DNA of 30,605 bases from IMG/VR virus record IMGVR_UViG_3300021061_000045, positions 1 through 30,605 of that record; one strand, given 5' to 3'. Made by a program: the position numbers and the translations under genes. Of this stretch, positions 1 to 30,605 are shown piece after piece. A model generated the notes under the pieces. The model saw only the letters and a program-made list of their open reading frames with translations. It was not told the origin of the DNA and made no database searches. Numbering within the stretch: position 1 is the stretch's first letter; each line of letters begins with the position of its first letter. Source of the DNA: a virus.

Positions 1-80
1 CACTCGGGCGGGACCGGGGTGCCGTCATTGCAGCGGAACTCTTCCCACGCAAAATTCGTGGTGACGTGCGTGAGGCTCAC
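1..80 (-). CDS. Endolysin, M15-type peptidase N-terminus (partial)
   Basis: Only the first 26 codons lie in the window; the gene runs off the left edge. The translation reads (M)SLTHVTTNFAWEEFRCND and then GTPVPPE. This N-terminal pattern (F-x-W-x-EF-x-C-x-DGT-x-VP) is typical of phage and bacterial M15A-type D-Ala-D-Ala carboxypeptidase/endolysin domains, which cleave peptidoglycan cross-links. The catalytic His/Asp residues would lie beyond the window, so activity cannot be judged. The start is a GTG at 78-80 that overlaps the stop of the holin candidate as GTGA, with GAGGGG just upstream. The holin-endolysin order at the end of the late operon supports the call. A non-lytic M15-fold virion protein is the main alternative. 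Confidence 0.6.
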   Translation of the reverse strand, partial: MSLTHVTTNFAWEEFRCNDGTPVPPE

Positions 81-397
81 CTACCGCCCCTCAGCGCGAT
101 CACTGACTGCACCAGCTTTCGGGCCTGATAGAAGCTGGTCGGAGCACCAATCCCCACTACGCCCACCAGGCCCCAAAACCATTTCGGCCACCCCAGCGGC
201 CCCGGCGTCGGGTCCATCGACCAGGCAATACGGCCGGCAATCGTGGCGCAGAACAGGCTCACGATCATGCCGCACGCCAGCTTCGCTACCTCCCCAACTG
301 CCGACGAGGGAGATGGCGAGCCCGACGAGTCCGTAGAAGGCGAGGACCCGCCCGTAACTCGCCGGGGTTCGTCGGAGTCGTACTGCTCGTCGCTCAT
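77..397 (-). CDS. Two-TM membrane protein, candidate holin
   Basis: This 106-residue protein has a polar, acidic, Ser/Pro-rich N-terminus (about 1-33), a hydrophobic segment around 36-59 (contains CGMIVSLFCATIAG) and a second around 72-88 (contains WFWGLVGVVGIGA), ending in a basic tail. Two helices with a charged tail fit small phage holins. The stop overlaps the GTG of the M15-type endolysin gene as GTGA, the expected lysis-cassette order. The start at 397 was preferred over a +1-frame ATG at 401 because only this frame gives coherent membrane helices. GGGAGGAG lies about 12 bases upstream. Holin function is inferred from topology and position only. Confidence 0.6.
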   Translation of the reverse strand: MSDEQYDSDEPRRVTGGSSPSTDSSGSPSPSSAVGEVAKLACGMIVSLFCATIAGRIAWSMDPTPGPLGWPKWFWGLVGVVGIGAPTSFYQARKLVQSVIALRGGR

Positions 398-404
398 GCA
401 TGCC

Positions 405-767
405 TCACTCCTCCCGCAGGACGAGGTACGACAGCGCCAGCAGCCATCGGTCCTGGTCCGTCCGCGATGCCGGGGCGATGGCTCGAACCCGCGCGACTTG
501 ATTCTTGACCACCGTCAGTGCTGCCGTGCGCTTGGTTTGCTCTGCCGATATGGCGGTGTTGAATGCCGCGTCGGCCGCCTCTTTCGCCGCACTGGCCACC
601 CGCAGACACGCGCCGACGATCCTGCCGTCGGGCAGCCGATACGCATCGTATTCGCCCTCTGGCCCCGTCGCGCGGATGCGCTTTCCCCCCATCTCCTCGT
701 AGCGCTCGCACACGGGAGCGAAGGTGCCGTGAGTCGCGACGTCGTGCATCTCCTTCAACGTGAACAT
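405..767 (-). CDS. Hypothetical protein between virion and lysis genes
   Basis: A 120-residue soluble protein of unknown function. The N-terminal half is mixed (MFTLKEMHDVATHG, EYDAYRLPDGRIVGACLRVA) and the C-terminal half (about 58-120) is Ala-rich and helical, possibly coiled-coil. The ATG at 765-767 overlaps the upstream stop as TGATG and follows GGAGGTGGCG, an almost perfect ribosome-binding site, so this start is well supported. No membrane segment or signal peptide is seen. Its place between small virion proteins and the holin candidate suggests a late-expressed structural or lysis-accessory protein. I do not recognise the family. Confidence 0.6.
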   Translation of the reverse strand: MFTLKEMHDVATHGTFAPVCERYEEMGGKRIRATGPEGEYDAYRLPDGRIVGACLRVASAAKEAADAAFNTAISAEQTKRTAALTVVKNQVARVRAIAPASRTDQDRWLLALSYLVLREE

Positions 768-1288
768 CACGCCACCTCCGAGTACTCTTCGATCGTGACC
801 TCGGAGCCGATGGCCAACGTGTCGGCGGCGCCGCCGTCGATTTCCACCGACGTCATAACATCGCTGCTCTCCCAGTTCACGACGCCGTAACCGGCGATCT
901 CGATCGACTGCCCCGCCTGGTTGGCGACGTACTGTATGACGCCCATACGGCGCAGGCTGCTTGCCGTGTACTTCGTCGGCATGTCGAGGACCACCAGCGC
1001 ATCCGCGCTCGCCCGCAGCAGGCCAATCAAACCAGACGAGCCGCCCACGGTGGAGCCGCTGACGTTGCCCTGCTGCATGGTCACGCCCGTGGTCGCGCCG
1101 TTGAACTTCAGCGTTAGGCTGCGCCCCGACGCGGTGGCGTTCTTGAGCCGCCACACCACCCGGATCCGCCGGTTGCTGTTGCCGTTGAGCACGGTGGCGG
1201 CAAGCGTCCGCGCTGTCGCGGCCAGTGCCGTCCGCACAGGAGGGCCGCTCACCAGGCGAGGGCCGTAGGTAGTGCCGGCGTAGGCCAT
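767..1288 (-). CDS. Beta-rich virion-type protein, hypothetical
   Basis: A 173-residue protein with alternating hydrophobic/polar segments and many Thr, Ser, Gly and Val residues (for example RRIRVVWRLKNATASGRSLT and SIEIAGYGVVNWESSDVMT). This is typical of beta-sandwich phage structural or fibre-tip proteins. Residues 1-30 include two Gly-Pro turns. The ATG at 1286-1288 follows GGGAGCCTAGCC. It lies just downstream of a protein of similar size and style (1291-1716), and the two may act together on the virion. No enzymatic motif is visible. Receptor-binding accessory or decoration protein are both possible, and neither can be shown from sequence. Confidence 0.6.
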   Translation of the reverse strand: MAYAGTTYGPRLVSGPPVRTALAATARTLAATVLNGNSNRRIRVVWRLKNATASGRSLTLKFNGATTGVTMQQGNVSGSTVGGSSGLIGLLRASADALVVLDMPTKYTASSLRRMGVIQYVANQAGQSIEIAGYGVVNWESSDVMTSVEIDGGAADTLAIGSEVTIEEYSEVA

Positions 1289-1290
1289 GG

Positions 1291-1716
1291 CTAGGCTCCC
1301 GGCTCCGCGTCGTCGTAGGCCGTGACCGTGGTGATCATCGAGTCGGGGTTGTTGGCGCCGGCTAGCACGTAGATGCGCCAGTCAGGCGTCGGCACCTTCC
1401 AGTCGAGCGTCTTCGTGGTGCTCGCAGCCAGCGTGTACGTACCAGCCGTCGCGATGTCCGGGTCCGTTTCGAACGCCGACGACGTGGTCAGCGTCGGATT
1501 CGTCATCGCGCGAAAGACGATGCTGACCTGTTGATCGCCGTTCTTCACCGTGATGGAGACACGGCGAAAGCGCGCCCACTGGCCGCGGTGGTTTCCCGGC
1601 GCCGGCTCGCTCGCAGCTGATGCTGGCAGGCCGTTGATCCCGTACGTGCTGTCAGCAACGACGAGATATTCGCTGTTACCGGGAACGGTTGAGAGGGTGT
1701 ACGAAATCGTGTCCAT
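1291..1716 (-). CDS. Beta-rich virion-type protein, hypothetical
   Basis: A 141-residue, Thr/Ser-rich protein with predicted beta character (MDTISYTLSTVPGNSEYLVV, FRRVSITVKNGDQQVSIVFR, TYTLAASTTKTLDWKVPTPD). Its composition and spacing look like phage fibre or decoration domains. It starts at an ATG preceded by GAGGAGGAGT, a very strong ribosome-binding site, and ends two bases before the next gene. A 60-base gap separates it from the large ejection-type gene upstream; within this gap I see only the ribosome-binding site. No known catalytic motif is present. Confidence 0.6.
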   Translation of the reverse strand: MDTISYTLSTVPGNSEYLVVADSTYGINGLPASAASEPAPGNHRGQWARFRRVSITVKNGDQQVSIVFRAMTNPTLTTSSAFETDPDIATAGTYTLAASTTKTLDWKVPTPDWRIYVLAGANNPDSMITTVTAYDDAEPGA

Positions 1717-1776
1717 TCGGACTCCTCCTCGTCGCCGGCCCTCTCCTTCCCGCGACGTGGATATGGGTTGTTGGAA

Positions 1777-3597
1777 CTATTCTACCTTGCGTTTTCCGGC
1801 CTGTTTTCTCTTTAGGCTGTTCTGCGCTGCAATCGACAGCGCTTCCATGATTGGCAGGTACGCTGGCCCGCCCTGCATCGGCGGAACCGCTCTTTGCGTC
1901 GCCCCGGCCGCGGGCAGGCCCATGCGGATGCCCGCGATCTGCTTGTTTCGTGGCGTTAGACCGACCAAACCGAGAAAACCGCCAGAGCCGCGCGCTTGCG
2001 ACTGCTCGATCGCCATCTGGTTCGCGCCTTCTTCGCCATAGCGCAGGCTCTCTTGGGCCTTTTTGGCCCGAACCTGCGTCAGCATGCGCTTGTAGTACGG
2101 GTCGAGCGCGGCGAGCTCCTCGAGCTGGTCGGCGCGAATGGTACCCGCCTGCGACGGGTCGCCGGCCCGGCCAAAATTCGCAGCGGCCGTGCGCTCCGAA
2201 GCCGCCCGACTTGCCACGTCGGCCGTGTCCCGGCCGTACATGATGTCGTTTGCGCGTTCCAACTTGGACATTGTGGCCGAGAACTTCTCGTCGATGGCCC
2301 GCAGCCTGGGATCGATGTCCTTGCTCGCCTCGGAAAGCGTCTTGTAGATAACCCGATAGGGTGCGTTGTCCTTCGTGACTGGCTGGCCGAACTGCGCCAG
2401 ATCCGCGACCGTCTCCTTGGCCTGCCTGAGGTCCTGTAGCGTGGCCTGTGCCCTGGCGGGCGCTCCGGTCTGGAGCGGTTCGCCCTTTGGTCCGAACAGT
2501 TGAGGCCCAGGCTCAGCGTCGACCGTGATCAGACGCTTGACGTTCTGGACGGCGGCGGCGATGTCTGGGTTTGCGATCTGCCCGTTCGACTGCCGCTTGA
2601 TGAGACCGTCCAGGCGCGCGGCGACTGGCTCGAGGTCCACCGGATCCGGGTTGTCGCGCGCGATCTGCTCCAACTCCTTGGAGTACTCCTTGCGCGCCTT
2701 CTTCAGTACGACGCGGTTGAAGCGGGTGAACGTCCTGCCCGCCGCGCCGGCCGCCTTGTTGACGCCCTCGCGCCCCTCGGGGAGAGCCTGCATCGCCGGC
2801 TTGTCGAACTCACCGCCACGGACCGGCTCATCGCCGAAGGTGTTGATCTTGCCGCCCGCGTCCTTGACGTCCTGGATGATGCGGCCCGACTGCGTCTTGG
2901 GGTCAGTCGTACGCGCGATGTGCCGCTGAGCGGCCACGCCCAACATCCCCAGAAGGCCGCCAGCCGCCAGGCCGACGGGATTCGTCGCAGCGTCCTTGGC
3001 CGCCTGAACGGGCCCGACGTCCGCAGGGTCGCTGACAGCGGCCGTCGCTGGGGCGGTCATCTCGTACGCTGCGACGCCACGAGCCAGCCCCTTGCCGGCC
3101 ATGCTCGGGATGCTCTTGGCGGGAGCCCCCAGCCTAGGGACCGCCCCGGTCGCCTTCCAGGCCCCCTTGCCCAGCATGCCGGGGATACCGACCGTTGCGC
3201 CGGCCATCCCGCTCGCCGCCGACGTCCACGGGTACGCACTCGTCGACTCGGCAAGCCGCTGCGTGCGCTCCTGGGCCTTGGGTCCGCCGAGCTGCACCGG
3301 GCCAGGGGCCATGGTGCCGTCGGCGTGCCTCTGCATCGGCGGCGGGGCTCCAGGCGAGACGGAGAAGAACTCGGCCAGGCGATGAGCGCCCGGCAGAAAC
3401 CCTTCCGCGAAGTTACGCCCCGCAGCCTCGGCTCGTGACGGCGCGTTGACCTTCGCCGCAGCGGCCTGGCTCAGCGCTTCGGGCAGGGAAGGCTTTTGGA
3501 TGACGCCGAGTTTGCGGAGCCACTCACGGGCTTCGTTGTGGTTGGGGCCGCCCAACTCGGCCTGCCAAGCCTGGATCTCCTCGTCTCGGCTAGACAT
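1777..3597 (-). CDS. Large internal virion / ejection-type protein
   Basis: A 606-residue Ala/Gly-rich protein. The N-terminal 40 residues are polar and helical (MSSRDEEIQAWQAELGG). Residues about 125-240 carry several Gly/Ala-rich hydrophobic stretches (SAASGMAGATVGIPGMLGKG, NPVGLAAGGLLGMLGVAA) that could enter a membrane, and residues about 300-520 are charged helices. The C-terminus is basic (LKRKQAGKRKVE). Large helical proteins with amphipathic Gly-rich segments, encoded after the tail genes of podoviruses, are usually ejection proteins carried in the head and delivered with the DNA. The role is inferred from position and composition. It is separated from its neighbour at 4120-5538 by two genes on the other strand. 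Confidence 0.55.
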   Translation of the reverse strand: MSSRDEEIQAWQAELGGPNHNEAREWLRKLGVIQKPSLPEALSQAAAAKVNAPSRAEAAGRNFAEGFLPGAHRLAEFFSVSPGAPPPMQRHADGTMAPGPVQLGGPKAQERTQRLAESTSAYPWTSAASGMAGATVGIPGMLGKGAWKATGAVPRLGAPAKSIPSMAGKGLARGVAAYEMTAPATAAVSDPADVGPVQAAKDAATNPVGLAAGGLLGMLGVAAQRHIARTTDPKTQSGRIIQDVKDAGGKINTFGDEPVRGGEFDKPAMQALPEGREGVNKAAGAAGRTFTRFNRVVLKKARKEYSKELEQIARDNPDPVDLEPVAARLDGLIKRQSNGQIANPDIAAAVQNVKRLITVDAEPGPQLFGPKGEPLQTGAPARAQATLQDLRQAKETVADLAQFGQPVTKDNAPYRVIYKTLSEASKDIDPRLRAIDEKFSATMSKLERANDIMYGRDTADVASRAASERTAAANFGRAGDPSQAGTIRADQLEELAALDPYYKRMLTQVRAKKAQESLRYGEEGANQMAIEQSQARGSGGFLGLVGLTPRNKQIAGIRMGLPAAGATQRAVPPMQGGPAYLPIMEALSIAAQNSLKRKQAGKRKVE

Positions 3598-3668
3598 ATT
3601 GCCGACCCCCGTGTGCTGAACACCCGTTCCCGCTGTACAGGCGCGACGACTGGCGCGACCCTGTGGTC

Positions 3669-3845
3669 ATGTTTACGGCGGTGCTGACGTGGTGGATGTT
3701 CATGGCGCCGTTCGCGGCGTGCGCGGCGGTCGTCAGGTACGGATTCAACGGAGAGCTTCTCGGCGCCCCGCCATGGGCGTGGGGGCTGATGGGCGGCATC
3801 GCGCTCGCAGCAACTTCACAAGAGGTGAGAGGAGGGTCGGCGTAA
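3669..3845 (+). CDS. Small membrane protein on the opposite strand
   Basis: A plus-strand ORF in an otherwise minus-strand virion operon. The product (58 residues from ATG 3669; 60 if the in-frame GTG at 3663 is used) has two hydrophobic segments, around 2-22 (MFTAVLTWWMFMAPFAACAA) and around 34-49 (PPWAWGLMGGIALAA), and a short polar tail. Its TAA is followed directly by the ATG of the next plus-strand gene, suggesting a two-gene unit. No clear Shine-Dalgarno precedes it. It could be a holin-like, superinfection-exclusion or other membrane moron protein. Coding status is supported by the hydrophobic pattern and the pairing, not by a known family. Confidence 0.5.
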   Translation: MFTAVLTWWMFMAPFAACAAVVRYGFNGELLGAPPWAWGLMGGIALAATSQEVRGGSA

Positions 3846-4118
3846 ATGAAGCGGTCAATCGTGATTGGCGTTGCGTGCTTTTTGCTCGGGTCGATGTCGT
3901 CGCCGAAGGCGGCCGGCGATCGAAATGAAACGCTCGACATCTTGTGTGCCCGGTACCGGGCGACGAACGGCGACAAGCTCCTAGAGACCGCGCGGAAGCT
4001 CTCGGCCGCTGAGAGTGACAAGATCGGCCAGGCGTTTGTCACGCTCTCGCTGGCCGCGCAGTTGAAGGCCATCGCTTGCGGCGAGACTGGCCTAAAGACG
4101 CTGAGCAGGGGCCCGTAG
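3846..4118 (+). CDS. Small exported protein, opposite-strand cassette
   Basis: A 90-residue protein with an N-terminal signal-peptide-like segment (MKRSIVIGVACFLLGSMSS, cleavage plausible near PKAAG). A predicted helical mature part follows with two Cys residues (in DILCARY and AIACGET) that could form a disulfide in the periplasm. The ATG follows TAA of the upstream small membrane protein without a gap, and AGAGGAGGG lies about 9 bases upstream, a strong ribosome-binding site. It ends one base before the convergent 4120-5538 gene stop. Export plus position suggests a moron affecting the host envelope (for example superinfection exclusion) or a lysis accessory. Function is unknown. Confidence 0.6.
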   Translation: MKRSIVIGVACFLLGSMSSPKAAGDRNETLDILCARYRATNGDKLLETARKLSAAESDKIGQAFVTLSLAAQLKAIACGETGLKTLSRGP

Positions 4119-4119
4119 T

Positions 4120-5538
4120 TCACCGCTTCCCCCGCTGCAGTTGGCGGCGACGAGCTGCCGACGCTTCCACCGTCGCCTGCTCTGCCGCTGGCCGCTGCGC
4201 TCTCAGCGTCTTCTCTGCCGCCGAGCCGGCGAGCGATAGAGTCTGATCGGCGAACGCCTCTAGTCTCTCAAGCTTCTGCTGTTTCAGTTCCGGCGAGTCT
4301 CCGGCGTGCCACGCCATCTGCACGGCCTCGCGCCGAGCTTCGCTCTCGGGCATCCCGGCGCCAGTCTTGACGCGCACGATGTATTGGACGGCATTGTCCA
4401 TCGCGTTCGCGATCTTCTGCTCTTCTGGCGTAAGACCTTCGTATTTGGACGCCGGGACGAGTTCTGCTCGTCGCAGACCGCTCGTAACCAGCGCCGACAC
4501 GTTGCCGCTCGCGGCGCTGTTGTCCGCCGCTTCGGCGCGTAGGGAATTCTCCTGAACTTTCCGTAGGGCATCGTCCGAGATGTCGATCCCGCGCTTCAGC
4601 ACCTCCAACTCGCCCTTGATCTGGGCGCCGTAGAGAGCATGCTTGCCCTGCGCCTCAGTGGGCGGCTTCTCTCCCGCCCTCCGCTCTGCCGCCCGCGCTG
4701 CGATGTACGCCCGTTCCTTCGCTTCCTTCGCGCGCTTGTCCCCCTGCTTGTCCTGAAACTGCCGCCCGACTTCGGCCGAGTGGGCGCCCATGATCTGCTG
4801 CATGATCGTCGGGTCAACGTTGTTCCCGAACAGCATTCGGCGCAGGTTGATGTCGCGGCGCACGTTCTCGGGCAGATTCGTCATGTCCAGCGCGCCGAGT
4901 TCCTCGCCCTGGCGCCTGCGCTCCTCCGCGATGGCCTCGCGCTGCGCGTTCGGGTTGATTTGCATCGGCGGCTGCTCGGGTAGACGCAGGGTGTAGTTCT
5001 GCGCGTTCCGCGCCGCGTTCCCGTAGTCCTGGGCGTAGCGCTGCATGCCCTGCGACCACTCGTTCGCCCTCGCAGCATCCGGCGACGGCTCCAGCGCGCT
5101 CTGCAGCTTGGGCAATAGGCCCAGCTTGGCCAGTCCGCCCACCCATGGCTGCACCTGCATCGTAGGCTCACGCAACTGGAGGCGCTCAGGCGACGCGACG
5201 TCCTCCATCTGGTTCTGCTCGAGCGACCCGCCTACCGTCCCCGCCATCGCCTGTGCGTCCTGAACGCGGCCAGGCGTCCGCATCGACTCCAGGATCTTGG
5301 GCAGCACGTCCATCACCGTCTTGCGCGCCTTCTCCCTTCGCGCATCGTCCGCCTGGTCCTTCCGCAGTTCGCGGTCTCCTCTCTGCTGCTCAATCAGCCC
5401 CCGCTGGTACTCCGCAGCCGCCTTGTTGCGCTCTTCCTCCAGGTCAAGCTGGCGCTTGCGGTTCAGCCGGTCCGCGAGGCTGCGGAACGGCGTGGCCATG
5501 TCGATGCCCTGGTACTGGGGAACGTTGAAGAACGCCAT
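4120..5538 (-). CDS. Coiled-coil internal virion / ejection-type protein
   Basis: A 472-residue, highly charged, Gln/Arg/Glu/Ala-rich protein. Residues about 20-85 form a long predicted helix or coiled coil (RKRQLDLEEERNKAAAEYQR), with further charged helices at about 195-300 and 390-470. A short hydrophobic part (WVGGLAKLGLLPKL) lies near 130-145. It is encoded with the 607- and 606-residue proteins downstream of the tail hub and tailspike genes, the usual place of podovirus internal-core or ejection proteins. The start ATG overlaps the upstream stop as TGATG, preceded by GAAGGCGGGC. Assignment is by composition and order. Confidence 0.55.
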   Translation of the reverse strand: MAFFNVPQYQGIDMATPFRSLADRLNRKRQLDLEEERNKAAAEYQRGLIEQQRGDRELRKDQADDARREKARKTVMDVLPKILESMRTPGRVQDAQAMAGTVGGSLEQNQMEDVASPERLQLREPTMQVQPWVGGLAKLGLLPKLQSALEPSPDAARANEWSQGMQRYAQDYGNAARNAQNYTLRLPEQPPMQINPNAQREAIAEERRRQGEELGALDMTNLPENVRRDINLRRMLFGNNVDPTIMQQIMGAHSAEVGRQFQDKQGDKRAKEAKERAYIAARAAERRAGEKPPTEAQGKHALYGAQIKGELEVLKRGIDISDDALRKVQENSLRAEAADNSAASGNVSALVTSGLRRAELVPASKYEGLTPEEQKIANAMDNAVQYIVRVKTGAGMPESEARREAVQMAWHAGDSPELKQQKLERLEAFADQTLSLAGSAAEKTLRAQRPAAEQATVEASAARRRQLQRGKR

Positions 5539-7361
5539 CAGCCCGCCTTCTTGTACGACGCCGCGGTTTCAGCCATCGACGTGTACGTGTTGATGATGTT
5601 CTCGACGGTCTTCGCGTCGATGCCCGCCTTGGCGAGTTCGATCGCGAGCGCCTGCATCTGCGCCTGGAACCGCTGGCGGCCGCCCTCGCTTTCAAGATCA
5701 AGCGCCATGCCCTCGAAGCCCTTGAGCGTGCCTGCCTGACCAGAGCCAAGGTTCAAGCCGCCAGTGATGAGGTCGCGGAAGTACCCGCTCTGCTCGTCGC
5801 TGGCCCCGCCGGCCATCTGCGCCAACAGCCGGTCGCGGTCGAGTCCAAGACGGTCGGCCAGCTCAGACACCCGCGCGCGGAAGTCGGCCTGCTGGCGCTG
5901 TTCGCCCGACAGCCCCATAGTCACGTCGTACTCGTAGTCGCGGTCGCGCTCGGCCTCGTCCGAGGCGCGATACGCCGCATCGCCAGCCGTGCGGAAGCGG
6001 TCGAGCCCCGACCGCGTCGAGGCGTCCGCGAGCCTGTCCAGCCGCTCGCGGTTGCGCAGGTCCACGTCGTCAGTCGCCGACGCTGCGCCAAAGTACTGGT
6101 TCTCTCGACCCTGCGTGAGCGCGTCCAGCGCGCGCTGGTTCTCGAGCAGGAAGTTCGCCGACCGGTAGGCAGCCTCGTCAGCCTGGCCGAGCCGCTGCGT
6201 CTTGATGTTCTCCATGCCCAGGCGCCCATGCAGCGCCCTGTTGAGCTTGTCCATCTCGACCTCGTCGCCAGACCGCGCCGCGTCCCCGAAGTACCGCTCA
6301 CGCTCCATCCGCGACGTGTCCGCCAGGCGCGCGAAGTCACCGCCTTGGCCCTGCCGCGCAAGTTGCATCTCCTGCGCAGACCGCGCAAGTCCGCCCATCT
6401 CGAGCCACTGCTTGGCCCGGAGTCCCTGCAACTGCTCGCCGTACTGGCGCTGAGCCAGGCCCGATGCGTAGCCGCCCGTGGCCGCCGCCCGACGGTCCAG
6501 GTCTTCCTGCATCTTCTTCGCAAAGTAGTCGTTGGCGCTGTTCAGGTTGCCCAACTGCTCGTCGTAGAACTTCTCGGCCGCGCCCTTCTCCTGGACCGCC
6601 GGCATCATCTTGCGGAAGTAGCCGCCGGCCTCCGATTGCTCGTTGGCCAGCGTCCGGGCCCGAGACGTCGCCTCGTCGGTTCGCTGGCGCATGCTGCGGA
6701 GTTGGTCGATCTCGGGCATGAAGATCGCCTGCCGCGCCTCCATCTTGCGCTGCTCGGCGTAATCCTTCAGCGGGTTGCCCATCGTCCCGCGCTCCCGCAA
6801 GCGATCGGACCAGCCGTCGCCGCCCGACTTGTACCGCTGCAGGTATTCGCTCATCCCCGACGGACCCGCCTGGTACTTCGTCTGCCCGTAGCGCGTCTCG
6901 ACGTCGCTCGCCTGGTCCATCCGGCCGGCGTTCTGGCCGTACCAGTCGCGGTAGTTGGTGACGCTCTTTCTGTTGGCGGCGAGCCCCGCCATCGGCCCAG
7001 GCTTGTTGCCGTACGGGTCATCGAGCAGGCGCGTGCTGTTGAAGTTCGGGCCGGCGTTGCTGTACTTCCGGTACAGATCCGCCATGTACGTCGGCCGGTT
7101 CAGCTCATAGCTGCGCAGGTAGTTCTGCGCTGGGCCGTAGAAGCCCAAGGCGCGCTCACCGGCGGCGCGCCCCTTGTCGGCCAGGCCGCCGTAATAGCCC
7201 TGCTGCTCATTGCCCAGGCGCCGAGCGCCCTTCGCAGCGTCGCCGTAGCCTTCCTTGGCATTCTCGCCCGCCCAGATGTGCGGCACGGCGCCCCAGGTCA
7301 TGGGACCACCTGCGATCCCAGCGCCGACCTTGCCCCATTTGCGCCAATTGAAGCGAGCCAT
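5538..7361 (-). CDS. Large helical internal virion / ejection-type protein
   Basis: A 607-residue protein. The N-terminus (MARFNWRKWGKVGAGIAGGP) is a basic amphipathic or membrane-active-looking segment, followed by Tyr/Gly/Asn-rich sequence to about 190. A long charged helical region of about 190-540 has many Arg, Gln, Asp and Ala residues, and the C-terminal 60 residues are helical. Such composition and the position next to two similar proteins suggest a podovirus ejection or core protein. The ATG overlaps the gp10-like gene stop as TAATG and follows GGAGGAGGCATA, a very strong ribosome-binding site. No lytic transglycosylase catalytic motif was recognised. Confidence 0.55.
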   Translation of the reverse strand: MARFNWRKWGKVGAGIAGGPMTWGAVPHIWAGENAKEGYGDAAKGARRLGNEQQGYYGGLADKGRAAGERALGFYGPAQNYLRSYELNRPTYMADLYRKYSNAGPNFNSTRLLDDPYGNKPGPMAGLAANRKSVTNYRDWYGQNAGRMDQASDVETRYGQTKYQAGPSGMSEYLQRYKSGGDGWSDRLRERGTMGNPLKDYAEQRKMEARQAIFMPEIDQLRSMRQRTDEATSRARTLANEQSEAGGYFRKMMPAVQEKGAAEKFYDEQLGNLNSANDYFAKKMQEDLDRRAAATGGYASGLAQRQYGEQLQGLRAKQWLEMGGLARSAQEMQLARQGQGGDFARLADTSRMERERYFGDAARSGDEVEMDKLNRALHGRLGMENIKTQRLGQADEAAYRSANFLLENQRALDALTQGRENQYFGAASATDDVDLRNRERLDRLADASTRSGLDRFRTAGDAAYRASDEAERDRDYEYDVTMGLSGEQRQQADFRARVSELADRLGLDRDRLLAQMAGGASDEQSGYFRDLITGGLNLGSGQAGTLKGFEGMALDLESEGGRQRFQAQMQALAIELAKAGIDAKTVENIINTYTSMAETAASYKKAG

Positions 7362-8797
7362 TATGCCTCCTCCATCGTATCAAACGACTCGATCACTTTG
7401 GCGATTGAAACCAGCGCATTGGACGAGCCGTAAATCTCCCATTGCCTATGGAGGTACGGTTTCCCGATGCTCCATTTCTCGACCGTTGCAAACGGGCGGG
7501 TCGACGTCGTCCCAAGGCCCACTTGCAGCGGCCCCGAGAACGTCCCCAGGTCATCCCGCCAGCGCATCAGGAAGAACGGCTCAGCGGTGTCCGTAGACTC
7601 CCCCCGCCTGACGTGAAACTGCACCTTCTGTGTCGCCTTTGTGCTGGCGTTCTCGTGGTCGACGAACCCCGAACGGGCCAGCCAGTGAATGGCCGTCCCC
7701 GAGTCGGTGTACGTGCTCAGGTCCAGCTTGGCGATGGTCCCGTCGGACAGCCCGACGAGGTTGACGTTCTTCTCGGGCCAATACACATGACTCTGGATCG
7801 TCAACCCCGCCCAGTTGCCGGATGACCAGCCACGCCACTCCGACCAGACTTTGGTCGTCATGTCGTACGCGAATGCCCGACCGTCCGTCGGGAACACCCA
7901 CAGCAGCAGATCGCGATCGTCGAGACGAACCCGCGAGCCCCAGCAGTCGGTGACGCTCGCGAGTTCAGCAACGAGGCGGTCCGTGGCTGGCGTGCCGATG
8001 GCCTCATAGGCCCGGCCATCCGACATGACGAACCGACGCCGGCTGTCGAGCCAGGCGAACTGCTCGTCGTGGCGGATGATGCTGTGCCGGGCCAGGCACC
8101 CAAGGTCCATATTGTTGATCGGCGCGAACACCTCGTTCGGGTCGGGTCCGTAGACCTGCAGAGTCTCGCTGCCCCAGACGAACAGTTCGCGCGCCGAGTC
8201 CCTGATGGCTACGATCTTGTCCGGGCGCGCCTCGGCCTCGCGGAAGTCCTCCGACGTCGTCCACGTCTCGTGGTTTCCGTCTCCCGGTGCCGACCAGTAG
8301 AAGAGCCCGCCCTCTCCCGCCTCCAGCGCCACCACTCGCTGGGTCATGACCAGTACATCGGTCACGAGCGCTGGAGGCGAGCCGCCCAGGAGCGCCGCCA
8401 AGCCGCTGCCGGTGTACTTCAGCATCGCCCCGCCGCCGGCCAGGATCACCTTGGTCCGAGTCGTCGTGATGCGCGGGCGCTCGGCGCCCTCGAGCTGCGT
8501 AGCCGTCGTGGAGTCGGACAGCGCCTCGACGTTCTGGTACGACGTCCAGGCGTACAGCTTCCGCGTGCCCGTCGAACTCTGCGTGACGTAGACCAGCTTG
8601 TTTTGCCAAACCGTCATGGCTACGACAGGGTTGGCGTCAGGCACGGTCGGCGGGAACTCGTCCCAGGCTGCAATGCCTGGACGTAGGCGCATCCCTCCCG
8701 CAGCGTCAACCAGCAGGTTGACGAGCGGCCCCCGCGACCCGGACAACTCGTCCAGGCCGGAATCGGGGCCGTTGAAAGGGATGGGCGCCGCGTCCAT
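7361..8797 (-). CDS. P22 gp10-like tail hub / packaged-DNA stabilisation protein
   Basis: A 478-residue protein resembling the P22 gp10 family, which closes the portal channel after packaging and forms the tail hub. Recognisable family features are the N-terminal peptide with NLLVDAAGGMRLRPGI (residues about 20-45), the RELFVWGSETLQVYGPDP block near 190-210, the CLARHSIIRHDEQFAWLDS block, and the FAYDMTTKVWSEWRGW repeat-like beta blade. The start ATG at 8795-8797 overlaps the tailspike stop as TAATG. A longer in-frame ATG at 8881 would overlap the tailspike by 85 bases and its extra residues look like noise. It sits with the gp4-like gene and tailspike, as expected for a P22-type tail. Confidence 0.75.
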   Translation of the reverse strand: MDAAPIPFNGPDSGLDELSGSRGPLVNLLVDAAGGMRLRPGIAAWDEFPPTVPDANPVVAMTVWQNKLVYVTQSSTGTRKLYAWTSYQNVEALSDSTTATQLEGAERPRITTTRTKVILAGGGAMLKYTGSGLAALLGGSPPALVTDVLVMTQRVVALEAGEGGLFYWSAPGDGNHETWTTSEDFREAEARPDKIVAIRDSARELFVWGSETLQVYGPDPNEVFAPINNMDLGCLARHSIIRHDEQFAWLDSRRRFVMSDGRAYEAIGTPATDRLVAELASVTDCWGSRVRLDDRDLLLWVFPTDGRAFAYDMTTKVWSEWRGWSSGNWAGLTIQSHVYWPEKNVNLVGLSDGTIAKLDLSTYTDSGTAIHWLARSGFVDHENASTKATQKVQFHVRRGESTDTAEPFFLMRWRDDLGTFSGPLQVGLGTTSTRPFATVEKWSIGKPYLHRQWEIYGSSNALVSIAKVIESFDTMEEA

Positions 8798-10443
8798 TAC
8801 CAGATATCGTTGCTCCCGGCGTTGTTCGGATAGCTGAAGGTCGCGCCGCCGTCTTCCTTGCCGATCTGAGTAGACAACCACTTGGACGAACTAGCCCGCC
8901 ACGTGAACCGGATGGCGACGTTCCCCGAAAAGTTCGAGGTCGGAAGATAGCCGAAGTACTGCGCATTCCATGTGAGCGCGACGCCCGCGCCGCTCTGGTT
9001 CGAGAGGACCAGTAGCATCGTCTGGCCGTCATGAAGCCCCGTCGTCGACGTGGCGCCGATGGTCAGAGCCGCAGTCGTCCGGCATACCTGCAGCTCGCCC
9101 AGCGATGGGTCGGGCGTGAAGGTGCCGCCGGCCTGTGCGGACCGGTTGCGCTTGAATACGTTACAGCGGGGCTGCGACTGCCACGCCCCGCCGTACTCGG
9201 CAAGCGTCCGCGTGCTGAAACTGTTCATCTCGTCGATGACGTCGGTCGCGCTGGCATTTGTCGTAAAGTCGGTCGTGTTCGTACCGACACGGCAGTTGAT
9301 GCAACCCGACCGAGCGACGGCCCCGACGCTGAAACCGGTAGTGCAGGCTCCTGCGATCGAATCGCGGGCGATGGTGTCGTCCGCGGTGAAGCTGAATCCG
9401 GTGCCGGTCGACGCGACGACCATACAGTCACGCGCATGGGCATGCTGTCCGCCCAGGACGAAACCGGTGCCAGTAGCAGCCGCGGCGATGCAGTGGTCGG
9501 CTAGCCCGTGCTTGCCCAGCGTGAACCCGACGCCGGCCGAGTTGCCGTCCGTCGAGTCGACCCGGCAATGGTGTAGCTCGCCGCGCTGGACCGTGGATGT
9601 CCAGGTGAAGCCCTTGCGGTGAAGCGACGTCACCACACGCTGACACACGACTCCGTCCCCCGATGTAACCGAGATGGCTGATCCCGTTGACGTGGTCGAG
9701 TGGGTGAGCGCCAGGTCGGAAATGACCATGTTGGCTTCGCCAGTGATGTTCACGGTCAGCAGCGTAATGGCCGCGCCAGTGCCCTTGATCTTGCTGGCCG
9801 TGGCGCCAAGCCCCATCAGCCAGATTCCGGCCGTGCTAGTCGACAGCCCCGCCGAACACGCGAACGTGCCCTTAGGCAGCAGACCGACGCCGCCGCCCTT
9901 GGCCGCGAGCCGGTCGAGAAGCTTCTGGAGCGCAACGTAGTCGTCGGCCGTCCCGTCTCCCTTGGCCACCTCGCCGTTGGCACCCTTGACATCGAACACC
10001 GAGACGAACCGCTCGGCGAGGACGTCGCGCAGAAGACGCGCGTTACCGCCGGTTGCCTCAAGGTACTTGAAGTCAGTCCCCATGAACGACGACAGAGCGG
10101 AAGTGAGCGCCGCATTGAGCGTCGTGGTCCCGCCCGCGCCCTGGCTGCCGTTCGATAGGGTGCCGGTAAGAAAGTTGTTGGCGACCTCGACCAACTCAGC
10201 GCGGCCGCCCTCGATGAAGCGGTCAACCTCCACGCCCGCGGCCGTCTTGACCACCACTTCGACGACCTGCTTTACCCAGAACTTCGCGCGCCCCGACGAG
10301 TTGAGCACCTGCTGCGCGGTCGTCAGCGTCGACGTCGCGGCGTAGTTGCTGTAGGCAGTGACCCGGCTGGTCGAGTTCGGCTCGTACAGCTCGTACGTGC
10401 CGGACGGCGCCTCGGGGTAGTAGATCCGGACGGTATAGGCCAT
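8797..10443 (-). CDS. Tailspike / tail fibre with pectate-lyase-type beta-helix
   Basis: A 548-residue protein. The N-terminal 120 residues look like a particle-binding and spacer part (MAYTVRIYYPEAPSGTYELY). Residues about 148-195 match the entry of pectate-lyase-3-type beta-helices: FDVKGANGEVAKGDGTADDY followed by ALQKLLDRLAAKGGGVGLLP and KGTF. Short repeating turns with buried Cys/Val and Asn/Thr/Asp follow to about 400 (HCIAAAATGTGFVLGG and similar), consistent with a right-handed parallel beta-helix. The last 100 residues form a separate beta domain. It probably binds or degrades host surface polysaccharide. The active-site residues cannot be identified. Start ATG overlaps the gp4-like stop as TGATG. 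Confidence 0.75.
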   Translation of the reverse strand: MAYTVRIYYPEAPSGTYELYEPNSTSRVTAYSNYAATSTLTTAQQVLNSSGRAKFWVKQVVEVVVKTAAGVEVDRFIEGGRAELVEVANNFLTGTLSNGSQGAGGTTTLNAALTSALSSFMGTDFKYLEATGGNARLLRDVLAERFVSVFDVKGANGEVAKGDGTADDYVALQKLLDRLAAKGGGVGLLPKGTFACSAGLSTSTAGIWLMGLGATASKIKGTGAAITLLTVNITGEANMVISDLALTHSTTSTGSAISVTSGDGVVCQRVVTSLHRKGFTWTSTVQRGELHHCRVDSTDGNSAGVGFTLGKHGLADHCIAAAATGTGFVLGGQHAHARDCMVVASTGTGFSFTADDTIARDSIAGACTTGFSVGAVARSGCINCRVGTNTTDFTTNASATDVIDEMNSFSTRTLAEYGGAWQSQPRCNVFKRNRSAQAGGTFTPDPSLGELQVCRTTAALTIGATSTTGLHDGQTMLLVLSNQSGAGVALTWNAQYFGYLPTSNFSGNVAIRFTWRASSSKWLSTQIGKEDGGATFSYPNNAGSNDIW

Positions 10444-11120
10444 CAGTAATCCCCCACGCAGAAGCGGATGCGGCCACGTTCGGTCTCATCCAGCATGGCT
10501 TTGTCCTTGTCCGGGTTGACGACCTTCATCAGGTACGCCGCGTGATTCAGCATCCCGGCCTTGACGGCGAACTCGTGGGCAAGCAGGTACGTGATCGTCT
10601 TGAGCCACTTGGGCTCGAGGTCCAGCGTCACGTTGCCCGTATCGGTGTCCCGCAGCTTGCGGTACTTCTGGTAGATGAAGGTGTACGCAGCGTCGCTCTT
10701 AACCGGAAAATTGACCGTGACGGTCCCGGCCGACGTTTTCTCTACGTAGAACTCCAGCGGGCGCGCGATTGTGGTCTTTGACGACCGGCGAAAGTAGTCG
10801 TCTCGGCTGATGCGCGTCGCCTCGCTGTCCACGTTCGACGAATCGCGCAGGTTAGCCACCGGACCGACGTCAACGGTATCGGCGTCGGCCGTAAAGCCCG
10901 TGTCGTTCGCCGCGACGGCCTTGGACACGCGCTCGACGGCCCGAACGATCAACCCCTCTTTCTGCAGGTCCAGGATGATGAGTTGCAGCGCCCGGGCGCC
11001 AAAAGCGATCTGATCGGCGTCCGCCGTGTGCCCGTCGTGGAGCTGGCGCGCGAGGCTCGCCGCCTGCGAGATGATCTGATCTCGCTGCATGTCGAACGTG
11101 GCCGTAGTGGAGACAGCCAT
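10443..11120 (-). CDS. P22 gp4-like head-to-tail adaptor
   Basis: A 225-residue protein. The N-terminal helices (about 8-60: IISQAASLARQLHDGHTADA, ALQLIILDLQKEGL) correspond to the gp4-type start in which a helical pair carries an L-x-L-x-D/E-L motif. The middle part resembles podovirus adaptor proteins: TRISRDDYFRRSSKTTIARP, then LEFYVEK, then VNFPVKSDAAYTFIYQKY. The C-terminus has PKWLKTITYLLAHEFAVKAG, the family's last helix. Such proteins form the ring under the portal and seal packaged DNA. The gene lies immediately upstream of the tailspike and hub genes. A TAATG overlap with 11120-12745 and GGGGAGG upstream of that junction show tight coupling. Confidence 0.65.
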   Translation of the reverse strand: MAVSTTATFDMQRDQIISQAASLARQLHDGHTADADQIAFGARALQLIILDLQKEGLIVRAVERVSKAVAANDTGFTADADTVDVGPVANLRDSSNVDSEATRISRDDYFRRSSKTTIARPLEFYVEKTSAGTVTVNFPVKSDAAYTFIYQKYRKLRDTDTGNVTLDLEPKWLKTITYLLAHEFAVKAGMLNHAAYLMKVVNPDKDKAMLDETERGRIRFCVGDY

Positions 11121-12745
11121 TATTCAAGCCTCCCCATGAACGCCTTTGGCTCTTGCCGGTAGAACGACCCGACCAACGCGGCATTTGTGACCGTCTCGAC
11201 GCGCGTCAGATTCGTGTTCGTGTACGGCTGCAGCGACAGCCCCGACTGGCCGAGCGTATTCAGTCGCAGGAACCGCTGCGGCAACGGGTCCTTGGTCGTC
11301 GGCTGAATGCTGCTCACCGCCTCCTTGGCCGTGCGAAACGCGGCGTTGTTCCTCGCGGACTGGATCGGAGCCAGCAACCCCGCGGCCGCCCAGTCGTACA
11401 GGGTCGATCCGTTCTTCTTCGTCGCCGCCAGCGGCGCCCCCTCTCGCACCAAAAGAACCGTTGACGGCGCCAGGGTCGGGTCGTAGTCGCCCTTGAGCCC
11501 TCGCCACAGTTGCGTCTGCTCGGTGTCGAGCGGGCTCGTGGCCTCGTAGTCCAACTCGTAGTCACTGTTGCTGGAGAACGTCATCAGCCAATCCCAGATG
11601 GACGTCACCTGAGACGACAGGCCATCCACCTCGTAGAGAGCGCGCAGGGCGGTCGACCAGTTGCGAGCGCCGATCGTGGTACCCGTGGCCAGCGGCCCAT
11701 TCAAGTACTCCCAGGACCCGCGGCCCGTCGGGTAGCTTTGAAAGAACGACCTCGGCGTCGTCGCCGAGAAGCCCTGGATGTTCGCGCCGTCGTCCGCCGA
11801 ATATTGCGCGGTGGACCAAAACGCCTTCGCCTCGCCGATGGCCGTGGACACCAGGGTCGCGCGGCTCGCGTTGAAAGGGACCGTGATGGTCGACGATCCG
11901 ATCGTCTCGTCACCAGCAATGTTCTTGAACAGCGTCAGGAACCAGACACCGATGAGGTCGCCAGGGAAGTACTTGTGGTCCCAGGTCCCGCCCGTCGTGA
12001 TGCTGAAGGTCCACGCGCCCCAGTGCTTCGGCACCAGCCCAGCCGCATCGGCCGAGCTGAAACCAGAAGAGAGCAGGTCGCCGCATTGGGCGCTGCGCAG
12101 GAACCACGCGGTGGCACGCGCAGCCGCCAGGTGCTTCGCCTTGCCGTGGACCTGATAGGCGCGCAGCAGAGCAATGCCCGCCAGCGAGCTCGTGGACGTG
12201 AAGTACGACGATCCGATGGAGAACGCACCCCACTGCAGGGCGTCGTCCGTATACGTCGTCTTGCCTGGCCCGCCGACTTGGTTATCGTAGAGCCAGTCGG
12301 CCAGCTCGAGCAGCTTCGCCTTCGCGCGCGTGATCCAGTGCGGCGGCCGCTGGTTCTCCGCGATGAGGTCGTACAGGTACCAGCAGGCTAGCGCCGCGTC
12401 CTGGACGCTCGTCGTTCCCGTGCGGGCTCCGCTCACCGTCTGGTCTACAGACCCATACGGCGCAGTGTCGCAGATGAAGTTGAAGAGATACCCTTCCTCT
12501 GCCTCCCACGTATCGCGCCCGTCGCGCGGCTTCGGCGATGGTACTGGCCGATCGCTGCGTGGCGTCCGCCGGGCGTTGATGCGGTCGAGTTCGGGAATGG
12601 TCCGCATGCCCTTGTGGTCGCTGCAGATCCAAACGCCATCCACGCCCTTGACGTCGAACTGGACGGGCGCCGTCTTCCACGATCCGCAAATGTCGCAGAC
12701 CCGCCGCCAGGTGCCTGGGCGGTACTCCTGGATGAGCACCGCCAT
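11120..12745 (-). CDS. Zinc-ribbon protein with helical-repeat (toroid-like) domain, unknown role
   Basis: A 541-residue protein. Residues 17-44 contain a CxxC-x20-CxxH pattern (C17, C20, C41, H44), likely a small zinc site. A Pro/Arg-rich linker (about 55-75) follows. From about 110 on, pairs of hydrophobic helices alternate with aromatic loops (DAALACWYLYDLIAENQRPP, ALQWGAFSIGSSYFTSTSSL, GDLIGVWFLTLFKNIAG, STALRALYEVDGL). This suggests an alpha/alpha-toroid fold like that of many polysaccharide lyases and six-hairpin glycosidases. The fold call is pattern-based and uncertain. It lies between capsid beta-helix genes and the gp4-like adaptor, so it is probably virion-associated, perhaps acting on host surface glycans. 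Confidence 0.5.
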   Translation of the reverse strand: MAVLIQEYRPGTWRRVCDICGSWKTAPVQFDVKGVDGVWICSDHKGMRTIPELDRINARRTPRSDRPVPSPKPRDGRDTWEAEEGYLFNFICDTAPYGSVDQTVSGARTGTTSVQDAALACWYLYDLIAENQRPPHWITRAKAKLLELADWLYDNQVGGPGKTTYTDDALQWGAFSIGSSYFTSTSSLAGIALLRAYQVHGKAKHLAAARATAWFLRSAQCGDLLSSGFSSADAAGLVPKHWGAWTFSITTGGTWDHKYFPGDLIGVWFLTLFKNIAGDETIGSSTITVPFNASRATLVSTAIGEAKAFWSTAQYSADDGANIQGFSATTPRSFFQSYPTGRGSWEYLNGPLATGTTIGARNWSTALRALYEVDGLSSQVTSIWDWLMTFSSNSDYELDYEATSPLDTEQTQLWRGLKGDYDPTLAPSTVLLVREGAPLAATKKNGSTLYDWAAAGLLAPIQSARNNAAFRTAKEAVSSIQPTTKDPLPQRFLRLNTLGQSGLSLQPYTNTNLTRVETVTNAALVGSFYRQEPKAFMGRLE

Positions 12746-13566
12746 CAGATGATCCTTGCGCTCCCGCTCTTGTTGCGAAGCAGGAAGGTAACCGGCGTGC
12801 TCGACCCCGTATCGATGTCTGAGTCATTCAGCAGGTCGATATTCAGCATCAATAGCCGCGTCACCGCTGCGCTGCACTTGATGACGTAGGGATTCGACCA
12901 GCCAGACGACCCGCCGTCGAACACCACTGCGTCGGCGTCGTTCGGGCCGCCGATCACTAGGTTGTTCATCGCGTTGCTGACCAAGATCCCGGTCGCCGGC
13001 TGACTCGACACGCTGCCGCTCGTGGACGAGAACGTCGTCCCCTTCACCAGCGCCTCACCAGCTCCCGTGATGTATTCAATGCACTCGGCGGTATCGTTCG
13101 TGCCGCACTCGAACAAGCAGTCTTCAACCCGCGTGCCTACCGAAGCGATGCGGATGCGACTGTTGGGCGCCGTGGTCGACGCTGGGAAGTACAGGTTGCA
13201 GAACCACACCCCCGCGGCCGTGACGTCGAACATATCGATAGCACCGCCGCAGATGAACTGCGGGCGGCTCGACCCGGTCCCCTCGCCGTACACGTGAATC
13301 CCGGCCTTGTTGAAGGTCTGCGCAGCGGTCAACGTTTCCGTATGACCTGACAGGCAGACGATGATGTCACCGGCCGAGGCGTTGGTATGCGCCTGGGCAA
13401 GCGAGGCGAGTGGCCGGATGCGCTCCTTACCGCGTGGCGAGGCAGCATCCGATCCGTCCTTGTGGACGTACCAGATCGCACCCGTCATGGCGAGCGGGCT
13501 GCGGGTCGTTACTCCGTAGCCCGATGTGCCGCCGATGCCGTTGAGGTATGCGGGTAGGGTGGCCAT
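12745..13566 (-). CDS. Beta-helix capsid-associated protein, copy 2
   Basis: A 273-residue protein related to the product of 13651-14583. Both share a block GD-x-(I/V)-VCL-x-GH-(T/S)-E (here GDIIVCLSGHTETLTAA, residues about 68-84), and further on G-x-G-(T/S)-x-RP-x-F (GEGTGSSRPQF). Downstream the sequence is a run of short beta-strands and turns (RVEDCLFECG, ATGILVSNAMNNLVIGGPND) as in right-handed beta-helices. Position next to the major capsid protein suggests a head decoration or fibre. The product is about 37 residues shorter than its neighbour. ATG follows GGAGAGTGA. An unprocessed enzymatic tailspike is less likely given the short length. Confidence 0.6.
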   Translation of the reverse strand: MATLPAYLNGIGGTSGYGVTTRSPLAMTGAIWYVHKDGSDAASPRGKERIRPLASLAQAHTNASAGDIIVCLSGHTETLTAAQTFNKAGIHVYGEGTGSSRPQFICGGAIDMFDVTAAGVWFCNLYFPASTTAPNSRIRIASVGTRVEDCLFECGTNDTAECIEYITGAGEALVKGTTFSSTSGSVSSQPATGILVSNAMNNLVIGGPNDADAVVFDGGSSGWSNPYVIKCSAAVTRLLMLNIDLLNDSDIDTGSSTPVTFLLRNKSGSARII

Positions 13567-13650
13567 TCACTCTCCGATAGGCGCCCCTCGTTCCCTGAGA
13601 GCCGCCAAGGAGAGGTTGAACGGCCCCCAAGGCCCGAGAGGCAAACTTGC

Positions 13651-14583
13651 TTACGTCGCCGCTGCAGCCGGCGCGAGAACCGCCGACTTCTTCGCCTCGT
13701 CGATCGAGTAGTTCTCTCCGCACACGACGAGCGCCCCAGCGCCGAACGTGATGCCCTGGGCAGACGCCGTGCCGTCGTTCTTGGTGCCGAGGTAGTTCCG
13801 CACCACGATGCCGTCGCAGGCGACGTTGTCGAACACGATGCACGCCGTGGACGACGTGTGCGTGTTGTAGATGATGTTGTCGCGGATGACCATCTCGAGC
13901 GCCGCCACGGTGACGTGGATGAGCCCGTTGGCAGCCGTAGCCGACGCCACCATTTCGTTGTCGAAGATGCGGAGTCGTGACGGCACCGTCCCGCCGACCA
14001 CCTTGATCCCGTCGGTCACGTTGTGCGTGGCCGTGCCGTAGACCCAGTTGCGGGAGATGGTGCAGTCGGTCGCCGCCGAACCCACCTCGATCGCGATAGT
14101 GGCCTTGTTGCTCGCCCCGCTCGCGACCTGGATGTGGTTGTCGTCCAGCGTGACGCCAGCGCCGGTGATGTCGATGGCCTTCGTGACGCCGTTGGCGCCC
14201 TCGAGACGGAGCCGAAGCCCCGCCACGATGGTGTTGGCGTTGTTGAGCGCCCACTGGCTGCCGGCCGCCGTCCAACGGAACGTCGGGCGGTTCGTGCCGT
14301 GGCCGATGCCGATGATGGCCACCCCGTCGTCCAGGTTGTCCAGCATCGTCGCGTCCGCGACGCTCTCCGAGTGGCCCGGCAGGCAGACGACCGCGTCACC
14401 TGGCCCTAGGTCCGCGTCGGCCAGAGCCGCTGCCAGCGTTGCGTACGGCGTGTCGAACTCGCCATAGCCCGCCAGCGTGCCAGAGGCATTGCCGACGAAC
14501 TTGACGTCGCCGATGACGCCGTACTTCGCAAGCGCCTGCTCGACGATAGGCCGGAGCCCGATGTAGTTCGTGGTGGTTCCCAT
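13651..14583 (-). CDS. Beta-helix capsid-associated protein, copy 1
   Basis: A 310-residue protein. A helical N-terminal part (TNYIGLRPIVEQALAKYGVI) is followed by a beta-helix cap (PYATLAAALADADLGPGDAV, then VCLPGHSESV at about 68-77). A long repeat of short strands follows (ITGAGVTLDDNHIQV, TDCTISRNWVYGT, LRIFDNEMVA, MVIRDNIIYNTHT), each turn roughly 20-25 residues with I/V at the core and N/D in turns. This is the signature of a right-handed parallel beta-helix. Its place directly downstream of the major capsid gene implies a head decoration or capsid-fibre protein. An 84-base gap separates it from the shorter paralogue; I see only a ribosome-binding site there. Confidence 0.65.
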   Translation of the reverse strand: MGTTTNYIGLRPIVEQALAKYGVIGDVKFVGNASGTLAGYGEFDTPYATLAAALADADLGPGDAVVCLPGHSESVADATMLDNLDDGVAIIGIGHGTNRPTFRWTAAGSQWALNNANTIVAGLRLRLEGANGVTKAIDITGAGVTLDDNHIQVASGASNKATIAIEVGSAATDCTISRNWVYGTATHNVTDGIKVVGGTVPSRLRIFDNEMVASATAANGLIHVTVAALEMVIRDNIIYNTHTSSTACIVFDNVACDGIVVRNYLGTKNDGTASAQGITFGAGALVVCGENYSIDEAKKSAVLAPAAAAT

Positions 14584-14595
14584 GGTCGCCCCCGG

Positions 14596-15501
14596 CTAGG
14601 CGTTGACGCCGATGAGCCCGCGCGGATCGAAGCAATCCATCGCGAACATCTCGTAGCCGTCGTAGACCTTGTTGCGCTGGCTCTCGACCGAGTACTCCTT
14701 GAACTCGGGCCGAGCGGTCCAGATGCAGTGCAGGCCGTGCTTGTGGTTCGTCACCACGAACCAGTTGGTGACCGACGCGAAGAACGGGTTGCCCTGTACC
14801 CGCACCTTGCCCTTGAGGGTGTTGTAGGTGTGATTGGCCGTGTCGTTCTGCAGCGGCGACATCGTGATCCGCTCGGCCGTCTCGATCTTGTCCGAGTGGA
14901 CCAGCAGGATTTCCGGCTGGACGCCCATCGGGTAGCCGTTGCCACCGGGCATCGTCCGGCAGAGCTGCATGATCTGCTCGAGCGAGCTGTGAGACAGCGC
15001 CGCATCCGCGCTCGGGCGGTTCGCAAACGTACCGCCCTTGGCCAGCTTGTGAGCCGTCGAGCAGAGCGCCACGCCGTCCGTGGTCGCCACCGCCGCGTTC
15101 GCGTCGAACGCATCGGCGAAGACCTGGGCCGCCTTGATCTCCTGGGCCAGTCGCAGCGCTTCCGCGATGCTCTCCGACCCCATGATGGCCTCCCGGTACT
15201 TGTTGAACCGGATGGCCTCCTCGGAGACCGGCATCATGACGGCGTAAGCGGTCTGGTAAATCCGCTTGCCGTACCCCTGCTGGATGACGTCGACCGCCAT
15301 TTGGGCGCCCTGCTTCTTCTCGGGCGCCGGTCCCAGCCCCGCATACTCCTGGATGTCCTCGAACAGGTCCTTGGAGTTGATCTCCTTGAACCCGCAGTCC
15401 TTCCAGATGGGCTTTTTCGCGGTCTCGTTGCGGAACGCGACGAGCAGCGTCTCCTTGAGAGCCGCGTTGATGTTGCCTGTGAGAACGACCGTGTTAGCCA
15501 T
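14596..15501 (-). CDS. Major capsid protein, HK97 fold
   Basis: A 301-residue protein with the layout of HK97-fold capsid proteins close to the Mu gpT/podovirus-like group. It has an N-terminal helix (NINAALKETLLVAFRNETAK), an E-loop-type region (about 48-80, KQGAQMAVDVIQQGYGKRIY), and the segment DGVALCSTAHKLAKGGTFAN with NRPSADAALSHSSLEQIM, which closely resembles capsid proteins that read GxxLFSTxHP and then LSxAxLE. Then comes the P-domain part with PEILLVHSDKIETAERI and a C-terminal aromatic beta block. The ATG follows AGAGGAGCTGAACC. It is flanked by decoration-type and beta-helix genes. No N-terminal prohead-cleavage site or protease gene is evident nearby. Confidence 0.75.
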   Translation of the reverse strand: MANTVVLTGNINAALKETLLVAFRNETAKKPIWKDCGFKEINSKDLFEDIQEYAGLGPAPEKKQGAQMAVDVIQQGYGKRIYQTAYAVMMPVSEEAIRFNKYREAIMGSESIAEALRLAQEIKAAQVFADAFDANAAVATTDGVALCSTAHKLAKGGTFANRPSADAALSHSSLEQIMQLCRTMPGGNGYPMGVQPEILLVHSDKIETAERITMSPLQNDTANHTYNTLKGKVRVQGNPFFASVTNWFVVTNHKHGLHCIWTARPEFKEYSVESQRNKVYDGYEMFAMDCFDPRGLIGVNA

Positions 15502-15513
15502 GGTTCAGCTCCT

Positions 15514-16125
15514 CTAGACGCCAGTGGTGGAGAAGGTGCCAGGCCACGCATCCGTCTCGTTGGCGACAACGAGGTACTTGGCCCGAGTGACCGTCACGTT
15601 GTTCGGCGTCGCGTCCGAGATGCCGATGATTCGCCAGCCGGCCGCGCCCGTACCGTGGGTCGAGATGTCGAGCACCGCAGCGCTGCGGCCGCTCACCGTG
15701 TCACCGGTGCCGGTCGCATGGTCGCAGTTCTCCCAGATGAGCTCGCGCGCCGCCGCAACCGTCGTGATGGACGTGCCCTCGTCGGCGTCGACCTCGAAGA
15801 TGGTGTAGGGCGTGGCGGCGATGCAGTGGGCCTGCGACCGCAGGTAGTCCTGCGTGTAGGTCGTAGACGCCGGGATGTGATTGCTCTCCTCGAGCTTCCC
15901 GCTCTTGTTGTACTGGCAGCGCGCAACGACACCCCAGATCGCCTGGCCAGCAGCCGCGACGTCTACCGAGCCATCGCTGACGCAGTTGACCGGGTCGCCG
16001 CAAAACACCGCCGTGCCATATGCACTCGCAACCTGGCGCTCGAGCAGTCGAGGGACGATGTTCTCGCCGAACACGCTCCCCCAGTAACGGAAGCCGCCGA
16101 TTGTCTTGTTCGTGAATCCAGCCAT
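15514..16125 (-). CDS. Head decoration / cement-type protein
   Basis: A 203-residue protein encoded immediately upstream of the major capsid gene. Its N-terminus (MAGFTNKTIGGFRYWGSVFG) is followed by beta-rich Gly/Ala/Thr segments such as DGSVDVAAAGQAIWGVVARC, the style of phage head-stabilising proteins that carry a G-x-I-x-G-V turn. Four Cys residues are present, which is unusual for such proteins. The ATG lies 8 bases after GGGAGGAG. Position between the AT-hook protein/scaffold and the capsid protein supports a head role. The precise location on the capsid is an inference. Confidence 0.55.
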   Translation of the reverse strand: MAGFTNKTIGGFRYWGSVFGENIVPRLLERQVASAYGTAVFCGDPVNCVSDGSVDVAAAGQAIWGVVARCQYNKSGKLEESNHIPASTTYTQDYLRSQAHCIAATPYTIFEVDADEGTSITTVAAARELIWENCDHATGTGDTVSGRSAAVLDISTHGTGAAGWRIIGISDATPNNVTVTRAKYLVVANETDAWPGTFSTTGV

Positions 16126-16128
16126 TGG

Positions 16129-16599
16129 CTACGCTCCTCCCATTGGAACAACGACGTTCTTGAGGTAGCCGCCAGTGCTCTCCGCGCGGGCCTTCATCCC
16201 CGCCAAGGCAGCGTTGAAGGGAGCGCGCTTGCGGGATTCAACCGCCGCGCGCCGAGTCTTCAGAATCTTGCAGAGCCGAAGCTCCTTGAACGTGATCTGA
16301 TCGCCAACCTTGAAGTCCTCGGGCTGCACCCAGTGGGGACGCGCGCAGGTCGGCTCGCCTTTCCCGTTGACCTGCCAAGTCTCCGCGACCCAGCCGTCAA
16401 TGCGGTACTCCGGCCAGACGTCTGCCGTCAGCCAGCAATAGTCAAACCTCGCGTCCTGGCCCTTTAGGTCCAGGATTCGGTAAACGCCGTCGACGGGAGC
16501 ATCAACGGGGTCGTTGCGCCGCTGCTTCTTAGGCGGGCGCCCCCGGCGCTTCCTTGGCTCGCTCCCGCTCTCCTCGGGTCCGGTCTCGACAGGCTCCAT
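16129..16599 (-). CDS. AT-hook-containing head-module protein
   Basis: A 156-residue protein whose acidic N-terminus (METVE-like, residues 1-15 rich in Glu) is followed by RKRRGRPPKK at 16-25. This is a textbook AT-hook, the G-R-P core in a basic setting that binds the minor groove of AT-rich DNA. Residues about 35-115 look like a small beta domain (DGVYRILDLKGQDARFDYCW, HWVQPEDFKVGDQITFKEL), and the C-terminus is basic and helical. The gene lies between the scaffold and the decoration/capsid genes, so DNA binding inside the head or during packaging is possible. Start ATG follows GAGGGATACTGCGA. The fold and role are inferred. Confidence 0.55.
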   Translation of the reverse strand: MEPVETGPEESGSEPRKRRGRPPKKQRRNDPVDAPVDGVYRILDLKGQDARFDYCWLTADVWPEYRIDGWVAETWQVNGKGEPTCARPHWVQPEDFKVGDQITFKELRLCKILKTRRAAVESRKRAPFNAALAGMKARAESTGGYLKNVVVPMGGA

Positions 16600-16766
16600 T
16601 CGCAGTATCCCTCAGCGCCGCGATGACCGCTTGCCGTACGGGTCAGCGGCCTGTGACCCAGGCGTATCGGTCTTCTGCTGTGCGCCGGTACTGCTGCCTG
16701 CCCGGACTTGATCGCAGGAGCGAAGCTACTCCCCAGCGTGGGGAGTTATTTGGAAATAGTCAATGG
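16600..16766 (-). other. Intergenic stretch between scaffold and head genes
   Basis: This 167-base gap between the scaffold stop and the AT-hook gene is the longest inside the packaging/head block. It contains a perfect 8-base-pair hairpin (listed separately) and a ribosome-binding site near its left end. Reading on the minus strand, TTGACT occurs near the scaffold stop, but no convincing -10 box lies at the proper distance, so I do not call a promoter. No ORF with a good start and protein-like translation was found. Confidence 0.4.
16728..16746 (-). terminator. Intercistronic hairpin, possible attenuator or mRNA processing site
   Basis: ACTCCCCA (16728-16735) and TGGGGAGT (16739-16746) are perfect inverted repeats around a 3-base loop. 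It forms an 8-bp GC-rich stem about 20 bases downstream of the scaffold stop in the direction of transcription. No T-run follows on the minus strand, so a classic rho-independent terminator is unlikely. A leaky attenuator, RNase barrier or stabiliser that sets scaffold-to-capsid ratio is a reasonable inference. Confidence 0.4.
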
Positions 16767-17639
16767 CTATTTGCCCATCTTGCTCCCGATTTCCTTCCAC
16801 CATTTGGCGTGCGCCTGCTCGGGTGGGAGGTTGGAGAAGAGATTTTCCGCCAATGCCTGCATTGCTGGCGTCAACTGCGGCGTCGACAGCGAATTACCAG
16901 CACCAGAATCCTTTCCGCTTGTTCCGGCAATGCGCTGCTGCTGGATTTCCCGGTCCGGGTTGTCCTTGCCGCCGCCAAGTCCATGCTCCTTGGCCACGAG
17001 CGCCGCTGCCTCGCGCATGGAGGCGTAGAGCACCTGCTTGTTGGAGAAGTCGCGCCCGTCGCGCTTCTTGAGGCTGCGCAGCTTGCCGTCCGCAATGGCT
17101 GCGTAGTCCGGATCGGACAGCCACGGGAAGTCCACCAGCATCTGCTGTTCGAACGGGTCGCGCTGGCTGCCCTTGAGGGTTTCGATCTCCTGCTGCAGGG
17201 CTTCGATCCGCTTCTGCTGCGCGCCGGTCGCCCCGACCGCGAGCTCCTCGAGCGCCTCGGCGAAGTCGTCGTAGCCAGCGTCGGGGTTTGCCTGGAGCCC
17301 GGCCAGTACACGCGCGAGCTTCTCGCGGTACGGCTTGCTCTGGGGCTGTTCGCCCGGCTGCTGCCGGTTCGCAAGCACCGTCTGCAAGAGCCCCATCATC
17401 TGCTGATTCATCTGCTGCTGCGCTTCGAGGCGACGGCCGAGGTCGTCCACTGTCTCGCGCAGCCCGCGGCCACGCGCCTCGGAGCTCGATGGACGCGACT
17501 GGCGCCGCTGGTCTCCCTGCGCCTGCTGCTGCTCCTGCGGCTCTTCGCGTGCCTGCCCGTCATGGGGCGCGTCGTCCGTGACGGGCGCCTGTCCTTCGGT
17601 CGTCTCGGCCTGCTGCTGCGTCTCGGTCTGCGTTTCCAT
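16767..17639 (-). CDS. Scaffold protein
   Basis: A 290-residue, Gln/Glu/Ala-rich protein with no hydrophobic core. The N-terminus is Glu/Gln-rich and disordered (METQTETQQQAETTEGQAP). Residues about 60-110 form a coiled-coil-like segment (DDLGRRLEAQQQMNQQMMGL), 155-175 another (QQKRIEALQQEIETLKG), and a helical C-terminal domain follows with PWLSDPDYAAIADGKLRSLK and a final AKWWKEIGSKMGK basic helix. This layout, acidic disordered N-terminus plus helical basic C-terminus, and the location upstream of the capsid gene fit phage scaffolding proteins that guide prohead assembly and leave. ATG follows CTAGGAGAGACC. Confidence 0.7.
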   Translation of the reverse strand: METQTETQQQAETTEGQAPVTDDAPHDGQAREEPQEQQQAQGDQRRQSRPSSSEARGRGLRETVDDLGRRLEAQQQMNQQMMGLLQTVLANRQQPGEQPQSKPYREKLARVLAGLQANPDAGYDDFAEALEELAVGATGAQQKRIEALQQEIETLKGSQRDPFEQQMLVDFPWLSDPDYAAIADGKLRSLKKRDGRDFSNKQVLYASMREAAALVAKEHGLGGGKDNPDREIQQQRIAGTSGKDSGAGNSLSTPQLTPAMQALAENLFSNLPPEQAHAKWWKEIGSKMGK

Positions 17640-17647
17640 GGTCTCTC

Positions 17648-18163
17648 CTAGTAGACGGGAATGAACACGTACTGGCCCGGGTCGTCGATGTTGTCGCGCA
17701 CGTAGATGCGCCGGAGTTTGCCCGCGCGAATGCGCTCCTTGAGGTCCTCGCCGCCGAATAGGCCGTTGTTGGTCAACTGCAACACCTTTTTCGGCGCGTC
17801 CGCCTTCTCGTCCATGGCGTACTCCTTCTCTTCTCCCTCGAAGGAGCCCCAGTAGACGATGTCGCCGACAAAGATACCCTGCGACCGCAACTCCTCACGA
17901 GCCGCCAGGCCAGCTGCGAGCAGAAGGCCGTGATTCTCGGGCCACACTTCCTCCTGGGCGATGTCCGGGATGTGAAGGCCGCTCGCCGTCATGGTCCGCT
18001 TGGCCTTTGGCCGGAAGCGGTAGACGGCGATCCGGTTGAACACCGGCTCATACGGCGGCTCGGGCGCGTCGTGCTCCTTCACCCGCTCTGCTAGGCGCTT
18101 TTCCGCCTCGCTCTCAAGCGCGCGCCACGCCGCCTCTTCCTTGGCGAGGTCACGGATGATCAC
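17648..18163 (-). CDS. GroES-like (Cpn10) co-chaperonin-type protein
   Basis: The product has 171 residues from GTG 18163. After a charged helix (about 1-45), residues about 47-115 match a GroES-type barrel: PVFNRIAVYRFRPKAKRT, ASGLHIPDIAQ (mobile-loop position), HGLLLAAGL, GIFVGDIVYWGSFEGEEKEY (the GroES VGDxVxF segment). A further 50 residues extend the C-terminus, longer than bacterial GroES (about 97). Phage GroES-like proteins such as T4 Gp31 help fold the capsid protein with host GroEL, and this gene lies next to the scaffold. The GTG overlaps the preceding stop as GTGA; an in-frame ATG at 18214 would overlap it by 54 bases and is less likely. Confidence 0.5.
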   Translation of the reverse strand: MIIRDLAKEEAAWRALESEAEKRLAERVKEHDAPEPPYEPVFNRIAVYRFRPKAKRTMTASGLHIPDIAQEEVWPENHGLLLAAGLAAREELRSQGIFVGDIVYWGSFEGEEKEYAMDEKADAPKKVLQLTNNGLFGGEDLKERIRAGKLRRIYVRDNIDDPGQYVFIPVY

Positions 18164-18453
18164 TTGCCGTTGCCCTTCAGCGACTCTTTGATCTCTCGGA
18201 TTCTGCTTTCCCATTCTTCTTTGCCCTCTCCCTTACGTGGAATCGTGTCGATGAGCCCCAGCATGTCGCGCCACGCGCGGCACGCCCCAGCCCGCCAGAT
18301 GCGCTGCTTTTCGTCCGGCGCGAACTCTGAGTAGCGCTGGTTGCCGCCGATCTCAGCCTCGATGAACCTCCGCATCGCCTGCGTGACATCGGAGCACCAC
18401 CAGGCGAGCAGCTTGTCCGCCGGCTGGTTCCAAAACTCGCCGCCGTCGCTCAT
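18160..18453 (-). CDS. Hypothetical helical protein
   Basis: A 97-residue protein rich in Trp, Arg and Glu (DKLLAWWCSDVTQAMRRFIE, AGACRAWRDMLGLID), predicted mostly helical, without membrane segment. The ATG at 18451-18453 overlaps the previous gene as ATGA and its stop overlaps the GTG of the GroES-like gene as GTGA, so it is translationally coupled on both sides. It belongs to the head/packaging operon between portal and scaffold. No family is recognised. Confidence 0.55.
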   Translation of the reverse strand: MSDGGEFWNQPADKLLAWWCSDVTQAMRRFIEAEIGGNQRYSEFAPDEKQRIWRAGACRAWRDMLGLIDTIPRKGEGKEEWESRIREIKESLKGNGK

Positions 18454-18683
18454 CGGCCGAGCTCCTCGAGCATTTCCGCGATGCTTCGGATCCCAACTGC
18501 CATGCCGCGGTTGTGGACCGTGCTTTCTCGGCTACCTTCCGGCGAGCAGGAGATGAGCGCCGCCTGGTCGCAGGCATTCGCCATCTCATGAAGGTAGGCC
18601 GCCAGGCTCTGGCCCAGCGGGCTCGCCGCTAACAGCTTCTTCTGCTCCAGGTCCAGGTTCTGCCATTTCGCTCGGCGGTCCAT
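18450..18683 (-). CDS. Small helical protein overlapping the portal 3' end
   Basis: A 77-residue protein (MDRRAKWQNLDLEQKKLLAA, LGQSLAAYLHEMANACDQA, VGIRSIAEMLEELGR), clearly alpha-helical. The ATG at 18681-18683 has AAGGAGAG 8-9 bases upstream, a strong ribosome-binding site, so the gene overlaps the last 98 bases of the portal gene in another frame. A shorter version starting at the in-frame ATG at 18584, just beyond the portal stop, lacks a good ribosome-binding site. Its stop overlaps the next start as ATGA. Function unknown. Confidence 0.55.
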   Translation of the reverse strand: MDRRAKWQNLDLEQKKLLAASPLGQSLAAYLHEMANACDQAALISCSPEGSRESTVHNRGMAVGIRSIAEMLEELGR

Positions 18684-20784
18684 TCGGGGTCTCTCCTTGT
18701 GGCGCTCCCGGCGGGAGCATGGGCGGCGGCGCAATGGGCGCCTTTTCGATGATGGCGGCTGCCTTGTCGGAGCCGATCGAACGCATGAGGTCCGCGGTCA
18801 GCGTCCGCCACAGCGCGGACATCGCCTCGGGCGGGAGCATCAACGCTTCGGGCGGAATCTGGCTCATCGACTGGATCGCGCGCATGGCGGCGCGTTCCTT
18901 CTGCGGCTGACTGGCCAGGTTCGGGTCAGCCGTGAACGTGACATCGAAGTCCTCGACGTAGTCCAGGCGCCCGACGGTATTGGGCTCGACCGTCCCCTCT
19001 TCCTGAACGTAGAAGTACTCGAGGTCGTCGAGCGTCTGGCTGTTGATGTACGCCAGCGTCTTCACCTCGTTCGACCGGGCCCGGTTGTACCGCTCGGCCA
19101 TGGTCGAGAGGTTCTGCATGGCCATGGACGCTCGGATTTCGGTCGTCGTCGCGGTCTCTCGGTCGGACACCTCGCCCGAGAAGATTTCGGGAGCGCCAAG
19201 GCTCTCCGCGTTCTGCTGAAACAACTCCAGGAACTTGAATCCCTGCGGCGGCGGCGCTGGAAACTGGAACTGATGGAACGCCTTGGACAGCAACTCGGGC
19301 GGGAGCGGCGACTCCACGCCCTCGCCAAGGCGCAACTGGATGTCGCCTCGCTGCAGGGCCGCGTTGCGGCTGTACATGAACGTCGGTTTGATGTTCAGCG
19401 TCGCCAGGCTGATCATTGCCGACGCCCAAGCGTCCGCCGCGACGTTGTCCCCCTCGAGGAGGAAGCCCAGCCCCAGTCCGTAGATGCCCTCGGGGTTGGG
19501 AACGCAGATGTAGTGCGTGTAGCGGTTCCACGCGATCTTACGGACCGGCGCCGGCTCGGGTGGAGGCGTCGGGCGGGGCGGGGGAGGCGGCAAATCCTCT
19601 CCCGACAGGGGCGGGATGAGCACCACGTTGCCGAACTCGTCGACGTCCTCGCGCGGCTGCGACAGATACTCGACTGAAGCGCGCCAGGCTTGCTCATCCT
19701 GCGCGTACATGGCCTCCTGCGACTGGATCTGAGCCTCGCGGAGGTCGTTTTCGCGGTTGTAGCGGGCGCGATCGTCGGGATCGTCGCGCTCCCGAAGCGA
19801 AAGCCGCAAAAGCGTCTCCGTTTGCAGGTCGACCACCGCCGTGACCGGCCGGCGGCGCGGCTGACCGGGCAGTTTCAGCAAGAAATCCTGCTCGAGCAGC
19901 TCGCGCGGGGCGTCCGGGTCGTCTTCCTGCGGCTTGACCCCCTGAAACGACGTCACCAGGGCCGTCACCGGCTTGCCGGAGTGGCCGTTATCGGCCGTTC
20001 CGCCTCCCGCGGCCTTGCCCCAGTCGTTTCCGACGCGCGCCCGACCGTCCTCGCCAACGTCCTGGTACAGGTTCGTGACGTTGGCGTAGTAACCGTCGGC
20101 TTCGAGTTCCTCAAGTTCGGGCCGGTACTTGTACAGACGGCGAGTGATGCGCGGAACGTCGGCCAGATCGGGCCTGTCCGACTGGAACTTGTACGGCAGG
20201 ATGATGTCGTCGGTGCGGCAGAACTCGAAACACGGCCGCTTGCCGAGCGGATCGTAGTACCAGACCGAAAACGCCGAGCCGTAGAGCAGCGTTTGCATCA
20301 ACCCGCGGTCGTGGGCGGGTATGTACTCGGGAATCTTGCGCCGAACCTGGAAGTTGATGTGCCGGGAGAGGCGCTTGGTGCGCATCTCGTCGTTCGGCTC
20401 GGTCGGAAGGGCGCCGTAGATGTCACCCGTCGACGGGAAAAGCTGGCTATACAGCTTGGCGTGAAACAGCAGCGTCGATCGCGCGATGAGCGGCAGGTGA
20501 ATCTGGGCTAGATTCTCGTGGCCGGCGGGCTTCTCGCCCATCAGTCCAACGAACATCTTGAGCCACGACGCGCGCCGCTCCCGAAACTCCTTGCTACCGT
20601 CCCAATCCAACTTGGCCGTGAAGACGACCTGGCGGGCGACCTTCTTCGCCTCTTCGGGCGGAAGGCTCGCTGCGATGTTCGCCGCGTTTTCGTAGTCCGG
20701 CGGGGGCGGCTGCGCAGACTGCTCGTCAGTCATGGCCGCGCCTGGCGGGGTGGTCGGATCGATCTGGGAGAGTTCTTCGGCCAT
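18586..20784 (-). CDS. Portal protein
   Basis: A 732-residue protein of the large podovirus portal type. It forms the dodecameric ring for DNA entry and exit. Visible features are QIHLPLIARSTLLFHAKLYS with QLFPST (about 93-118), the YGSAFSVWYYDP turn near 165-180 found in P22/SPP1-type portals, the IYGLGLGFLLEGDNVAADAW block (about 430-455), and the ATTTEIRASMAMQNLSTMAE block (about 550-570), the helix before the crown. The C-terminal 60 residues are Pro/Gly-rich. A Pro-rich insertion (DLPPPPPRPTPPPEPAP) lies near 396-412. ATG follows TAGGAGCCCAA; an ATG at 20733 is less likely. It lies directly downstream of terL. Confidence 0.8.
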   Translation of the reverse strand: MAEELSQIDPTTPPGAAMTDEQSAQPPPPDYENAANIAASLPPEEAKKVARQVVFTAKLDWDGSKEFRERRASWLKMFVGLMGEKPAGHENLAQIHLPLIARSTLLFHAKLYSQLFPSTGDIYGALPTEPNDEMRTKRLSRHINFQVRRKIPEYIPAHDRGLMQTLLYGSAFSVWYYDPLGKRPCFEFCRTDDIILPYKFQSDRPDLADVPRITRRLYKYRPELEELEADGYYANVTNLYQDVGEDGRARVGNDWGKAAGGGTADNGHSGKPVTALVTSFQGVKPQEDDPDAPRELLEQDFLLKLPGQPRRRPVTAVVDLQTETLLRLSLRERDDPDDRARYNRENDLREAQIQSQEAMYAQDEQAWRASVEYLSQPREDVDEFGNVVLIPPLSGEDLPPPPPRPTPPPEPAPVRKIAWNRYTHYICVPNPEGIYGLGLGFLLEGDNVAADAWASAMISLATLNIKPTFMYSRNAALQRGDIQLRLGEGVESPLPPELLSKAFHQFQFPAPPPQGFKFLELFQQNAESLGAPEIFSGEVSDRETATTTEIRASMAMQNLSTMAERYNRARSNEVKTLAYINSQTLDDLEYFYVQEEGTVEPNTVGRLDYVEDFDVTFTADPNLASQPQKERAAMRAIQSMSQIPPEALMLPPEAMSALWRTLTADLMRSIGSDKAAAIIEKAPIAPPPMLPPGAPQGETPNGPPSEMAEPGPGAEEAVSGEPAGPEPGGLPS

Positions 20785-20792
20785 TTGGGCTC

Positions 20793-22475
20793 CTACCAGG
20801 GCATTCCGGGAAACCCGGATGCAGTCTTGGGTCGGCCGAGCTCTCTCCGCGCTCGGATCTCATCGAGAATTCTTTGATTGGCGTCCTCGGTGTCCGCGTA
20901 CGGCACCAGCATGCGATAGAGCGCGCCGTATCCGGCCGCGTCCATGTCGTGGTCGTCGCCCGTGGTGTCCCACAGGTCCGGGTTATCGGGGTCCGCCAGC
21001 AGACCTGGGATGCTCGTGATGGGGCCCGTCTCGTCCCAGTCGCCGCCCTTGAGCTTGTAGCGGGTCTTGCACGTCGAAAACCAGCGGATGCCCGGGATGA
21101 CCATCTCCCCAGCCGCGTTGGGAGTGCGGCGCCGCAGCCGGTTCCGTATCTGCTCGGCCGCGGACTCACGGCTGCGGTCCGCCTTGAAAAAGCCGGTGCC
21201 GAGGTTCTGTAGAATCTCGCCTCGCGACGGCCCCGTCTCCCCCTGTCGCGACCAAAGCGACGAGTCCATCGGGCCGTAGACGGTGGAGCAGTCGCGCAGC
21301 TCGTCCCACTCGGGCGGCACGATCAAGATCGGCTTGCCGTCGACCACCGCCGTACAGGGGCGCTTTTCGATCTCCCTGATGCGGTAGCCGAGCTCCTCGG
21401 CCGTGTGCCCCGTGACGGTCAGCGACCGGTAGCAAGTCATGTTGCCTTCGGGGTCCACCGCCCACCACTGCACGCTGGACTTGCTCGAGAACCCGTAGTC
21501 GCCGCTCTTGAACCGGAACCAGCCGTTGGGGATCGTGAACGGCTTGCAGATGTGGATCGTGGGATCCCAGTCGTCGCTGACCCACGTCCCCTCTTGCACG
21601 TCCCAGTCGTTGTCCAGGAGCGCGCGCCTGACCTCCGACCGCTTGGTCAGCAGGTTGCCTTCGTAGTTCCCGTCGCGCATGAGGGACGGGTTGTCGTAGA
21701 GGTTCCCCGGCAGGTAGACCTGGGTGAACTCTTTCCACTTGCCGCTGCGGAGCTTGACCCGCATCTGGACCGTCTCGCGCGGGTCCGCCACCTTCACGAA
21801 ACGGCGTTTCAGGTACTGCTTGGTCGCGCCGCCGACGGGGTTTGTCAGCAGCACGGTCTGGAGCTGCCGTGACAGCACCGGGTCTGGGCACCGGACGCGG
21901 GTGTCGAGCTCCTCGATCATCTTCTCGGTGAACTGGACCGCCTCGTCGATGACCAGAAGCGTCCACTCCGGGCCGTAGAACTTCAGGTAGTCGTCGTCGT
22001 GCTCGATGCCGGCGAACTGGACGCGGTAGCCGCACGTGAACGTGCATAGCTTCTTTTGCTCGTTCCACTCGGCCGCCGGGTCAATGCGCCGGTAGTAGCG
22101 CTTGAAATCCTCGACCACCTGCAGGAGCTCGTGGCCGAGGCGGCGGAAGAAGATCGCCCAGCCCTTGCTGTGTTCGATCTCCCCCTTGGCGTGCCGGTCC
22201 ATCTCCCCGAACAACTGCCGGAAGTACAGCCGCGAACCGACCGTCGTCTTTCCGGGACCAGCGCCACCGCCCGCCAGGATGTACCGCTCGGTGCGGCTCA
22301 TCAGGTCTTCCTGAAAACCCAGGAACGGCGCGAACAGAACGTCCTTCGGCAGGCACGACTGACAAACCAGCCCATCGCCGTACCGATGCACGGCCGGATC
22401 TCGGTCGCACCGGCCGCAGTAGCCGTACGGCGCCCCGTCGCGCTCGAGATAGCTGCGAACGGCCGGCGCCGTCAC
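20793..22475 (-). CDS. terL: Terminase large subunit with N-terminal zinc knuckle
   Basis: A 560-residue packaging ATPase/nuclease. Residues 20-41 contain CxxC-x14-CxxC (C20, C23, C38, C41), an uncommon added zinc site. The ATPase follows: Walker A GGGAGPGKTT (69-78, K76), Walker B LLVIDEA (173-179, catalytic E178), coupling motif LLTNP (209-213). The nuclease has D325 in SGDYGF, D403 in YGPMDSS, and a C-terminal acidic cluster GDDHDMDAAGYGALYRML. It cuts concatemeric DNA and drives it into the prohead through the portal. The start is GTG 22475, overlapping the previous stop as GTGA. The next gene downstream is the portal. Confidence 0.85.
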   Translation of the reverse strand: MTAPAVRSYLERDGAPYGYCGRCDRDPAVHRYGDGLVCQSCLPKDVLFAPFLGFQEDLMSRTERYILAGGGAGPGKTTVGSRLYFRQLFGEMDRHAKGEIEHSKGWAIFFRRLGHELLQVVEDFKRYYRRIDPAAEWNEQKKLCTFTCGYRVQFAGIEHDDDYLKFYGPEWTLLVIDEAVQFTEKMIEELDTRVRCPDPVLSRQLQTVLLTNPVGGATKQYLKRRFVKVADPRETVQMRVKLRSGKWKEFTQVYLPGNLYDNPSLMRDGNYEGNLLTKRSEVRRALLDNDWDVQEGTWVSDDWDPTIHICKPFTIPNGWFRFKSGDYGFSSKSSVQWWAVDPEGNMTCYRSLTVTGHTAEELGYRIREIEKRPCTAVVDGKPILIVPPEWDELRDCSTVYGPMDSSLWSRQGETGPSRGEILQNLGTGFFKADRSRESAAEQIRNRLRRRTPNAAGEMVIPGIRWFSTCKTRYKLKGGDWDETGPITSIPGLLADPDNPDLWDTTGDDHDMDAAGYGALYRMLVPYADTEDANQRILDEIRARRELGRPKTASGFPGMPW

Positions 22476-22921
22476 TTGCGCTCCTTGGCCGTGACCTTGA
22501 CGTGAAAGGTCATCGCCTCGCCCGCGTTGTCGTCGCGCACCTGGACCGAAACGGCATTCGTCGACGCCTGGGTCCGCACGTCGATGCCCACGTGAGACTC
22601 GATGGCCGTGAAGACCGCCTGGTCAGCCCCCTCCTGCGTCGCTCCTGCGCCGGCCCGATACCAAAGCGCCGCCACCTCGTGATACGACCGCCGGCCCGAC
22701 CCGAACCCGACCGCCTCGACCCGAATCCGCCAGGCACAGTCATCGGGCATGTCGGGCAGCGTGACGACGGTGGTCCACGTACCCGCGCCGTCGGTCGTCG
22801 CCGTCCCCTCGCGCACCAGTTCCAGGTTCACCTGGCCCAGCAGGTCGTTGACCGTGCCGATGATGTCGCGTTCGGTGGACCGCTCCTCACGGAGCGCCCC
22901 GCGCCGGATCGTCGACTCCAC
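22472..22921 (-). CDS. Stand-alone beta-sandwich domain, fibre-like
   Basis: A 149-residue protein whose C-terminal about 100 residues (WRIRVEAVGFGSGRRSYHEV, AALWYRAGAGATQEG, then a run ending in VSVQVRDDNAGEAMTFHVKV) resemble beta domains found at the ends of phage tail fibres and adhesins (pattern A-x-Y-R-x-G-A...VxVTGxxGxxxxWxxxV). The N-terminus is polar (MESTIRRGALREERS). It starts with GTG and overlaps its upstream neighbour as TAGTG and terL as GTGA. A fibre-like domain beside terL is unusual. A decoration or a terminase-linked role cannot be excluded. Confidence 0.5.
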   Translation of the reverse strand: MESTIRRGALREERSTERDIIGTVNDLLGQVNLELVREGTATTDGAGTWTTVVTLPDMPDDCAWRIRVEAVGFGSGRRSYHEVAALWYRAGAGATQEGADQAVFTAIESHVGIDVRTQASTNAVSVQVRDDNAGEAMTFHVKVTAKERK

Positions 22922-23298
22922 TACTTCTCCTTCACCTCGACGATGCGCTTGGGGTCAGGTTGCTGTGCCGTCGGCATGACAACCTGGGGCCGCGTCGGCT
23001 GCTCCAGCCGCTCCGGCGCCTTGCGAATCCGCATCCCCATCCGCTCATGCGCCATACGCACCGCGTACGACGCCTGCGACATCGGGTTGCGTGCCTCGAG
23101 CATCACCTCCACTTCCTCCCGCTCGTACCCCCGGGCCCGCAACTCCTCATCCGGCAGAGCCGCCAGCGCCTCCAACTGCGCCTTGGTCATCCGAAACGAC
23201 CGGTTCGCCAGCTCGCAAATCCTCTGGTCGTCCTCAGCCAGCGAAAGCACCCGGTCCCGTAGAGCGTCGATCCGCTCCTTGCGGGCCTCACTTGCCAC
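22921..23298 (-). CDS. Small helical protein, possible terminase small subunit
   Basis: A 125-residue charged protein (RKERIDALRDRVLSLAEDDQ, RMTKAQLEALAALPDEELRA, VRMAHERMGMRIRKAPERL). The first 100 residues look helical and the last 25 are Pro/Gln-rich. The place two genes before terL is typical for TerS, and the helical, charged make-up fits, but I see no clear helix-turn-helix. It starts with GTG at 23298, overlapping the 30-residue ORF upstream by 11 bases. The TerS idea is position-based only. Confidence 0.4.
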   Translation of the reverse strand: MASEARKERIDALRDRVLSLAEDDQRICELANRSFRMTKAQLEALAALPDEELRARGYEREEVEVMLEARNPMSQASYAVRMAHERMGMRIRKAPERLEQPTRPQVVMPTAQQPDPKRIVEVKEK

Positions 23299-23380
23299 GC
23301 TTCACCGCCTTGGCCTTGTCCGCCAGCTTGGCAAACGGACCCTTCGGCTCCGGCCTGGGCGGCGGCTTCACCGGCTTCAC
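23288..23380 (-). CDS. Basic Pro-rich microprotein (30 residues)
   Basis: The ORF reads MKPVKPPPRPEPKGPFAKLA and then ten more residues rich in Lys. It is Pro-rich in the first half and Lys-rich in the second. GTG at 23378-23380 overlaps the previous stop as GTGA and follows GAGGAGG at 6 bases, a very strong ribosome-binding site. It ends 11 bases inside the next gene. A length of 30 residues with such signals is compatible with a real micro-ORF. It may also serve as a translational coupler. Function is unknown. Confidence 0.5.
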   Translation of the reverse strand: MKPVKPPPRPEPKGPFAKLADKAKAVKRGK

Positions 23381-23562
23381 GCAGCCTCCTCGGCCGTCGC
23401 CTCAGCCCGCGCCTGCCGCATCCGCTCACGGTGCAGCCGCCTGTGCTCGTCGCAGTAGTACGTCTCGCTCTTCGCCGTGCAGCCCTCGTAGCCGCACAGC
23501 CCCTCCGCACGGCGATTACGCCGATACCGGTACTTCACGAGCCGCTCGTTCTCACCCACCAC
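23377..23562 (-). CDS. Small Cys/His zinc-binding protein
   Basis: About 61 residues, Arg/Glu-rich, with CGYEGC and YYCDEH (CxxxxC-x8-CxxH), a likely zinc-binding cluster, followed by a basic helical tail (RRLHRERMRQARAEATA). It is the first gene of the late (head/packaging) operon on the minus strand. GTG at 23562 (or 23559) lies 6 (or 9) bases after AAGG and is preferred over a TTG at 23595, which lies in a hairpin. It overlaps the 30-residue ORF as GTGA. Nucleic-acid binding is plausible; the family is not recognised. Confidence 0.5.
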   Translation of the reverse strand: MVGENERLVKYRYRRNRRAEGLCGYEGCTAKSETYYCDEHRRLHRERMRQARAEATAEEAA

Positions 23563-23580
23563 CGTCCACCTTGAAGAACT

Positions 23581-23621
23581 GTGCTGGCAATGCAATGACC
23601 AGCACGCACGCCTATTAGGCG
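23581..23621 (-). promoter_or_regulatory. Structured leader of the late operon
   Basis: Two inverted repeats lie just before the first late gene. GTGCTGG (23581-23587) pairs with CCAGCAC (23599-23605), giving a 7-bp stem with an 11-base loop. CGCCTATTAGGCG (23609-23621) is a perfect 13-base palindrome. The AAGG ribosome-binding site of the 23377-23562 gene follows the stem by about 10 bases on the minus strand. Operator binding or translational control is inferred; no -10/-35 pair is convincing. Confidence 0.4.
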
Positions 23622-23776
23622 ATTTTCTATTTACCGGGCTGGATGGGACCCACGAGGACGGGTGCGATTTGGACGGGTCTTGGAGCGTGAGGGGGTATCG
23701 CCGGGCGCGTCGCCTCTCGTTGGGGGCCTCCCCCGGGTGCCCGGGTCAAACCGCACCCCACCCCCGTTGTCGCACA

Positions 23777-23813
23777 CCCACCGACCCGCCTCGCCCCCTC
23801 CCGATGCTTCCCC
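23777..23813 (-). promoter_or_regulatory. Potential G-quadruplex motif (minus strand)
   Basis: On the minus strand G-runs of 4, 3, 5, 3 and 3 occur with loops of 7, 1, 6 and 5 bases (23810-23813, 23800-23802, 23794-23798, 23785-23787, 23777-23779). This satisfies the standard G3+N1-7 rule. GC-rich genomes produce such motifs by chance, so the functional value is uncertain. Confidence 0.4.
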
Positions 23814-23990
23814 TTGTAGGGTAAGTAACCTGCACTCGCGTGATTACGCGCGGTTAGCTGCTCACCTCAATGGACTATCAATCCACTGACCCGTAATTGG
23901 CCAATATTCGTGGGTGCAGTGGCCAAACGGCGTCGGGGTATTCGGCGGCGTCGTTGGGGGATTTGAGCGCCATAAGGAGAGGGAGAGCGG

Positions 23991-24335
23991 CTATCTCCTC
24001 TCTTCCCCTCCATCCCGCCCAATCGCCTCAGCGAAATTCGTCACTGCCGCTGCCGTCGCGTTCTCGCTCCTCAAGAACGCCGTCAAATCGCGCTGCTGTA
24101 TGCGCCAGTGTGGATGCCCTTTGCCGCCGTCTGGCTTGGCGTGTATCGCCGTCGCTTTGAGCCAGCCTCGATGAATCCAGCGGCGTACCGTCTCGACATG
24201 CACACCCAGCGCTGTTGCCACCTCCGAGACGCAGAACCATCGCGTTGGGCCGCGTCCTCCTCGCTGGGCCTTGTAGTAACGTGGCTCACCGTTCCACGTG
24301 TACCTATTGGGGTTGGCGTCTATAGTTGCAGCCAC
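23991..24335 (-). CDS. Helix-turn-helix regulator, excisionase/MerR type
   Basis: A 114-residue protein with a winged-helix/MerR-like domain at about 33-90: VSEVATALGVHVETVRRWIH then RGWLKA (HTH and first wing), and a wing ending in HWRIQQRDLTAFLRS, the usual HTH_17/excisionase form. The N-terminal 30 residues (TWNGEPRYYKAQRGG) are basic. The start is GTG 24335 after GGGGAC. It is divergent from the plus-strand genes at 24465, so it may act on the shared 129-base intergenic control region and on the late leader. No integrase is seen, so an excisionase role is not supported by context; transcription control is more likely. Confidence 0.65.
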   Translation of the reverse strand: MAATIDANPNRYTWNGEPRYYKAQRGGRGPTRWFCVSEVATALGVHVETVRRWIHRGWLKATAIHAKPDGGKGHPHWRIQQRDLTAFLRSENATAAAVTNFAEAIGRDGGEERR

Positions 24336-24464
24336 GTCCCCAGTATAGCCGTCGCTCCTCGTGGCCTGACAGCCGAAGGCTAAACCGCGCGTTGGCGTTT
24401 TGGCCTCCTAACCCGGCTATCACGTTTGGCGAAATATCTCAATCAGCCCCGTTACAATCAGCGC
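24336..24464. promoter_or_regulatory. Divergent control region with direct repeats
   Basis: Between the HTH gene (minus) and the small plus-strand gene at 24465. A TACAAT box at 24453-24458 lies 6 bases before the ATG, so a transcript would start at or near the ATG (leaderless). A good -35 box is not seen (TTGGCG at 24426 is 21 bases away). CAATCAGC occurs twice (24440-24447, 24455-24462), 15 bases apart, the second overlapping the -10 box. On the minus strand TATACT (24346-24351) may be a -10 for the HTH gene. All are sequence-pattern calls. Confidence 0.4.
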
Positions 24465-24671
24465 ATGTATCCCGCAAAACTGGCGTGGTTGTACGGGCGG
24501 CGAACCGGTAGTTGGTACAGGGCCAAGCGCCGCAAACTCGACCAGGCCATCGCAAACGGCGCCGTACGCCGCCTGGACGCTTCCGCTGTGCTGGCAACCC
24601 CGCCGCGTGCCATCTCAGCGCCGGCCGTGAGAGAGAGCCCCAAGCCGCTCAAGCGGGTGCAGCGTGGCTAG
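24465..24671 (+). CDS. Small basic protein, opposite strand
   Basis: A 68-residue, Arg/Lys/Ala-rich protein (MYPAKLAWLYGRRTGSWYRA, KRRKLDQAIANGAVRRLDA), helical in the first half. The ATG at 24465 was chosen because TACAAT lies at leaderless spacing; a longer form from 24426 reads through the control region. It overlaps the next plus-strand gene by 8 bases. With the divergent HTH gene it may form a regulatory pair. The family is not recognised. Confidence 0.5.
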   Translation: MYPAKLAWLYGRRTGSWYRAKRRKLDQAIANGAVRRLDASAVLATPPRAISAPAVRESPKPLKRVQRG

Positions 24672-24933
24672 CCGGTCGTTCTGGGAACGCCTGGAGGCGC
24701 GCAAATCGGGCGGCAAGCCCGTGGCACCATCCGAGCCGAATAAACGCCGCCAGCGCGCTCCTGATGCGTCCACGGTGGCTGGTATCGAGCGGGCGCGGTC
24801 CAGTCATGGGCCCGCATCGCCCACGGGGCTCACGGCACGTGAGCGCCGGCTCTTGGCTACGCTCGACGGCGGCTCGGCCGACGACGCTCTACGCGAGGCG
24901 ATGCGGCTCGAGCAGGAGCTACGGCGCCGCTAG
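24664..24933 (+). CDS. Small basic protein, opposite strand
   Basis: An 89-residue, Arg/Ala/Ser-rich protein (MASRSFWERLEARKSGGKPV, TARERRLLATLDGGSADDAL and a helical end). It starts with GTG at 24664 inside the end of the upstream gene, implying coupled translation, and ends 2 bases before the convergent minus-strand gene stop at 24936. No motif is recognised. The disordered middle and helical C-terminus resemble small phage regulatory or DNA-associated proteins. Confidence 0.5.
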   Translation: MASRSFWERLEARKSGGKPVAPSEPNKRRQRAPDASTVAGIERARSSHGPASPTGLTARERRLLATLDGGSADDALREAMRLEQELRRR

Positions 24934-24935
24934 TT

Positions 24936-25151
24936 CTACCGCGTCCGCCCCTTGCGCTTGGAGGGCTGCTGCTGGGGCCGTGGCAGCGGGTCATCCACGC
25001 TCACCGCCAGCATTGCCGGCGCGTCCTTGGGCAGCCGCACGTTCCAGGGCCACTCGTTCAGCTTGGCGCGTATCCGCTTCATCTCGCTCTCTGGCATGTA
25101 GGGCGCCAGCGATACCGCCTCCCGCCCCTTCGCCTTGCCCTTGCGCTTCAC
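24936..25151 (-). CDS. Small basic protein, last gene of the early chain
   Basis: A 71-residue, Lys/Arg-rich protein with basic ends (MKRKGKAKGREAVSLAPYMP and QPSKRKGRTR) and a middle with LNEWPWNVRLPKDAPAML. GTG at 25149-25151 overlaps the upstream stop as GTGA. It is the last gene of the minus-strand early chain, meeting the plus-strand genes head-on. Nucleic-acid binding is plausible from charge alone. No family is recognised. Confidence 0.55.
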   Translation of the reverse strand: MKRKGKAKGREAVSLAPYMPESEMKRIRAKLNEWPWNVRLPKDAPAMLAVSVDDPLPRPQQQPSKRKGRTR

Positions 25152-25348
25152 GGTACGAGCTCCCAGTCGGTGGCGAGGATGTCATCGGCCATGGCGCCCC
25201 AAAATCCCACAGGCACCGTGTCGCCGGGTCGCAGCGACTCGATCAGTTGCCCACGCACGACGCGCACTGCCTTGTGTTCGGCCCATTCGCGCCGCCTGAA
25301 GTATTGCCCCGTCGTGCGCGCCTCCCTCACCACCTCCACCAGCGTCAC
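25148..25348 (-). CDS. Tad2/DUF2829-like protein, candidate anti-Thoeris factor
   Basis: A 66-residue protein whose layout fits the DUF2829 (Tad2) family. It has an N-terminal helix (MTLVEVVREARTTGQYFRRR) followed by R-x-EW at the R-x-x-W position, a variable beta middle (AVRVVRGQLIESLRPGDTVP), then VGFWGAMADDILATDWELVP, matching the family's W...D(L/I)LAxDW(E/V)xV end. Tad2 proteins from other phages bind the cyclic-nucleotide signals made by Thoeris defence. GTG 25348 overlaps the previous stop as GTGA and follows AAGGACCAGCC; a longer form from 25411 overlaps the neighbour. The molecular function is an inference from family similarity. Confidence 0.6.
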   Translation of the reverse strand: MTLVEVVREARTTGQYFRRREWAEHKAVRVVRGQLIESLRPGDTVPVGFWGAMADDILATDWELVP

Positions 25349-25596
25349 GGCTGGTCCTTGGCTGGCAGTTGGTCGGCCGTTACGTGGCCCGTGCCGCCGC
25401 ACGTCGGACACGTCTGCGCCCCGCCCAGGTAGTCGTAATCTGACTCCAGCCGCACGACGGAAATGGACCCGCGGCCGGTAGCGCCCTCGATGTAGGCGCC
25501 GCCGTTGTGAAGGTCGAGACGCATTAGCCTGAACTTGCTCCCGTCAGACTTGCGCCGGAACCACTCACCCACGTTTTGGTATCCGACTGACATCAC
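25345..25596 (-). CDS. Small protein with CxxCGGTGH zinc motif
   Basis: An 83-residue protein with beta character in the first 60 residues (GEWFRRKSDGSKFRLMRLDL) and a C-terminal CPTCGGTGHV sequence, a single DnaJ-type CxxCxGxG zinc knuckle half-site. GTG 25596 (GTGATG) overlaps the previous stop as GTGA; the ATG at 25593 is equally plausible and has GAAGGGGGGTG directly before it. It is in the coupled early chain next to the Tad2-like gene. Function unknown. Confidence 0.55.
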   Translation of the reverse strand: MMSVGYQNVGEWFRRKSDGSKFRLMRLDLHNGGAYIEGATGRGSISVVRLESDYDYLGGAQTCPTCGGTGHVTADQLPAKDQP

Positions 25597-25886
25597 CCCC
25601 CCTTCGCCCGCCGCTTTCGCATGAACGCCTCGGTCATGACGATGCAGTTAGGGGCGTTCCACGGCTTGAACGCGTCCGCCTGCGCCTGCGTGGCGCACTG
25701 AATCCTGCAGTTCATGAACCGCACGACCACGCCGAGCTTCTTGGGCGGGAACAGGATTCGACAGCCACGGGCCACGATGACGGCGCAGTCATAGAACGTC
25801 CCGTAGCTTAGTTTGCGCATGTCCACCGTACCTGTCAGCCGAACAACGGCCCGGGTGATGTCGTCGTGATGTCGCAGTTCGATCAC
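25593..25886 (-). CDS. Small beta-rich protein, hypothetical
   Basis: A 97-residue protein (MIELRHHDDITRAVVRLTGT, SYGTFYDCAVIVARGCRILF, VVVRFMNCRIQCATQ) with predicted beta-strands, four Cys and a basic tail (AFMRKRRAKGG). GTG 25886 overlaps the previous stop as GTGA with AAGGGGGAG upstream; a longer in-frame start at 25976 would overlap the neighbour by 94 bases. The repeated beta-turn look is reminiscent of a short solenoid, but this is weak. Family not recognised. Confidence 0.5.
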   Translation of the reverse strand: MIELRHHDDITRAVVRLTGTVDMRKLSYGTFYDCAVIVARGCRILFPPKKLGVVVRFMNCRIQCATQAQADAFKPWNAPNCIVMTEAFMRKRRAKGG

Positions 25887-26128
25887 GGCTCCCCCTTCGC
25901 CATCTCGCGGATGCGCTCGCCTAGTACAGCGCATGCGTAGTCCCATGTACCGTACTTGCCCGCCGCCTCCTCGCACACCTTCGCCGCCGCCTCCAGGACC
26001 AGCGGCGCGATGACGTCCCAGGCTGCGCGTCCCTGCGCACGGGGCGCGACGTGGCCGTCGGGCGTTGAGGCGCGAGCGATGGCGACTGCGATGGCCTCCA
26101 GCTGTTCCCGCGTCGGCTCTAGCTTCAC
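25883..26128 (-). CDS. Small helical protein, common phage hypothetical
   Basis: An 81-residue protein (LEPTREQLEAIAVAIARAST, then DVIAPLVLEAAAKVCEEAAG). The pattern LEAAAxVCEExA is seen in many small phage and metagenome proteins of unknown role, often in early regions. It is helical with no membrane segment. GTG 26128 overlaps the previous stop as GTGA, and its own stop overlaps the next start as GTGA. No function can be given. Confidence 0.55.
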   Translation of the reverse strand: MKLEPTREQLEAIAVAIARASTPDGHVAPRAQGRAAWDVIAPLVLEAAAKVCEEAAGKYGTWDYACAVLGERIREMAKGEP

Positions 26129-26403
26129 GTCCTCGGCTCCACGATGAAGAACTCCTCGGCGGGGATGGTCCGCACGTCGCCGTCGTTGGTCATCTCGTAA
26201 TGCCCCGGCATGATGAACACGGTGCAGCCGGGGCCCGCCACGTCGAGGGCCGCTTTCAGCGTCATGAACTCGCCTCCCTCACCGACGCTGATCCATGCGT
26301 TCTGCCGCAAGATGAGCGGCTGTGCAGGTGCGGTCTTGAGCACCGACGTGCCCGCCAGCACCGCTGCCATGCCGCTCAGGAACGCTCTGCGTGACGTGCT
26401 CAT
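26125..26403 (-). CDS. Tat-signal protein with beta-helix cap motif
   Basis: A 92-residue protein. The N-terminus MSTSRRAFLSGMAAVLAG holds a twin-arginine motif (S-RR-x-FL) and a hydrophobic stretch, a Tat export signal, with an AxA-type site near APAQP. The mature part has GGEFMTLKAALDVAGPGCTV and FIMPGHYEMTND, a pattern close to the entry of pectate-lyase/pectinesterase beta-helices and to the capsid-side beta-helix proteins of this phage. Only about 60 residues follow the signal, so a full helix is not formed. ATG at 26403 gives ATGA overlap; a longer start at 26481 would overlap the neighbour. Role unknown; perhaps a host-derived fragment. Confidence 0.55.
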   Translation of the reverse strand: MSTSRRAFLSGMAAVLAGTSVLKTAPAQPLILRQNAWISVGEGGEFMTLKAALDVAGPGCTVFIMPGHYEMTNDGDVRTIPAEEFFIVEPRT

Positions 26404-26738
26404 CGCTTTACCCGTGCCAGTAGTTCGCGGGCCGCTTCCGTTACACAGTCGTGCGGCCCTGTACGCGTGCCCTTCTGGCATTCGACGCAGTTACGCCCCT
26501 CGGCGATGCGAGACACGAGCGCGACCAGTTCGTCATACGTCGGCTTGGGCGCCACGAAGACTGGGCCGCCGTTCGCTGCTTCCATGAGCCTGGTAAGGTG
26601 CGCGCCGATATCCACGCAGTCCTGCATCGCCCGGCTGTCGTCGTCCTCGCCCGGTTCGCGCTCGCGAGGAGACACGGACAGCAGTGCTTCGCCGTTCCCG
26701 AGTCCACTCAGCCTAACCGTTGCCCGCTTCGTGCTCAT
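26400..26738 (-). CDS. Hypothetical early protein
   Basis: A 112-residue protein with a beta start (MSTKRATVRLSGLGNGEALL), an acidic spacer (REREPGEDDDS), and a helical middle (VDIGAHLTRLMEAANGG, YDELVALVSRIAEGRN). A CVECQKGTRTGPHDC cluster (CxxC-x9-C with His) at about 85-99 may bind a metal. ATGA overlaps join it to both neighbours. It may be a single-copy phage regulator or modifier. The family is not recognised. Confidence 0.5.
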   Translation of the reverse strand: MSTKRATVRLSGLGNGEALLSVSPREREPGEDDDSRAMQDCVDIGAHLTRLMEAANGGPVFVAPKPTYDELVALVSRIAEGRNCVECQKGTRTGPHDCVTEAARELLARVKR

Positions 26739-27511
26739 CGCCTACGGACCCCATGCTCCACGTTCACCATCCCGCACGCAAGCCCGCCCAGGCCGGTACG
26801 CATCGGGGCGGGTGGGCCGGCTCCAAGCTCGTGCAGGGCGACCGAGCGGCGCAGATACGGCGGCAGTACGGCACCGCGCCGGCCGAACTGCGACACCTGG
26901 TCCAGCCAGATGGCCTCCTCCCTGAACACCGGACACACCCCCTCAGTCCTGCACGGCTCCTTCGGCGTACACCCAGGAGCGCAGCGGGGCGTGGCGGGCG
27001 CGGGCTTGCCGGCCGCAGCCCTGGCCTTGTCGTAATCCTGCATGGCCTTTTGCAGCGCCTCGGCCTTCCCCTCATCAGGGCCGGGGACGGGGCCGCCCAC
27101 GCAATCCGCAACAGGCAGGCCGCCAATGGCGTAGCGAACGAAGTGCATCGAGTCGCTCTTCCAGGCGTCAAGCTCGACCTCGCCGCCACCTGTCAGAACG
27201 CCCGTGGCGCGGCCTACGTAGTGAATGCCGTTGTGGTTGAACTCGTACCACTCGCCCTTCTCGAACGTCACCGACCCCTTCACCTCCCCCGCTGCGGACT
27301 GGTCGGGGAGGCGCTCCCAGGCCCCCGGCCCCACGCTCCAGCCTTCGCCCATGTCCACGCCCGTCGTCTCGTTGAACATGCGGCACACGTGGAAGCCGGC
27401 CGCAACCGACGTCGCTGTCACACGGCACACGTCGCCATGGTGCAGATCTTTGTCGGTCGGCCAGTCCCACCGCCACCGGCTCCCCACCGGCACCGCATCT
27501 TGATCGCTCAT
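26735..27511 (-). CDS. Hypothetical early protein with Cys cluster
   Basis: A 258-residue protein, the largest in the small-gene chain. The N-terminal 120 residues look beta-rich (SRWRWDWPTDKDLHHGDVCR, KGEWYEFNHNGIHYVGRATG), followed by a helix (about 160-185, EALQKAMQDYDKARAAAGK) and a CAPGCTPKEPCRTEGVC cluster (about 190-206) that may bind zinc. ATG 27511 gives an ATGA overlap; an earlier in-frame start at 27622 is not supported. The role is unknown. Confidence 0.55.
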   Translation of the reverse strand: MSDQDAVPVGSRWRWDWPTDKDLHHGDVCRVTATSVAAGFHVCRMFNETTGVDMGEGWSVGPGAWERLPDQSAAGEVKGSVTFEKGEWYEFNHNGIHYVGRATGVLTGGGEVELDAWKSDSMHFVRYAIGGLPVADCVGGPVPGPDEGKAEALQKAMQDYDKARAAAGKPAPATPRCAPGCTPKEPCRTEGVCPVFREEAIWLDQVSQFGRRGAVLPPYLRRSVALHELGAGPPAPMRTGLGGLACGMVNVEHGVRRR

Positions 27512-27702
27512 TCGCTCTCCCCCTTCGTCACCGACTTGAACCGCGCCTGCACGACGCGCTTGTTTCGCTCCCGTATCTCTGCCCGCTCCGGGAAGTACCG
27601 CAAGCAACTCGCGCACGGGCACTTCTCCGCGTCGCGTGCGTAGCGTGTAGCTTTGGCGCGGCGCTTGGAGCGCATGACGGGGATGGGACCGGATTCGATC
27701 AT
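27508..27702 (-). CDS. Small basic Cys-containing protein
   Basis: A 64-residue, Arg/Lys/Glu-rich protein (MIESGPIPVMRSKRRAKATR, YARDAEKCPCASCLRYFPER) with a CPCASC motif that could bind a metal and a basic helical tail. ATG 27702 overlaps its upstream neighbour as ATGA; ATG at 27675 is a possible later start. It may bind nucleic acid. The family is not recognised. Confidence 0.55.
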   Translation of the reverse strand: MIESGPIPVMRSKRRAKATRYARDAEKCPCASCLRYFPERAEIRERNKRVVQARFKSVTKGESE

Positions 27703-28259
27703 GGCACCCTCAATACGAGCTGTAGCCCGGCCGTGAAGTCGCTCGCCTGCTGCACGGCCTTCATCGCAAACGCCTGTACGTGGAACGGGCCCAGTGCCCG
27801 CAACTCCACCGAACCAGTCACCAGCACCGCCGCGTCCCAGAAGCGCAGCGCGCCCCCTACGCCGAAGCCCCAGCGCGGTGCCTGACGCTCTACCGCCCTC
27901 ACCGCCAGCGTCGCCTCGGTCGCCGTTAGTAAACGGTCCTTGCTCACGGTGACGTGCTGAGCAGCGACCGCTTCCTTTCGCGTCTCCACCGTCCCGCGCT
28001 CGACCGTCTGCTCCACTACCTGCCCTTCGCCTTTCGGGCACGCGACCCAGCGGGTACGGACCAGCGTCGGGCCAACGACGGCTATCTCGTTCGTGCGCGT
28101 GGCCGTAGCGGATTGGGTGCGCTCGCGGTACTCGACGCGCGTAGCACGCTGGACTGACACGGATTCGACGGTGCGGGTTGGCGTGGCCCAGCCACCGATA
28201 CCGATGCCGGCTACGAAGGCGATGACGACGGCGGCCAGGTAGATGCGGCGGGAGGTCAT
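27699..28259 (-). CDS. Membrane-anchored early protein
   Basis: A 186-residue protein with an N-terminal TM helix (about 4-26, IYLAAVVIAFVAGIGIGGWA) and then a charged helical or strand region (ESVSVQRATRVEYRERTQSA) facing the periplasm if N-in. A Gly/aromatic beta region follows (about 128-186, RWGFGVGGALRFWDAAVLVT). The topology resembles phage i-spanin or exclusion proteins, but the early-operon location and beta end do not match a typical spanin. ATGA overlaps on both sides. Function unknown. Confidence 0.55.
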   Translation of the reverse strand: MTSRRIYLAAVVIAFVAGIGIGGWATPTRTVESVSVQRATRVEYRERTQSATATRTNEIAVVGPTLVRTRWVACPKGEGQVVEQTVERGTVETRKEAVAAQHVTVSKDRLLTATEATLAVRAVERQAPRWGFGVGGALRFWDAAVLVTGSVELRALGPFHVQAFAMKAVQQASDFTAGLQLVLRVP

Positions 28260-28468
28260 CGCACGCGAGCCTTCTGGTACTTACGCATGTACGCCTGCAT
28301 GGCCTGTTCGAACGTCTTCCCTGTCGCCTCGATGTCGACGGAGCTATAGACGCGCGTGCCGCACGCACCTCTGACCGTCCCGCTCTTGATGCCACCGATA
28401 CGCCAGCCTCGCCGCGCGCTGTACTCAATGCAGAACACGTCGTCACCGTTGACCAGTAGTTGGCTCAC
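28256..28468 (-). CDS. Small hypothetical protein
   Basis: A 70-residue, mixed alpha/beta protein (MSQLLVNGDDVFCIEYSARR, VYSSVDIEATGKTFEQAMQA) with a basic end. GTG 28468 overlaps the membrane-protein gene stop as GTGA; its own stop makes ATGA with the next gene. No motif is recognised. Confidence 0.55.
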   Translation of the reverse strand: MSQLLVNGDDVFCIEYSARRGWRIGGIKSGTVRGACGTRVYSSVDIEATGKTFEQAMQAYMRKYQKARVR

Positions 28469-28926
28469 GACTTCACCGCCTCAGCACCATGCGCCAACTC
28501 CCACCGCCTCAGCACCTCTCGCGCCGCCTCGCACTCCTGGTGCCATTCGTCGTCGTAGTTGTGCGGGCCGCCCCAGATGGCTCCCGTACGCTTGTAGCGG
28601 ACCTCGTGGAGCATCTCCGTCGGCAGGGCGGTGTCCGCGAACAGCATCCCCGGCTCGTGCGCGACGGTGACTGCTCCTGGCGCCCACACACCGCCGACAA
28701 GTTCGCCGCCCATCGTCGCGGCCTTGAACCTGCGGCACTTCTTCCAGTACAGGTCAGGCAGCCGCTCGGCGCCGTAGCCCCAATACGTCCACAAGAACTG
28801 CGCGGCCTCACGTCCGCCGGCCGGCCTGTACAGCCGCTTCCCCAGCCACCGCCACAGCCGCGTGAACCCGAGCCACATCAGCCCGGCAATGGCGCAGAAC
28901 ACGAACAGCGCGAGTACGTATTTCAC
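28465..28926 (-). CDS. Membrane protein with degenerate metalloprotease-like motif
   Basis: A 153-residue protein with an N-terminal TM helix (about 2-21, KYVLALFVFCAIAGLMWLGF) and a basic juxtamembrane part. The soluble domain contains LPTEMLHEVRYKRTGAIWGG and YDDEWHQECEAAREVLRRWE. The spacing resembles phage HExxH proteins with a downstream Y-x-x-E-x-H...E pattern, but the second His of HExxH is replaced (HEVRY), so peptidase activity is doubtful. GTG 28926 follows GAGGAGGATCCGATC. Overlap GTGA with the next gene. A longer frame from 28968 is not supported. Confidence 0.55.
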   Translation of the reverse strand: MKYVLALFVFCAIAGLMWLGFTRLWRWLGKRLYRPAGGREAAQFLWTYWGYGAERLPDLYWKKCRRFKAATMGGELVGGVWAPGAVTVAHEPGMLFADTALPTEMLHEVRYKRTGAIWGGPHNYDDEWHQECEAAREVLRRWELAHGAEAVKS

Positions 28927-28952
28927 GATCGGATCCTCCTCGCGGTCATGGT

Positions 28953-29006
28953 TCACTCGGCGGCACAAGTGCTGCCCGGTGCGGCTGTGCGTTCGGTGAT
29001 GGTCAT
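28953..29006 (-). CDS. Possible 17-residue micro-ORF (leader)
   Basis: The frame reads MTITERTAAPGSTCAAE and then TGA. ATG at 29004-29006 overlaps the previous stop as ATGA. An 8-codon frame (28923-28949) follows and overlaps the next GTG. These very short frames may keep ribosomes coupled across the 76-base gap to the next gene. There is no evidence of a functional peptide. Confidence 0.25.
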   Translation of the reverse strand: MTITERTAAPGSTCAAE

Positions 29007-29227
29007 CGCTTCACCAGCCGCTGTAGATCAGCTTCCCTCGCCGTGTCCCAGTCGATGCTCACGCGCAGCGCCCGCACCGCTTCGTACGCCTTCAGAAGCG
29101 CGGCGTGCTCCGACGGCGCAAGAGCGTTGTTGATGTCGAACGCCTTGCAGATGTCCAAGCACCGTTCTGCCGAGTAGACGAAGCCGGCGAGCTTCGAGCG
29201 CACGATAAGGCGGGTTAGTTTTGTCAC
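29003..29227 (-). CDS. Small hypothetical early protein
   Basis: A 74-residue helical protein (LTRLIVRSKLAGFVYSAERC, DICKAFDINNALAPSEHAAL, AVRALRVSIDWDTAREADLQ). GTG 29227 overlaps the membrane microprotein stop as GTGA. No motif is recognised. Confidence 0.5.
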   Translation of the reverse strand: MTKLTRLIVRSKLAGFVYSAERCLDICKAFDINNALAPSEHAALLKAYEAVRALRVSIDWDTAREADLQRLVKR

Positions 29228-29316
29228 CTCGGCACCCACAAATGGACAGCGCACACCGCAAACACGCTGACCGCCAGGTACACCAGCCCCACGATCGCGT
29301 CCTCGTGTTCCCTCAT
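29224..29316 (-). CDS. Single-TM microprotein (30 residues)
   Basis: The frame reads MREHEDAIVGLVYLAVSVFA and then ten residues (VCAVHLWVPR). One hydrophobic helix covers most of it, with a charged start and basic end. ATG 29316 overlaps the upstream stop as ATGA and its stop overlaps the next GTG as GTGA. It may be a small membrane regulator or toxin-like peptide. A longer frame from 29640 is not supported. Confidence 0.5.
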   Translation of the reverse strand: MREHEDAIVGLVYLAVSVFAVCAVHLWVPR

Positions 29317-29495
29317 GCCACCGCTCCTCTCACTTCCCGTCGCGTCTCCGCTTCGATCATTCGCTGCACCGTCGCTTTCATCGTGTGCAGGTTCTCCAGC
29401 GTCCCGCGCGCACCGGCGTCGTAGGCAGCTGCTATCGCGTCGTCGATGGAATCGGCGCAGTTCCGCAGCGATTCGAGAAAGTCGGGGTCGGACAT
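29313..29495 (-). CDS. Small helical early protein
   Basis: A 60-residue protein (MSDPDFLESLRNCADSIDDA, AIAAAYDAGARGTLENLHTM), helical and without membrane segment. ATG 29495 lies two bases after the ssb stop; a TTG at 29501 is a weaker alternative. No clear Shine-Dalgarno is present, so reinitiation after ssb is likely. Its stop makes ATGA with the microprotein gene. Function unknown. Confidence 0.5.
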   Translation of the reverse strand: MSDPDFLESLRNCADSIDDAIAAAYDAGARGTLENLHTMKATVQRMIEAETRREVRGAVA

Positions 29496-29497
29496 GA

Positions 29498-29863
29498 TCA
29501 AAAAGGGACGTCACCGTCATCGGGAGACGGGGCGGGGTTGGGGTTGGCGACGGGTGGGCGCTGAGCGGCTCCGATCGTCTTGAACTTTTCGCCGATGATG
29601 TCCGTGTACCAGCGGCCGTTGTACTCACGGCCTCGCGCACGGCCCAGGATGGACACGCACTGTCCCTCCTTGAGCTTCTCGGCTTCCTCGACGGTTCGGC
29701 CGAACACCACGACCTGGGTCTTGTCCTTTTCCGTGACGTTCTTCATCCACGACGGCGGATCGGTCTCCACCGTCAGCCGCGCCACCTTCTTGCCCTTGGG
29801 CGTCTGCTCGACGGACAGGTTGGTCAGCGTCCCGGTCAAACGAACCTCGTTGATGCTGCTCAT
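29498..29863 (-). CDS. ssb: Single-stranded DNA-binding protein
   Basis: A 121-residue SSB. The OB-fold is visible at residues 1-100: MSSINEVRLTGTLTNLSVEQ, then KKVARLTVETDP, then QVVVFGRTVEEAEKLKEGQC and VSILGRARGREYNGRWYTDI. The C-terminal acidic tip DDGDVPF (115-121) resembles the bacterial SSB tail that recruits host replication and repair factors. It is shorter than E. coli SSB (178 residues) because the linker is short and Pro-rich. ATG 29863 follows AGAAGGGATGTTCTAG. It follows the helicase gene and belongs to the replication operon. Confidence 0.85.
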   Translation of the reverse strand: MSSINEVRLTGTLTNLSVEQTPKGKKVARLTVETDPPSWMKNVTEKDKTQVVVFGRTVEEAEKLKEGQCVSILGRARGREYNGRWYTDIIGEKFKTIGAAQRPPVANPNPAPSPDDGDVPF

Positions 29864-30605
29864 CTAGAACATCCCTTCTTCGCTTCGCGGTTGCGCCCAG
29901 TAGGGCAATTTCTCCTCTGCCAACGGTCTGAACTCGTTGCCTTCGATCTGTCCAAGCACGAACTCGTTTTCGTACGTGCCCGTGCGCGCGTCGTAGTCGA
30001 CCAAGCCCACGTACCGGCACCGGCTTCCATCGACGCGGCACTTGACCGGCGAGATGTACGTCGGGAGCTTTCCCGGCTCGCACGCGGGCTGGTCGCGAGC
30101 TGGCGCAAGCATCAGCGCCTTCGTGCTGATCTTGGGGATGTCGCTGGTGCCGTGGAAATCCTCGATGTCAGGCACCAACGACTGCGAACGCGCGTCGCCC
30201 TTGCGGATGTGCGAAAGCAGGATGACCGGCTTGCCCATCGACAGCGCAGCATCGCGAACCTGCTTGACGATGAGCTTGTAGCCGCGGTTCTCGTTCGGGT
30301 CCTGCGTGTCGATGTAGAGCAGGTGGTCGACGATGATCAGGTCCGTTTGGTCCTGCACCGATAGCGCCAGCCGATGGAACGTCTCGCCGTAGAAGTCGCC
30401 CGTCCGGTAGAACGTGTGCAGTGTCTTGAAACGCGCGTCGAACTCTTCCTGCACCCGCTGTTCGTAGCGCCGGGCGTCGATGTCCACGCGCGCCGCGTAC
30501 CAGTCCAGGTACTGCATGCGCCGGTAGAGCGGGTGCCCCTCCTCGCGCGCCATGTTGCTCAGCAGCGCGAACTTGATTCGCCGCTCGATCTCGTCTTGCT
30601 CTGCC
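29864..30605 (-). CDS. DnaB-type replicative helicase, C-terminal part (partial)
   Basis: The gene enters from the right edge; the visible 246 residues continue past an internal Met. Walker B is TDLIIVDHLLYIDTQ (D then H), followed by VILLSHIRKGDARSQSLVPD and EDFHGTSDIPKISTKALML, which matches DnaB/gp4-type RecA-like helicase motifs. Walker A is outside the window. It unwinds phage DNA at the replication fork, working with the adjacent SSB. The C-terminus ends in basic/aromatic sequence (EEKLPYWAQPRSEEGMF). It is either a DnaB helicase or a helicase-primase fusion; the 5' end is needed to decide. Confidence 0.7.
   Translation of the reverse strand, partial: AEQDEIERRIKFALLSNMAREEGHPLYRRMQYLDWYAARVDIDARRYEQRVQEEFDARFKTLHTFYRTGDFYGETFHRLALSVQDQTDLIIVDHLLYIDTQDPNENRGYKLIVKQVRDAALSMGKPVILLSHIRKGDARSQSLVPDIEDFHGTSDIPKISTKALMLAPARDQPACEPGKLPTYISPVKCRVDGSRCRYVGLVDYDARTGTYENEFVLGQIEGNEFRPLAEEKLPYWAQPRSEEGMF

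Follow-up and report, generated by a model that had tools for sequence, protein, structure and literature searches.

A capsid-linked family of predicted right-handed beta-helix proteins proposed to decorate the heads of mostly uncultivated tailed phages

The window, by which we mean the whole 30,605-base virus record analysed here, carries all of its structural genes on the minus strand, and every coordinate given below refers to that strand. The genes encode, in transcriptional order, a terminase, a portal protein, a GroES-like protein, a probable scaffold, two small proteins, the major capsid protein (MCP) and two proteins that we call A and B, followed by a 541-aa protein, a 225-aa presumed head-tail adaptor, a pectate-lyase-like spike, and a tail protein of the head-closure (Hc3) type; the scaffold and adaptor roles were assigned by position only. 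The portal protein (732 aa; 18586..20784) matches phrog_332 at 7.8e-8 and served as an independent anchor for sampling. The MCP (301 aa; 14596..15501) shows weak family matches (PF25209, 3e-5; phrog_371, 1e-7), and its family profile, compared with solved capsid proteins, finds 8rkc with an E-value of 1.8e-9. Before it lies a 203-aa gene (15514..16125), found at the same place in relatives and matching phrog_37556 (9e-11), a family of unknown function. Its profile reaches the decoration protein gp26 of phage G at an E-value of only 0.028, a weak match by which it might be considered a possible ordinary decoration protein.

The gene for A (310 aa, ATG start; 13651..14583) begins 12 bp after the MCP gene and is separated by 84 bp from that for B (273 aa, ATG start; 12745..13566). 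The 541-aa protein (11120..12745) belongs to no Pfam family, and many relatives have in its stead only a CxxC protein of about 85–135 aa matching its N-terminal part. The presumed adaptor (10443..11120), whose role is deduced from gene order, matches phrog_12985, a family of unknown function; in relatives its gene is conserved, either following B or separating B from A. The tailspike candidate (548 aa; 8797..10443) has an N-terminal domain of its own and matches PF12708 (6.9e-10) from residue 160, and the Hc3-type protein (506 aa; 7361..8881) matches phrog_578 (1.4e-29). The A and B genes are also present with 100% identity in two longer contigs (35.5 and 36.2 kb), and when the MCP sequence of the window by itself was scanned against viral contigs, it returned copies of the window virus only.

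Both tandem reading frames adjoining the capsid gene are thus as the initial annotation had described them. The motif that it reported for the pair, GD-x-(I/V)-VCL-x-GH-(S/T)-E, occurs exactly, as GDAVVCLPGHSE in A (residues 62–73, codons 14365..14400) and as GDIIVCLSGHTE in B. A second shared motif is likewise present, although its spacing had been given one residue short; the actual pattern is G-x-G-x-x-RP-x-F, with the copies GHGTNRPTF in A and GTGSSRPQF in B. We rejected the motif alone as proof of kinship because an opening of the form GD-x-(I/V) ... PG-x-x-E is common among pectate-lyase-like helices. The proposed relatedness of A and B is nevertheless beyond chance by three other tests. 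BLASTP aligned them with an E-value of 1e-8 (27% identity over 129 aa), their Smith-Waterman score of 110 was reached by none of 1000 shuffles under two shuffle schemes (maximum 75), and their family profiles matched with a probability of 99.9% and an E-value of 7e-31 over 225 columns. Against the family of the phage's own spike, used as a control, the A and B profiles gave the far weaker E-values of 7e-9 and 6e-9, respectively.

The kinship is old. In a quick tree, from which ORFs shorter than 200 or longer than 700 aa and three spike ORFs had been left out, a single branch with an SH-aLRT support of 100 divides the 75 rows of A from the 21 rows of B, which places the duplication, if there was one, before the divergence of these phages. 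The nearest relative of B is the B of another phage, at 50% identity, compared with only 27% over the aligned part for the A of the window. For the window, a recent tandem duplication is rejected by both the tree and the identities. Tandem copies do occur elsewhere, as sister copies in L079, as a pair of A genes from separate branches in L039, and as two copies in L092.

That both proteins form beta-helices had been guessed by eye, and structure prediction supports the guess. AlphaFold2 single-chain models reached a pLDDT of 90.2 and a pTM of 0.89 for A (55 sequences), and 92.6 and 0.90 for B (21 sequences). Both proteins are confidently predicted to be right-handed parallel beta-helices with a pectate-lyase-like fold. 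Structural comparison with VIA-align placed the best matches at Z-scores of about 21–23, where rows less than 1 Z apart are to be read as tied. The best match of A was the alginate lyase 6kfn (Z 22.9, r.m.s.d. 3.1 for 247 residues), and that of B the Fri1 tailspike 6c72 (Z 21.9, r.m.s.d. 3.6 for 214 residues); the Pam1 tailspike 7eea scored 20.8 against A and 21.3 against B. The best solved matches are thus polysaccharide lyases and phage tailspikes, and they also include ORF18 of Geobacillus E2. A Foldseek search of a viral library gave one close match, the unnamed protein A0A1B1IT72 (TM 0.81/0.84), and a sequence search of the PDB with the A and B profiles gave nothing firm. The first strands of the helix coils appear at about residues 27–31 in both models, which have no N-terminal virion-anchoring domain as in tailspikes. 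In the spike of the same phage, about 160 residues precede the Pfam helix match.

Family databases hardly recognise these proteins. Pfam assigned no family to A and B of the window, its beta-helix models PF13229 and PF12708 were reached by 3 of 55 members of the A family and 1 of 21 of the B family, respectively, and no model in PHROGs, Pfam or NCBIfam covers the A family as a family. In the 55-row alignment of A, residues G70, H71, E73 and G92 are invariant. Conservation is highest in the N-terminal cap (residues 61–120), which contains all polar residues conserved at 90% or more (D63, H71, E73), and the later coils are variable. This pattern, in which the base is conserved and the shaft varies, is in keeping with a surface protein. 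The polar residues conserved in the later coils are mostly Asn, a residue typical of the coil turns in beta-helices of this type.

That A is linked with the capsid gene, as proposed from the window, is borne out far beyond it. Scans of viral contigs yielded 77 loci with A as query and 13 with B. Near-duplicates were dropped (33 of 108 loci), as was L017, a copy of the window, leaving 74 loci with an A/B-like gene, of which 56 have a recognisable MCP of the window type. In all 56, the A/B-type gene lies downstream of the MCP gene on the same strand, at a distance of up to 30 bp in 35 loci and up to 200 bp in 52. The remaining 18 loci have no capsid gene of the window type or do not include that part of the contig. 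Among ten upstream genes tested in these loci, eight belong to PF05065, one to PF03864, and one is unassigned, and none to three genes separate the capsid gene from A there; eight further A relatives follow classical HK97 capsid genes by one to three genes. Of six genes tested on the downstream side of A, five encode head-tail adaptors (phrog_442/40), the sixth having a weak match to phrog_195 only. With HK97 capsid genes upstream and adaptors downstream, A sits inside the head module, a placement that the A family keeps across at least three capsid families. A search for paired copies beside HK97 capsid genes had been suggested as a check; A is widely capsid-adjacent, but B directly adjoins A in only 6 of 22 loci, which form the small clade of the window.

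Sampling anchored on the portal gave a second view of the same slot. Among the best 80 of 162 confirmed portal loci, 51 show the MCP, and 40 of those have at least 1.2 kb of sequence after it. An A/B-type gene follows within 300 bp of the MCP in 29 of the 40, a rate that describes the kin of A-bearing phages rather than all phages, the portal profile having been built from the former. Ten of the 29 were on contigs seen before; counted from contig names, new contigs gave 19 of 30. In the other 11 loci no A was found, and other genes follow the MCP. Proteins of 133–144 aa occupy the slot in L172, L175, L184 and L186, which are without A. In isolated relatives of the capsid family, the slot holds a 151-aa protein (CRP-901 and DSL-LC04) or, in Caulobacter phage RW, a nuclease-like gene as read by eye.

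The family is almost entirely confined to uncultivated viruses. A search of 50,697 phage records with four single-protein queries, which may miss distant relatives, found relatives in one record only, the environmental genome MW202647.1. In this independent record, the MCP gene is followed after 18 bp by an A gene, whose product is annotated as lacto-N-biosidase (UOF79913.1), a name resting on remote similarity only. Genomes of bacteria and archaea yielded only two loci when scanned, in metagenome-assembled genomes of Planctomycetaceae and Chloroflexi, the latter of which may be the same contig as the viral contig of L042, both being 14,699 bases long.

We propose a structural role in the head for A. 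As a pectate-lyase-like beta-helix that stands by itself and lacks the anchoring domain of tailspikes, it would be produced right after the MCP and sit on the capsid exterior, either as a decoration protein or as a short head fibre. The conserved coils at its N terminus would serve as an immobile base, and the variable coils that follow would form an exposed face, which might touch glycans of the host or the environment. B would more likely belong to the neck or tail. Presence in the virion is deduced from gene order, and we give this reading as a whole a probability of roughly 0.55.

In this position, A would stand in for the short cement protein with a beta-sandwich fold that related phages have. 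The gene annotated as a cement protein in DSL-LC04 lies directly after the MCP gene as does A, but its product has 151 aa, in contrast to the 310-aa beta-helix of A. Phage Pam1 is described as having the gene order portal, scaffolding, capsid and cement, then adaptor, needle head and spike (PMC9382816), and its cement protein as an Ig-like trimer (PMC9698820); as far as these accounts go, A would share with it an external position on the head, whereas the folds differ. The head fibre gp8.5 of phi29 is presented in a 2020 review as an accessory protein of the head surface with a proposed role in host contact (PMC7602432). Its architecture, a beta-tulip base carrying a supercoil of alpha-helices, is unlike the beta-helix of A. 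The section of the same review on decoration folds names the beta-tulip, OB, beta-tadpole, Ig-like and knotted alpha-helix folds, and no beta-helix of the pectate-lyase type among them (PMC7602432). The literature searched yielded no account of a decoration protein with a beta-helix fold. If A is present in the virion, the beta-helix would join the known capsid decoration folds, a gene that recurs without assignment beside the capsid gene of uncultivated phages would have its product named, and annotators would gain a marker of the head module. It would also raise the question of whether phage heads can carry spike-like, glycan-facing surfaces all over.

Several observations weigh against a place for A on the head. 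Gene order is not location, and the product of a gene at this position could be a spike, an enzyme or an assembly factor. No A was found in 11 of the 40 portal-anchored loci. The 203-aa gene before the MCP might already encode the decoration protein. The good fold matches are enzymes and tailspikes, as are most known beta-helices of about 300 aa or the proteins of which they are part. The invariant His/Glu pair of A could also have a functional role, which would count against decoration of the head.

In phages, the pectate-lyase fold is known chiefly from tailspikes, and both A and B could be small beta-helix spikes or depolymerases of the neck or tail whose genes merely lie near the capsid gene. 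The right-handed beta-helix is common to A, B and the tailspike depolymerases Fri1 gp49 and Pam1 gp17, and the structural matches to Fri1, Pam1 and Geobacillus E2 ORF18 agree with this explanation. It also draws on the usual neighbourhood of B. The genes are ordered A, presumed adaptor and B in 16 of the 22 loci with B, and the spike comes next in 15 of these, an arrangement that points to the tail for B. A, on the other hand, stays with the MCP and not with the spike, and elsewhere stands between HK97 capsid and adaptor genes. A and B (273–310 aa) also have no counterpart to the N-terminal domain of their own phage's spike or to the anchoring domain of the Fri1 and Pam1 tailspikes. We therefore consider a tail location of both proteins rather unlikely. 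For B by itself, a place at the neck or tail, beside the adaptor and tailspike, is more likely, as an old paralogue kept in one phage branch, even though the position of B in the window, beside A and not beside the spike, counts against it.

Alternatively, A could act as an enzyme on polysaccharides of the host or biofilm, cutting them either from a place on the head or after release at lysis. Its polysaccharide-lyase fold, the lacto-N-biosidase name of one annotated relative, and the lyase-like spike encoded in the same cluster would be in line with such an activity. However, neither Pfam nor NCBIfam assigned an enzyme family to A, few of the 55 family members match any, and the family alignment has no conserved acidic or basic cluster of the active-site kind in the later coils. 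We regard this function as improbable. It is more improbable still that A and B play no part in the virion and are encoded by moron-like or assembly genes inserted into the structural operon; their placement in the virion does rest on gene order, but the slot is kept across very divergent phages and three capsid families, where morons would be expected to be patchy. The least probable arrangement is the one proposed in the initial annotation, in which A and B form obligatory hetero-trimers of one decoration complex: the genes are adjacent in the window and its clade and B is found only with A (22 of 22 loci, counting 21 full-length and one cut-off B), but six loci that show adaptor and spike have an A gene and no B (L011, L024, L026, L037, L038 and L041), so that hetero-trimers are not required, no B was seen with the distant A relatives that have other capsids, the adaptor gene separates A from B in 16 of 22 loci, and the termini of the two proteins differ.

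Returning to A as a head decoration protein, a bolder version can be formulated, in which trimers of beta-helices would coat the heads of widespread, almost entirely uncultivated tailed phages and turn the capsid into a multivalent glycan-binding, perhaps glycan-cutting, surface. We hold this version to be speculative and on balance doubtful. A fused form of A bears on the trimers. In L065, and in the second contig L058, a single 896-aa frame repeats the complete A domain three times, and the signature recurs at residues 71, 360 and 652. Within the bolder version, this protein would be a single-chain trimer. The fusion suggests a unit of three, and stacking of the domains end to end would fit as well. 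A scan of 20 whole phage records with the A profile, which missed the B of G002 and G003, gave one A in each and at most one further match, corresponding to B; the exceptions are the three-domain record and one record with two hits in the same frame. The closest single-domain relative of the three-domain protein is that of L052.

Genes related to A, the 310-aa protein with a predicted right-handed beta-helix fold, stand in tandem on other contigs as sister copies (L079:5898-7819, +), as a pair from different branches (L039:1453-3354, +), and as two genes of which the second carries an additional C-terminal part of about 200 aa (L092:5886-8368, +). In two contigs, the A domain occurs three times in a row, each copy about 290 aa long, within a single reading frame of 896 aa (L065:6323-9013 and L058:672-3362, both +). 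A relatives with long C-terminal additions reach total lengths of 474-631 aa (L090:6803-8698, L072:5100-6707, and L074:5971-7395 (+)).

The window encodes a GroES-like (Cpn10) protein (17648-18214, -; PF00166, 1.6e-4), flanked by the portal gene and the probable scaffold gene. This position between portal and scaffold is kept in many relatives, as well as in the isolated phages HTVC023P, CRP-901, RW, and DSL-LC04, as if a phage co-chaperonin were required for capsid folding.

The 541-aa protein (11120-12745, -) has an N-terminal CxxC region, and many relatives match it only by a separate CxxC protein of about 85-135 aa. A long C-terminal part thus seems to have been joined to this region in the window's group; it looks helical by eye and might perhaps form a glycosidase-like toroid. 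Immediately preceding the capsid gene in the same group is a 203-aa gene (15514-16125, -; phrog_37556), whose product gave a weak profile match (E 0.028) to the phage G decoration protein gp26.

Follow-up and report, generated by a model that had tools for sequence, protein, structure and literature searches.

A short phage gene predicted to encode a minimal and divergent Tad2-like protein

Tad2 proteins are phage proteins that soak up bacterial immune signals, and in their canonical form they are homotetramers with two ligand pockets; traits of the canonical group (SPO1 Tad2, ModTad2, HgmTad2 and SptTad2) include binding of gcADPR or His-ADPR and blocking of Thoeris. An original prediction placed a candidate Tad2-like anti-Thoeris protein among the small genes of IMG/VR virus record IMGVR_UViG_3300021061_000045, which raises the question of whether the frame concerned is a gene, whether its product belongs with Tad2, and what, if anything, that product would be expected to bind. 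Here we address these points for the whole stretch that was analysed (hereafter the window; 30,605 bases, 65% GC) and for the product of the gene (the window protein).

The 66-aa minus-strand reading frame is a genuine gene, because it combines a ribosome-binding site, start and stop overlaps with its neighbours, and GC contents by codon position (0.72/0.48/0.81) that follow the same pattern as the phage's large genes, unlike those of the antisense frame. Its start shares bases with the stop of the upstream gene in a GTGA overlap, and its own stop is overlapped by the GTG of the downstream gene (25151). Two competing calls were rejected: an antisense 306-aa frame on the plus strand, whose GC by codon position (0.70/0.72/0.66) lacks the large-gene pattern, and a longer 87-aa version starting from a GTG at 25411, which would overlap the upstream gene by ~66 bases and gives a weaker Pfam match. 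The product translates as MTLVEVVREARTTGQYFRRREWAEHKAVRVVRGQLIESLRPGDTVPVGFWGAMADDILATDWELVP. The interval originally proposed, 25148-25348, proved exact, stop codon included, although its strand had been left unstated and the gene in fact lies on the minus strand; the R-x-EW motif (R19-R-E21-W22) and the C-terminal DDILATDWELVP were likewise found where they had been placed in the 66 residues.

Table 1. Coordinates of the Tad2-like gene, its sequence signatures and the neighbouring genes in the window
Feature	Position	Strand	Remarks
DnaB-like ATPase gene	29864-30553		Upstream of Tad2-like gene
SSB-like gene	29498..29863	(-)	Upstream of Tad2-like gene, in the same strand block
Upstream overlapping gene	25345..25596	(-)	83 aa; CPTCGGTGH zinc-knuckle-like motif
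AAGGA ribosome-binding site	25355..25359	(-)	6 bases ahead of the GTG; from sequence
Tad2-like (PF11195) ORF	25148..25348	(-)	66 aa; GTG start at 25348; stop codon included
Codons 19-24, R-R-E-W-A-E	25277..25294	(-)	Invariant Arg19 and Trp22 kept; canonical GWNGK loop replaced by EWAEHK
Codons 50-62, W-GAMAD-D-ILAT-D-W	25163..25201	(-)	Aligns ungapped with W-L-A-S-Q-T-D-x-L-A-E-D-W
Downstream overlapping gene	24936..25151	(-)	71 aa, basic; no family match
Terminase large subunit	20793..22475	(-)	Downstream of Tad2-like gene, same strand

The main genes of the window all lie on the minus strand, and the Tad2-like gene is part of a chain of overlapping small genes, with replication genes (DnaB-like, SSB) on one side and the terminase on the other; small genes of no known function fill the space between SSB and the Tad2-like gene, and a helix-turn-helix gene precedes the terminase downstream. 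Most likely, the Tad2-like gene would be expressed with its neighbours from one polycistronic message. The neighbours had been suggested as further anti-defence factors, a suggestion for which we found no supporting evidence: PADLOC made no call on the Tad2-like gene or its close neighbours, and no defence or counter-defence gene was identified nearby.

Several other genes of the window deserve mention in their own right. The protein of 23991-24335 (-) matches HTH_17 (E = 6.4e-10) as well as the PADLOC 'mad1' model (1.7e-8), the latter most likely due only to the shared helix-turn-helix; it is a candidate either for an excisionase-type regulator or for the small subunit of the terminase. The protein of 25883-26128 (-) gave a sub-threshold match to an N-terminal dATP/dGTP diphosphohydrolase domain (PF18909, E = 4e-4), and that of 26125-26481 (-) contains STSRRAFLSGMAAVLAG, a stretch resembling a Tat (twin-arginine) signal that follows an internal ATG and is uncommon for a gene of a phage early region. 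In the head-gene region, between the portal and major capsid protein genes, 17648-18214 (-) encodes a GroES-like protein (Cpn10, PF00166, E = 1.6e-4, exceeding the cut-off), possibly a phage co-chaperonin.

Comparison at the sequence level places the window protein, with high confidence, in the Tad2-like (PF11195/DUF2829) superfamily. When searched against the whole Pfam library, residues 1-65 aligned with positions 1-73 of the 73-position PF11195 profile (E = 5.5e-5). The phrase 'closely matching' used in the original prediction overstates this match, as the score of 24.1 bits falls 0.9 bits short of the curated cut-off of 25 and identity to other family members is mostly 22-34%. Family profiles of our own, built without the query, scored the window protein at 21.6-22.9 bits, against at most 10.6 bits for ~20,000 shuffles; for one such profile (22.9 bits), the best of 20,000 shuffles reached 8.7 and 0/20,000 reached the score of the query. 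None of 10,797 unrelated frames in the examined loci came close to the window protein's profile score. The protein also has all five of R19, W50, D56, D61 and W62, residues that are invariant in ten diverse members (near-invariant in the case of D61).

Structure prediction was consistent with this placement. With 63 aligned family sequences, mostly canonical Tad2 members, AlphaFold2 returned a monomer model with pLDDT 89 and pTM 0.77 that has the predicted Tad2 alpha/beta fold. In a Foldseek search of the PDB, the best 14 matches were all Tad2 or HgmTad2/AcrIIA7 (TM 0.55-0.74, probability 0.47-0.98), with E-values that are weak (0.18 or worse), as expected for 66 residues; in BFVD, the top matches were proteins of 65-66 aa named Tad2-like or DUF2829 (probability 1.00). 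Without an alignment, AlphaFold2 produced a poor, all-helical model (pLDDT 56), and because the model fails without the family alignment, the predicted fold is to be read as consistency and not as independent proof. A PDB search by sequence alone returned nothing significant.

The window protein departs from canonical Tad2 in parts of the canonical signature. Two patterns, R-x-GWNGK-x-MF and W-x-x-S-x-x-D-x-x-A-x-DW, occur in every solved Tad2 sequence, and, judged by alignment, most of the residues common to proven Tad2 proteins have been lost here. The WNG motif is absent, and is carried by 69/69 of the canonical members we collected, a set gathered by the GWNG pattern and so canonical by design; the near-invariant serine (57/61 homologues) is replaced by Met at position 53, the alanine at position 6 (61/61 homologues) is Val, and in the alignment the middle segment corresponding to the beta2-beta5 insertion is missing. 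In the W-x-x-S-Q-x-D turn that leads into helix alpha3, the window protein reads W-G-A-M-A-D-D, keeping the Trp and the Asp. According to a review (PMC12043709), two protomers contribute to the gcADPR pocket with their loop beta1-beta2, loop beta3-beta4, strand beta4, loop beta4-alpha3 and helix alpha3, and in some Tad2 members cyclic dinucleotides occupy the beta2-beta5 insertion. GWNGK is the signature of loop beta1-beta2, which forms one wall of this pocket. Taking the pocket elements as named in that review, and not individual contact residues, counterparts of the gcADPR-pocket elements are present in the window protein, with the beta4 Trp and alpha3 Asp conserved and with loop beta1-beta2 and the pre-alpha3 turn different. 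Since the pocket loops differ, ligand binding in the manner of SPO1 Tad2 is improbable and SPO1-style gcADPR binding doubtful, and the missing insertion, together with the pocket comparison, makes HgmTad2-style cyclic dinucleotide binding unlikely. The original label 'Tad2-like anti-Thoeris' consequently divides: the superfamily part stands on the full-length profile, the scaffold residues and the predicted fold, but the functional part is not supported, and the loss of ligand-pocket residues is itself partial (GWNGK, Ser and insertion gone; beta4 Trp and alpha3 Asp kept).

We also compared the window protein with the separate branches of the superfamily. In a PHROG search, PHROG_643 was the sole significant match (E = 5.8e-5); there was no match to PHROG_1048, and PHROG_872 reached only E = 1.4, these last two being the PHROGs that SPO1 Tad2 and short proteins of WNGK type match best. 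A staphylococcal-branch profile (12 non-redundant sequences) scored the window protein at 21.1 bits against 9.3 for shuffles, in place of recognition as a canonical Tad2, for which a WNG-type profile (60 non-redundant sequences) gave 11.6 bits against 11.2 for the best of 5,000 shuffles. Profile-profile comparisons, which share their sequences with these HMM comparisons and are therefore not fully independent of them, gave 95.6% over residues 1-65 for the NGK-less staphylococcal branch vs. 69.7%, confined to the last 24 residues, for the WNG type. Collectively, these comparisons indicate that the window protein probably sits on the short, NGK-less PHROG_643 side of the superfamily, and not among the proven Tad2 proteins.

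This placement bears directly on the reading closest to the original one, namely that, in spite of its divergent loop, the window protein works as an anti-Thoeris Tad2 and sequesters gcADPR (or His-ADPR) in the way of SPO1 Tad2 and ModTad2. Speaking for it are the Tad2-like predicted fold, the scaffold residues kept, a published pocket that uses loops and helix alpha3 (PMC12043709), of which the alpha3 Asp and the Trp before it are retained, and the fact that sponge families vary in ligand and tolerate large sequence change; with the canonical-Tad2 profile at shuffle level, WNG and the GWNGK of all solved Tad2 missing, Ser53 changed to Met, and neither PHROG_1048 nor PHROG_872 matched significantly, we nevertheless consider it unlikely.

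The PHROG_643 branch consists of short, NGK-less proteins of staphylococcal and lactococcal temperate phages, and we found no member with a tested function. Its PHROG label, 'transcriptional regulator', and the position of its genes next to repressor/antirepressor genes in those phages lend some weight to a second reading, in which the window protein works within the phage itself, as a regulatory or protein-binding factor built on a Tad2-like scaffold. The label seems to have been taken over from annotated records, and we found no test behind it; neither Pfam nor the AlphaFold2 model revealed a helix-turn-helix or other DNA-binding domain, and no repressor gene was found adjoining the Tad2-like gene in the studied phage. 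A further point in favour comes from sister contig G001, at whose end lies a C-terminal fragment of a tyrosine integrase (L194:29-670), which suggests a temperate or once-temperate relative. On balance we hold a regulatory or protein-binding role to be improbable, to much the same degree as gcADPR sequestration. The weakest alternative, a host-protein binder resembling AcrIIA7, a type II anti-CRISPR that is reported to inhibit Cas9, can draw on the DUF2829 domain in AcrIIA7 (PMC6739104) and on AcrIIA7 structures among the fold matches, but is very unlikely given that AcrIIA7/HgmTad2 proteins are long, of WNGK type and solved with 1',2'-cADPR and cGG, that the window protein has 66 aa without GWNGK loop or insertion, and that AcrIIA7 is among the Acr activities with conflicting reports (PMC13131331).

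Close relatives of the gene were few. Two IMG/VR contigs represent the same phage, sharing 16.5 kb at 99.98% DNA identity and an identical Tad2-like protein, and the longer of the two overlaps, with contig L005, holds at 99.98% up to ~27.3 kb and becomes mosaic past window position 27,311. From 27311 to the end of the window, L005 matches in short blocks of 94-97%, which places a recombination boundary within the early region, immediately upstream of the gene chain. Searches for intermediate homologues returned a single marginal match in phage records (E = 0.9), only the two contigs of the same phage (99.98% DNA identity) among viral contigs, and none from the family-alignment scan or in bacterial genomes; nine contigs reached via distant terminase relatives and searched end to end contained no Tad2-like match, and the major capsid protein, sought in genome contigs as a pointer to the host, had no match. 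As the close relatives are all of the same phage species, selection on the pocket is not measurable from them.

Among characterized or annotated systems, the nearest counterpart is found in PHROG_643, such as APD19958.1 of Staphylococcus phage SpT99F3, which like the window protein has a short domain with R-x-EW and W...ADD...A.DWE and no NGK loop (31% identity in a two-sequence alignment). The two sides differ in that PHROG_643 proteins have 68-81 aa, in the PTN stretch after beta2 and the conserved Ser before helix alpha3 that are missing in the window protein, and in gene position, with the window gene in an early, terminase-proximal chain whereas the branch genes adjoin repressor/antirepressor; the host ranges of the phages are likely different. 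SPO1 Tad2 (gp34.65; PDB 8sme, 8smf, 8smg) shares the PF11195 domain, the predicted fold (TM 0.67-0.74) and the R, W, D, D and W positions, but the window protein is 23 residues shorter, without GWNGK loop or beta2-beta5 insertion and with Ser changed to Met. The best PDB fold match was the His-ADPR binder ModTad2 from Myroides (PDB 9eib, 8v3e), which has both the GWNGK loop and the insertion that the window protein lacks; HgmTad2/AcrIIA7 (PDB 8kbi-8kbm, 9kzr) has the superfamily fold in common with it, but comprises 104-158 aa with a long insertion and a conserved GWNGKGMF. The BFVD entries A0A8S5M8A0 and A0A1L2CVD1 (Tad2-like, 65-66 aa) agree in length and fold at an identity of only 22-25%. 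Separately, we observed six adjoining Tad2-like matches in Lactobacillus phage Semele (MG765279, 113309-116093), most of them under the curated cut-off; they appear to be paralogues of the family arranged in tandem.

The explanation that we favour as a whole, though with evenly balanced confidence, is that the window protein is a minimal, divergent Tad2-like protein of PHROG_643 type that forms a small oligomer and acts as a sponge for a nucleotide-derived ligand. Under this favoured explanation, the conserved helix/strand scaffold would probably serve to assemble the small oligomer, and a small nucleotide-derived host molecule would probably be bound, sponge-like, at the protomer interface. 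Among the several roles considered, binding of some small host molecule seems the most likely; a nucleotide signal is a plausible ligand, and the signal-sponge mechanism taken by itself is a tentative proposal, falling a little short of an even prospect. A more far-reaching version, to which we give a low probability, is that the window protein and PHROG_643 form a separate mini-Tad2 class in which the scaffold was kept and the pocket rebuilt to take another immune signal, possibly one that is not yet described.

The name 'Thoeris anti-defense 2-like' is given to short Tad2-like proteins on profile alone, and the window protein, with its scaffold kept and the loop signature of solved Tad2 lost, illustrates how annotation can run ahead of evidence. 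If the mini-Tad2 class were true, many short proteins carrying anti-Thoeris names may have other targets. Should signal binding by the short branch be borne out, the ligand would add a new point to phage counter-defence; should it not, the annotation would need changing.
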